Origin: Siphonodentalium dalli
Taxonomy: Eukaryota; Mollusca; Scaphopoda; Gadilida; Siphonodentaliidae
NCBI GenBank assembly: GCA_032622095.1
Contig: CP136066.1
Coordinates: forward strand, 183,122,716-183,186,715
Direction: 5' to 3'
DNA length: 64,000 nucleotides
Under the pieces are notes generated by a model, which saw nothing but the letters and a program-made list of their open reading frames with translations, ran no database searches and had not been told where the DNA came from. The position numbers and the translations under genes are program-made. Shown in pieces: positions 1 to 64,000 of this stretch (within the stretch, counting starts at the first letter, position 1; every line of letters begins with the position of its first letter).

Positions 1-260
1 AACAGATTTATTTCTATCTCAACCACAAATCAATATCAAGTGAATCGCAAAATGGCAGTCCATTTTTGAAGCAATCGCACAACTCCCAATATTTTCATAC
101 ACAAAGCACGACTACCAACAGAGCTTACATCCCTCCCTCAATTTTTAAAACAATTGAGTCCCACCGAATCATTTCAATGATGTAACAGTTCTCCCGATTT
201 TTTTTATTATCATGATAATTTTAATCATTATTATCCAACTCCATTTCCAATTCATTACAG

Positions 261-526
261 TCGAATGCCTCCAAAAATACAAGCTTTGCAAACGCACATC
301 TGATCGCAATAATGAAACAGTTTGTCCACAAGCCAGACACCTACAAAATGTGCCACGTCACGACGTCACAAGAGAACGGTCGCGATCAAGGAAAAGACCT
401 TACCAAGACGATGTATCTCCAGCAGCAAACCCGATGATACGACTAAAGTCACATTACCCAAACCTCGTGACACAGGAGCCAGAAGTGGACATTAGCGCTC
501 GCCAAATCAATCGAGCCCATCCATGA
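261..526 (+). CDS. possible terminal exon, unknown protein
   Basis: A reading frame of about 88 codons follows a good acceptor (pyrimidine-rich tract ending in CAG at 258-260) and ends in a TGA at 524-526. The product is basic, with an Arg/Ser-rich stretch followed by a more ordinary tail, and its composition looks more like coding sequence than the surrounding AT-rich DNA. I recognise no domain and see no upstream exon within the window. It could be the last exon of a gene entering from the left or a chance open frame. Confidence 0.3.
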
Positions 527-682
527 ACTTTTGAACGAAGTATCCTTCATCCACTTATTGTTGAACATAATTATGATTGCATTACATGTATTCCAATGTC
601 ATTTATATTGATACCTTTTATATTATCACACTCATGTTACCTCATCATGCCAACTCTCTTCATAATGCAAATGGCTTCAACA

Positions 683-685
<3 letters not shown>

Positions 686-722
<37 letters not shown>
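686..722. repeat. TA microsatellite
   Basis: About 18 TA dinucleotides in a row. Short open frames crossing it encode only Tyr-Ile repeats and are not genes. Confidence 0.9.
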
Positions 723-730
<8 letters not shown>

Positions 731-1469
731 ACACAATTTTTGCTGATGACCACACGTTGTAACTTATATGCAGAAGCAACCCTTGAATCAACTCAACTCA
801 TTGTCCTAGCATATTCAACCCCTAGATTTTAACACCAGTAGTCAAAATCTGAAAATAAGGGGGACCCTATGTAGAGTAATACACCCCTATCCCTTATCTT
901 ATTCAAGGGACGTGATGGCACTTACTAAATATATATATCTTAACTTAGGGAGGGGAAGACAGGAATATAATCTGAACTCTAGCTGCCCCAAAACATTCCA
1001 CATGGTCTGACCTGCTGGCGCGACCTTACTGGTAGTAGGGAGTTATGCAAGGCTAGCCACAAAGGAAAGAAAGTCTTATGTAACAACTTCAGTTCACCCA
1101 TCGGTCAGGACAGACAAAGGAAGATACTATGACCGTTATAAGTCATTAGCGTATATATAAACCAAACATTAATCTACTCTTTAATTAGTTCTGGCTCTTC
1201 AGACATATCTGGCAGATGCCAACATATATAGGCTCGCTAATTAATAAGCGACGCCTTCCTTTCATGGCATCCCAGATGATTCACCATTATGTATTGTTAC
1301 CTACACTTGCTGCTTACCACATGATGTTAGAGATGAATAAAATTTATACAGAGAACAGTCTTATTCCTTCACATAACTCGATCTACATAACCGATATAAG
1401 TATGTGAGGTTTAATGATAACTCCATCCACATAACTAATAAATATGATTAAAATAAAACAAGTCAACTG

Positions 1470-1640
1470 GCTAAAAATGAAATTCCCGGCAATTTGAATA
1501 TATACACGATTTTTTGTGCCCCCCCCCCCCCTCCCCCAAATGTGCTGTCTCCTTGTATGTATGTCTATCCGTCTAAATTGCTAGAAATGAAATTCCCTGC
1601 AATTGGTATATATAGACGATTTTTTGTGACCCCAACTGTC
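1470..1640. repeat. imperfect direct repeat
   Basis: Two copies, about 1470-1530 and 1573-1637, share the phrases TGAAATTCCC, GCAATT and ACGATTTTTTGTG. A poly-C run lies between them. No gene is visible from 530 to 2050 apart from these repeats. Confidence 0.5.
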
Positions 1641-2056
1641 CTACAGGTATGTATGTCTGACACACTTTATGCAACTTTAAGCATATTTTGGGAAAATCCA
1701 TGATGGCATCCAATATGGTCGTGTGTGGGAAAGAACGGGAGCGACGATTATTTTAGGCCACAAATGTCCTGTCTGTCTGGTATTTATGTATGTCTATTTC
1801 TGACATACTTCATGCTATTTTACGCACATTTTGGGCACATATTTGGCAATTTGGTGGGAGGGACGGAACGGGGCGACACATTCGACGCCGACTGTATTTT
1901 ACCTCTGGCTGTCGCAGGGTGTAGCTGGTCTTTGGAACTTTGAAGCTCAAAGATTGCGTGGGGGCCTCTGCACGATACATACTTGTAATACATACATGTA
2001 CGATGCCACACAGGCACAAAAACTGTATTGCTGCAACACGGATGCGAAAAGGTTAA

Positions 2057-2791
2057 AGGTGCTCAATCTGATTCGATAGTGCCCCCCATATAATCGGATT
2101 CAAAAAAGATTTTTTACAAATGCCACTTCAGTTATCAATTGATTAGTTGCTAAAAAATATTCCTAAGGACTATCGACTATAGTACAAAATTGCCTTATTA
2201 TCCACATAAAGCCACTTCATTTTAGTTATCCATCTTCATTCGCAATTTGGTCAGATATCAGCAACTTGTCAAATAGGGGAGACCAAATTCATATTTGATA
2301 ACCAATTACGCCTTAAAGCTTCAGCGTAATTCAGATTTCCATTACACTTAAGTTTAATAGCATTGCACTTTAGCATAATTCAAATTCCATATTTCAAAAC
2401 TCCCCTGGAGCTGAAATAGAGCAGCCAATTACTGATGCTAGTAACTTTTAATATATAGATACCTTAGATGATACTATTATATGTAAGGTAGTACGTCTAT
2501 GAAAACCTATTACATTTAAGCATAATGGCACTACACTTAAGCGTAATAGAGTTGTGAGTGAGTTATTATGCTTAAGTGTAAGTGTATTACGCTTAAGCGT
2601 AATTAACTATTAAAATTTAATTTGTCCTCCCATAGTCGACTGCTTATTCGGACACTAATAATTCTCAATTGTGACAAACAACAGATTATTAAAATCAAGC
2701 TGATACTTATGATCGGTTATTTGGCTCGAATCAAATAGTGTTGCCCACCAAATAAATATAAATTGAGGGCCGTTTAATCCGATTATCTATT
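2057..2791. mobile_element. TTAA MITE, family A, long copy
   Basis: The left end, AGGTGCTCAATCTGATTC, follows TTAA at 2053-2056, and the right end reads as the complement of ATAGATAATCGGATT next to TTAA at 2792-2795. The same terminal words occur in the copies at 27555, 51758, 52216 and 56408. This copy is longer than the others because it contains an inserted run of short CTTAAGCGTAAT-type words at about 2330-2610. There is no coding capacity. Confidence 0.6.
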
Positions 2792-3389
2792 TTAAAGCAC
2801 TATCGAATATAAAATCTGAAATTTTTCAACAAAAAAATGATATACATGTATAAACAACTGATAAATGATAAATGTAACAACTTTTAAGTTACAATGTGCA
2901 TACTGTATTTGCTAAAAAAGCTAGATAAAACATGATAATTGGTACTTTTCATACCCAAAACTACCAACGTATCCCAATTTTAACACTTTAACTCAATCTG
3001 TTTTTAGATTCAATATAAATATTTGACATTTCCACAATGAAATATTTCATCGATATATAACAACCAGACCAGATGACAGGCAGATAACACACAGATTATC
3101 TCGATTACATCAATCTGTCTAACTCAGCCAAGCGACCACCCTTCTGATTTGATTAGTAACTGAGAAAGCATACATATCCACTACAAGTTATCTCTTTACA
3201 ACACTATCATTTACAATAGTGTCCATGGCCCTCTGACTGGGCAAACCTTTTTCATTCATTGTCGACACATTTGAAAATCAACATTCCACTTTGCTCCGAT
3301 ATTCGAGCGATCCACAAATTACAACTCGGCCCAGATGCCTCTTCGTATCTATCCATATAGGTCCTGAATTCCATTCAATTTTCATTTAA

Positions 3390-3788
3390 AGATACCGATT
3401 CCAACAACATTTATAGAATCCCCTTCAGTTATCAGAATTGATTAATTGTCGAAAAATAATACTAACCGCTATCAAATATAGTATAAAATTGCCCGAATTC
3501 TTTTTTATATTTATCAACATGTACGACCAAATTTAGCCTTGTTATACACAGAAAGCCCATTTATTTAGAGTTATCCGTCTTCATCCGCAATTTTCGTCCG
3601 ATATTAACAACTTGTGTACTCTTTATTAGACCAATAATACTAGATTGTAAAAAATAATATATTTAAAACATCGATTTCTAATAAATCGGGCCTTTGATTG
3701 GTGGTTTCCTCGACTCAGATACATTATTTCTGACCGCCCAATCCATATAATTAAAAAGTTATGACCGCTTAATAGGATTGTGCATCTT
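3390..3788. mobile_element. TTAA MITE, family A, diverged copy
   Basis: It starts after TTAA at 3386-3389 and shares internal sentences with the copy at 51758 (the AGTTATCAGAATTGATTAATTG block and the GAGTTATCC block). The right end (GGATTGTGCATCT) has lost a clean TTAA. It is non-coding. Confidence 0.6.
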
Positions 3789-3789
3789 G

Positions 3790-4596
3790 AACTGCTATAC
3801 AATCTGCATATCAAAAGAAAAAATTTGCAGTATCCCTCAATATAATATCCCTCATTCAATAATCTCCAAACTGTATATCTAGTTTCAATCGCAGTTACAC
3901 GTCACCGCCAACCCCTCATCATTTGCCAATTGTACACCCTTCTTTGCTGCTGCCATATTGCAACTGCTGAATTTCTTTAAAAATTATAGAAAAATAGCCC
4001 CTCCCGCCGACAGTCATCTCTGATTTTGTTTTCCTATCATCGGTCCACACCAAAATTGAGCACACGTCCCTATCTAGTCTACCTCTTCATTAAACCGATT
4101 ATAAACCATGGTGTAATCGATCCATCGATACGCCGTTTAAGTAACCCATGTTCACGTCGTAAGTGATCACGACAAATACCTGCTGATCGGTTATTGATGA
4201 ACTACACAATTCACATGTCAACACACGATATGGCCGGCTGTATTAGCAGCTATCGAGAACATTCATGGCCACCAATGTGCTCCTAATCCTTTCAGTCAAT
4301 ACGGTAGAAATTAAACGATTTGTTACTTCTAATTACCGGTACTTTATTAAACTACTTGCGTGTGAACAAGGTACCACCCCATTACCACTTCTATTATAAA
4401 GGTGGAACATAGGATTTAAAACATTAATATTCACTCTTACATAGTTCCACATTCAAGGTTCGTCCTGTGTAATTTTATCTCAGTTGTAAAGTCGCTAATG
4501 TGTCAAACGACAATCAAAATTGCAGGACAATTTTCACAGAGCTGAATTATTGTATGCTAAATAGTTTATGGGTGACCTGATGCATGCATCTTAGTT
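3790..4596. other. no feature seen
   Basis: AT-rich sequence without a convincing coding frame, tandem repeat or inverted repeat. Confidence 0.5.
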
Positions 4597-4980
4597 TTAT
4601 TGTTTATAGCTGATACTGGGATAATGATACACGTATTTTGATTTCCTTTCTGTTTCAATCACGACATGCGAGTACAAGACGCCACAATTGGCTTCAATCA
4701 AATTATAATGATTTCGCACCAACTGATCTCTGCCGGCACAGTTCTGATCGGTTATTTGATATAGGCAAAATATTGGATTATTCCCCTTCCCTACACGTTT
4801 CGTAAAGCCCGAAGTTGACACAAATATTCTAAACGGTTTAACCGTGTACGTGTAGGAGTAATGGTTACGTGAGTCAGGTGAATTGTGTTGGCAATGACAA
4901 CCATACGTCTCAGTGTTACAAATTTCATCTTTCGATGCAGGCACCCACTTCGAAATTACTTTCCGGTTAGTCCCAAACAT
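4597..4980 (-). CDS. unrecognised 127-codon open frame
   Basis: An open frame of 127 codons starts at an ATG and has seven cysteines, including a Cys-His-Cys cluster near residue 29. I recognise no domain. No splice acceptor decides the start, and neither neighbour is related. It is the longest otherwise unexplained frame in the first 9 kb, but an open frame of this length can occur by chance. It could equally be an exon of an unseen gene. Confidence 0.2.
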   Translation of the reverse strand: MFGTNRKVISKWVPASKDEICNTETYGCHCQHNSPDSRNHYSYTYTVKPFRIFVSTSGFTKRVGKGNNPIFCLYQITDQNCAGRDQLVRNHYNLIEANCGVLYSHVVIETERKSKYVYHYPSISYKQ

Positions 4981-5490
4981 TTAAATCATTAGTCGCCAAA
5001 AATCTGTCCGCTCAGTCGTGATTCGACCGAAAGCTACACTCATCAATTTATTGTCAAAAAAGCTACTAATTTCAGTCAATTTCGCAGATTATAGGCTCTT
5101 CATTTTACTTTTGCGTGGCGACGATGGTTAGCGAGTCTATGATTCTGTATAGGTCTCCTGGGACAATATGACCTCCAATCGGTGTCGTATATACGCGCCT
5201 GAAACTGAGATGCAATCACGAAGTCTGGAAAACACACCCTTCCTGTTGTATTTACGATTGCTTCCTCTTATCATCAATCTCCGAAGGCCAATAAAATAAA
5301 TTGGGACGACGAGAGTGGGGGGGGGGGGGGCGAATTTTAACTTCTATCTTAACATAAATGTAAATGGTTATTTCCAGATATTGAACGCAGTGTCCTGTCT
5401 TATACATCATATAAACTGGTTTAGATTGTCCAATTTGGTCATAATAGGCTGATTAATGGGTCACCGTAACGTAGTTTGACGGTTGGGGCA

Positions 5491-5593
5491 CTTCATATTC
5501 TCGTGGCCACGACTTCATATTCTCGTGGTCACGACTTTATATTATCATGACCACGACTTTATAAAATAAATCGGATGTCACATCCGGGGCTCC
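5491..5593. mobile_element. relic of CGTGGCCACGA foldback
   Basis: Three units of the form TTCATATTCTCGTGGCCACGA are followed by the terminal words GGATGTCACATCC and GGGGCTCCA. These are the arm and right end of the complete foldback at 37598-37962. The left half is missing. Confidence 0.7.
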
Positions 5594-8454
5594 ATAATAT
5601 ATAAACTGATATTATTGTGTCATGCCATGTTATATATATTATCACAACATGCATGTCTTCAGATGTGGCCATTTTGAGACACAGGCTGGCGACTTTGATG
5701 AGGCATTGCAATCGACAATTGAATTTTACATCATCCAAATAAATATTTGCAACTAAAAGTTAGCACAACACACCAAGAAAATATATCACCAAAATGGATT
5801 GTAACATCATTCCTCAAGACAGTGAAATCCAAAGGTTCTTTCATCGTTGCAGATGCTGAAACACAAACTGTTGGATTGTGTCAGTTTCCAACAGAAGACC
5901 CGTATGCATCCACTCCCTAGTCAAAGACAATACACCAATTGTTTTGATTAGCTTTCCATGTATTTAATCAGAGTTTTGTATCTATAAAGAGTTCGGTGGC
6001 ATAATATTCAATATAGGGCCAAGGACCAGCCTCAAAAGTACGAGAAATTCCATTTGTACCTCCCCCCGGTCGGAATTTTCCAACAACTACCTCAATCTTT
6101 AAAACTGTTCGAATGTTCCAACCTGACACCGCCCTATGGTTGGAAATCTCCAAATGATTACCTTTTCAGTTCACAAATTTGACACTGAAGGATGTCGGAG
6201 TCAGTATGTTTACACACACGTATGCCGGTGGTCCATCAGGCGCGAAATTTTTTCTTTTTTACTTAGGTAAACATATTTTACTCAACCTTTTACGCCAGAA
6301 GAAGTTACCATATTTGTCTCATAACGTAAAAAGATTAAAAACAATTTACATAGCATAGTATATGTAGCTTGGTTTGGCTTCAAAATCCAATATTGGACCC
6401 TCCAAATATGCATTGAGTCATAGAATGCACCATTATTTCTTCCAATATGCATATATTACGCCAACTAATTATCAATATTGTAGGCTGCAACATACCATGA
6501 TGTCCATAATCGCACGTTTTGATCTCTTATTTAAACAGTTTGATGTAAAAAACAAATAAATTTAATTACTTTTTATTTTAAATTTAATTTGTAATCTTGT
6601 TTTTTTATAGATTGAACTCCTTGCTCAATTTAACAAAACAATTTTTGTTTGAATTTTCATTTTAATCAAAATTTTTAGAAAAAAGACTAAAGCCGTGATA
6701 AAATTCACCGGGGTACCCCGAATCACTACACCATCATTGGTTGATATTGGTGGATAGTCTGGGAGAGAAAATCGTGAACAGGAAAGCAGACAGACATATC
6801 CAACTCGTTTATATATATCGACAAGAAATTAAATAGAAATAAACATTTGTACATTGGACGGCTCGATGTATGTATCAGTGAAAGTGTCCAAAAGCATGAG
6901 TAGTACATTTTCGGAATAAAAATAAAGGGGTGCATGGGTAGGACTACCCGAACATATGTTTTAAAATATACACTTACAAAATAGTAGAACACTGGGATGA
7001 TGGGTCCCGAAGTGGCCACGATGTAAAAAATAACCTACGTGTCCGGAATTTGTTTCTGACCTCCTCTCGCTCACCCCTGCTGAAAGTACCAAATTATTTG
7101 AATTTAAAAAAAGTTTTAAAAGTATCAAATTTCACACTAAATACTGGTAGAAATATATCAAACTAATGAAAATATATCTCCACCCCCATCCCATGGGGAG
7201 GACATTGTAGCATTTCAGAACTGAAAATAGTGCCATTGACTTAATGTAATTAGTAACCTTAATAGTCTAAAGGAATAGTGTGAGAACAATTGTTCATGCA
7301 CGCAGTATACATGTTCACAAAGAATCAGTAGGCCAAAAACGTGTCAACGATATCGAAATGCAACCAACCAATCCAGTTCTACTCGGGGTGAACAACAATA
7401 ACTGTCCGCCGGGCCTGGTCGATCGGGGTGTACAGGACTAACCGGACAGTAATTTTGAAGCGGTTACCCGTATATAGAAATAATAAATTTGCAATACAGA
7501 GACACTCTATGACAATACTCAATACATGCATTTGTGGGAGGAGGAGATGTCTTTCGATTAGTATGATAGTTGTGGCGACATGTGGCTGAAATGTTAGTTA
7601 AAACATACATTTTCTGGGATATTTTGCGGAAGAAATCGTCTCGTGTTTGTCGTTAATTTAAAGGCATTTTTTTCTCGATAGAACGCTGGCAACTGATTTC
7701 AAGTTGGGGGCGAATATCAGTGACGAAATATTCACTTACCATTTTCTGTTTAGAGGTTCTGTCTAAATGTGTTTATTTGCAGCAAAAACGGTGCCAGAAA
7801 GTGCTTGCAAACTTTGAAAACAAAAACATCTCACATCGGACTCCATGACGTAAGGTTTTCGTTTCTGTTCGTTGATCCACTGTGTTAATGGCATAAGGCA
7901 TTGAACACATGCATCGATCCGCATCAATTGGATCATTAGAGAGTGGAGCATATCTAGTTATCTCAGGACAACCGAGATCATGTTCATTTCATACTAACAG
8001 TGTATGATACAATTTAAGTTTTATATATTCGGAAAATATATTTTGTTGTTAACATTTATCCAGTTAATTATAAAATATTCCCTCAAAACTGATGTTATTG
8101 TCCATGTTAGCGAACGGTATCAAACATACTGGAATAGACTTAAAACCTCAGTTCAATCTAAAGAAAATTAACGTGCCTCAGTATTGCAACGTGCATGTAT
8201 ATATTCACCCTATAACCATATGCATGGTTGTTATTTGGGTTTCTGAACAATAGAACAGTCAATACCCAACCACCCCCGGCCCTGTGTACGAATTTTTCAT
8301 GAGACCATGCTGCCATATCACAACACCTAATAATCAAATAACAAATAGCGAAATATACTTTATCTGGGTTCACGATTATATTAAATATTCAATCGCAGTG
8401 AAACGTGCCACGCGAGGTTAGGATTATATTTCGAAATTAGTATCCCGAGTTAAT
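5594..8454. other. no gene seen
   Basis: AT-rich DNA. The open frames here are under 100 codons, have no splice context and match no family I know. I see no tandem or inverted repeats of note. Confidence 0.5.
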
Positions 8455-8545
8455 CGGAAGGGTGATAACTCTATATAGAACGTACCGGAAGGGTGATAAC
8501 TCTATATAGAACGTATCGGAAGGGTGATAACTCTATATATAATGT
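8455..8545. repeat. 31-bp tandem repeat, 3 copies
   Basis: Three head-to-tail units of CGGAAGGGTGATAACTCTAT plus TAGAACGTAC. The third unit is slightly diverged. Confidence 0.85.
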
Positions 8546-9031
8546 ACTTAACTAAATAACGGAGATTTCTATGAACAAAATTACAACACCACAAATGATC
8601 AACTTTGTCATACGTAAGTCAAATATTCCTATTGGGGTGGGTGCTGGGACTTGGGTGAGTTTAGGGGAACGCCATTTAAATCACTTCTTCAAACATCTCC
8701 GTTATTTACTAAATAATCCTGACCTCAATCCTAACATCACGTACGTCGCACGTGTTACTGCGATTTAATAGTAATGGCTATCTAATCGTTGGCGCCGATT
8801 AAGTATCTTTGACTATCTAATCGTGCGCGTATTGACTGGTCACATATAGAGTTAATTTCATCGGGTAAGCGACTGTCAACTTTGCCAAGATTCACGAATC
8901 ACCTTACTGTCTGAGCCACTGGGATCCCTCTGAATCCGTGGGGAGGAAAAACTAACGAAAAAATCATCTTCACTTATATATTCTTGTCCGATCTGAATTT
9001 CTTTGGTTTCCTCCTTGGTTGACACCACACC

Positions 9032-9267
9032 CTATGCAATTGTTTGAAACTGACATATGGCCAAATTCTGGGCGGAGCACGTTGCGTCTCCCGTCTCGTA
9101 TCCGTTCATGTTACGGTACATAGCCAAGCAGTTCTGACTGGTCCCTCTATTTGGCTGTCGACCAAACCATTTCAGAAAGGGTGCTGGGTCACCTGACAGT
9201 GTGTGCCAGGTCCCTTCTGATCCTTCGTAAGACCCATCTATAAAGACGCCGTTGTATAACTCGGTTC
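9032..9267 (-). CDS. C-type lectin, C-terminal exon
   Basis: This exon encodes the second half of a C-type lectin domain and ends the protein. In order it shows the GxFIDG strand, a Gly-Ser-Glu-Gly-Thr-Trp block (family EGxWxW), a Trp-Phe-Gly...Gln-Pro-Asn loop, an Asn-Cys-Leu-Ala-Met strand and a final Cys-x7-Cys-type core ending ICQF. The loop reads QPN, between the EPN and QPD forms that correlate with mannose- and galactose-type binding, and the WND site is not conserved, so calcium-dependent sugar binding is uncertain. The exon starts after a CAG acceptor (complement of 9268-9270) in phase 1. This joins in frame to the donor at 30550 and gives a continuous domain of about 130 residues. 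The intervening intron is about 21.3 kb and contains the giant transposon. Confidence 0.85.
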
Positions 9268-9520
9268 CTGTGGTGATAGAAATTAGTGCTTTTGACAAAT
9301 TTGATGTTGCAACTTGTCAATTTTAATCACAGAATGGTTTTACTTTTTACTATTTATGGATGATTAGTTCCCTGATGAGATTTTCAGATAATAAGTTCAA
9401 CAAACACAGGCCATTTGTTAAACTTATTATCGGAATATTTCCCACCCATTAATAGTAATCCTCATCCGCTTGCATTATCTGTTCGTAGGTAAGTCGTCTA
9501 CTCATTTCCCCGAACACCTA

Positions 9521-11033
9521 TTGTTACGCCGAGTTCTGTAGTAACTGACGAGTTATGTTGTAGCTCATGAGTTCTGTGTAGTAACAATCGCCGAGTTCTG
9601 TAGTAACTGACGAGTTATGTGGTAGCTCATGAGGTCTGTGTAGTAACAATCGCCGAGTTCTGTAGTAACTGACGAGTTATGTGGTAGCTCATGAGTTCTG
9701 TGTAGTAACAATCGCCGAGTTCGGTAGTAACTGACGAGTTATGTGGTAGCTCATGAGTTCTGTGTAGTAACAATCACCGAGTTGCGTAGTAACTGACGAG
9801 TTATGTGGTAGCTCATGAGTTCTGTGTAGTAACAATCGCCGAGTTGTGTAGTAACTGGCGAGTTATGTGGTAGCTCATGAGTTATGTGTAGTAACAAACG
9901 CCGAGTTGTGTAGTAACTGGCGAGTTATGTGGTAGCTCATGAGTTATGTGTAGTAACAATCGCCGAGTTGTGTAGTAACTGGCGAGTTATGTGGTAGCTC
10001 GTGAGATCTGTGTAGTAACAATCGCAGAGTTGTGTAGTATAGAAAACAGGCTAACGCGTTGTGTAGCAGAAAATCGTCGAGTTTTGTACTAACATTTTTT
10101 GTCTTTTCGAAGACCAGTTTGGACTTTATGCAATATTATATAGTAAATTCAGGTGTGTGAAGTTAGTTTCCCCATTTCTCATACCATTGCTGGACTATTA
10201 TATATGTGGTAGGTAACATACATTCATTCAGGTGCCATGATGCAACTTCAGATAATACACACACGAGGCTGTCCATATCTGTGTGATATATGTGGGGGAT
10301 GCTAAATTCAATCGAGTAACCTGACGAGACATAACAGAATGGACGCAGGTGATCACCCATGTGCTTGTGTTATACGCACATATCTTATCATTGTAATATA
10401 TTCTGGTAACCCGGTGATTCACCAAGTTGAGTTACAGCGTCATGAACGTCAGCCACACACAATCTTACAAAACTAAACATTGAATTTACTATATAAATAT
10501 TGTATAATGTCCAAACGGGTCCTGGGAAAAGAAGAAAAAATTGCTTCTAAACTCGGCGATTCTTTTTTGTTTTTACTACACAATTCGTTGATGTTCTACT
10601 GCAGAACGCGTGACCTCAAATTACTGCATAACTCGTTGCTTTACCACATAACTCGCGAGCTGCAACAAAACAAAACTCGGCGTTTGTTACTACAGAAATC
10701 GTGATCTACCAAAAACTAAAGTTACTACAAAACTCGGCGATTGTTACTACAGAAATCGTGATCTACCAAAAATTAAAGTTACTACAAAACTCGGCGATTG
10801 TTACTACATAAATCGTGATCTACCACAAAACTCGTAAGTTACTACAAAACTCGGCGATTGTTACTACAGAAATTGTGATCTACCAAAAATTAAAGTTACT
10901 ACAAAACTCGGCGATTGTTACTACAGAAACCGTGATCTACCACAAAACTCGTAAGTTACTACAAAACTAGGCGATTGTTACTACAGAAATCGTGATCTAC
11001 CACAAAACTCGTAAGTTACTACAAAACTCGGCG
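9521..11033. mobile_element. foldback element with minisatellite arms
   Basis: The left arm (9521-10040) is about 8 copies of a 62-bp unit beginning CCGAGTTCTGTAGTAACTGA. The right arm (10549-11033) is about 8 copies of a 58-60-bp unit that is the reverse complement of the same theme (CTCGGCGATTGTTACTACAG). A unique spacer of about 500 bp separates them. Inverted arms built of tandem units around a unique centre are the layout of Foldback/Galluhop-type elements. I could not identify a convincing target duplication. No protein is encoded. It lies in the lectin intron. Confidence 0.7.
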
Positions 11034-11783
11034 CAACACTTGGTCTAATGTGTTTTTCAACGAAGCACTCGCAACACAAATCATGATAGGCTTTATAAAT
11101 TGACGACGTTGTTGGACCCATCAAATGTACGCCAACTGGCTTTGTTATGTCCAGATCGACTAATTCATTCATTGTGGTGTGGGCGCAAATGGGACTATGG
11201 TATTCATTGTGGGCAACAAAAGACATTTTCAAGCTATTAGTCGCGAAGCACTTTGTATGGAACATCCACAACTGTCTACATGTATATGCACCAATCCACT
11301 ATCATGGGATATCTAAGTAGGTAGGTAGTATGCAACGAGTACATTATATTGGATATATCGGTTTAGATATAAGTTCTCTATATAAGCCCAATATAACAGT
11401 TCTTATCGCTGAAATGTTTTCCCCGGTCCTTTCATACTTGCATCGATGGTACTGCACAGCATTAGTCAATACTGGTAGACAATAACGCCCAGGGAACACT
11501 CGACGTGAACCAAAGCAATCTTAGTATTCTGCGAGCGTGAAGGGAATGGGATATTTTCCGAACTTGTTTTCTGGTAACTAATGAGGAAAAATAGCACATT
11601 GAATTGGTACAGTTTTGTTAGAAATTAAACGTCGATATACGCAAACATATATTAAAATATTTGTTTTCGCTGTACACATAATGCAGTGCATATACGTAAT
11701 ATATAATGTCGACGCAATTATCTGTTGTTTGGGCACGAATGTATTTTAGGATAGTTTTTACTGTTTTGACTCTCAAATTATCA
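11034..11783. other. lectin intron, no gene seen
   Basis: Intron sequence between the foldback element and the giant transposon. A 96-codon frame on the minus strand at 10981-11271 has an ordinary-looking residue mix, but it runs into the minisatellite and has no recognisable domain. Confidence 0.5.
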
Positions 11784-11791
11784 AAATAATA
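11784..11791. repeat. 8-bp target-site duplication, left
   Basis: AAATAATA immediately precedes the terminal GGGG of the giant element and is repeated exactly at 29452-29459. Confidence 0.8.
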
Positions 11792-13282
11792 GGGGCATGA
11801 CAATCTGCGGAATGGGATGGAATATGGAATAGAACGACAATCTGCGGAACAGAATTTCAAATTGCGTGGAACGGCCGATATCTCGAGGAATACAGGGCGT
11901 AGGGCGCTCATGTTGGTGTCTAACGAAAGGCCCACATTCGCTCTATCCACACATATTAACCCCGCCACTGACCGGACACCAGAAGTTGCATTATTTGATC
12001 GAAAACTGACCTAACATGGGGTGAAATTTGGGATAGCATGGCAATCTGCGGAACAGAATTTCAAATTGCGTGGAACGGCCGATATCTCGAGGAATACAGG
12101 GCGTAGGGCGCTCATTTTGGTGTCTAACGAAAGGCCGATATTCGCCCTATCCACACATATTAACCCCGCCACTGAACGGACACCGGAAGTTGCATTATTC
12201 GGTCGAAAACTGACCTAACATAAAATGCCACAAACACGAAAAACTGCGTTCGACATTAATGTTTAGAATTTAGATTTCTCGACGAATACGCTAGCAAACA
12301 CCAAGTTTTAGGTATCAAATAACGCAGTGGAATACTGTGCACTCGTTTTTATCTACAATATGGCTGTTTTAGTGCGAAAACTGTAATAGCGAAACGCAAA
12401 CAAGCGCCGATAAAACAGCTAAAAATAGACTCGATGTTTACATTTACACGATCGATTTCAGCTGGTATATTCAATATAATGGGGCGTATAGTATATCAAA
12501 ATGTAGGATTAGACACAGGGAATGTATTTTTTTCCAAATGGGTCCACCACGCGGTGAAATTGTTGCAGAAATTCGCTCCAAAATATTCGCACTTCAGTTG
12601 TGACTAAAAGCCCAGATGCCGGAGCCCGGCGACTAAAAGCCAAGTTACAAAATAGATTAACTGGTTTGAACGCATGAATATGTCAATGGTCAGACTGTTG
12701 GAAATAATACCCAATTTTTTTTGTATAGACTTATATAAACACTTACGTGTGAAACTCGAATTTTAATTAAATCCATGATTGTGTAGTCTCTCGTATATCA
12801 CGAACACTGCGCGCACACATTTTATTGGAATACATGCCATCTTTGCCTTGTGTTTTGTTTAGTTTAGTTTTTTTGGCGACCAAAGATGAGATGTGTTCGC
12901 ACCACACTGTGCTAAGGCCAATGAAATCACTGAATTTCAGATTATCAGCTTAACCGCATTATTTCATTAGTATCTGAAGCAAATTAATGAACACCATAAA
13001 CAATAGAAAATTAACACAGCTCTTCGTGCGGGATAATCTTTAAAGCCAGTGACACCTCAGTCATCCTGACAGACTGTACACACATAATGATAATGGGGCA
13101 TTATGCATCATGAATATTTTTGTAAATTGGAATTGTCAAATCTAACATGCATGTTGTGGCTTCTAAGTAAACAAATTACCAGTTTTTTTTTAAATGGAGG
13201 CATGATGTTAAAGGACTCTTAGTTGCAATTAAGACCATCGCAATAAATGCTTCAACAAACGCTCTTTATTGACTACCCTATA
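11792..13282. repeat. left TIR of giant element, 1.49 kb
   Basis: It is the reverse complement of 27480-29451 apart from scattered substitutions, a few 1-2 base indels and a 480-bp MITE present only on the right. Homology stops sharply after GACTACCCTATA at 13271-13282. The word GRCAATCTGCGG occurs three times, at 11799, 11836 and 12040. The last two begin 204-bp tandem units. Two near-identical 65-codon open frames (11817 and 12021) are products of this duplication, not genes. Confidence 0.9.
11836..12243. repeat. 204-bp subterminal tandem repeat, 2 units
   Basis: Unit 1 (11836-12039) and unit 2 (from 12040) differ at a handful of positions. The mirror image is present in the right TIR (about 29000-29407). 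Tandem subterminal words in DNA transposons are commonly transposase-binding sites; that role here is inference. Confidence 0.85.
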
Positions 13283-14204
13283 ATTAAAGGAGAGTTGTGA
13301 GACTTCGCGCATTTACCCATCTCAAGGGTGTGCGTCTTTACCGAGGGCAACTGAGAACAAGCTTATAAATTACCATATATGCATTAAATAACGCGTTATA
13401 ATACTTGAAACAGTATAGTATATAGACATCGATAGATATATTTTAATTGAAATATACTTAACTAATCGCAAGAACAAATACATATGTTATTTCTCGGGTT
13501 GAATGTCTTCTTCGTGTGAACACGTTTATTAAATTAAATATCTTTTTTTGCTATAGCAGATTTCGTATAGAAAAAAAACTACCATCAGCTTTTATCCGGG
13601 CTTTGGACCGGCAGACATGGTCTGGCAGCTTTAAAGTTTTTTGTCTAGTGCCTAGACGTTGCACTTAGTGCACACATGGTACACACATGCACACATATTT
13701 GGTTATAGCACAACGTGCTAAAATGTTTTAAACTTTAAAGTGCTTGTGCTATTTTGCACTTATTTTAGCACTCGAGCTCGATCAGTTGAGGCTCGGCACA
13801 ATTACCCACATTGAAGGGGAGTGTGTGACTCTGCCCTTTGGGACTTTTTATTTATGGGTCCTATTCAGGTTACCCTTCATTTGTTTTGGCGATTTATGAA
13901 TTGTGTTGCCCTCGCCATTTTCCGGGCTTGGGACCGGCTCATCTTACGACAAGGCTGGTTTGCAACAAATATGGCCATTGTTTGCCATGTCTGGTGCCTG
14001 CAATTTGATGCAGTAATGCAGGAACAACGTCTGAGTAAACATTGATCCGTATATGGAACGTAATGGATAATTTATATGTATTTACATAACATCTTTATTA
14101 GTTCATAATCCAATATATTTACAACTGCTAGACCTAGTACGCGATGCAGCCAAATTTAACTCACGATGACCGATTTGAGTGCGATTCTCACATAATTACA
14201 AATT
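13283..14204. other. interior of giant element, no gene seen
   Basis: A 74-codon frame at 13821-14045 is the only notable one, and I recognise nothing in it. Two phrases, CGGGCTTTGGACCGG at about 13598 and CGGGCTTGGGACCGG at about 13922, resemble each other. Confidence 0.4.
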
Positions 14205-14850
14205 TTGACGGAAAAAAAAATTTAATAAAGGAAAATAACAGATAACTTCCATATGGAGTAATCCTTAAAATAATACATTTCAAAAATAGTATCCATTATT
14301 GTGCGGAAAATTAACAGGTCAAATTTAGAAAATTACATATCTAGCATGTTTGAGATGTCATCTCATAGTAAAAATTTGTTTTTGTACAATAGTTTATTTA
14401 CAACGCAGCTGGAAAAAAGCAGACATGATTAGCACATGTGATAGCATATTATGAACTGAATACCTGTTATCAAGTCCGAATCACATATAAAATGAATTTG
14501 ACATAAGCACTAAGATAGGGATATGATATGAACAGATGAGATTCATCGCTATACCCCTCGTCCCATCATTTTCAATTCACATGGATGGCGGTAAAAAAAA
14601 ATTACGTTCAATAAAGAAAATAGCTGATCTTCTATATGAAAATATCACTTAAAATCCAGTAAAGTCATTAATTTTAAAAGACTAATTATTGTGCATTGAT
14701 ACCGAACGCAAAATTGGCAGGTGAAATTTAGAAAAGCTTCGAGATGTTATCACATAGTAAAAGTATCTTATGTACAATATCGTCATTACAACGCAGCTGA
14801 AATAAAGCAGAAATGATTAGCACACATGATAGCATAGTACGGTATGAAAC
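14205..14850. repeat. diverged direct duplication, about 380-bp spacing
   Basis: The block at 14205-14460 recurs at 14590-14845. Shared words include ACAACGCAGCTG, GATTAGCACA and GTGATAGCAT. It lies downstream of the transposase gene and upstream of the 271-bp satellite. Confidence 0.65.
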
Positions 14851-14868
14851 AATGAGATAGATGCGACT

Positions 14869-15819
14869 CCATAATCATTGGGGAAAATGGAGACGCAGGG
14901 GCAAGTTATAGAAGCACTGTTATCGAAATATAAACTATGTCAAACAAACAAAATGGACACAGAGAGCTGACCTCTCTCCGCCTCATCACCATGGAGGTGA
15001 CCCCATAAGCATTGGGGAAAATGGAGACGCAGAGGGCAAGCTATACAAGCAACGAACTAGGAAATTAAACTCTACCAATAACAAAAGAAACATGAATATT
15101 CAGAATGACCCCCTCCGCCTCATCGCCATAGAGGCGACCCCATAATCATTGGGGAAAATGGAGACGCAGGGGCAAGTTATAGAAGCACTGTTTTCGAAAT
15201 ATAAACTATGTCAAACAAACAAAATGGACACAGAGAGCTGACCTCTCTCCGCCTCATCACCATGGAGGTGACCCCATAAGCATTGGGGAAAATGGAGACG
15301 CAGAGGGCAAGCTATACAAGCAACGAACTAGGAAATTAAACTCTACCAATAACAAAAGAAACATGAATATTCAGAATGACCCCCTCCGCCTCATCGCCAT
15401 AGAGGCGACCCCATAATCATTGGGGAAAATGGAGACGCAGGGGCAAGTTATAGAAGCACTGTTTTCGAAATATAAACTATGTCAAAAAAAAAATGGACAC
15501 ACAGAGCTGACCTCTCTCCGCCTCATCACCATGGGGGTGACCCCATAAGCATTGGGGAAAATGGAGACGCAGAGGGCAAGCTATAAAAGCAACGAACTAG
15601 GAAATTAATCTCTGCCAATAACAAACTAAACATGAATATTCAGAATGACCCACTCCGCCTCATCGCCATAGAGGCGACCCCATAATCATTGGGGAAAATG
15701 GAGACGCAGGGGCAAGTTATAGAAGCACTGTTTTCGAATTATAAACTATGTCAAACAAAATATTGATATTCAGAACTGATCCTCCACCTCATCGCCAAGG
15801 AGGCAACCCCATAATCATT
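14869..15819. repeat. 271-bp satellite abutting transposase stop
   Basis: The word CCATAATCATTG starts units at 14869, 15140, 15411 and 15680, so the periods are 271, 271 and 269. Each unit is itself a dimer of two diverged half-units of about 135 bp; the second half begins CCATAAGCATTGGGG at 15003, 15274 and 15543. A truncated fifth unit at 15809 overlaps the TAA stop of the transposase (complement of 15818-15820). The gene's 3' untranslated region would therefore consist of this array. Confidence 0.9.
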
Positions 15820-18800
15820 ACTTTGGACAGGGATAGCATTTCCATTTTTTTGAGTATTTGTCTGATTTCTGACACGATTTGTGATACCATTTATCACAAT
15901 GGGAACACTGAACCATATTATCAAATACATCGGGCATAGCACATCCCAGCTGGGCACAGTGTTTGGTGATGATGACACTAGTATACTTCAGTTTTGTTTT
16001 ACAACATAGGTTGTTTTTGGGGAAAGGAGTGAATTTTTTCAACGAAAGACAATTGATTAAGTGAGATCGCATCAAGCGTTGTTGAAATCTGGTAGTCTCA
16101 GTCCTACCGTGGTTTGGGTTGAAACAAAATTCTACTAAGTTTGCCAGTGCGAAGATTCCGCAGTCATCAGAGTTTGATTGTTTCTGTGTGTGTGGTAATT
16201 TTATGGTGACGTCTCCAATATTCGACCCGGATCCATATATAGACCAAAGCTGAATTTGCATTGATGTAGTAAGAGGATCAACTTCAGAAAACAATGAATC
16301 GAAAACGTACACTGCATGATCATATTCGTTCGAAGCATATGTGGATGCTACCCAATGGCTGTATCCAGTGTGATGTATTTGGCCAATGATTCGGTCATGT
16401 CCAAAAGAAGCAAAACAGTTGCTACCTAACGGTAAATACAATCTAGTTGCTATATCTCTAGTTGGAGCAAACAAAGTGTCTTGAAAACCCATTATGTGAG
16501 TGAACTGCGTTTTCAACAACTGTTGAGATGTATTCAATATACCGTCGCAAAGCCAATTGCCTGATTTTAATGTATTTATTTTTTTTGGAGTCAACAACTT
16601 TGGACTAGGAGAAGTTGCCCACAATGGCTTTGTTAATGGTGAGTGGTTTTTTGTTGGCTTCGCGTTTGCTGGTTTTCGCATGAACTTGGCTTTTGATGAA
16701 CTCACATATCGTTGCGGTGAGACAGGAGGCAGCCAAATGCAAGCTGAAGAGTTCGGGGAATTCGAACTCGTCCGTGAGTTCAGAAGCGAGCTATGTGAAC
16801 GACTATTGTGTGGGCTATGCTGATTGGAAAACACGGACTGATCGATAAGAGAATGTGGTGGTATATGCGGCGAGCTAGGTGTGTCACGAACAGATGTTTC
16901 TGGCGTTATGCTTAACATTAAAGGTGAGAGTCCAGAAGTGGATGGTGAGCTCCGTTCCGGTTGAGATCTGATAGGGCTTGAGTTTATGGGTGGCGGGTTC
17001 GGCGAAGCCGGTAGTGTGTACTGCAAAGATTTGGATTTCATTGCATTTGGACATGGGATTGTTTGTGGAATTGGCGCCACTGACATTGATAATGATGGAG
17101 GCAAGTTATCAAAAGCCGATTGATTGCTTTTTTCCTGAGCAAGGATAATGGGGGTCGAAGGCAATAGACTGGAATCTCTGATTGGGGACACTGATATTTC
17201 ATTTCTATTGGAATGGGTTTTTCGACGAGATTTGGGGGTTGATGTCCGATTTGTGGGCGGTGAATGTTTAATTGGGCTGGACAAAGACTGCATTACCTCA
17301 GAATCAGGCGCAGGAATAACATCTAAGTCATTTGGTCTACCCTTCTTGGTGCCAGATTTCTTGTCGGAACGAGAGCGGCCTCGCTTCTTAAGTGCAGTTA
17401 AATTCACTGGTTTTGGTGCGGTGCAGTCCACCTTGCCGACAAGAATTCTGGCAGCCAAGATATGGTAGCATGTGTTTGTAGAAGGGCACTGGCAAGTCTC
17501 TTTGGGGAAGAGCTTGACTGCGTATTTGTCCCCTTTGCTACCTTCAACCATGAATGCTCTCTGATCAGCCACAAACGTTATTTTACTCTTTGATTTTACG
17601 ATATCTAATGCCATTGCTCTTTGTGTGCTGATAGGTTTATGATCATTGTCTGAATCTGATGAAATTTGAGCCTGATCAATATCGCTTTCTTCTTCCACCT
17701 CTTCTGCTTCCCCGTATTTCACAAATTGTACAATGTCATCGGGGGCCAAAACACCTTCTGGAAATAAACACTCCGTCTCACTCATCCTATAACCTATAAA
17801 AACGTTTCTGAGTTGGTAATTTCCCACACCTAATCTACCCCGTAGATATTCTGAGTGATAAAATTTTGCAAGATAATTGAGAGAGAGAATGGCGGAATCC
17901 ATCGGAATTTCTTTCCAATCATGCATGTGCTTGATGACAGCGTTAAATGACTCGGAAGTGTTATTGGTAATGCCGGAAAGTGGGTCATAAATATATAAAG
18001 GCTTCAAAATCCATGCTCCGGCGTACATCATTATATCTGTTTTCATGTTCTTCTCAAAATATAACTTAGCAGCAGAACTCCACTTATCTGAAACTTTTTG
18101 ATATGTTAATTCGAAATCTTCAATAGACCGAGATTTTAGCATATCTGAAAGATCTGTAATATACACGGGAATTTCCGGTTTTTGTGCCCCGAGTTTATAT
18201 TCTAAGTGATTGCTAAAATCTTGTTTTAAGTGGTTCCAACAATATATTATCTTCATTTGAGGGAATATTTCTTTCACAGCTTTGGTGAATGCTGCCTCGC
18301 GATCCATTACAATGGGGATCTCTTTGTTTGACAAATTAGGTATTTTATCACTCACATTTTCGAAGAAACGCAAGTGAAATTTGTCAAATTTTCTTTCATG
18401 AATCAAGAAAGCTATTGGAAATACAGGAGATCCTTCAAAAATAGAAACCCTAATGGTCAAGGTAGAGACATAGAAATCACCTATGTTGTAGGTGGTGTCG
18501 TATCCTAAGACTAAAGGGTGAGTTCCCGTGTCAACGTCCAGCAGTTCGTTAACGAATGAAGACCATTCAGTATAGTGGACAACACAGAACAAGTCTTGAT
18601 CTATGATGCCCAATTCCGGAATTCCCTTTAGTTGCTGACCCAACTGTAGGACGTTGGCGATGGTATCCCTTGATATTCTCCGAGAGTCTAATTCTTTTTG
18701 TCTCACGTATCTTACTTGGCGAACATCTCTTGGATTCAAAATACCCTGATATGCAGAAGGTACATGGTTAGCAACAACATTTTTATATACCTTAGCTGGA

Positions 18801-19287
18801 TACTGATTCGTTACAGATGATTGGACTTCCCTCATTACCGAGGGTGCCGTTCTTTTGAACGGACGATGATTTGTTTTAGCATTGCCATGAGGCGTATCTT
18901 TAAATTGACTTGAGTCGCCAATATATTCTACCAAAATAAGATTGGGATTTTCCTCCAGTATATATACATTTCTTTGAAAAGCACTAGATGATTTTTCTTC
19001 ACCTTCAAGGTGCATGTGAAAATAGTATTTTCTAAAAATTGGATACCACGAGGAAGGCGTGCAATACCCTTACTTCGCCACCTGTAACCGTCACATCTCC
19101 AGTCATCTTTGTGAATATCATTCTGGTAAGCGATCAAATATAATGTACCACTTATTGGTTTGGCAGGGGCTGTATCACTTACCTTTGATGTGTCTGGGTT
19201 TTGCAGAATGTCTTGTACATTTACCAGTGATACAGGTCCGGTTCGTGTGGCATAGACAACACACCTTAGCTGGCCGTCGCTAGCCAT
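15818..19287 (-). CDS. Mutator-like transposase with Ulp1 and PHD domains
   Basis: Catalytic protein of the giant element. The main frame (15818-19015, 1065 codons) contains a MULE DDE domain with Asp173 (Tyr-Asp-Thr-Thr), Asp238 (Met-Asp-Arg-Glu), a Cys259-Trp-Asn-His262 signature and Glu355. A SWIM finger follows (Cys508, Cys510, Cys516, His518), then a Ser/Pro-rich linker (about 560-800). Next is a C48 Ulp1-like protease with His887, Asp906, Gln946 and Cys952 (Asp-Asp-Cys-Gly), and last a PHD finger (Cys1020, 1025, 1037, 1040, His1045, Cys1048, 1060, 1063). The N-terminus lies in a second, overlapping frame (18928-19287, ATG at 19287) carrying a Trp-Arg-Cys-Asp-Gly-Tyr-Arg-Trp motif. Together with the FQRNVYILEE...VEYIG segment of the main frame it resembles a CG-1 DNA-binding domain. 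The two frames must be joined by a one-base shift near 19040-19056, so this copy is broken, frameshifted or misread there. A CAG acceptor at 19308-19310 precedes the ATG. Confidence 0.9.
19038..19056 (-). other. frame break in transposase N-terminal domain
   Basis: Reading toward the C-terminus, the first frame follows the expected domain through Leu-Pro-Arg-Gly. The second frame follows it from Pro-Ile-Phe-Arg-Lys onward. The switch needs loss of one base or gain of two. No intron fits here. A mutation, an assembly error or programmed frameshifting would all explain it. Confidence 0.7.
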
Positions 19288-19737
19288 TCTTCTGCCACGA
19301 TTATTTCCTGAAACAACACAAATTAGTAATGTATATAGTGTTTACATCAATGTTTATGTCAAAATATCTGTATCTTTTAGCATTTCACAATCTCAATAAC
19401 TCAACACAGTTGCGCATCAGTAGACTTTCTTTATTTCAAGTCCATTTGGTTTAAGACAATGGTTTCTAGCTGAGCTGCATGATCGGACGCATGGAGCGAA
19501 GTGGCAATTTGGGCTTGAATTTGAGCACATTAAACATTTATTTCAAAATTGACTGATTGGGGCATATTCAGTCTACTAACTTAAAACGTCCATAAATTTG
19601 GTATGGTATTTATACAGTAGCAATCTGACTAATTCTACGTTCCATTACAGTATAGATCGTGACATCAGAAACTAATATAAAGTACATTAATTATATCTAC
19701 CCCTGTGTGAAGAAAAAAAACAATATGTGGCACTTAC

Positions 19738-19830
19738 CTGTAGCTCCGTGTTGGTCTGTCACACATGCAATTGTGTCCCTGCTGGACCAATGTTGAGGGT
19801 CTGTCACATTGGAACAAACACTGGCCCTTT
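19738..19830 (-). other. probable 5' noncoding exon of transposase
   Basis: On the minus strand an excellent donor, CAG|GTAAGTG, lies at 19738/19737. The acceptor TTTCAG|GAAAT at 19308/19307 lies 20 bases upstream of the transposase ATG. Together they define a 430-bp intron. The upstream limit of the exon is not determined, and no promoter element is obvious. Confidence 0.5.
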
Positions 19831-20283
19831 ATATAACATGGTCGATGTCACGCGAATAAGAGTGTTTTGTAGCGGCTTGTTCAAAAAGCAATCAAAGCAC
19901 AACCTTTGAAACAATGCTTCAGTGTTTAGATAACGGGTATTTGCTGGATGACAAAGCCAATTGCCGCCAATGTGTCAGCTGCAAGAGTCCTCTAAAAATA
20001 ACATGCCATCGGGTGAGATGGCGTTAGCTACTATTTGTTTACACATGCACACGCTGTTGCAGCGCACCCATTGCACAGTAGTTAACACCTATATTGTACA
20101 TGGGTCGATAAACATTGAAGACACTCGCGGGCCAAGGGAACAACGCATCATCAGACAACTCAAAATCACTAACTGACTAAAATGGGAAATTTTCGGAAAA
20201 CCACCGCCAAACAGTACAAATCTTCACAGAGATTCTACGCAAAATACACACCTAATATAATTCGTGATAATCAAGTCATTATG

Positions 20284-20436
20284 CAGCCAAATTTCGTTCA
20301 ACAACATGTTGATAAATAACACGTTATACCATGGTTGTTATTATTTTGTTGTAATTAATCGATTCTGACAGCGAAAATATGTTGTTGTTGTAATTAATTT
20401 GATGATATGGGGACCGCTTGATCGGATTGAGTACCT
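20284..20436. mobile_element. TTAA MITE, family A, end fragment
   Basis: The right end, GATCGGATTGAGTACCT, is followed by TTAA at 20437-20440. It shares the TCGTTCAACAACATGTTGATAAATA and TTAATCGATTCTGA blocks with the copy at 52216. The other half is missing. Confidence 0.65.
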
Positions 20437-20663
20437 TTAACATTCCGATTGATATTTCACGAAAAGTCAAATGAGTTAGCATTGGTATCGTCATGTAGAC
20501 TGCAGACGGGGACATAGTGACAGAGACATTGCGATAATCCAGGTTGGCATTGCATGGGTGTATCCAGATCACCCAGAACTTGGGTCAAATTTCCAAAAGT
20601 TGGAAATTTCATTCCTAACACAACATTTTGTAAAGTTGTATATTTCACGTCAGCAATAAGTTG

Positions 20664-20980
20664 AAATTTTTAACTCAACCACAACTGAAAGAACTGTCAG
20701 CCCTAGCCTGCAACCCACTTTGGTTATGTTTTAATGTCACTTCGAATTTTTGGAAGGGTCGAGGTATGATGATTAGGTATCCTGTTGTTGCCAAATCTTC
20801 TTCTGTGCTTTTGCTAATTGTTTCTTTTATCTCTTTGGCCCATTTCATAGTATGTCATCGATCGCAGAAGTTCTGCGATGGAGACAGCAGAGCTGCTGTT
20901 GGTGTTACCGGTGTTGTTGTTGTCGCTGGTGGATATGGATGAAACCGCGAAATCTGCTGTTCTATACTGGGCATACGATA
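20664..20980 (-). pseudogene. possible coding remnant, unknown
   Basis: One minus-strand frame is open across this stretch except for one TGA at about 20850. It has a Pro/Thr/Ala-rich first part and a well-mixed second part of about 60 residues beginning Met-Lys-Trp-Ala-Lys-Glu and ending Phe-Ser-Cys-Gly-stop. The composition is more protein-like than the plus-strand frame over the same DNA. I recognise no domain. It lies inside the giant element between the transposase and the hydrolase, on the same strand as both. Confidence 0.3.
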
Positions 20981-21154
20981 AATAATATTTGGAAGGATGT
21001 TTGTTTCAAAATAACCATGATGTGAACATAACTAAACAGAACGAATTACGTTCAGATGGCTTAATTGCAAGTTATAACTCGCTATTTCGGCTTTTAATAA
21101 TTCATGAACCATCACAAATACACAATGCCGACAGTATGAGGACTTCCGATGTAA

Positions 21155-22408
21155 CAGTTAATTTAAACACATTTTATTTCCAAATCAAAGCAAATAACAT
21201 AATATGCAGATGACATAAATATAGAAAATATAAGAGTTAATTATGGAAATGAGGATCAGACAACAAGCCCGAGGGCTTATGAAGTGTCCTCGATCCTCTT
21301 TGGCGACATGTACTTTCCCCAATAAGTGACGGAGATATTGCTCGGTATAGTATGGTGTATGGAGAGAGAGAGAGCGATAGAGAGAGGAGAGAGAGAGTAG
21401 AAGACAGATGAATCTTGAAATGATGACGGTGGTGGGGAGTTTTCCATAATTGAGTTGATGCATGGTTAAAATTATGCTATATTATCTATAATAAGATGCA
21501 TGCGTCAGACGCCATGGGATGGGGCCAATCGCATTCGCTCTTAACTGGTTCCATCCGTCAAACAAGTTATCAAACAAACACACACACGGCTACGAGTCGT
21601 GGACTATATATCTTCCGTGAGAACAAGTACGCATTCAGCAGCACTAACCCAAAACAAGACAATTCCTATGTCAAGGGTGTTCACTGTGAATTTCGGAGCA
21701 TCGTTCATGTGGATCATTTCACGTATATACAGACTAATAGCAAGTAAGCAATATACAAAATAATCGTTATCGGAAAGCAGTTAGTGCTACATATATTGGT
21801 GGGTATCTTGCTGCCGCATAACGCGACCGGAATCCAAAGCAAGTTGTTACCCGTACAAATCATGGGAACCGTTTCGTTCTCATAATATTTATCTGAACTG
21901 CATTAAAGATACGAACGGCGTTTGCGGTGGGTATGCTGTTAAAATAGCCATATCCGTCAAAAGCCGCCGTATAATATTCTCATGCTAATCAGAAATGTGG
22001 CATACACAGCATGTTATTGTCTATCCCCCCCCCTTTTTAGGTAAACAAAAGCAAAAAACGTTACGTTTCCTGGCTTATGTTTAGATCCGGATATGGAAAC
22101 AATAAAGAGCGTTTATATAATTGCTGTGTGATTAAGTACGTCTTGAAGACACTATACTATTCCTGATTATGCTTGGCATATGAGCGTAACTGTATATATT
22201 TGTGTTCCTTCTGGTGGCGAATTGAACAAATATAGATATTTCTGCAACGAACGCCGTCGTGCCTTTAAACATTTTTTGTTTTCGCAGATACTCAGTTCCC
22301 TTGATCCCCGCAATAGAGTATTCTCAGATGGGACACCATTGGGTCGAGAATCATATATAGTTTTCGTCTGGGCTCTCGATAAAATGTACATTCAAAGAGA
22401 TAGTGGCA
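21155..22408 (-). mobile_element. LINE 3' end, minus copy, MITE-interrupted
   Basis: The minus strand carries the last codons of a non-LTR retrotransposon ORF2 (Leu-Phe-Glu-Cys-Thr-Phe-Tyr...Arg-Glu-Leu-Ser...Glu-Asn-Lys) and then its 3' untranslated region. That region includes an AG-rich microsatellite (21360-21400), an AAGCCCGAGGGCTT hairpin and a terminal AATAAA-like stretch. The plus-strand copy at 24505-25160 has the same order. The reading frame is shifted, and a 358-bp MITE splits it at 21907-22264. The copy is 5'-truncated. Confidence 0.75.
21907..22264. mobile_element. TTAA MITE, family B, nested in LINE
   Basis: The terminal repeats AGATACGAACGGCGTT and (complement) AGGCACGACGGCGTTCGTT are flanked by TTAA at 21903-21906 and 22265-22268. 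The uninterrupted LINE copy reads ...TTAATGCAG at the same point, which proves the insertion and its 4-bp duplication. Internal words (GCGGTGGGTATGCTGT, ATAAAGAGCGTTTATAT) are shared with the copy at 59989-60481. Confidence 0.85.
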
Positions 22409-22519
22409 ATTAGGATGACGCATCATAGACAACAACTATAGACATAACAATTAACAAGATTTTAATAGAACGAAAGCAACAATGACAATATTTATACATG
22501 GATAACTCGTGATACATAA

Positions 22520-23205
22520 TCATCCTAAATACCTCAGAAACACCTTTCTGATTTCGAAGAAATACTTTCGGACACCAGGATTTGTCGGGGTCTGGTGTTG
22601 ATCGCTCAGGTGCACCTCGTCCTCGCGACTAAAGTCTCTCGGATATTTTATTGTTCTAAATTGGATGCAATCTGCTTGTAGTCGTTTCTTCAGCAAACGG
22701 TTGATGATGTTGCGATGGTGAATGTACATATCAGCCGTTAGTTGTTGGTTTTTAAATCTACCTCTCTGAAGTATCTGACCGATGAACACGCGGATGCCGT
22801 TCTCTCTGCATGGTGTTACCACTTTATCTATGAGGGCATTGTATATATCTACTGCGTCTCGCTCAGGGGTGATATCATTAGCCCCTAGCTGAACGAACAT
22901 GGCTTCTGGTTTCCATTGTATTAAGAGATCAAGATATGGTTTGAAGTATTTCCCTCTGCGAATAGCATTATCATCAGGAAACAGCACCATGCCACCGGTA
23001 GTGAACGTCTTGCATTCAGCAGTTAGTAGAAATTCACCCTCGCAAAATTTTGCCAAATTTCTGATATAGCTGCTGCCAAATATCGCGAATTTCGATATGT
23101 CGTTCATTATTGTGTTCGTGTTGGGCAAGTGACCAAACTCAGGTTGTCGGGCAATATTTATGTCTTGCAATGACCCCATATACATAGGCACGTATGTTTG
23201 TTCTA
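22520..23205 (-). CDS. SGNH/GDSL-type hydrolase
   Basis: About 225 codons encode an SGNH hydrolase-like protein. Numbering from the codon at 23191, Phe-Gly-Ser-Ser (38-41) is block I with the nucleophilic serine, Val-Gln-Leu-Gly-Ala-Asn-Asp (100-106) is the block III Gly-x-Asn-Asp motif, and Asp191-Glu-Val-His194-Leu-Ser is the catalytic Asp-x-x-His. Members of the family hydrolyse esters, but no substrate can be read from the sequence. SGNH-like domains are also known in some retroelement ORFs. The frame stays open upstream of 23191 to a TTTTTATAG acceptor ending at 23206, so a 5' exon is likely. A minus-strand GTAAGTG-type donor near 23443 is a candidate. If unspliced, translation would begin at one of the Met codons just inside. 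It lies in the giant element, divergent from the phosphotransferase gene, which begins about 320 bp away. Confidence 0.8.
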
Positions 23206-23523
23206 TAAAAACAAAAGTGAGCTTATGTTATCTGCGATGTGGTCACCCTTTTAGGGTTTCGTCGGATCCGACATTCAATTGTGCATATTCGCTCAAGTTC
23301 TGAATGTGTGAACAACCAGAGTGAGATACAATCACTTTTCAAAGAAACAATCAGCTGAATAAATCAACGTGGTCAAAAACAACAAATAACAATCAAAGCA
23401 CTGACGGTGAACATATAAATCTCCATGTATGCACATACACTTACAAGACTCCTAATCGCATTTCATGACTTCACGAACAAGAAAATCAGTCGTTTTTCGT
23501 TGTTTTACCACATCGCAACAAGT
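23206..23523. promoter_or_regulatory. divergent intergenic region, candidate bidirectional promoter
   Basis: It separates the hydrolase (minus) from the Tpt1-like gene (plus). No TATA box or other motif stands out. The call rests only on head-to-head spacing. The plus-strand frame is open upstream to an ATG at 23425, so part of this stretch could be coding or 5' leader. Confidence 0.3.
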
Positions 23524-26490
23524 ATGAATCAGAAAAAATCGTCCATTTCCAGGAAACTGGTCTGGTATCTTCGCCACAACAACAACGTACCAGGTGAGTC
23601 AATAAACATCCATCTATATATTGTGAAATTTATATCGAGGATATCATAGCGGTATATCCCATGTAGATTTTAATCAAAATTTTACACGTTGAATACATTT
23701 GTTAACTATAATGTCAAAATTAAGTCACAGAAGGAAACGAAGAATCTGGATTTATCTTAAAACTTTGCAATTATAATTTGGGGTGGCAAGTCATAACATA
23801 AATGAGTCGGAGATGAGAGGAAGGTATTCATATATACCGAATAGAATTGGTTGTCATACCACTGCCAACCGGGGGATCATTTTGTTAAAATATTATTTTT
23901 TTTTGTATTGGGAATTAATATTGTATGTCCTAATACGATGAACGCTCTCTTTGCATTATATATCATTAAATGCCCACTCATTCGCCCATTCAGTTATAAA
24001 AGTAAAATATTACATTTCAGCCAACGGTTACGTTTGTTGCAAACAATTGGCGATGGATTTGTCCAATGGATGGAATAATGTGACTACCAGTGACATAATT
24101 GATGCCGTAGCCTCCGGCTACACCCGAGGACGGGTCACGATGAAAATGAGTGATTCAGGATTGTATTTGTTTAAAGCGGAGCAAGGACACACGGTAAAGG
24201 TATGTCTAATGATTGCTAATACAAATAGTATAAATGATATATATTTGTATTGACAATACGAGGCGGTATATATACTTATCAACAGTTCTTGTATTTGCAA
24301 CCAATCTTATGCATCCTTAGAAATTACTTACACAAAATTTGGAAGTTCGAATGAACCATGTTCATTTAAATTAACAGAATATCATGACACTATATAACAC
24401 AACTAAATGATCCCAAAGTGCAGATATCGAATAAAAATCATGTAAAGAACCGCCACAGTCGTGATTACACATGTACCTTGAAATAGAACCGTAACCTACT
24501 GACAGATAACCATGTAACAATTTCCCCCTTCTGTCTATGTGGGGAATTTGAGACAACTTACCACTATCTCTTTGAATGTACATTTTATCAAGAGCCCAGA
24601 AGAGAACTATATGACTCCCTACCAAATGTTGCATTATCTGAGAATACACTAATGCGGGGGTCAAGGGAGCTTAGTCTTTGCGAAAACAAACAAATATTTA
24701 ATGCAGTACAGACATATATTATGAGAACAAAAAGATTTCCATGATCTGTATGGGTAACACATTGCTTTGGATTCCGGCCGCGTTATGCGGCAGCACGACG
24801 TTCCCCATTATATATGTAGTACTAAATGTCTTCCGATAACGATTATTTTGTAAGTTACTTACTTGTCACTATCCTGTATATACATGAAATGATTCTACAT
24901 GAAGAATCTCTCTCTCTCTCTCTCTCTCCTTTAAAAATATTATTTCTATTATTCCCGTCTGATCGATACCCCTCCCTCATTTATTGGGGAAGGGGCATGT
25001 CGCCAAAGAGGAGAAGAATTCATATAAGCCCTCGGGCTTGTTGTCTGATCCTCATGTCCATACATTATCTCTTGTATGTTGTATATGTATGTCATTTGTG
25101 TATTATGTGTATTATGTTTGGAAATAAAAATATGTTTACATTAACCTACATAATTTGTGAGTAGGAGGCTAATGCTCCAAAGTATCGACACACATCGGGA
25201 TATTTCCTCGCCTATTTTACAGAAGGATAGCGCATGTACAATTTATACTCAGTGTTTGTCTTCAGAATTTGTTTCACAGTCGGTATGCTACCGAGAACAA
25301 AGAAATTACGTTCACAAAGCTTGATTTTCAGTGATTACATGTTGATAATTACACGTTAACTCGCTATATCCGAGTTAAATGTTATCTAAAGTTCAGACTG
25401 GATGGTTGTTATATTCGTATGTGTAAGCCCATATATATCAGTCGATTTGATATTAGGTCGATCAAGGCAAATATTATATCAAATTAATAACCCGGTATTC
25501 AATATCCTTTCATCATATTTTTCAGGTGTGTCCTAAATTGATGGAGTATTGGGTGTATCAACCACGAACAAATGAAATAGTTTTCCATCTCACCTTTTTT
25601 GACGCACTGAAAGGAATATTAGATGACGGCATCCAGCCCATGACGCGAGCATTTGTACACCTGGTTGTGTGTCCATCCGATCAGGAGGAGCATATCATTG
25701 GAGGTATGTAAATTCATTGAGGTATGGACATTTGTCCACCATTTATCGCGCATGGTAATTATTAACAGACATGAACTTTCGATCCGATCAGCAGGAGCAT
25801 ATTAGTCCAGGAGATATTGATCGACCTCTGCACCCCCCCCCCCCAGGACTCAATATCAGGATCTAATATATATTTTGGGACTTCGGTCTGTTTGTTTGTC
25901 TGTTAGCTATGGCCGGGAAAACTGCTGGACGGATTTCGACGAAATTTTATACCTACGGGTAATATAGTCCGCGTAGTGTTTTGGACGGGCCTTACCTTAT
26001 TCTTCAGAATGGTCAATTCAAGGTAAAATCTGGTAAACCGACTGATTTCGACGAAATTTGATACCTTTTGGTACTTTGTCCGGGGAGTGTTTTGGACGGG
26101 TCAAATAGTGACTCCGACCCGACCTTGACCTTCAAAATGATCAATTCAAGGTCAAAGCCCGGATGAAGTCGGGTCACCTGCTAGTTTGATATAACTAAAT
26201 TGTTATTAAGTTATGATGTATTTGTGTGATCTGCCGATTTTGGGCATATAGTTTTTGTTTTAAATTCCGACCCTTGATACATAAATGAACTCTAAAACTA
26301 CTTAAACATAAATATTAAATTTCTCGTTTCAGAACGTAGAAATGCCAGGAGATACTCTGCTATGGTTCAGATCAGTGCACGTAAGTGCTTAGAAGTCGGA
26401 TTCATATTTTACAGAAATAATCAACGGAACACTCTCCTGTGTCAACATGCCATTCCATCCAAGTTCATCGTCAGAATGGAAGGGTTGTAG
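23524..26490 (+). CDS. Tpt1/KptA-like RNA 2'-phosphotransferase, four exons
   Basis: Exons 23524-23593, 24021-24199, 25526-25703 and 26333-26490 join with GT-AG borders and matching phases (1, 0, 1) into 585 bases, giving 194 residues, close to the family norm. Tpt1/KptA uses NAD+ to remove the splice-junction 2'-phosphate of tRNA, making ADP-ribose 1'',2''-cyclic phosphate; some members ADP-ribosylate nucleic-acid ends. Visible signatures are Ile-Ser-Arg-Lys-Leu...Leu-Arg17-His18, Gly-Arg61-Val, Lys-Ala-Glu-Gln-Gly-His80, Phe-His104-Leu-Thr (His-Gly-Thr in most members), Met-Thr-Arg124-Ala-Phe-Val-His-Leu, and a C-terminal Phe-Tyr-Arg...Ile-Pro-Ser-Lys-Phe-Ile block. The expected Arg-His-Arg-Arg tetrad is complete. 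No frameshift or stop is seen, even though introns 2 and 3 hold a LINE tail and a dispersed repeat. An in-frame ATG at 23425 would add 33 residues. The gene lies between the TIRs of the giant element. Confidence 0.85.
24505..25160 (+). mobile_element. LINE 3' end, plus copy in Tpt1 intron 2
   Basis: An open frame ending at the TGA 24742-24744 encodes a Cys-Leu-Cys-Gly-Glu...Tyr-His-Tyr-Leu-Phe-Glu-Cys zinc-knuckle tail typical of non-LTR retrotransposon ORF2 C-termini. A 3' region follows with CT repeats (24905-24928), the AGCCCTCGGGCTT hairpin and AATAAA near 25122. It is 5'-truncated. It matches the minus copy at 21155-22408 in inverted orientation. Confidence 0.8.
25840..26188 (+). repeat. 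dispersed repeat, family D
   Basis: It lies in intron 3 of the Tpt1-like gene. It contains GACGGATTTCGACGAAATTT twice and ends with a run of AAGGTCAAGGTC-like words and CACCTGCTAGTTTGATATAA. The reverse complement recurs at 32213-32410. It is probably a short interspersed or non-autonomous element; the class is unknown. Confidence 0.6.
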
Positions 26491-27479
26491 ATGTAGTCAT
26501 ATATACCATAGCTGAGTCACAGATGGAATGCTGGTATTCATGCGTGTGTACCAAGTACTGTGCCCGGCCATATAAATACCATTACGCATGGGGGGGGGGG
26601 GGCGTAACAACACTTTCTAGCAAATACAAAAGCTGTCTCCATAAAATCCTTGGTCCATGAAAAGAACAATCGTAATGTCTGCAACGCTTTCTATTGTACA
26701 CTTTGCACCGTCTCATCAACTAAAATAAACATACATATATGACCATATACTAGTATGAAAACTTTATTTAAATCAAATACACGACATCGTTCTTGTAGAG
26801 CGACATGCATTGACAACACTGGGCATAAAATCCAAATATGATTTGTTAAATTTTATTAAATGAAATCAGTGATGACCTTGGCATATTGATGCACTTAAAA
26901 CTGATTGTATTTACTAATTTTATTTACTTTATTGATACACGCTACCAGCATATAACAATTATCTAGTTTCATTATATCACATCTTCTGAGTGCTGAGACA
27001 TATTTGATTTCTAATTCCGTTTCTATGTTGGACACTACCATAATTTAAAATTTCGACTATATACATGTATGCTTGTATGCACCATTTACCACACATTTTT
27101 TCCTTCCTGTTTCATTGTTTTTCCTACCTACTCCATTATCTTCTCAATCACACCCAACCCTTCTCAACCCCGCACTCGCTTAACCTACTTCACAAAAAAC
27201 CTGAGAAAACATAACTATATTCAAATCCCCGCTTTCTTTACCATGCAGCTGTCTCTATTGACACTCGGGGTAACATTTCTAGAGGAAAGGATTTTTATAA
27301 AAGCCATAGGCTTATTGCTTGTTATCATATCGCCATTTGAACTATTTGTTATTTTTCTATGTATACATTGTAAATGTGACGTTCTGTTTTTTCGTTCTAA
27401 TAAATTATTGTTAACACTCTTAAAAGTTATCTATACCGTCTGTGTATATACAGTCGCCCTATAGTATACATAGAACATG
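26491..27479. other. interior of giant element, no gene seen
   Basis: AT-rich. A 131-codon plus-strand frame at 27069-27464 is made of hydrophobic, low-complexity residues from a T-rich stretch, and I do not regard it as a gene. Confidence 0.5.
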
Positions 27480-29451
27480 TATAGGGTAGTCAATAAAGAG
27501 CGTTTGTTGAAGCATTTATTGCGAGGGTCTTAATTGCAACTAAGAGTCCTTTAAAGGTACTCAACCCGATAAAACTCCTCTCAATTACTATTTCAATGGC
27601 TTCGGGGGTCAAAAATATTTGATTCGAGTCGAGGAAGTCACCCATCAAAGCTCAGATTTGTTAGATATCGATTTTAGAAATCTATTATTTTTCATTATCG
27701 GGAATTGTTTCTGGCCCAGAAGACAGTAAAAAATTCGTTGTTATTACCCACTTGATCATAGAGTTATCCATCCTTGTCTGTTTGAATATAATTTTGGCGT
27801 AAAATCTCGAGCATGTTACCAAATTGACGGCAGTTATTGGTACTCATCTCGAGAACATAAGAATTTTCAAAAATCAATATCTAATAACTCTGAGCTTTGT
27901 TTGATGGGTTCCTCGACTCGAATCAAATATTTTTTACCCCCAAAGCCAAAGAAATAGTAATATAGGACCCTCTGATCGGATTGTTGTTGTTGGAATCTGT
28001 TGAGATGGGGACCCTCTTTACGGGTTGAGTACCTTTAACATCATGCCTCCATTTTAAAAAAACTGGTAATTTGTTTACTTAGAAGCCACAACATGCATGT
28101 TAGATTTGACAATTCCAATTTACAAAAATATTCATGATGCATAATGCCCCATTATCATTATGTTTGTACAGTCTGTCAGGATGACTGAGGTGTCACTGGC
28201 TTTAAAGATTATCCCGCACGAAGAGCTGTGTTAATTTTCTATTGTTTATGGTGTTCATTAATTTGCTTCAGATACTAATGAAATAATGCGGTTAAGCTGA
28301 TAATCTGAAATTCAGTGATTTCATTGGCCTTAGCACAGTGTGGTGCGAACACATCTCATCTTTGGTCGCCAAAAAAACTAAACTAAACAAAACACAAGGC
28401 AAAGATGGCATGTATTCCAATAAAATGTGTGCGCGCAGTGTTCGTGATATACGAGAGACTACACAATCATGGATTTAATTAAAATTCGAGTTTCACACGT
28501 AAGTGTTTATATAAGTCTATAAAAAAAATTGGGTATTATTTCCAACAGTCTGACCATTGACATATTCATGCGTTCAAACCAGTTAATCTATTTTGTAACT
28601 TGGCTTTTAGTCGCCGGGCTCCGGCATCTGGGCTTTTAGTCACAACTGAAGTGCGAATATTTTGGAGCGAATTTCTGCAACAATTTCACCGCGTGGTGGA
28701 CCCATTTGGAAAAAAATACATTCCCTGTGTCTAATCCTACATTTTGATATACTATACGCCCCATTATATTGAATATACCAGCTGAAATCGATCGTGTAAA
28801 TGTAAACATCGAGTCTATTTTTAGCTGTTTTATCGGCGCTTGTTTGCGTTTCGCTATTACAGTTTTCGCACTAAAACAGCCATATTGTAGATAAAAACGA
28901 GTGCACAGTATTCCACTGCGTTATTTGATACCTAAAACTTGGTGTTTGCTAGCGTATTCGTCGAGAAATCTAAATTCTAAACATTAATGTCGAACGCAGT
29001 TTTTCGTGTTTGTGGCATTTTATGTTAGGTCAGTTTTCGACCGAATAATGCAACTTCCGGTGTCCGTTCAGTGGCGGGGTTAATATGTGTGGATAGGGCG
29101 AATATCGGCCTTTCGTTAGACACCAAAATGAGCGCCCTACGCCCTGTATTCCTCGAGATATCGGCCGTTCCACGCAATTTGAAATTCTGTTCCGCAGATT
29201 GCCATGCTATCCCAAATTTCACCCCATGTTAGGTCAGTTTTCGATCAAATAATGCAACTTCTGGTGTCCGGTCAGTGGCGGGGTTAATATGTGTGGATAG
29301 GGCGAATGTGGGCCTTTCGTTAGACACCAACATGAGCGCCCTACGCCCTGTATTCCTCGAGATATCGGCCGTTCCACGCAATTTGAAATTCTGTTCCGCA
29401 GATTGTCGTTCTATTCCATATTCCATCCCATTCCGCAGATTGTCATGTCCC
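27480..29451. repeat. right TIR of giant element with MITE
   Basis: It is the reverse complement of 11792-13282. The inner border is TATAGGGTAGTC at 27480 and the outer end is ...GATTGTCATGTCCC at 29451. Removing the MITE and one TTAA (484 bp) leaves about 1488 bp against 1491 bp on the left. Confidence 0.9.
27555..28034. mobile_element. TTAA MITE, family A, in right TIR
   Basis: It is 480 bp with ends AGGTACTCAACCCG in both directions and TTAA at 27551-27554 and 28035-28038. The left TIR (around 13206-13220) is the empty site with a single TTAA, so boundaries and duplication are exact. TTAA duplication is typical of piggyBac and Kolobok superfamilies. The element is non-autonomous. Confidence 0.9.
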
Positions 29452-29459
29452 AAATAATA
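29452..29459. repeat. 8-bp target-site duplication, right
   Basis: AAATAATA follows directly on the terminal CCC of the giant element and matches 11784-11791 exactly. Confidence 0.8.
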
Positions 29460-30203
29460 TCGTGCTGTGCAGAAGAATAACAGTAACTCTATTGTGATGG
29501 CGTTTTTGAATTTGTTAGATACAACTGGTATGCAAATACACATGTTGCCTTTTCTTACAAGGAATTGTATTACGTTGAGTTAATAAGCACCATGCAGATG
29601 TATGTTATTGTGAGCAGGTGTTATAGAAGCGAACTATTTATAGAATATAGGTCCCCGTGCGAGTTCGTTGTGTATACATTGGGAGACATGACCATTCTAT
29701 AGATTACGAATGTCGACTTGTGGTATAAAGCATCGACTTGTGGTATATAGCCTAGCATAAAGTGCCAATTCGGAGAAATAGAAGATCGAGGTAGAAAATG
29801 GGAGGTGGTTTTAATAACGACTATGAGTCCGTTTGTGAGACAATCGTTCTTGCTACTCGAAGTAATGTGATTCGGGACTGCGTGCCGTGATTATTGTGTA
29901 CTTAATTATGCTGTTATCAAGTCATATAGCTTAGCGCTTTGTGTTTCGCAAACGTCTCGTGTTTCACGACGACGAATGATTTGATGGCCACTAATAGATT
30001 AAGGCCACATCGCGATTACAATTTAAGGACATAATCTCATAATCATCTCCCATATTGAGAAGCTGAGAAACGATCGCGAACTTTATTACTATATATTTGT
30101 GAGTTTTGTGCACTTAAGTATGCCGATATCAAGTCATAGCTTATGGCTTTGTGTTTCGCAAGCGTTGTACATCTGCCATATATTCGTATTTACATGTATG
30201 ATT
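29460..30203. other. lectin intron, minor duplication only
   Basis: No gene. A phrase around TATCAAGTCATA...GCTTTGTGTTTCGCAA occurs twice, near 29914-29955 and 30126-30168. Confidence 0.5.
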
Positions 30204-30474
30204 ATGATGTATGCATTTATGTGGGTTTAAGTCAGATAACCACCACGGGAAGTGTCTATGCTCATATGCATGCATGATGTATGCATTTATGTGGGTTTAA
30301 GTCAGATATCCACCACGGGAAGTGTATATGATCATATGCATGCGTGATGTATGCATTTGTATGGGATCAAGTCAGATAACCACCACGGGAAGTGTATATG
30401 ATCATATGCATGCGTGATGTATGCATTTGTATGGGATCAAGTCAGATAACCACCACGGGAAGTGTCTGAGACCA
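30204..30474. repeat. 70-bp tandem repeat, about 4 copies
   Basis: Units start at about 30205, 30275, 30345 and 30415 with TGATGTATGCATTT. Each holds CCACCACGGGAAGTGT. It lies in the lectin intron close to the donor of the N-terminal exon. Confidence 0.9.
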
Positions 30475-30550
30475 AATAATCACCTGCTTGTTTATTTGTG
30501 GCCTCAGACACATCCCCCGGTGATTGCCATTTACCTAATCGAATACGTAC

Positions 30551-30743
30551 CATCCACCGAAAAGAGAAAATCCTTCAGAATTTCCCATTTGATCTGAGAA
30601 TCCACCAGCGCTAGCTTTCCCCCGAGCTGGTCACATCTGTCTTGACTGTTGAGCCATGTGTCCCGAATCATGTCGACCAGGTAGCAGGACCCGTCGTATT
30701 CAAGATGGTAACCATCATCCACGCAATCTACAACGACGAACAC
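30551..30743 (-). CDS. C-type lectin, N-terminal lectin-domain exon
   Basis: This exon encodes the first half of a C-type lectin domain: Asp-Cys-Val-Asp-Asp-Gly-Tyr, Gly-Ser-Cys-Tyr-Leu, a Trp-Leu-Asn-Ser-Gln helix, Cys-Asp-Gln-Leu-Gly-Gly-Lys-Leu-Ala and the start of the second helix. The donor G|GTACGT at 30551/30550 leaves phase 1, which matches the acceptor at 9268/9267. The joined protein reads through Phe-Ser-Val-Asp-Gly-Thr-Glu-Leu-Tyr-Asn-Gly without a break. Two acceptors are possible at the 5' side, ending at 30744 (CAG) or 30728 (TAG). The signal-peptide exon is not identified. C-type lectins of invertebrates are mostly secreted recognition proteins. Confidence 0.8.
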
Positions 30744-32212
30744 CTGTTTATTAAACATGTGTATTTACACGTAGCAACCGTATAGGCGCATTCTCGTTAG
30801 ACGGCTGGGACCGGTTAAAGGGAAAGTGTAATCAAATGTTGTTGTTGGTTGGCAGATTAATCGGAATGCGAAAATACAAATTGTCGTTGTCGAGTAATTT
30901 TGTAGTTTTCAAGAAAATCTATCAAATAAATGTTATAGTATATGCATACTAGTCCCATATAGTCTTTTAAGTTATTTTATACTCACTAGTCAGTGAGTGG
31001 CTTGAGTTTACGCCCGTGTCAACATAATTTTTTACACGATCATGTGTGCCACGCGTTGCCCAATCCAGTATCCGTTAATTAATTTGATTACGTCTTGTGC
31101 ACGGAAATTCGTAATTTAATTAATGGCTCCAGCCATAAATTAAATTTATATCAAATTATTAACTTTGATTTTAAGATCACCTATTAACCTGAACGATTAC
31201 AGAATACATCTTCGACTGAAATTACTTATTTTTCTATGTATTATCGATATTAGATCATTGTTATTACCGGAAATTTATTGAAAATGGCGTACAGTACCCA
31301 TTTAAGGCCAAAGAAATGAAATAGCGTGATTTACGAACATTAGGTTGCTAAAAGTAGATACAGGAGGGGTAACTAAAATAAAAATATACTCCACGACAGC
31401 AATCCACAAAAAGTGGAACTGTCCATGAATTTAACAGGAATTTGAAATATTATAAGTTTTACTCAAATTATAAAAATAAACAATCATTTCTTCCCACAAA
31501 ACTGTATAGATAATGGAAATGAAGGTAAACTGTATAGATAATGGATGTGAAGGTAAAAGCAACTAAGATACTTTGCCATCGACTATCATCAATGTGACCA
31601 CGTGATACCTATTTTAATCAACTTTATCATAAACCAGTCAAGTGAACCGTTTTTATTTATTATTTTTGTTTTACCAAATTGAGAAAACAGTTGTAGGATG
31701 GATTCGTATAACAGACTATTAAATTGATGTTATAGACCCGTGCTTTTGTTAACATACACATCGAACAAGAAAAATCTATGATGTTCCCCCTGATAACCAG
31801 AACCGCTTGAAATCAAATAACGCTTTTATTATTGTTCTATAGTCGCTGCGATCTATTGTTGTAGGTATATTTCGAAAGTGCGCCAATAATATATACCCCA
31901 TTTTTCACATTGGCCGTTAGAAGTCTCCATAATGTGCTGTCGATTGATTTGAAACTGGGCAGCACAATAATTTTATTTAAAGGTATGGCGAGCAGCTGAA
32001 ATATCAAAACAATACTGAAAAATAATAGTGTGCATTGCGTGGTAGCATATTCCAGTTGTAAAGTGACGACTTAAGTAATTTGAACAATATTGTCAAAGAA
32101 ACCGGTTTGGTAGCTACATTAAAATTAGTCTTACATAAACTGTACTACCGTCCCTTTGATCTGGTGAGATGCGGTGCTAATATATTTTAGATATAAGTGT
32201 TTCTTTATAGTA
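30744..32212. other. no gene seen
   Basis: AT-rich. A short duplication (ACTGTATAGATAATGG) occurs at about 31501 and 31530. A signal-peptide exon of the lectin gene could lie here, but I could not identify one. Confidence 0.4.
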
Positions 32213-32410
32213 TAACTAGCAGGTTAGCCCGCCACTGGCGGCGTTGGTCGGAAACATGACAAGTTTTTATGTTTTTTTTTGTTTTTGAATGAGTTAATAT
32301 TAATTTTTAATTTAATTTTGGGTTTTTCAATATTTTACCCAATTTGACCTTGAATTGATCATTTTCAAGGTCAAGGTCAGGTCGAGGTCACAATATATAA
32401 CTTGTGGGTA
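32213..32410 (-). repeat. dispersed repeat, family D, reverse copy
   Basis: The segment beginning ACTAGCAGGTTAGCCCG and containing TTTGACCTTGAATTGATCAT and AAGGTCAAGGTC is the reverse complement of the end of 25840-26188. Confidence 0.6.
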
Positions 32411-32424
32411 CCCGTTTGAAGGTT

Positions 32425-32640
32425 AAGACTGACCGATGAAAATTTCCCCCGTTCCTAGGAACGACAGACATAAGAATCAGACAACACGCATTTTTTTTTT
32501 CACACAACACGCAGTACCCGTCCCTAAAAGAGATATGATTTAAGGTACATCGCGCGGAAAAACTGACCCGATGAAAATTTCCCCCGTTCCTAGGAACGAC
32601 AGACATAAGAATGACACAACACGCACGTTTTGTTTTCCGA
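32425..32640. repeat. direct repeat, about 147-bp spacing
   Basis: The phrase GATGAAAATTTCCCCCGTTC...GACAGACATAAGAAT occurs at about 32434 and again at about 32571. Each copy is followed by a T-rich run and CACAACACGC words. Short minus-strand frames here are repeat artefacts. Confidence 0.7.
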
Positions 32641-32876
32641 TGAGTTAATTCTGCCTTTTTAATCAAGATAAATGCATTTCGCGCTTTGCGTCCGTAGTTT
32701 CGTAGCCACATGCGAGCGTTTAGCAACGCCGATGACATATACAGCTATAACAAATGTAGAGAGCGAATCTATAGCGAAACGCATTGTATCCAAACGAAGG
32801 TCGCACTATAAGGGTCAAGGAGTGCTCAGAGCTCGTCCAAAATGCGACGTCGACGATCCCCGTGTGTTTTTACACT

Positions 32877-33188
32877 TTAAGACAGACCAACCATATTACG
32901 ATTTCTATATTTATTTTGATTATATAAAATATACACATAAAACACAAGTATACGATTGGCTTCATGGGGAATGTTCATTTTTCGCGCCACCTGACAATCA
33001 ACTATGTAGGCGCTGTGTAGACCCGTTATACAGACGATGCAGAAATAAGTTAAGATTGCATATGATACTAGAATGTCTGTTAAGTGGCAGGCTATTGTAG
33101 TTAAGCATTTACACCGGGTTTCACCGCGGTGGTTAAGAGTGAAATGCCTGTCAGGCTTTATTGGGGAGGATACATCAGTATCCAAAGA
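32877..33188. repeat. dispersed direct repeat, copy 1
   Basis: About 310 bp starting TTTAAGACAGACCAACC recur almost unchanged at 62075-62427. The second half recurs in part at 33478-33562. The 142-codon frame at 32672-33100 runs through this repeat and is probably not a host gene, though an ancient element-encoded peptide is possible. Confidence 0.8.
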
Positions 33189-33477
33189 CGCGAATTATAC
33201 TATGATATCAACTATGGGAATAAACAACCTTTCATCGGCCGTGAAAACCGCTCATGAAAAACCGGATGCATCTTTTGGCGGCCATATATTTCAATATGAC
33301 TTCTTTTGTTGGCTCCCGGAAACCTGCATCCGATACTCTACTACATATATGTAGCAGTGCTTTCAGCCGGCCTCAAGATCAAGAACGTCGGAGTCGGTCA
33401 ACGCTTATTCCAAATATTACCGTTTGACGTAATAAATCAATGATTGTTTAACATTGTTCTTTTGAAAATATTATGTT

Positions 33478-33562
33478 TCTACACCAGGTTTTACCGCGGT
33501 GGTTAGAGTGAAAATGCATGTCAGGCTTTATTGGGGAGGATATATCAGTATCTAAAGCCCAC
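33478..33562. repeat. partial copy of the 32877 repeat
   Basis: It shares CTACACCAGGTTTTACCGCG and GTCAGGCTTTATTGGGGAGG with the end of 32877-33188 in direct orientation. Confidence 0.75.
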
Positions 33563-34030
33563 CAAACGTGGAACCAGACAATCATGCATATCGAGATATC
33601 CAAGGAGCTTTCGCGCATACGAGAATGATAGAGTTGTTACTGGCCAGACCTTGGATGAGAAGGCTTTCACGCGTGATACGCAGCTGTGCTATCGTATTCA
33701 AACGGCTACACACCAGATAAGAGTCGCGCACGAGTGCAAATGGTTACACACCTTAGGACTACTGAACCACACAAATGGCAGTATCGAGCTACCTGCAGAT
33801 GCCTCCCAGAGAACAGTTCCCGTGTACTAGGAATCGGTGACTCTAGTAGGTACAACGTATTCTCTGATAAAGGCATCAAAAGCGTTCACGTGTACCAGTA
33901 TGATTGAACTGGTAGGTACAACGAAATCGATGAAGATTCGTGCTCGTTGAGGAGTGTGTGAGTCATTGCGTCCATCACAATGCTATCGCGCAAATGCACA
34001 GGTGGCGGGCGCGGGTCTCACCAAAGCATA
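33563..34030. other. open frames without recognisable domain
   Basis: Two overlapping plus-strand frames (33531-33830 and 33686-33907) give ordinary residue mixes. I recognise nothing in them, and they lack splice or start context. Confidence 0.3.
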
Positions 34031-34345
34031 CACTGCCAAAAATAATTTCTTAATAAGATAAAATATCTTGAAACAAGAAAAACTATTTCCTGAAACAGGA
34101 AAATAAATCTTATTTTGGGAAATATACCCCCCAAGTCTGCTACATCAAGAAAATTTAAGAAACTCCCACCAGACAAGAGATAGTTTTCTCAAATACGATA
34201 GATTTTAGTCTTGAAACAAGAAACAATTTCCTTACTAAGAAAATGGCTTCAAAAATTAAATATATATTTCTTGTTTCAAGATTATTTTTCTAAGTTAAGA
34301 AATACTTAAAGAAAATATTTCTAAACCAAGAATTAATTGTTATGT
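34031..34345. mobile_element. left member of inverted pair, CACTGCCAAAAAT end
   Basis: It starts TA-CACTGCCAAAAATAATTTC and continues with many short TTTCTT/AAGAAA palindromic words. The mirror end is at about 60550-61144. No partner end lies close by, so this is either one end of a large element or a truncated short one. Confidence 0.5.
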
Positions 34346-34399
34346 AGAAATTACTGCTGTATTGGAATAACTGTAAAAGTCCAACGAGAGCAAAATTGT

Positions 34400-34745
34400 G
34401 ATCAAAATTTTATGGTAAACATTGAAAACGGTCCAACCAGACCAACCTGTTGATTAAATATTCTGAAAATTCATATTCATACTTAAATATTTGAACTACA
34501 TGTAATACTACAGCTATAGGATTATATAATTGTTGACAAGTCACTCACTGTAACAGTTTTGTTTACATAACATTGGAAAAGGTCCAACCTGTTGATTAAA
34601 TATTCTGAAAATGTTATTCATAGTTAAATATTTGAACTAATAATACAGCTAGAATTATATATTTGTTGACAAATCACTGTAACAGTTTTGTTTACATAAC
34701 AATAGTTTCAACAGATGTAATTTTGTTATTGGCAATCTGTCAGTA
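34400..34745. repeat. tandem duplication, about 150 bp
   Basis: Two copies (about 34408-34560 and 34562-34700) share CCAACCTGTTGATTAAATAT and CACTGTAACAGTTTTGTTTA. A diverged direct copy lies at 57370-57450. Confidence 0.7.
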
Positions 34746-34959
34746 AGTGTTTTTATCTATTTCTCAATGCTCTTAGGGCATGCTGACCTTTATACAATTT
34801 TAATAAAATTTTGTTTGCACAATATAGTGGGTCGCCATTGAGGAGACCTAGAGCTCCCTTGAAATCTCCAAATGGCGGTTTGCCACACCATCCCGAACTA
34901 GACAAACCTCTCTGGTGGCCCCTTGCATTGAACCTATTAATTAAACCGGTACTTCAAGC

Positions 34960-36480
34960 TGGTATATACCCCTCTTATATAAGGATGGAAGATGCTACCA
35001 ATTTCAAACCGATGGTATTTATTCAGAGTTGACTCTCTTGTATTATGAAAGCAAGCCCAATGAGGCCATGCACCTATTGTATGTTTATAACACACAAAAG
35101 ACTATATAATAGCAGAATGCTAATATCTCTGATGATACAAACAATAAAATATCCAATTTATCCATAGTTGAATTTCATTTGGCTATATAGGAATGCATAC
35201 AATGTGGCTTTTATGTAGTTTCCACAAAGTATTTTAAGTAAAATATCCATCAAGTGATGTATTCTGCCTTGTCCTATATATTAAAATGCATGCAATGGTC
35301 ATGAGAAATGCTTAATGTATTGGTAGAGATGTCCATCTGATAAGAAATACTGACATTTTAGGTTTGATACACCATTTCAGCTGGCTTGGCATCTTTTAAA
35401 TTTGAAACCTAAGGGAATTTATTCAGCTTTGACTCTCTAAATTATGGAAGAAAGCCCAAATGAAGCCACTATTTGCATGTTTATAACATATATAAGGCTA
35501 TATCTCAGCAGAATACACCTCTCTGATGAAATAAACAATAACATATCAATAGTTTAATTTCATTTGGCTATACATGGATGCATACAATATTGCTTTTATG
35601 TAGTTTCCACAGACTATTTTAAGTAAAATATCCATCAAATGATGTTTTCTACATTGCCTTGTATATTAAAATGCATGCAATGACCATGAGAAATGTTTAA
35701 TTTATTGGCAGAGATATCCATCTAATAAAGAAGTACTAACATTTGATGTTTGTGACATCAATTCAGCAGGTCAGGCATGCTACAACTTTCAAACTAAGAG
35801 AATTTCCTCAGATTTGACTCTCTAAATGATGGAAGTTAGCCCAAAATGAAGCAACTATTTGCATGTTTATAATGTATAAGGCTATATCTTTCAAGAAGGC
35901 ATGCCTCTGATGAAATATACAATACCATATCAATAGTTTAATTTCATTTGGCTATACAGGGATGCATACAATATGGCTTTTAGGTAGTTTCCACAAAATA
36001 TTTTAAGTAAAATATTCAAAATATAATGTAATCTCCCTTGCCCTGTACATTAAAATCCTTGCAATGATCATGAGAAATGTTTAATTTATTGGCAGAGATA
36101 TCCATCTAATAAAGAAGTGCTAACATTTGATGTTTGTGACATCAATTCAGCAGGCCAGGCATGCTACAACTTTCAAACTAAGAGAATTTCCTCAGATTTG
36201 ACTCTCTAAAATCTAAATGATGGAAGTTAGCCCAAATGAAGCAACTATTTGCATGTTTATAATGTATAAGGCTATATCTTTGCAGAAGGCATGTCTCTGA
36301 TAATAAAAATAATAACATGTCTATAGTTCATAGTTCAGTTGGCTAGACAGGGTGCATAAAATATGACTTTAAGTTAGTTTTCAAAAACTATAATATCTAT
36401 TAAATGGTGTAATCTACCTTGCCCTGTGTATTAAAAGTGCATGCAATAACCTGAGAAATGTTTAGTTTATTGGCAAGCCT
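34960..36480. repeat. satellite, period about 385 bp, 4 copies
   Basis: The landmark TTTGGCTAtata/TTTGGCTATACA occurs near 35178, 35563, 35947 and 36338. Each unit also has ACTCTCTAAAT and ATGCATGCAATG-like words. Confidence 0.85.
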
Positions 36481-36755
36481 TGTAAACCAGTACATTCTCT
36501 TATATATGATGCGAGGCTCCATATGGATGACTCACATATATAAGAGAATGCTCTAACACATGGTCTTTAATGCTGCACTGGTCAGCGCAATTCCCGCCAT
36601 GGTCATATATACATGTATGGGAGGCCCTTTTCACATTTATTATTTATTTACGCTTCAGCGCAAATATTTGCGCTTAAGCACAAATATTTGCGCTTAATTG
36701 CAAATAACCTCTATCATTTGAGCTTAAGCGCAAATATATATGCTTAAGCAACGTA
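36481..36755. repeat. hairpin and GCGCTTAAGC words
   Basis: A CATTCTCTTATATAT hairpin with complementary arm at 36535-36551 recurs at 57070-57215. It is followed by a run of the self-complementary word GCTTAAGC alternating with GCAAATATTTGC at 36655-36745. Confidence 0.6.
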
Positions 36756-36929
36756 AATAAAAATTAATATGCATTGATTCCCCCCCCCCCCTGAATTAAT
36801 TTTAAATGGCACAGGCCAAAACACATCACTCAAGTCTATATAGGACCACCATATGAGTAATCCCTAGATACCTTTTATGACCATGCAAATGGTATAGATC
36901 TGTGCAGAAATGACACCAGATACAGAGAT

Positions 36930-37071
36930 GTGTTTAATTTCGTTCCGCTATAACCAACCGTTCCTGATATTTTGTTTACCGCCCGCGCCACGTCACGGGT
37001 ATTGGTTCGTCCATTTTGACAAATTTTCAAGGTCGCGGAAATGAATTCTTCACTTGATATGAATATTCAGG
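36930..37071 (+). promoter_or_regulatory. candidate promoter and first coding exon
   Basis: A locally GC-rich stretch (ACCGCCCGCGCCACGTCACG at about 36978) contains a CACGTCA, CRE-like word. It is followed by an ATG at 37041 with ten codons up to a strong donor, CAG|GTGAGTG, at 37070/37071. A later plus-strand segment after a TTTTTTTCAG acceptor at 41230 reads protein-like (Glu-Leu-Leu-Asp-Trp-Ile-Lys), but its phase does not fit directly. No gene product can be named. Confidence 0.3.
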
Positions 37072-37597
37072 TGAGTGAGCTAATAAGTAAACTGTTGAAG
37101 TGTTTTCTCTTTACGACAATGTTGTTACGAGTGATATACTTAATTGAACAATGATTAAAATTGCGTGATTTATTCATATTCTTCAAATGAAATCAACGTG
37201 AATTTTACTGTCCGTGAAATATGTAAATTTTTTTAGAATACGATGATCGGGTTGTGATATGTTATGATTTGTCATGTTAAAATAGTAACATCTGATGAAC
37301 TATGATTATACGGCATTGATCATTCGTATATCTATGTACCCCTACACAATATTCGCAAAACTGGGAAACTTTGCAAAAACGGTTTTTATTAAATTATAAT
37401 TTGTGCTTAATTTCTTTGCTATATAAAAGGATAAGTATTCCGTGAATGGGAATCTTTACTCTGCAAAATCAAATTCTGGCATAAAGCCATAATTGCTGTG
37501 TATTATCGGTCGATATTAATATGACAATACTAGTTGGAAGACAAAAAGGTAACATTTATTGAAAATATAACTTAAAAGGCAATTGTATATAAAGGTA

Positions 37598-37962
37598 TGG
37601 AGCCCCGGAGGTGACATCCGAATGTTTTTTGTGGCCACGAGAATAAAGTCGAGGCCACGAGAATATGAAGTCGTGGCCACGAGCATATGAAGTCGTGGTC
37701 ACGAGCATACCGGTATGAAGTCGTGGCCACGAGAATATGAAGTCGTGGCCACGAGAATATGAAGTCGTGGCCACGAGAATTAAGTCGTGGCCACGACTTC
37801 ATATTCTCGTGGCCACGACTTCATATTCTCGTGGCCACGACTTCATATTCTCGTGGCCACGAGTTTATTCTCGTGGCCACGACTTTATTCTCGTGGCCAC
37901 GACTTCATTTTCTCGTGGCCACGACTTAAAAAAAACATTCGGATGTCACCTCCGTGGCTCCA
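37598..37962. mobile_element. foldback of CGTGGCCACGA units, 10-bp TSD
   Basis: It is 365 bp. The ends TGGAGCCCCGGAGGTGACAT and the complement of TGGAGCCACGGAGGTGACAT enclose about 14 units of GTCGTGGCCACGAGAATATGAA, which switch orientation at the centre (about 37795). It is flanked by TATAAAGGTA at 37588-37597 and 37963-37972. Every long open frame over this region is a translation of the repeat. The duplication length suits a MULE-type, non-autonomous element. Confidence 0.85.
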
Positions 37963-38047
37963 TATAAAGGTACTTCTTCATAGCATTATTTTGAACAAAT
38001 GTGAACCTGATAATATTATTGTGTGGCCAATTCAACACTATGTGTAC

Positions 38048-38418
38048 GTTCAGACGACCACGATTCAATCGTAAGTGGAGGAATCGGGGCCCGACGAGAT
38101 CGTGGATAGTTTGTTCCCACAATTACGATGTCGTCCTACATGTACATGATTAGACAGTAGGTTGAACATCCTAAAGCATGTGATTGACTACACCGGTCAT
38201 TTCCAGCTACAATTTTTACGTACACAGGACTGCGAATCTTGCGTCGCAAGTGGGGGTATCAAACCAAGGATACGCCACAACTTCGCATCTAAAATCAAAC
38301 AGTGCTTGATAATATTTTTAACCTACGAATTTTATGTCAGCATGCACAGTCCAATTACCGGTTACTTCCTACGACGGAAAAGTTTCCACTTACGATTGAA
38401 TCGTGGTCGTCTGAACGT
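38048..38418. mobile_element. inverted-repeat MITE, first of head-to-head pair
   Basis: The ends are GTTCAGACGACCACGATTCA and its complement (ending 38418). Internal blocks (GATACGCCACAA, ACCGGTTACT, ATCGTGGATAGTTTG) reappear in reverse order and complement in 38430-38785. Confidence 0.75.
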
Positions 38419-38429
38419 TCACCAAGTGA

Positions 38430-38785
38430 ATGTTCTGATGATCACGATTCAATCGTAAGTGGAAAGATTTTGTTGTGGGTAGTAACCGGTAGTTGTACTG
38501 CGCATGCTCACGACATGATCGCGAGTGATAAAAAGTAATATCAAGCACTGTTTGATTTTAGATGCGAAATTGTGGCGTATCCTTGGTTACCTCCACTTGT
38601 GACTAAATCAGAACTGGGTGTGTACTTAAAATTCGTACAAAGTAAATGGAAAAAACATAGGGTAGTTAATCACATGATTAACCGCCTATATAAATATACT
38701 CATCTGCGATGACATCGTAATCGTGTCAACAAACTATCCATGATTTTGCCAGGTGAATCGTGGTCATCTGAATTTCCGAGGACGC
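38430..38785. mobile_element. inverted-repeat MITE, second of head-to-head pair
   Basis: It begins TGTTCTGATGATCACGATTC and ends GAATCGTGGTCATCTGAA. It is the inverted copy of 38048-38418, with an extra AT-rich stretch near 38610-38690. Confidence 0.7.
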
Positions 38786-39194
38786 TCACATTGTTGGAAG
38801 AATGAACTTTACACTTTGTTTATAAATATGTTTGCAAATTATGAAAATACATGTATCCATATATCACATACATGTATATGCAGCATATTTTTCTTCCAAT
38901 TGCATTAGCCACGGTCACTGTTTTTGAGCTACAGTACCGTGTACTAGTAGTTACGATACACCAAAAGAAAATTAATACAACCACAAGGATCTCGTTAAAT
39001 GAACATATATATGCATGTATAAGATGAATCACTATAATGTGTTTCCATGCCTGTTTGTGTAATGCCAATCAATGCGGCCTGACAACAGGCGATGGGTGGA
39101 GTTTATAAATTGATACCAGAAACAATGTCGGCAACTTCAAAGTTCATGGTGTGCTACATTTAACCCCCTACTTGTATATACAATACAACGCGGG

Positions 39195-40575
39195 AGGGGG
39201 GTCGGAAAATATGTTCAGGCATGTATGCTGATTTTTTCCATTCGACCCTTGTTGGGACCCACCCACCCCCGCGTCCAAACATCCACCCCCACCATTTTAA
39301 CAATAAAACAGATTTGCGGGGGGGTGGGAGAATGGAGATTCACTGTAAACAGCTGTACATGTATATGAATTTCTGTGAATAATATTTGTCATGGATGTTA
39401 ACATTGACATGTAAATAGGAACGACTCATTTTGGGGTCGTTCAGCAAAAAAACATGGCTGCCGGTCACCAGCCGGTGGCCATCTTGGAATTCAAAATTCA
39501 ATCCATTAGCATGAGCTACAAGCTCTGTTTGTCTGATCATCATGAAATTTGTCATTTCTGTTTATAAACACCGGTATTTCTCTTATTGTAATGAGTTTTA
39601 AGCCAAACTCATTGCAAAAACAGTCAAACGACTTGCAGGAAAAAAACATTTTAGTTGCGGAAAAAAATGTTTGTTGGTCCCATCAAGTTCAACCACCCAT
39701 CCACCCTGGCATACGTGCCCGGAAATCCCCCCTGATATGATGGCCAATCCACCCATCCAACCCGGCATACGTGCCCGGAAATCCCCCCTGATATTATGGC
39801 CAATATTTTTAAAGAAGTCAATCCGCAGTATATAAAGTGGTATATACTGGTATGTGTGATATTTGACATGCAGAAGTACTAGTTTGTGCCGCTATCTTCT
39901 AGTATACATCATTATGCTTGTATATTATACAGTATAATTTGTTCAATTCCCCAATGATTATGTATAATTGTGTTTACTAGTATATGCATGGAAATAGAGT
40001 ATTTGTGAACTCACCTAATTCAAGTAAAGATGATAAAATCAAATGTTGTATTGACATTTGGGGTTGGAATTTCAGGCACGTATGGCATTTTTTCCCTTTC
40101 GATCATTTTTTGTACCCACCCACCCCCACCGCCAAATTTTTTTTCCGTTTTCGGCAGTTTTTTCCGACCATTTTTTTTACACCCACCCCCCTTTTAACAC
40201 TAAAACAGAGATTTGCGGGGGGAAATTCACTGTAAACCGCTGTATATGAATTTCTGTGCATACTATTTATCATGGATGTTAACATGGACATGTAAATAGG
40301 AATGAGTCATTTTGAGGTCATTCGGCCAAAAAAACATGGCTGCCAGTGGCCATCTTGGATTTCAAGATTTGCAACAAAATACAACACGATAACTGTCTGC
40401 AGTCAGTTTACCAGTTAGAATTACATTATTTCTCTCATTCAAAGTGGTTTTGAAGCCCAACTCATTGCCAAAACACTAAAAAAACAAGCAGGAAATTTTT
40501 GTTTTAGTTTGCTTGTTGGTGGCTTTGACCACCCACCCACCCCGGCATACGTGCCGGAATTTTTTTTTTCACCCC
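39195..40575. repeat. segmental direct duplication, about 550 bp
   Basis: 39195-39790 and 40060-40575 share, in order, a C-rich CCCACCCACCCCC run, AAAACAG(A)GATTTGCGGGG, ATCATGGATGTTAACAT, AACATGGCTGCC, CTCATTGC and GGCATACGTGCC. A local CCCGGAAATCCCCCCTGATA doublet lies at 39718-39793. There is no coding sequence. Confidence 0.8.
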
Positions 40576-41060
40576 CCCCCTGCCCCCCCCCCCCCCAAGC
40601 TGTTTAAATTGCCTTAAAACATTTACAAATATATGATATTTACAAGACCAATATGATATCATACCGGTACCTATATACATGTATCTGGAATGTTTTTGGG
40701 AGTATTTGGTGCAGGTGCAGATTTTTTTGTCATGTAGTTGCTGGGTGGGGGGGGGGTGGAATATCCAAGCCTGGACATTTGAAAGAAAAAAAAAAGACCA
40801 TCAAATTCGTGAAAACAATAATTTTGTCACTTTTTTTTTTTAAATAAAAAATAAATTAATAAAAAAAAAAATTAATCTCAAAAAACATTTTTCTGGCCAT
40901 TTCAGAACCAAACGATTTCAAATGAGTGAAATTATATTTTAGTCGTACATGGGGGGCAAGATATCCAGGGTGGGGGAAAGATATCCTAGGATATCTTCCC
41001 CCCCCCCCCCCCCCCCGGGGGGAGATATCCAGGGGGGGGAGATATCCTGTTACACCGGTA
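40550..41060. repeat. homopolymer-rich stretch
   Basis: Long C, G, T and A runs (40561-40598, 40745-40756, 40787-40870, 40999-41040) are interspersed with GATATCC words. No gene. Confidence 0.8.
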
Positions 41061-41348
41061 CATGTATTTGTAGCTGTTTCTGACCATCATGCAGCATTTG
41101 AATGGATATAATTTACTGTTATAACTCGGCCCCCGGGTGATAAATTTGGATGATGTATCTTAATAATATGTATATGATCAGTCATTCCTCTTTTCTGATG
41201 TCATTACAAGCATTAAAATCTTTTTTTCAGACAGGAGGAGCTGCTTGACTGGATTAAGACATCAAAATTTCATTCAAGGCCTGATGTAATTATCTGATAA
41301 CCAATCATAGAATCATGTTTCCTGTCAGAGTGCTTCTTGCAGACACTG

Positions 41349-41655
41349 CATGGTGACCCATATAAAAATGTACCTGGGTAAATCTTGGTGTTTACCTAGG
41401 TATACCCCGGTACATATAGGTTTTACCCTGGTTCAACCCAGGTCACACCCAGGTTACACCCAGGTAAATCAGGGATTTATATAGATTTACCCAGGTGTTT
41501 TCTATATATGTTAGGTATAAACCCCAGTTTACCCGGGTTTTTACGGATTTACACCCAGGTATTTACACCAGGTATTTACACCCAGGTATTTACACCAGGG
41601 TTTCGCCCAGGTATTTACTACAGTGTTCACCCGGATATATACACCTGTGGTATTT
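41349..41655. repeat. minisatellite of ACCCAGGT words, half element
   Basis: It begins CATATAAAAATGTACCTGGG, which is the mirror of the end at 55575. The rest is variations on TTTACACCCAGGTA. It is probably one arm of the palindromic family at 54745-55575. Confidence 0.65.
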
Positions 41656-41689
41656 TGTTAAACTGTATAATCTGCATTGAAGTCACCTT

Positions 41690-43455
41690 ATTAACCCTTT
41701 CTATATTACAGCACCATTGGCGTGTAGTTACCTTATTAACCATTCTATATTAAATCATTAATTGACAGGTAGTTACCTTATTAACCCTTTCTATACTAAG
41801 TAACATTGGTGAGTAGTTACATTATTAACCCTTTCTTTATTAAAGCACCATTGATGTGAAGTTACCTTATTAACCCTTTCTTTATTAAAGCATCATTGAC
41901 GCGTAGTTACCTTATTAACCCTTTCTATATTAAAATATCATTGATGTGTAGTTACAATGTTAACCCTTTCTATAGTATAGCATCATTGGCGGGTAGTTGG
42001 CTCCTTAACTCTGTATATACCAAAGTATCATTGTCGTATATAGTAACCTTATTAACCCTTTCTATACTAAGTACCGTTGGCGTGTAGTTGCCTTATTAAC
42101 CCTTTCTATATTAAAGCATTAATTGACAGGTAGTTACCTTATTAACCCTTTCTATACTAAGTATCATTGGTGAGTAGTTGCATTATTAGCCCTTTCTATA
42201 TTAAAGCGCCATTGGCGGGTAGTTACCTTATTAACCATTTATGTATTAAAGCATCATTGACGTGTAGTTACCTTATTATAACCCTCTCTATATTAAAGCA
42301 TCATTATTGCTGGGTAGTTATCTTATTAACCCGTTCTATACTAAGTATCATTGGTGAGTAGTTACAGTATTAACCCTTTCTATATTAAAGCATCATTGAC
42401 GTGAAGTTACCTTATTAACCATTTCTGTATTAAAGCAGCATTGACATGTAGTTGTTAACCCTTTCTATATTAAAGCATCGTTGACGGGTAGTTGCCTAAT
42501 TAACCCTCTATATACTAAAGTATCATTGTCGTGTAGTTACCTTACCAACCCTTTCTATACTAAGTATCATTGGCGTGTAGTTACCTTATTAACCTTTTCT
42601 ATATTAAAGCATTAATTGACAGGTAGTTACATTAAACAACCCTTTCTATACTAAGTATCATTGGTGAGTAGTTACATTATAAACCATTTCTATATTAAAG
42701 CGCCATTGACGGGTAATTACCTTATTAACCATTTTTGTATCAAAGCATCATTGACGTGCAGTTACCATATTATAACACTTTCTATATTAAAGCATCATTG
42801 ACTGATAGTTACCATATTAACCCTTTCTATATTAAAGCACCATTGGCGTGTAATTACCTTATTAACCATTTCTACGTTGAAGCAATAATTGACAGGCAGT
42901 TACCTTATTAACCCTTTTTATAATGAGTATCATTGGTGATTAGTTACATTATTAACCCTTTCTACAATAAAGCATCATTGACATGTAGTTATCATAGTAG
43001 CCAGTTATATATTAAAGCATCATGGACGGTAGTTACCATATTAACCCTTTCTATATTAAAGCACCATTGGCGTGTAATTACCATATTAACCCTTTCTATA
43101 TTAAAACATCATTGACGTGTAGTTACCCTATTAGCCCTTTCTATATTTAAGCATCATTGACGTGTAGAACTTTATCTTATTAACCCTTTCTTTATTAAAG
43201 CATCATTGACATGTAGTTACCTTAGTAACCATTTCTACACTAAAGCATTATTGACGGGTAGTTACCTTATTAACCCTTTCTATATTAAAGCATCATTGAC
43301 AAGAAGTTAAATTATTAACCTTCTATAATAAGTATCATTGCCGTGTAGTTAGTTACCTTATAAAACCTTTCTATATTAAGACGTCGATCATTGACGGGTA
43401 GTTGTTACCTTATTAATCATTTATGTATTCAAGCATCATTGACGAGTAGTCACCT
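41690..43455. repeat. 1.8 kb minisatellite, about 46-bp unit
   Basis: Some 38 diverged units of the form GTAGTTACCTTATTAACCCT-TTCTATATTAAAGCATCATTGACGT. Units vary between 40 and 55 bp. It is not a CRISPR array, because there are no unique spacers between constant repeats. Confidence 0.9.
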
Positions 43456-44170
43456 TATTACTTGAAGTTTATTATGACAGTATGACAATACACTACCCCG
43501 GACAAATGAAGCAATATCATACTTTATCTAACAGCCTAGCTATAATTAGTGAACATTAAACTGACAAACAGACAATTTTCAGGGCCATTATTTAATATTA
43601 AAGGGATACAAAATAAAGAGATTTCTAATTATCAGTAAGAATTATTCTCCAAGTGATACTTATTATTTCAAATAAATGATTGCATATACTATAGTAGACC
43701 ATATACCAACAGGAAAATATTAGTGAATACAATTATTGTGTTTCAAAACTCGTTTCGTTTCGTTTCTGCAGCCAAATTACAATCTTAACTTTTAGTTATC
43801 GTTCTTCAAAATGAAGCGCGGATAATTCTTTGTGGTATTTTGAGTTAGTTTTGTCGCGAATCAACGCGGATTGACAGAAGGAAATGGTGTATTGGCTACA
43901 AACGGATAAACTGTGGACTTATATATAAGATTCGCCGATTTCTCCCCATGGATGTGCGCAAATATCGAAAAAGACTGAATTTCATGTGACAAAAAATATT
44001 TCAATTCCCGGAACAGTAAGAATTAAGCTGCGATAACGAAACGGATCAACTATAGTATTGAACAGTACCTCAGCTACCTGGCCATAACCAGAATATTTTC
44101 TCAAAATTGAATTTGTGGTACCGGTACAATCATGATGTAGTGCCAGTGGCCTGCTCATAATGCACCTGTC
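43456..44170. other. no gene seen
   Basis: AT-rich unique sequence between the minisatellite and the LINE fragment. Confidence 0.5.
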
Positions 44171-44184
44171 CAGAAGAAGAAGAA

Positions 44185-44698
44185 TTGAGAAGTTTGAAGA
44201 TCATGGACTACGCAGACACCATCTGGGACCCCTACCAACAAAATCACATCGACAAGCTGGAAAGAATCCAGCGTAGAGCAGCCCGTTTCATTAAAAGAGA
44301 CTATAAGAGCAAAGAAGATGGATATATGACCAAGATCCTCTACGAGCTAGATTTACCAACATTGCAGAAACGGCGGAAAATAAATCGGCTGGGATTCATG
44401 AGTAAGGTGGTGGGTGGATTGGTCCCGGCTATACCACCTATCAATACTTTACACCCGAAACAAGGCGTCTTAGATCGCAGAGCAAAGTTCTGAAAGGCTA
44501 CGTCACCAGCCAAATTCCTCGGCACCTAATTTAAAGGAACAACAGTCAGTGCTACGAGGCTATACCATACGTGTCAGCTCAGTTCGCTAATTCCACATTT
44601 GTTCGAACTATATGCGACTGGAATCAGCTGGAGGAATCCTTAATCCTACAACAACAGCCTGTGGATTCCTTCAAGAGTGCGCTGAAGGAAAAGATCTG
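44185..44698 (+). pseudogene. LINE ORF2 C-terminal fragment
   Basis: The first frame (44185-44493) encodes the region after the reverse transcriptase of CR1/Jockey-type elements: Asp-Tyr-Ala-Asp-Thr-Ile-Trp-Asp-Pro, Leu-Glu-Arg-Ile-Gln-Arg-Arg-Ala-Ala-Arg-Phe, Leu-Asp-Leu-Pro-Thr-Leu-Gln-Lys-Arg-Arg. After a stop and a frame change, homology resumes with Thr-Ile-Cys-Asp-Trp-Asn-Gln-Leu and Asp-Ser-Phe-Lys-Ser-Ala-Leu, ending at a TGA near 44698. The reverse transcriptase and endonuclease are absent, so this is a 5'-truncated, decayed copy. It is a different family from the LINE tails in the giant element. Confidence 0.85.
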
Positions 44699-44962
44699 AG
44701 ACTCTCTCGCCCGCTGCGAAATTACCATAATTGGGATCTGCAGCGTAACCATTCAGATTCAGATTGATCCACGATAGTAAGGGGTCAGTACATGTAGTAA
44801 GTACTGATAGTGATAAGCCTGCTGTACAATAATACTACTTTTGCTGTTTTACTGGTCTTAACTGAGTACTGTCAGTCTGTGTCAATGTGACATTGTTAAT
44901 TCAGTTCCACTCTAATGTACATTAACTGGCAATGATGCATCTGACGCTATTAAAGGCACCGG

Positions 44963-45175
44963 TAATCCCTAAATACCAGGAGGACGCGGCGTAGAAACTT
45001 GGTACAACAGTTGTTACACGACAAAGAAAATTATCAACAAGCTTAGTGAGCGTCATCATCAAAATTGCAAATTAAAACACGGCAATGGTAAATTGGTAAT
45101 CCCTACATACCAGGAGGACAAGGCATTGAAACTTGGGACAACAGTTGTTACACGGCAAAGAAATTTAAAACACAC
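44963..45175. repeat. direct repeat, about 130-bp spacing
   Basis: GGTAATCCCTAAATACCAGG at 44960 and GGTAATCCCTACATACCAGG at 45091. Both are followed by ACAACAGTTGTTACACG. Confidence 0.8.
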
Positions 45176-45470
45176 TGCACAGATGAATGTTTATACATGT
45201 ACTGTGCAGTCGAGATCACCTGGACTACAAATATTTGAGGATTATACTATTTGATGAGTAGATGCGTGACTGATAAAAGAATTAGAGACTCCATATTTAC
45301 TCGGAAGATAACAGTATACGATGCCATACAGTTGTTCCATAACACCTCAACCTTTGGTGGATATTAACAGTAAAACTAATGAAAATGATGAAAGCCAGAC
45401 TCAACATCAAGACAACATGTGCATGCATAAGTGACGGTTCAATGATTTTGACTCCATCAGATGATATTTA

Positions 45471-45848
45471 AGCGACACCAATTTTTAAGTCTGGTTTACG
45501 ATGTGGGGAGAAAAAAAGTTGATGCAGGAGGGAAAAAAATAAAAATAAAAAAGATTGTCCCCCCAATTTATATCAAGTAAATCGTGGAATTTTACATAAA
45601 TTTTACAAAAATTGTGAAAAAATGTTTTTGAATGAAATTCTGTTCAAACCAAACAAGACATATCTTGTCATGAAATACATGAAAATATGGATCTGTAAAT
45701 GATCATAAGCAGAACCGGATGCGACAGCACATGAAAATCAGTACGCGTGTAAAATATTTTGGGACAAAAAAATTAAAAAAAAATTTCATGAAATGGAAAC
45801 AAAGTTGTAGGAGGTGTTCGTAAACCAGACTTAAAAATTGGTGTCGCC
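45471..45848. mobile_element. Harbinger-like MITE, TTA duplication
   Basis: It is 378 bp with ends AGCGACACCAATTTTTAAGT and the complement of GGCGACACCAATTTTTAAGT, flanked by TTA at 45468-45470 and 45849-45851. The inverted copy is at 52721-53114. A TWA duplication is typical of PIF/Harbinger. Confidence 0.8.
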
Positions 45849-46040
45849 TTAGGCTCATGTTAACACAGGATCACATATTCTCAAAATAATTGTCTCCCTC
45901 AAGTTGGCCTCAACCATACTACTTAGTAGTATTTATATTTGATAGAACCTCAGTGAGACCATGTTGAAAATTACCATCAATGCAGTTCCAGTGTTGACGC
46001 AACGCGGTCATGTTACTTCAAACCAGTTGCAATGTTCCTT

Positions 46041-46738
46041 AGGCCAAAGAAAAAAGATACTATGTTTCCGTACATCGACCGACCCTAAAAATAACCCGCC
46101 GACCCTAAACTTTTTATTGATATTTTGAGAAAAAGTCAAAATTTTCGCAATTTTAATTTCCTGAGAGTGGATCTCCTGCCTGCTTTATGTCTTGTTTGGG
46201 ACTTATGGAACACTATCAACAGACATGGTGGGTGTGTATCTGTATATATACATGTAAAGAGGTTATCACTGCATATATTAGGGGTATACATGTACTAGTA
46301 GCTACTGTTTCCAAAAACCAGGCATGCTCGGTGGGTGTACTGGCTACCCCCAGACAATGGGATGTAATCGTCACAATACATGTACGGTATAATGGCGGTA
46401 TTATTGGTAAAATTCTTATAAAAAGTTAGTGACATCAATTTTGTACCAAGTTTATAGCCAAATTTATGAAAATGTGGTATTAGATATAATAAAAAACATA
46501 CGTAAGCATGAAGTAAGTTTGATTTTTTATCAATCTTAATGTATATTTCCACTGTGTTGATCAAGTAATACTTTCCCCATGGCACGGGTTGGCATTTTAT
46601 GTCACTTTGGTCGAGGTAGTTCAATATTTCTGCAGCTGGATAAAAAATATCAAAATAAAATAAAATAAAAAAAATTCCCTACCTACCTACCCTAAATTTT
46701 TTTACCGGAAACATACAATCTTTTTTCTTTGGCCTTTA
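46041..46738. mobile_element. terminal-inverted-repeat element, about 0.7 kb
   Basis: The left end GGCCAAAGAAAAAAGATACT is mirrored by the complement GGCCAAAGAAAAAAGATTGT at the right end. The second word of both arms contains TATGTTTCCG and CCTAAA. TTA-like bases flank both sides. No transposase. Confidence 0.6.
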
Positions 46739-47162
46739 GCATGGTAATTCGTGAAAATAAATGTCAATGCAACTTACTCTCAGGCTCCAAATAAAAGTGC
46801 AGGCCCAAATAATAGTGCGGTGGGGGGGGGGAAATTCCATTGAAAGTTAATAAAAGTACAGACCTAAATAATAGTGCAGGGGGAACTCTGAGCAAAACAT
46901 CAACTGTGGTTAACCAAATAATTTTTATAGCAGGTTCAGGTATACGAGTCAACATGTAGTACAGGTACATGTATGTATCGTGTGGTGTTTTTTTGGTTTG
47001 CCACATACTTGAATATGTACTACTCTTGAGTGCCTAATGTACGATTATTAAAATCGAGGTAAAATTCCCACCTGTACGATCGTTATTTGGTCCTGTACGT
47101 TTATTAAATTAACCAAAAGAAATAATTCACCAATCTTAAATTGTGTTATTCATATAAGAAAT

Positions 47163-47298
47163 GAACGGCGGTTTCAATGCGGTCATGCGGTCATGGGGTT
47201 TTGACCGCGAGAAAAAATCAGCAAACTTCGGGGTTCATGCAGTTTGCTGATTTTTTTAACGCGGTCAAAACCCATGACCACGTTGAATCCGCCGTTTA
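47163..47298. mobile_element. short palindromic MITE
   Basis: A 136-bp near-palindrome. The arms AACGGCGGTTTCAATGCGGT and complement AACGGCGGATTCAACGTGGT enclose ATCAGCAAACT and its mirror. Confidence 0.75.
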
Positions 47299-48728
47299 TT
47301 ATTTATATTTATATACTTAAATTCATTATGAACTAGGATTGTATGTCTTTCCCATTATTTATTCATCTATTTAAACAAACGCATGGAGTTCAGTTCAGAC
47401 AGTTCGAATCCTTGTTTTTTGGAAAACCAAACATTTTGAGAATCCGTTCATGGAGAACGGAAGAAACGCAATTTCACAGTAAAGTATAAACATATGACAA
47501 AATGTCTTGTTTAGCTAGTAACTAATGTAGACGTGTTGATCATTTTTACATCTGAATCATATAGAAATCTTGAATTTGTGCTGATTTAAATTTTCATAGC
47601 TTCAAAATATTAATAAACTTGCAGACCCAAATAAGCACTGTGCAGGGGGGGGGGGATTTCCCAAGAAAAATAATAAACGTGGATGCAGCTGGTGCATGCA
47701 TATTTATTTGGAGCCCAAGAGTAAAGAGGTGGAGGTGAATGTTACATGTAAGTTGTTATTAACGAAATGGAACGATGCCTTTAATAGGTTCCACCAGCAA
47801 TAAGTCGCGACTTCTTTATATTGGCCTGACAGATTGGTTTTTGTTGGCGTCATGCCTGTCGACCATTATGATGGCCACATATATTGTCATATAACAGCGA
47901 TTTACGATCTGTCTTGTTGGCTCATAATATAAATTAAGAAAGTGGCCTTGTGTTCGTTCCTTGCGTAAAAAAATATTTTTTAGTACAAACGTCCTCATTG
48001 ATTGTGTCCCTCGACTCCTTGTGTAATTGGTCAAGTAACTTACATGTATGTACATGTACAGACCACTCACAAATTTCTTAGAAAAGCGACCACATGTTCG
48101 AATCTACTTTGCGATTTTTGGCAATAATCAAAATGTTAGTGTTTCACTTTCTACAGGGAATCAAGACTTTTTACTAGAATCAAAATGAGAATCATGATTC
48201 TCAGATTCTGATTATAAAACAATTAATGTCAACAGTGTTTATTTATGTTTATTCCATTTTGAATGGAAAACTACATCATGAATGTCCGATTCCGAACATA
48301 TACATGTACACCAGGAGTGGGAAAATAACACAGAATTATTCAGATGTGAATTTAAATTAAACAAAATTATAACTAAAATTGCAAAATACACTATCGTATC
48401 GTTATTTGGGTGTTCATACTAGTATACTTTTTCGGCGCAATGATCGGTAATTTCAATGCGACTGCGATTATTCCCAATGCAGTGCATTTAATTTAAAAGC
48501 TGTCATTAAGGCATTTACAAAGTGGCGTGACACAATGCACCCTCAATGCATTTTAAATGCAACAACCGCATTTCATTGATCCACGTTGTAAAGGACATTT
48601 ATTTTTAGAATACATGTATGTACGTGTATATAACCACAAGAATAAAGAACAAATCAACTGTTTTTATTACTTTGTAAACCTCTGATGTTTCCCATACAGT
48701 ATACATTTGTATATTATAAACCATGTTA

Positions 48729-48945
48729 CAGTAATTCTAGAGCTAATTAATCGACTCCTTAACTACAGCAGAATTATGGGTAACTTTTCAGGATTTAGTC
48801 CGAAATATGGCTTGTTGCCATTCATCGGAAAGCTCTCACCGAGAGCTTTCCGATGAATGGCATCAACCCATATTTCCGACTAAATCCTGAAAAGTTACCC
48901 ATAATTCTGCTGTAGTTAAGGAGTCGATTAATTAGAGCATTACTG
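48729..48945. mobile_element. TA-flanked palindromic MITE, copy 1
   Basis: The arms CAGTAATTCTAGAGCTAATT and complement CAGTAATGCTCTAATTAATC continue as an almost perfect 217-bp palindrome, flanked by TA (48727-48728, 48946-48947). TA target and CAGT start are typical of Tc1/mariner-derived MITEs. Copies lie at 50448 and 59104; a stray end lies near 51370. Confidence 0.8.
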
Positions 48946-48947
48946 TA

Positions 48948-50447
48948 TATCCTCTATAACTGTTTATTCAACATCACGTGCTGCAATCCATAAATGCGGT
49001 TCAGATTTCGATGTCCGGTTCAACATTATTATCATATGGTTTGATAGCAGAAATACTCAGTTTGGAATGTTATACCATACAAGTTTTACGAGTTGCTCTT
49101 GCTCGAGAATGGATAAATTTATAAACCTGATTTTTGGCGCATTAGTTAGAATTATATTTTTGCACAAGAACACACCACAAATATCGAACTGGACATCAAA
49201 AGCAGAACCGGATTGTATCGATTGCATAAACATAAGAAGTTGGTCACTGACCGACAATTGCTATTCTCTGGTGTGGTTTATAGGACTACCGTACGCAATG
49301 CCGACTTAAAAATAAAAATTCACATAAACATCGCATGAAGCGGTCTATCCACAAACTCAGGTATTCGGTAATTCCAAATGTATGAACTATCACCATGATA
49401 TCCCGGTATATCATTGTCAGGACTGTTTGTACAAAAGGTTGTTATTCTACTATGCATAATTTTGCTATATCATTGTACTCGGACTGTATTGCAATGTAAT
49501 ATATCAGTACATGTACCGGTATACTGGGTGCACATTATATACATGTAGGCCTACTTTCACTTTAGTACATGTATGTGTCATAAAAGACTCATGTTGTTAA
49601 ATTGAAAAAAAACATGTGTGAAAACAGAGAGAATACATGTACATGTGCCGGTACTATATACCTCTTTGTGTGCTGTACTACCGGTACTATTCATGTACAT
49701 GTACTACACTACAATAAGAGAAATGTTAATTGATTCTGCTGCCCTTGTGCCACAGGCCTCAAACACGCCAAACAAGTATCTGTAGCCAGGCCCACCAGTA
49801 CTAGGCTACTAGTAAATGAAGTACTGAAAGTGTCACATCATTAATCGAGCCCAATCTTAGTTATACTAGTCTCTTGTGTAGTTTGGGTTACTATTAATAA
49901 GATATTTAATGAATGTTTGGAATGTATGGTAGCATTCTTACCTGGATCAACATATGCCATGCACAACGCTGGTCATCATATCATCACCGCTGTTGGCAGT
50001 AAACCGCTCATCGGGCTATAACAGTTAGAGTTTTCCATACCAGGGCTAATCTAATCAGTTAAAATTAGTCATTTTAGAGGGAATACCAACCAGTGGAAGA
50101 CGTACAAAAAGTCATGTATATTCAGATATCAGTTTTCGAGAAAAAACCCATCTTAGTCGAGCGGACTTAGAATATCGGGGTAAACTTAAATTTCATTCAG
50201 CAACACTTTCACAGCAGAATATAAAAATAGTACATTATAATCACTTACAGTACATGTACATGTAGCCCAAGTGCAGTGCTAGCCTATATTATATACTACC
50301 AAAACTTTTGGTCAGTTTCTCGATGACTGACACTTGTAAACGCTTGAACGGGTACTATATAGTACATGTACATGTACATGTGTACCGTATGTGAATTAAA
50401 GATCTTATTAGTGACACAACAGGAGGCTAGACATACATTTGTAACTA
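48948..50447. other. no gene seen, ACATGTAC-rich
   Basis: Unique AT-rich DNA with many ACATGTACATGTA words, but no coding frame with supporting context. Confidence 0.5.
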
Positions 50448-50612
50448 CAGTAATGCTCTAATTAATCGACTCCTTAACCACAGCAGAATTACGGGTATTA
50501 AACTCGGGGAGAGCTTTCCGATGAATGGCAACAAGCCATATATCCGACTAAATCCTGAAAGTTACACATAATTCTGCTGTGGTTAAGGGGTCGATTTCTT
50601 AGGGCACTACTG
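50448..50612. mobile_element. TA-flanked palindromic MITE, copy 2
   Basis: Same family as 48729-48945, with a shortened centre. It is flanked by TA at 50446-50447 and 50613-50614. Confidence 0.8.
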
Positions 50613-51028
50613 TATCTGTTTTAGTGCACATCAAATGTATTTGTTGTCTTTCCTCTTGTAATTTGTCTTTGGTTGTGTTCGCCATTTCGATGGACAACTA
50701 CATGTACTGACATCAAATGACTGAAATGAGTCAAAATTTAGCAGTGCAGGCAATTATATAGATAAACAGAATTAAATAGCATCCAAATTCCAAATGAGCA
50801 TAAATGATAAAACAAACTTTATTGAGCACTCTTTTAATACTAGTAATTACAGCTACAATGAAAGCACCTAATAAAAATTCTAAGTTCGGTAAAACTGTCT
50901 GTATACAAAGTTTATCTGGCCGTGATGAATAAAACCTATAAATGGGATCATATACATGTATGTTAGATATCATTACATGATTATTTGAAAACACATATCC
51001 GTATGGAAAACAAACTATTTTACCACTG

Positions 51029-51158
51029 GCCAAGTGGTCCTGCTAATATGCTATGATGCTGGTGGTCCTGCTGAATTGCTATGATGCGGGTAGTGCAATT
51101 CATAGCAATTAAGCAGGACCCAACCGCATCATAGCACATTAGCAGGAACACTTGAACA
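51029..51158. mobile_element. palindromic repeat, 130 bp
   Basis: The arms GTGGTCCTGCTAATATGCTA and complement GTGTTCCTGCTAATGTGCTA are followed by a second copy of the GGTCCTGCT-AATTGCTATG theme inside. No target duplication is clear. Confidence 0.65.
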
Positions 51159-51757
51159 GGGTATATTTACAGTGTCAAATCGAATGGGCATCTTTTAACA
51201 ATATTTTTGAACAATTTCCTAGAAGTGTTCGAAAATTGAGAAATGAATTTAAATTTTTTTTTATGAGGTTTCGATTGAAAAATTTCTAACTTAGCTCATC
51301 AGGATTAACATTGTCGCACAGCTATATTCTCTTTCCCAACAAAGTGTATAGAACATACATGTAAAATTACAGCTATGCTTTAATTAATCAACTCGCCTTA
51401 TATTACTCGGGTATTACTGCAGTATTCAGGCGTGTTCATGCGATCAACCGCAGTCAGTTATACCGCCGCAGAATGTGGTCCACCTCACATTTGCAGTTAG
51501 GCTGTATTTTTCATGCGATGTTTATATGAATTTTGTTTTAAAGTTGACATTGTAATCACACCAGAATTTTTTTTTATTGTTTCAAAATGTCTAGATAGAA
51601 TTCAGAATTTTTGTGGTAAAAACAATTAACTTGGTTATCACAGTTAACACATATTACTGTGGTAAGATTACCAGCGGATACCGCATGTCAACAGGGACTG
51701 CATGCTCTAATTAATTATCAGGTTTAACATGTTTATACTGGATACAGTTCATTTTAA

Positions 51758-52194
51758 AGGTACTCAATCCGGTTCGATGATACCCATATAATCAGATTCC
51801 AACATCATACATTTGTATTTAGAAAGGCTGCTTCAGTTACGTTATCAGAATTGATTAATTGCCCTAAAATAATGCTAACCACTGTCAACTAAAGTATACA
51901 ATTGCCTGACATATGTTATTTATCAACATGTTGTTCTACAAAATTTGGCCTTATTATCAACAGAAAGCCTCTTGATTTTAGAGTTATCCATCTTCATCTG
52001 AAATTTGGTCCGAGACCGTGGGCCACTATTAATTCTTGATCGTGAAAAATAGTATATTTCAAAAATTGATATCTAATAACTCTGAGCTTTGATAGGTGGT
52101 GGGTTCCTCGACTCGTATCTTTTACCCCCCAAGTCCAAATAAAGAGTAATGTGCGAGCATTAATTCAGGGGGCCCTTAATCAGATTATGCATCT
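51758..52194. mobile_element. TTAA MITE, family A, head-to-head pair I
   Basis: It starts AGGTACTCAATCCGGTTC after TTAA (51754-51757) and ends before TTAA (52195-52198) with the complement of AGATGCATAATCTGATTAAG. It is the mirror image of 52216-52686. Confidence 0.85.
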
Positions 52195-52215
52195 TTAAAT
52201 TCAAATACAGTTTAA

Positions 52216-52686
52216 AGATGCATAATCCGATTAAGTGCCCCTCATTTGCTATTTACATATACATGTATATGGAATCGGGGGGGGGGGGGTAAAAATATTT
52301 TAATCAAGTCGAGGGACCCACCTACATGTATCAAAGCTCAGAGTTATTAGATATCAATTTTTGAAATTTTAATATTTATCACCATCGATACTTAATAGTG
52401 GCCCAGAAAAATTTGACGAGCCGACGGTCTCAGACCAAATTGCGGATGAAGATGGATAACTCTAAAATGAAGAGGCTTTGTGTTGATAATAAGGTCAAAC
52501 TTCGTCGAACAGCATGTTGATAAATATAACGTATCAGGCGATTTTATACTATACATGTAGTTGACAGTGGTTAGCATTATTTTTGGGCAATTAATCGATT
52601 CTGATATTACTGAAGCAGCATTTCTAAAAAAAATGTTGTTGTTGGAATCTAATTATATGGGGACCATCGAATCTGATTGAGCACCT
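52216..52686. mobile_element. TTAA MITE, family A, head-to-head pair II
   Basis: It starts AGATGCATAATCCGATTAAG after TTAA (52212-52215) and ends with the complement of AGGTGCTCAATCAGATTCG before TTAA (52687-52690). Only 13 bases separate its left TTAA from that of its inverted partner. Confidence 0.85.
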
Positions 52687-52720
52687 TTAATAGTTAGCTA
52701 TATGAGTTATATACACATAA

Positions 52721-53114
52721 GGCGACACCAATTTTTAAGTCCGGTTTACGAACACCTCCTACAACTTTTTTTCCATTTCATGAATTTTTTTTTTATAATT
52801 TTTTGTCCCAATTTTTTTTACACGCGTACTGATTTTCATGTGCTGTCGCATCCGGTTCTGCTTATGATCATTTGCAGATCCATATTTTCATGTATTTCAT
52901 GACAAGAAATGTCTTGTTTGGTTCAGAATTTCATTCGAAATTTTTTTTTTCACAATTTTTGTAAAATTTATGTAAAATTTCAAGATTTACTTGATATAAA
53001 TTGGGGGGGGGGACAATTTTTTTTATTTTTATTTTTTTCCCCTTCTGCATCTACTTTTTTTCTCCCCACATCAGCCCACATGTTCGTAAACCAGACTTAA
53101 AAATTGGTGTCGCC
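52721..53114. mobile_element. Harbinger-like MITE, TAA duplication
   Basis: The 394-bp inverted copy of 45471-45848. Ends GGCGACACCAATTTTTAAGT in both directions. TAA at 52718-52720 and 53115-53117. Confidence 0.85.
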
Positions 53115-53117
53115 TAA

Positions 53118-54744
53118 TAGACATTTAAACTTTGAAAATTGTAGGTTTCCGGATGATAACTTCAGTTTGTGTGATCATATCTGAACCAAATGTGGTATGT
53201 AAGTTTATCATACCAAAATACAGGTCAAGTTCGAATATAGGTGTGCTCCGCTCATTTTTGCGAGAGTTATGGCCCTTTTTCGACTTAGAATCGTGTTAAT
53301 TTCTGGTTTCCGCATCATAATTTTAGTTTGTGTGATCAAATCTGAATCAAATTTGGTATGATAGTTTATTATCCACCATTTCATGGGACACTGGTTGGAT
53401 TGTTCTGAAATGTAGTATCGGATTTAGGGGACCTTGATATATTTTTCAGACAAGCTGATGCCCCAAAGAAGCCACTTTTTCTCACATTTGCTGAAATAGT
53501 ATCCAAAACATCAACATATCAAGAGCCATTAGACTGAATTAGATAAAAATATATCACTTGGGTCTGTTTAAGCTGGAAAATACTCAAATTTTTTATAATT
53601 TTCTGCTATTATATCTGCATACTAGCCTTTTTGCTGAATCGTGAATGCCGGTTATATTGCCGTGTGAAATCCTAGTACCAGATAACATTGGGTATGTACA
53701 TGTATATAGCATACCACCTGAAAATGGCTTGAATATCACATACCAAAGCGGGGTGGGGGTGTGTGTGACACCCTCCTTGATCATAGTCTGTATTCTACAG
53801 GGTATGTTAACTGTTTCGAGTTGGTGCAATTAATGTGATTGTTTAATCTCTACCATCTGAAATCTATTTATAGCATATTTTGCTATCTGATCAATATTGC
53901 TACTTAGTACTGATATAAAACAGGATAAAGATGGTGTGTCTCTTTCCCGAATGTTCTGTTTACATGTACATTTGGGGGTTTATGAGTCAAATAATATCAG
54001 GCAACATGTCCTTCTAACACTAAGAAATAATATGTTCTTATGAACCAGGACTAAATATGACTATTTCTGGAGCATTACAGCACATTATTACAAATCTATA
54101 TTTGTAAGCAGTAAGATAATGACAGGAAACATGTCCTCAGACTAAGAAATAATTTTTTGGTGTGTATTTCACACCACAGCTCATGTGTATACTCACATTA
54201 GTTTATGTCATTCAAAGGGAGAAACCCATTTAGAAAGTTTAAATGAGACAAAACTACCTCACTGTAGATGTAGTTGCAAGGTACAACATGTACATGTATT
54301 CTGGTAAATGACATTGGAACTAAAATAATGATTTTTGTGTCCACCGGTATGTCATGTACCGGTACTAGTATACATTGCAACTACATGTACATGTAACTTG
54401 CCTAACATACCATATACATGTATGAAGAGGGACTTTGCAAGTGTTTTTTAATCAAAATTTTAACCCAACTCTTGTTGTCAGTAAGTTTTAACCCATGCAG
54501 TTTAATGAGTTTATATATTTATATATTACATGTGTTTCTATACATGTATTTTATCTTTAGTTAGTTTGTTGTCCTTTCTATACATGTATTTTATCTTTAG
54601 TTAGTTTGTTGTCCTTGAATAAACTTGTATTGCTGCACAATCAGTTTCCTTAATGTTCTATTATACTAAAACAACTCCATTGATAACAATACCCCTGCAT
54701 CCCATCAAAATCTACTTCATTGCCATCCTCATCATTTCACTTTG
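53118..54744. other. no gene seen
   Basis: AT-rich DNA. A 37-bp phrase, TTCTATACATGTATTTTATC and following, is duplicated at 54536 and 54577. No other structure. Confidence 0.5.
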
Positions 54745-55575
54745 GTATCCCCACCCAGGTGTACCTTGGTGTTATTCACCCAGGTGTTCCTTGGTGTTTC
54801 CTACCCATGTGTACCTTGGTGTTTTCTTACCCAGGTGTACCTTGGTGTTTTCTTACCCAGGTGTACCTTGGTGTTTTCCTGCCCAGGTGTACCTTGGTGT
54901 TTCCTTACCTGGGTGTACCTTGGGGTTTTCTAACCCAGGTGCATCTCAATGGGAAATCCACCTGGGTAAGAAAACACCAAGGTACACCGGCGTAAAAAAA
55001 ACACCAAGGTATACCTGGGTTGGAAACATCAAGGTACACCTGGGTGGGGAACACCCAGGTAGGAAACACCAGGGTACACCTGGGTGAATAACACCAAGGT
55101 ACACCTGGGTGGGAAACACCCAGGTAGGAAACACCAGGGTACACCTGGGTGAATAACACCAAGGTACACCTGGGTGGGAAACACCCAGGTAGGAAACACC
55201 AGGGTACACCTGGGTGAATAACACCAAGGTAACCTGGATGGGAAACACCCAGGTAGGAAACACCAGGGTACACCTGTGTAAATAACACCATGGTACACCT
55301 GGGTGGGGAAACACCCAGGTAGGAAACACCAGGGTAGACCTGGGTGGGAAACACCCAGGTAGGGTACACCTGGGTGTGGTCACCTGGGTAATTACACCCA
55401 GGTTTACCCATACCAGGGTTTTTATCCAGTTTCAGGTGGGTAAATCATGGTAAAACCCAGGTTTCGCGGGGTCTTGATGGTTGGTGGATGTCTTGGTAGA
55501 TAGATTTTTACCTGGGTTTCGGCCCAAAAAACCTGGGTGGATTTACCCAGGTACATTTTTATATGGGGACCCTTA
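54745..55575. repeat. palindromic minisatellite, CCCAGGTGTACCTTGG units
   Basis: About seven 27-bp units in one orientation (54757-54945) face about fifteen in the other (54955-55400) across a short centre. The right border is TTTACCCAGGTACATTTTTA. Long open frames on both strands are translations of the repeat. Confidence 0.9.
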
Positions 55576-56403
55576 ATACCAATATTATTAATTCTGTCCA
55601 AGACTGGATGAGGAAGGATTTCAAATGTTATTCGGTGTACATGTACTGGATACATGTACTGTATACATGTACTGTAGATGTTATCGGTATTCGTCCATGC
55701 ATGACAATGATGATGACATGTGTGTTGTTGCTGTGTGACAGTGAGTCCTGAGTCTCCTGGCTATACACATGTACCATATGTATACCTACGGACGGTATGC
55801 ACTGAATCCAGTACCATGCTTACCTGGTAACTAGTGCACACTGCAGCGAAGGGGAGGCTTTAATTTATAACCAAATGACGATCAATGTGTTCATCAAAGG
55901 CAAAAATGACACATATATGTATGCATACCTTCCTTGATGGAGACCGATCAGTGACCTCTACATTTTATCAGACTTATGTGGTGAAAATCTTGGCAAGTGA
56001 AGTTAGTGAATTCAATTCTACAACAGACATGTACTTGTATGCTTCATCGAGTCTCAGAAAATGTGCACTATGGCATCCAGCGTATGCATAAACTGTTTTA
56101 TATTTCATACTACATTGACCAGAATTTGGAGGTGTACCAGTTTCAAATATCCACACAAAGCACAACAGTACCCATGGAACAGTCTCAAGCCTTGTTTCTG
56201 AGCTTATCTGAAGGATATGAACTTTTAAGTGACATATTATTGCAGTATGTCAATATAATCAGATTCATGTTCACATACAGGCCTTAAAATCTAAACAGAA
56301 TCAAAATATTCTAATGTTCCTTTATCTTTGTCAACCTGCTGTATCACCAAGTAATCTGTACAAGGAGCTTAAAGTGGCTTATACATGTATCATACATGCA
56401 CAT
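55576..56403. other. no gene seen
   Basis: Short frames around 55885-56290 have no recognisable domain or splice context. Confidence 0.4.
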
Positions 56404-56407
56404 TTAA

Positions 56408-56775
56408 AGATAGATAATCCGAGTTCACGCTCCTCAATTACTATTTCTTTGGCTTCGGGGGTAAAAATAATTGATTCGAGTCGAGGAACACACTCTTTAA
56501 AGTTCTGAGTTACAAAATATAAATTTTTGAAATCTGTTATTTTTCACCGCCTTGAATATTTCCCGGCCTAGCAAATATTCAACGAGCCGACTGAGTCGAC
56601 TGACCTAATCTTGATACCAAGTTGCGATGAACAAAATGTTGATATATAACATGTTTTGGAAAATGTTACACTAGAGTTGACAGTAGTTAGCATTATGTTT
56701 TGGTATTTAATCGATTAAGAAATGTTGTTCTTGGAATCTGATTGTATGGAGACCATCAATTCAGATTGTTTACCT
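56408..56775. mobile_element. TTAA MITE, family A
   Basis: It starts AGATAGATAATCCGAG after TTAA (56404-56407) and ends with the complement of AGGTAAACAATCTGAATTG before TTAA (56776-56779). It shares the CTTCGGGGGT...GATTCGAGTCGAGGAA block with 27555-28034. Confidence 0.8.
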
Positions 56776-57059
56776 TTAATTGTCCATGTTGACTTTAAAG
56801 CATAACATATGTTATCTTTAATTTTTGTATCCCTGCATAAAATGGGGTGATAAATTTGTATTATACTCACATCTGGTCTTTCGATATTCTGTGAGTTAAT
56901 TAATTTATATGAAAGAATGTCATTGCATGCTAGCAATTCTGATAAACATCACTGTTACAGTGACATTACCATCCAATGTTGAATAAGTCCAATAAGATGC
57001 CAAAGTTTAATAAAAACTTAACCCTTCCATGACTGGAGATTCTTGAAATGTTGCTAAAA

Positions 57060-57450
57060 CCCTGCGCCAATGCATTCTCTTATATTTGCGAGTCTCCAAA
57101 ATGGAGCCTCACATATATAAGAGAATACATGGCCTAACAATATTTACCTTGACCTTGTAATCCAGTGCATTCTCTTATACATATGAGGCTTCCTATGTGA
57201 GACTTGCATATATACAAGAATTAACTGGTACATGATCTTTAATGCTGTACCAGCGCAGCTCCCATCATGAAAGGGTTAAACATTGCATGGCCAAAGCATT
57301 GAAAAATATTCTGAAAATAATATTTTAAGACTAAAATATGTTTTAACCTTCTACGCGATTACTAGTAGCAATGTTTGTTGACAAATCACTGTAACAGTTC
57401 TGTTTACATAGCAATGGTTCCAACAGGAGAAATTTCGTTATTGGAAAACT
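57060..57450. repeat. hairpin repeats related to 34.4-36.6 kb
   Basis: Two CATTCTCTTATAT hairpins (57072-57126 and 57168-57214) are followed by ATGATCTTTAATGCTGTACC and, at 57370-57450, TTGTTGACAAATCACTGTAA. All of these have direct-orientation relatives at 34400-34745 and 36481-36620. Confidence 0.65.
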
Positions 57451-58446
57451 TTCAATAATTAATATAGGAATCAGGAATTCATGTTTTTCTGAGTGGTGAT
57501 GTTTTTACGAACTGTTGTATGATATATGTTTGGCATATTTACTCACTATGAGTGCCTTGGGTCCCTTTAAAATGATTTGAAACACTCAATGAAATATCTG
57601 CACACCAGTAGATTATTTTGTAGGGATTTTAATGTGATGAGAGTCAGAATCATTATTCTTCGTTTGAGTCTGGTAAAAAGCAGCTGATTTGATGTAGAAA
57701 TGCTATAGTTTGATTCTTGCAAAATTTTAAGGCCTGTATACATTCGCTTTTATCCATCAAAGGTGCTCCAGACACTTCATACCGCTATAATCATAGTATG
57801 TACATGTACCTTGTTTTACAAACTTTTATGTTATTTTGCATGACCGCACTTCAAAGAACTCTAAAGCCGCTCATGCACTTAATGCATCAATTTAAAATTC
57901 TGCAACTTAATGCATCAATTTAGAATTCTGCACTTTTATCCGCATTTTTATCACAAAAAGTCTGGAAATACTAGTGAGTACTAGTGCTATACTATTAAAC
58001 ATGTAGACTATATACTGTGAAAAGACTTGATAAAGTCTTAATAAATTTAACAGTTGTTTCCAGTAGAAGATAGACAAAAGCTCTTTAAGTTCCATATTTG
58101 CAGTGTTTTACACTGAGCATTAAGAGCATCTCCTTTTATTCTCAGCAGAATATATGCAAACAACATGGTATAAATTATAATGAAAATGAATTTATGACTC
58201 CAGCCAATAATTCATTATCATTATAAACACCATGTTTGCATTGTTCATAGAGCACACAGGTGTTGCACTTATCCATGGGCCAAATTCATTCATTTGTTGC
58301 ATATATTCTGTTGAGTATACAAGGAGTGGGCTCATAAATGGCCGGATTTAGTGTACCCTTTAATGCTTGTAATACATGCATGTACTAGTACCTGTTTAGA
58401 CCAAGTTTTCCCTGTCCACAACTTGTGGTATCGGTTGGGTTGATGC

Positions 58447-59097
58447 TGTTTTGGACCGAGTCCCATCCCGATACTCTTCTATAATGGACTTTACGCCCAG
58501 AATTGTGGGTTGAAGTTATCTTGATTGTAGCACTACCAGTATTTCGTCAGATTAGGTCAAAGTGACGCTTTTTTATAAGAACATAGAGGGCAGCCTTTCC
58601 CAAGCGTGATGATTTCAAACCTGCATATACTTAAAGTAATTGACCATCTCTAACGTGGTGTTACCCAGGTAATGCTGTGGTATTACACTGCAGTAATTTC
58701 CAACACCATGGTAAGGTTGTCACTTGAACACAAAACAGCACCACGATGGATGCGGTATGCAATTAAAATGCAGTGATTCTCCTTATATCTTTGGAACTTA
58801 AAGGAATGGATGGCCTTCGTTATAGGTTATAATTTATAAATAACATTTACAAAAAGTTTCCCAAGAATATACTAATAGTATAGGATACTGTTCATATGAA
58901 TGCGTTATTATCCACAAAACACACTTTGTGTGAGTCAATCGTTTGTTTATATACAGCAGTAAATAGTGAGCGATAAGCAAAACACTCAACACCGTTGCGA
59001 TTGTTTAATTGAGCGATTCATGGTGACCCATTCAACACTTCAAAATCTTGAGAGGTTATAGAAGAGTAGCCGGACAGGACTCGATCCAAAACAGTTT
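58447..59097. mobile_element. terminal-inverted-repeat element, about 0.65 kb
   Basis: The left CTGTTTTGGACCGAGTCCCA and complement CTGTTTTGGATCGAGTCCTG arms both continue to TACTCTTCTATAA. The interior is non-coding. Confidence 0.6.
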
Positions 59098-59103
59098 CAA
59101 CTG

Positions 59104-59314
59104 CAGTAATGCTCTAAGTAATCAACTCCTTAACCACAGCAGAATTATGGGTAACTTTTCAGGATTTAGTCGGAAATATGGCTTGTTGCCATTCATCGGA
59201 AAGCTCTGAGAGCTTTCCGATGAATGGCAACAAGCCATATTTCCGACTAAATCCTGAAAAGTTACCCATAATTCTACTGTGTTTAAGGAGTCGATTATAC
59301 TCGGGGCATTACTG
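59104..59314. mobile_element. TA-type palindromic MITE, copy 3
   Basis: CAGTAATGCTCTAAGTAATC and its mirror. TA follows on the right; the left flank reads TG. The centre is the GAAAGCTCTGAGAGCTTTC hairpin. Confidence 0.8.
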
Positions 59315-59988
59315 TATTCGATATCTCAAGCTGTTGCATACCGAAAAGACTTGGGCTAGTACCTGAACAGTAAACCTGCAATCTGCATGATTCATGAAAC
59401 AGCTATTGAAACCATGCTGTATATACTCAGAATTACACAATTTTGTTTATGGGGTTGTTGATATGACACGAGTGCTAGCGCACAATGACGGAATGAACAG
59501 CACACCCTAGAGTTCTATCTTTCCTCAATGGCACAAGTGCCGTATCAACAAATCCATTAATACAAGTGTCTTTCTGTGTTTATTACACATCACCCGTCCT
59601 AGAATATATGCATTTAAAAATACAGGGTTACGATGTTTATTAAGGCACATACAGTGCTTGTTTTGTCATGTGTGATGATTTTTTTTCCTATCGTTTGAAC
59701 TGGATACTCAAATAACAGAAATTGTTATATATTTTTTTTGCAACCGACAGATTTGAGGTAACTCTTTCTATAAATATATTGAAAATCATGTGTCGGGATG
59801 TAATTATTAGCAATCAATATATTTTTTGTTGCGTATATAGGTTTATACAATTTTAAGAGGCAGAACAAGATACAGGTACTTTGTATAGTTTCATTTCGCG
59901 AATGTACACAGTATCTTGTTTGGCCACTTGCAATTTTAGAAACCCCTAACTGTAACGAGAAATTGTTGATTGTATATTTAAAGTTTAA

Positions 59989-60481
59989 AGGTACGGGAGG
60001 CCTTGGCGGTGGGTATGCTGTGAAAATATTTCCACCGGTCAAAAACCGCCACAAACAGAAAGAATATTAAAATGTAGACAGACTTTGTCCGTATACAAAT
60101 AAGAAATATCGCATAAACAGTATGTTATTGTCATATGTTTGACCATTCTTATGTAAACAAAAGCATAAAAAGGTACTTTCCTGGTGTTTGTTTATATTAT
60201 GATGGTAAACATAAAGAGCGTTCCTTGTTGCTGAATTTTGATATGGAACGAATAAAGAGCATTTATATGATTTGTGTGTGATTAGCCAGTAACACTGTGC
60301 TGCCTTCTGTAACACAATCAGGCTCCTGCTTAGGTAAAATATAGTAGGTCTTTATGATAGCATGCTGTTTACGCGATGGTCATGGTATATATGAACAAAA
60401 CTGTATGCGTTTTAATGTTTTTCTGTTTACGGTGATTGAAACAAATATGAATATTTTCGACAACTAAGGCCTCCCGTGCCT
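59989..60481. mobile_element. TTAA MITE, family B
   Basis: 493 bp. Ends AGGTACGGGAGGCCTT and the complement of AGGCACGGGAGGCCTTAG. TTAA at 59985-59988 and 60482-60485. Relative of 21907-22264. Confidence 0.85.
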
Positions 60482-60549
60482 TTAAGCCCCCTTATTGTCT
60501 CTATTATACATTTAACAATGATATTTACAAAGAAGTTTTTATATTCAGA

Positions 60550-61144
60550 ATAAATGTCAATTGTATATTTTAAAACACAATTGAAATTATATATTAATTT
60601 AAAATTAAATGTTTTTCTTAATTAAGAATTGTTTTCTAATATATCTTTCCTAATTGGGGAAAATATTCCTAGTTAAGAAAACTTGTTTTCCTTACTTAGA
60701 TTTATTTTCCTGCTTGAGAAAATCTCATTCTAGAAAAAATTGGCATCACTTAAGAAAAAATATCTTGACGATATTTCTAACTATAGAAAATATAATTTCT
60801 TGTTCTAGATTAATTGTATAGCTTTCTTAAATTTCTAGCTATACTCCCAAGATAATCGCAGTATCTTAAACTTATCTTATTTCAAGAAAAATAAACTTAT
60901 GTGAGAAAAACAATCTTTCCTACATTAAGAAAAAAAATCTATACTAAGAATTTTTTACTAGGATTTTCTTACTAAGATTACTGTGTTTTCTTAAAGAAAT
61001 TTTCTCAGACAAGAAATTTTCCCACCCTTTCATTTCTTGATCTAGAAAATATGTTTTTTCTTATTTTTCTAGCTATTCTCCCAAGATAATATCTCATATC
61101 AAGATTTTTTTTTTTCCTGAATTGAGAAAATATTTTTGGCAGTG
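60550..61144. mobile_element. right member of inverted pair, CACTGCCAAAAAT end
   Basis: It is composed of TTTCTT/AAGAAA words and ends AATATTTTTGGCAGTG-TA at 61144-61146, the mirror of 34031. The left limit is vague. Confidence 0.5.
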
Positions 61145-61146
61145 TA

Positions 61147-62074
61147 GACGTCCACAAGTATATTGCTAACGACTGTGACCGAATTCACCCACGGTGCTGG
61201 TCTGTCAGCGCGTTTTGGAAGATGGGGCACAGGTGACAACCGCTAGCAATAAGTAGAGAACGCATATGCGATGGTGATAACCTGCACGAATGTGATAGCA
61301 TGACCGTAAGATTCCACGACCGATATAAGGAAAAACTGACTAGACTGACAATTAGACGTGAGAATTTGTCAGCTGAGCAAAAGGAAGCCAGTAAATTTAA
61401 TTTAATTGAAACTAGCCGTAAACTGAGCTGAATAAAGCTAAATTATTCGCAAACTGAACATTCCCAATTTCTCTATTGGACAAGTAGAATATGATAAGAT
61501 GTGTGGAACTACAGATATATGGTCATTAATAAGCATGTACATATAATACTAAGCTGAAACAGAGTACAACATAAATGTATAATATCTGACAGGTTACGTT
61601 TAGGAGACTATGAGCACAATATCACGTCTGGACACGAGCGAGAGGTCATATTTTTCAAGTTGGTGTTTGTGATTCTTCATACAAAACACAGTTATAATAT
61701 CTATTAACTGTAAAACCAAACAGATGTACATATGTACATCGCACCGCGGAGGTGGGGTGGATGGACAGACAAGTCTACGGCACTGACGGTATTAACAAAA
61801 GCTTGTCTGAACAGCCTATCTTTGAGAAGTAATCTGTATAAATGATTCCACACGTATACCACTCGGTCTTACTGTAACACCGTCTGCTCTGGAATCTGAG
61901 ATGTGCCATGATAAGCGGCGTCGACCTTAAATAACACCACGTGGCCTGGCCCTGTGTGGCAACATGTTCTAGCATATTAACGCATGTGCTTTCGTGATCG
62001 CGCGTCATGTCTCGAGTATTGTTGGTCTGTATACAACTACAGCAATGCAATAAGATATATTTCATTACTATCAA
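61147..62074. other. no gene seen
   Basis: Unique sequence. The 129-codon minus-strand frame at 61775-62164 overlaps the dispersed repeat and has no recognisable domain. Confidence 0.4.
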
Positions 62075-62427
62075 TTTAAGACAGACCAACCATATTACGA
62101 TTTCTATATTTATTTTGATCATATAAAATATACACATAAAACACAAATATACGTTTGGCTTCATGGGGGATGTTCATTTTTCGCTCCACCTGACAATCAA
62201 CTATGTAGGCGCTGTGTAGACCCGTTATACAGACGATGCAGAAATGAGTTAAGATTGCATGTGATACTAGAATGTCTGTTGAGTGTCTGGTCTACCACAG
62301 CGATTGAAAAGATGAGAGGCCTGGCAGGCTATTGTAGTTATGCATTTACACTGGGTTTCACCGCAGTGGTTTAGAGTGAAATGCCTGTCAGGCTTTATTG
62401 GGGAGGATATATCAGTATCCAAAGCCC
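62075..62427. repeat. dispersed direct repeat, copy 2
   Basis: Matches 32877-33188 in the same orientation. It carries about 40 extra bases (62283-62325) that copy 1 lacks. Confidence 0.85.
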
Positions 62428-63092
62428 AAGTTGAGTGTAGTGAATGCCATCTTCTTCACATTAGTCTAGACACAAAATTCGTCTAATAAATATAGAACAT
62501 GCTCAACAAGAAAACATTTTATGCTATCCAACATTTCGATACAACTAAAGTATCAAAAATACACTGGGCACTTCGACTGCCGAAAATTGACGATCAAATG
62601 TTAACATAACCGGATCTCCCAAGCTTTAATATCACAAATAATGCGAATTGCATCATCAATACGAATATACGACAGCGAATAGTCCTCCTGGTCTATTAGA
62701 TCATTAACACTTCAAACGGAAACATGATCATGCGGAGAACTTAGATCCACTATCAGCCGTTTTTATTCGAATATTTCCCGGTTGCCACGCCCTGAGGGCT
62801 CACTCTATATGGAAAAAGGGTCAATAACATAACTCTTCAACACTTCATGTGTAAGCAGTGCGGTCACTGCTGCTCTCCTCTGGAATAATGTAGATTGGAA
62901 ATTGCGGCACTCTTAGAAATGCGAAGGTAGACTCCGAACCAGTAAGAAACCTGCGCGAAGGCCACTCAACATATAACACACAAACACACGATCAGGATGC
63001 TCGGACACAAATAATTCCAATTGTGAAATTGATATCGGAGTTGACGCCACCATTTCAAGTGGAGTCTCACCATAAACAGGACTACTTGCCAG
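62428..63092. other. no gene seen
   Basis: No coding frame or repeat structure that I can support. Confidence 0.4.
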
Positions 63093-63800
63093 TCATTTCC
63101 TTTGACCAATAGGGTGAAACCAGAAATTTACGGGGTGGTTGCACAAACACTTTTCACACTTGAAGAAATGAACACAATTTCCTGAAGCAGCCTCTTTCCC
63201 CATCGAAATTAAGACATATTTCCTTGCCATTGTGAACACACCGAATTCGACGTTTCCTTTCTTTCGTGTGTGGTGGCTGTGACCGGGTACCTGTGTCTGC
63301 TGCTGATCGTGGTGTGGCTGACGTAGACAGCAAATATAGGGGCAGAATTCTGAGTTGTGAGAGCTCTGGTTGCAGGATTTGCACCTCAACATCTGATGGC
63401 CAGAAAACACTGTTAAGTTTTTTACCACGCAATTGTAGGAGTGTTGCTGCTTGCGAGGAGAATGTCCTGTGGGATTCGTAAAACAGAGTTCCACCAAATT
63501 TGTGTCAAAAGTCGACGATCATTTTGCCGTATATGACTAACTCCTCACGACGATTGGGGTACTGCTCACACATAATCGATTTATACATCTGAAAGATGTA
63601 GACAAATTCAGACAAGCTCAGATATCTGGCCAAACGTGGATCAAAGTGTGTGCTTGACGTATCTGGGGTCTGGCGGAGTCAGAAGTCCAGGCCGTATTGT
63701 GGGATCAGAAGCGTGGCCAAGTTGAAATATTGGCCAGCGATGATCAGATGTCTAACAGCCGGGACACTAGATCAACTGTGTCCAGAGAGTCTGGGTAAAT
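63093..63800 (-). pseudogene. decayed DIRS-like retroelement gag
   Basis: The minus strand reads, with in-frame stops and at least one frame change, Phe-Asp-Pro-Arg-Leu-Ala-Arg-Tyr-Leu-Ser-Leu-Ser-Glu-Phe-Val, Met-Cys-Glu-Gln-Tyr-Pro-Asn-Arg-Arg-Glu-Glu-Leu and Lys-Phe-Gly-Gly-Thr-Leu-Phe-Tyr-Glu-Ser-His-Arg-Thr-Phe-Ser-Ser. A Cys/His-rich tail follows (Glu-Ile-Cys-Leu-Asn-Phe...Gly-Cys-Phe-Arg-Lys-Leu-Cys-Ser-Phe). This order matches the gag-like first ORF of tyrosine-recombinase (DIRS-type) retroelements as I know them from invertebrate genomes. No reverse transcriptase or recombinase is seen. TGA stops interrupt it near 63505 and 63675. Confidence 0.6.
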
Positions 63801-64000
63801 ACCGCGACCATTTAGCAGAAAAATGCCCGTTATATAGTCCGAGATGTTGGGTCTAAAATGAAACATACCGTCATCTGTTCCCAGTGGGGTAGTGTGGTGT
63901 GTGTCCGCCGCCGACGCCGAACGCTCCAAGCGTGGTACAGTCCGCTGCAGGTGAGGAAACTATACCTCACCATCCGAATCGTCGGAAACACATGAAGCGA

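Follow-up and report, generated by a model that had tools for sequence, protein, structure and literature searches.

The Tpt1/KptA gene described here lies in the window, by which we mean the whole 64,000-nucleotide stretch of DNA that was analysed (C6:183122716-183186715), and it is borne by a transposon. The reading that we favour, with a probability of roughly 0.85, is that a Rehavkus-like Mutator DNA transposon carries it as cargo, having acquired it long ago from the Tpt1 gene of a eukaryotic host as intron-containing genomic DNA, and that it has since been kept under purifying selection beside an SGNH-type hydrolase gene as the element families diverged. The parts are of known kinds and their combination is new to us. 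All copy counts given below come from one genome of 2.23 Gb.

The Tpt1 gene and its product

The preliminary description had reported four clean exons with matching phases, an unbroken protein of 194 residues and the catalytic tetrad of the family. All of this was recovered: the four exons on the forward strand (Table 1) have GT-AG borders and intron phases 1-0-1, and once joined they encode 194 residues with R17, H18, R61 and R124, which align with the Arg-His-Arg-Arg tetrad of C. thermocellum Tpt1 (CthTpt1), the enzyme for which the tetrad is described in PMC6333775. An alternative end of exon 2 at 24193, giving 192 residues, was set aside for the donor AAG/GTATGT at 24199 because the equivalent site is used by an intron-free relative and by a host Tpt1 intron. 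The profile search that had been recommended against the PTS_2-RNA family (PF01885) gave 69.8 bits against a cut-off of 26 (E 3.8e-19), with residues 5-173 aligned to positions 3-172 of the 177 in the profile, a score computed on the 192-residue version with exon 2 ending at 24193. Moreover, solved Tpt1 structures align to the window protein with phmmer, the best being 6ede (E 1.6e-6). A chance grouping of exons is ruled out by the whole-domain match and by the intron-free relative, which joins all three junctions.

The His and Thr side chains of the HGT motif bind the 2'-OH of NAD+ in the Tpt1/KptA family. In the window protein this motif (residues 104-106) is His-Leu-Thr, with His and Thr kept and Gly replaced by Leu. 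The substitution, already noted in the preliminary description, holds up and is part of a pattern in the family, since H[LMF]T is present in 15 of the 18 readable models of related copies, the others having HPS (L028), HLP (L030) and HCT (L035), and HGT in none. The loss of this Gly in all readable models of related copies could change the use of NAD+.

The carrier transposon

The gene had been placed inside a transposon, and inverted repeats, a target-site duplication and a transposase were all found around it. The element is a Mutator-type (MULE) DNA transposon, and its length of 17,660 bp follows from the inverted arms being flanked on both sides by AAATAATA. A tandem duplication of about 204 bp is contained in the left inverted repeat.

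Table 1. Positions in the window of the transposon, its repeats and its genes
Feature	Position	Strand	Remarks
Target-site duplication, left, AAATAATA	11784..11791		
Whole transposon, Rehavkus-like Mutator (MULE)	11792..29451		Terminal inverted repeats and 8-bp flanking duplication
Left terminal inverted repeat	11792..13218	+	99.44% over 1428 columns against the right arm
Minisatellite, 137/271-bp units	14857..15760		Adjoins the end of the transposase ORF, between it and the left repeat
Transposase gene, MULE domain, Ulp1-type protease (C48) and weak C-terminal PHD-finger match	15818..19341	-	ORFs 15818-19069 and 18928-19341; Pfam
SGNH/GDSL-type hydrolase gene	22520..23227	-	Head to head with Tpt1; PF13472
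Tpt1 exon 1	23524..23593	+	ATG; R17-H18
Tpt1 exon 2	24021..24199	+	R61; EQGH block
Tpt1 exon 3	25526..25703	+	H104-L-T106; R124, MTRAFVHL
Tpt1 exon 4	26333..26490	+	Includes the stop codon
Right terminal inverted repeat	28027..29451	-	Arm of about 1.4 kb
Target-site duplication, right, AAATAATA	29452..29459		

The MULE domain of the transposase (PF10551) scores 35.1 bits against a cut-off of 27.6. The window copy of this gene has one frame change between about 18928 and 19069, a stretch through which a copy on C5 with 99.67% identity has an open frame. The hydrolase gene of the window reaches 26.0 bits for PF13472, under the cut-off of 32.9, whereas its homologue in E7, a more distant element on C7, reaches 40.4 and passes it.

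The PHD finger and the minisatellite are features of Rehavkus in the parts of PMC6446971 that describe it, and the element is accordingly called Rehavkus-like, by description and not by Repbase sequence. The PHD match (PF00628) at the C-terminus of the transposase amounts to 14.5-18.0 bits in the window copy, L052, E7 and E4 (a further distant element, on C4), all four being below the cut-off of 24. The minisatellite array lies between the transposase ORF and the left repeat in the window and just beyond the ORF in E7; in E4 an array lies some 2.3 kb beyond the ORF, where it could represent a dispersed repeat. As is usual for MULEs, inverted repeats are combined with a duplication of 8-10 bp (1.4 kb and 8 bp in the window, 1.0 kb and 9 bp in E4). 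The likeness to Rehavkus as presented in sections of PMC6446971 comprises a MULE transposase with a weak PHD-finger-like match at its end, a minisatellite by the transposase ORF and the 9-bp duplication of E4. The differences from the table in that paper are arms of about 1-1.4 kb against 26-400 bp, and the duplication of 8 bp in the window copy. In addition, the present elements have extra SGNH and Tpt1 genes, and the words 'phosphotransferase', 'GDSL' and 'hydrolase' do not occur in the main text of PMC6446971.

Copies of the element

Near-identical Tpt1 exons are present on C1 (two copies), C3 and C7 (only exons 3 and 4 listed), with isolated copies of exon 4 elsewhere. Other copies of the element had been named as a place to look for the gene, their consistently lacking it being the opposing case. 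Among 12 repeat pairs read by eye within the best 40 of 1981 candidates, the three long copies with both repeat ends (8.5, 10.0 and 17.66 kb) all contain Tpt1 exons, the full four in two of them and exons 3-4 listed in the one on C7, though the nine short copies (3.6-5 kb) have no Tpt1 among the matches listed. These short copies suggest that Tpt1 is not required in cis. The 8.5-kb copy on C3 matches the window at 99.55% over 22702-28532, and its SGNH match covers part of the gene and has one stop. Together with the short copies it indicates that transposase-free derivatives can retain the Tpt1 half and that others drop it. Near two high-identity transposase copies (C5:134.7 Mb and C7:76.3 Mb) no Tpt1 was seen among the matches listed; the one on C7 has a partial SGNH gene nearby.

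Distant families and the pairing with the SGNH gene

The six-frame search with the window protein also returned weaker, intron-split relatives of Tpt1. An SGNH relative lies within 10 kb of 27 of 104 Tpt1-like places, with 0.09 expected; the 104 were merged by hand from 150 exon rows (150 of 178 candidates having been scored, gypsy copies and fragments included), and the 27 are not independent, making up about seven families by our own grouping. For this comparison the SGNH list comprised 99 of 104 rows and the transposase list a part of 135 rows. The two genes are head to head in 28 of the 29 SGNH-Tpt1 pairs, the single exception spanning neighbouring copies. This layout is constant across the seven or so families.

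Two of the distant elements can be described more fully. E4 is completely delimited, with 18,341 bp, arms 98% identical over 1,013 nt and the 9-bp duplication ATAAATGTG, and contains a transposase (split in this copy), an SGNH gene and Tpt1. E7 has an open transposase frame of 1,186 residues, an SGNH gene and a four-exon Tpt1, and its inverted repeats were not found within the fetched stretch. The transposases of E7 and E4 are 60% and 54% identical to that of the window, and their SGNH proteins 37% and 39%. Complete elements of two distant families (window and E4) therefore both hold the transposase-SGNH-Tpt1 trio, and the presence of Tpt1 in distant relatives makes it look like a long-kept part of the transposon and not a stray host gene.

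Conservation of the transposon-borne Tpt1

The models of L013, L015 and L017 have the same four exons with phases 1-0-1, L013 and L017 being near-copies. The L014 model has an extra odd micro-exon, L016 has phases 0-1 at the two junctions seen, and in L018 the last junction falls in phase 0 rather than 1. No exon 1 was located for the L016 and L018 families. On C3 the L015-type gene also occurs as an intron-free copy (L029), which has three stops in its model, joins all three junctions and so confirms the splice sites of that family independently of RNA data. No poly(A) tail was seen on it, so its status as a retrocopy is not proven.

Pairwise identity among the six best families is 31-55%. 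Codon third positions differ by 54-74% and second positions by 28-45%, that is, synonymous sites are near saturation and second positions are held, and these differences indicate that the transposon Tpt1 has been under purifying selection. R61, R124, H104 and T106 are kept in all six families, and R17-H18 in all four that have a modelled exon 1. When the 20 models of related copies are taken together, many of them fragments or decayed and several carrying stops, every one of the 13 that can be read at R61 has Arg there. At R124 Arg is found in 17 of 19, with Gln in L020 and Lys in L035, and seven of eight keep R17-H18; the L023 model has Thr-Thr at this place, where exon 1 is probably mis-modelled.

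These data bear on the possibility that Tpt1 is a passive passenger, in other words a piece of a host gene that does nothing for the element. Uptake of such fragments is known for MULEs (PMC6446971, in part), non-autonomous copies retain or drop Tpt1, and some copies are decayed. Nevertheless families that share only 31-55% identity, and whose synonymous sites are close to saturation, have intact frames, splice sites and catalytic residues, and the SGNH partner has been kept, so that we disfavour this explanation as very unlikely.

Origin of the gene

Host Tpt1 exons with HGT are found at C6:143.06 Mb (about 143056.6 to 143070.7 kb), on the same contig as the window and 40 Mb from it; the last exon of this gene was not found in the fetched stretch. 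Further host-type exons occur at C9:175.2 Mb, in a model without the HGT exon. The opposite case considered in the preliminary description was that the window gene would be the single-copy host Tpt1, and the separate host exons, together with the multi-copy nature and HLT motif of the window gene, speak against it. More generally, the idea of a host Tpt1 with a transposon inserted in or around it is favoured only by the shared intron phases, which are equally consistent with capture. The two sets of host-type exons, and the near-identical transposon-borne copies between matching repeat ends on several chromosomes, refute this explanation for the window and leave it a practically negligible probability.

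In a tree of 18 of the 19 aligned rows (L022 was left out), the eight rows of transposon Tpt1 make up one clade (support 100/100). A long branch separates it from Tpt1 of the host, of the gypsy elements, of mouse and yeast, and of archaea and bacteria. Most of the host and canonical rows lack a resolved position, and the two host rows do not group. A phylogeny had been suggested as a check on whether transposon-borne copies form their own clade, and this clade, with the H[LMF]T pattern, bears out the divergent lineage separate from host Tpt1 that had been suspected.

The host introns, as placed by eye, are in phase 1 before GF, 0 after QGHSVE, 0 before GLCKMKR and 1 in VIS-G. In the transposon gene the first intron, of phase 1, sits one codon further upstream with respect to GY, the second, of phase 0, follows EQGHTVK, and the third, of phase 1, is in IIG-E. 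They share their phase, and nearly their position, with three of the four introns of the host. This match points to the capture of a genomic, intron-containing host gene, and the transposon Tpt1 was thus probably captured from the host gene as DNA, introns included.

A recent import from bacteria or phage was also considered and rejected, no close relatives having been found in IMG/VR, GTDB or phage records by scans that rely on conserved short peptides and may miss distant relatives. Six pattern matches in IMG/VR and 13 in GTDB genomes gave none confirmed by tblastn, and the phage relatives (seven records) are only 24.5-25.9% identical.

Tpt1 in Ty3/gypsy-type retrotransposons

The best PF01885 matches of the genome are outside the MULE-borne family and consist of single-exon Tpt1 domains in long frames. 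In L037 Tpt1 comes after a frame with reverse transcriptase, RNase H, integrase and a PHD finger, and in L040 and L041 after a frame with integrase and a PHD finger; judged by these domains, the three carriers are Ty3/gypsy-type retrotransposons. The gypsy-borne Tpt1 is intron-free and has the HGT motif in the pieces examined. A TatD nuclease domain is in the same frame as Tpt1 in L001 and L041, two of the three families scanned; in L040 the frame extends past the end of the piece that was fetched.

In the tree the three gypsy rows do not cluster together. The gypsy-borne Tpt1 is intron-free and the MULE-borne one has introns; uptake of Tpt1 apparently happened at least two times, in captures by two transposon classes, each by the route natural to its class. 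This uptake and retention by two classes of parasitic DNA would mean that Tpt1 matters to transposons.

Possible function

Both activities of Tpt1 depend on the tetrad. In human TRPT1, which attaches ADP-ribose to the 5'-phosphate of RNA and DNA, Ala at any tetrad residue abolishes the reaction on RNA (excerpts of PMC6582358). The retained tetrad and the His and Thr of the NAD+ motif predict that the transposon protein is an NAD+-dependent enzyme acting on phosphorylated nucleic-acid ends. It would bind NAD+ and the phosphate at such an end and move ADP-ribose onto that phosphate, so that 5'-phosphate ends would be masked, or 2'-phosphates removed as by Tpt1. It would work in trans on RNA or DNA ends arising in silencing or transposition, and the outcome would be an element that escapes host control. 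In exactly that form the mechanism is less likely right than wrong. That the gene benefits the element somehow is, given its long retention, quite probable, and likelier than any single substrate. The candidate substrates are small RNAs (a target that both classes may share), transposon DNA ends and cleaved transcripts, which we rank as rivals, each of them less likely than not.

PIWI and Argonaute proteins bind 5'-phosphate. Capping of small RNAs, or of the precursors of these, with ADP-ribose at the 5'-phosphate may block this binding and serve as anti-silencing, which we consider possible at rather low odds. MULEs and Ty3/gypsy-type elements, of different chemistry, both carry Tpt1, and RNA silencing is a host step that they may share. 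In addition, human TRPT1 modifies 5'-phosphate RNA including 7-mers and 12-mers (PMC6582358, in part), and VANC is known as an anti-silencing protein of a plant MULE (PMC6446971, in part). The wider proposal, in which two classes separately captured Tpt1, one as DNA with introns and one intron-free, and deploy it against silencing by ADP-ribosylating the phosphate ends of host small RNAs or precursors, is doubtful as a whole.

Removal of 2'-phosphates after host nucleases have cut transposon transcripts or tRNAs, the RNA repair thought of for phage KptA, may be another role, and likewise a doubtful one. R17 and R61, aligned to residues implicated in step 2 (part of PMC6333775), are retained, and viral KptA is interpreted as RNA repair in portions of PMC9503650. 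However, no RNA ligase or 2H phosphoesterase is among the Pfam matches of the subset of element ORFs scanned, and a host Tpt1 already exists in the genome. The enzyme could also act on the element's own DNA, ADP-ribosylating the 5'-phosphate ends made by the transposase and steering repair or insertion. TRPT1/Tpt1 enzymes act on 5'-phosphate DNA (PMC6582358, in part) and the element shows the hallmarks of cut-and-paste, but the element has also spread as short copies that share its repeats and have no Tpt1 among the matches listed, and the retrotransposon captures are explained less easily, which makes this role unlikely.

The role of Tpt1 in animals is called elusive in part of PMC6582358; excerpts of the same paper state that most organisms outside plants and fungi show no pathway making its 2'-phosphate substrate, and that tRNA splicing in mouse knock-out cells is comparable to wild type. 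The transposon Tpt1 could be a tractable system for learning which nucleic-acid end is targeted by Tpt1.

Comparison with known systems

The window protein resembles Tpt1/KptA/TRPT1 (PF01885) in the whole-domain match, the tetrad, the His and Thr of the NAD+ motif and the MxRxxVHL block, and differs in being encoded on a DNA transposon, in having mostly H[LMF]T for HGT among its relatives and in its long separate branch. No report of a transposon-borne Tpt1/KptA/TRPT1 was found in the open-access literature, which is weak evidence since mostly titles and abstract starts were covered and some queries were loose or narrow. The same literature searches yielded no DNA transposon whose selected cargo belongs to the ADP-ribosyltransferase superfamily, and the present element would be an example of one with such cargo kept by selection. 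The main text of PMC9503650 has no word starting with 'transpos', in PMC7955679 'transpos' occurs solely in a reference title, in PMC3230848 a retrotransposon word occurs solely in a reference, and the part of PMC4053983 that touches on Tpt1 and transposons gives a domain count only.

Viruses offer a parallel of a parasite with its own KptA, described for phages and a few eukaryotic viruses (sections of PMC9503650) and for sawfly baculoviruses (sections of PMC3230848); the phage proteins differ in sequence, at the low identity given above. Plant VANDAL elements are, in passages of PMC6446971, MULEs with a non-transposase gene thought to be helpful to the element. They are likened to the present transposon by role, not sequence; their VANC induces hypomethylation whereas Tpt1 is an NAD+-dependent enzyme.

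Other Tpt1 copies and associated repeats

Because host-type Tpt1 exons occur at two places, on contigs C6 and C9 of the same genome, there are probably two host-type Tpt1 genes, as judged from partial exon models.

On C3, the transposon-type Tpt1 gene also exists as a decayed, intron-free copy (L029), in which an insertion of ~520 bp interrupts exon 2. Exons 3 and 4 are fused as well in two further relatives, L028 and L030, both of which come from one cluster on C3.

The Tpt1/KptA domain was also found, without introns, within Ty3/gypsy-type retrotransposons, where it sits in a long frame 3' of pol. Three families were scanned, and two of them encode a TatD nuclease domain in this frame as well. 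The integrase frame of these elements ends in a PHD finger. Two C5 copies are spaced 9,807 bp apart.

Tandem arrays, which are in part inverted copies of each other, lie close to the window element on its left. Inside it, inverted blocks of 78-97% identity, the second falling within Tpt1 intron 2, enclose the SGNH gene together with the first two Tpt1 exons; they are probably older nested repeats. In the transposase copy on C5 (L052), N-terminal residues 2-100 of the frame matched the CG-1 DNA-binding domain (25.4 bits against a cut-off of 23.5).

Locations of Tpt1 copies, repeats and the transposase copy
Feature	Locus	Location
Host-type exons	L045-L047	C6:143056569-143070724
Host-type exons	L048, L049	C9:175214797-175229912
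Decayed transposon-type copy	L029	C3:204105000-204108500
Cluster	L028, L030	C3:81.56-81.86 Mb
Gypsy-borne Tpt1	L001	C7:22.99 Mb
Gypsy-borne Tpt1	L039	C1:15.85 Mb
Gypsy-borne Tpt1	L037	C5:114.01 Mb
Gypsy-borne Tpt1	L040, L041	
Tandem arrays (62-bp and 57/117-bp units)		window 9527-10039, 10670-11033
Inverted blocks		window 21242-22409, 24558-25062
Transposase copy	L052	C5:134.737 Mb
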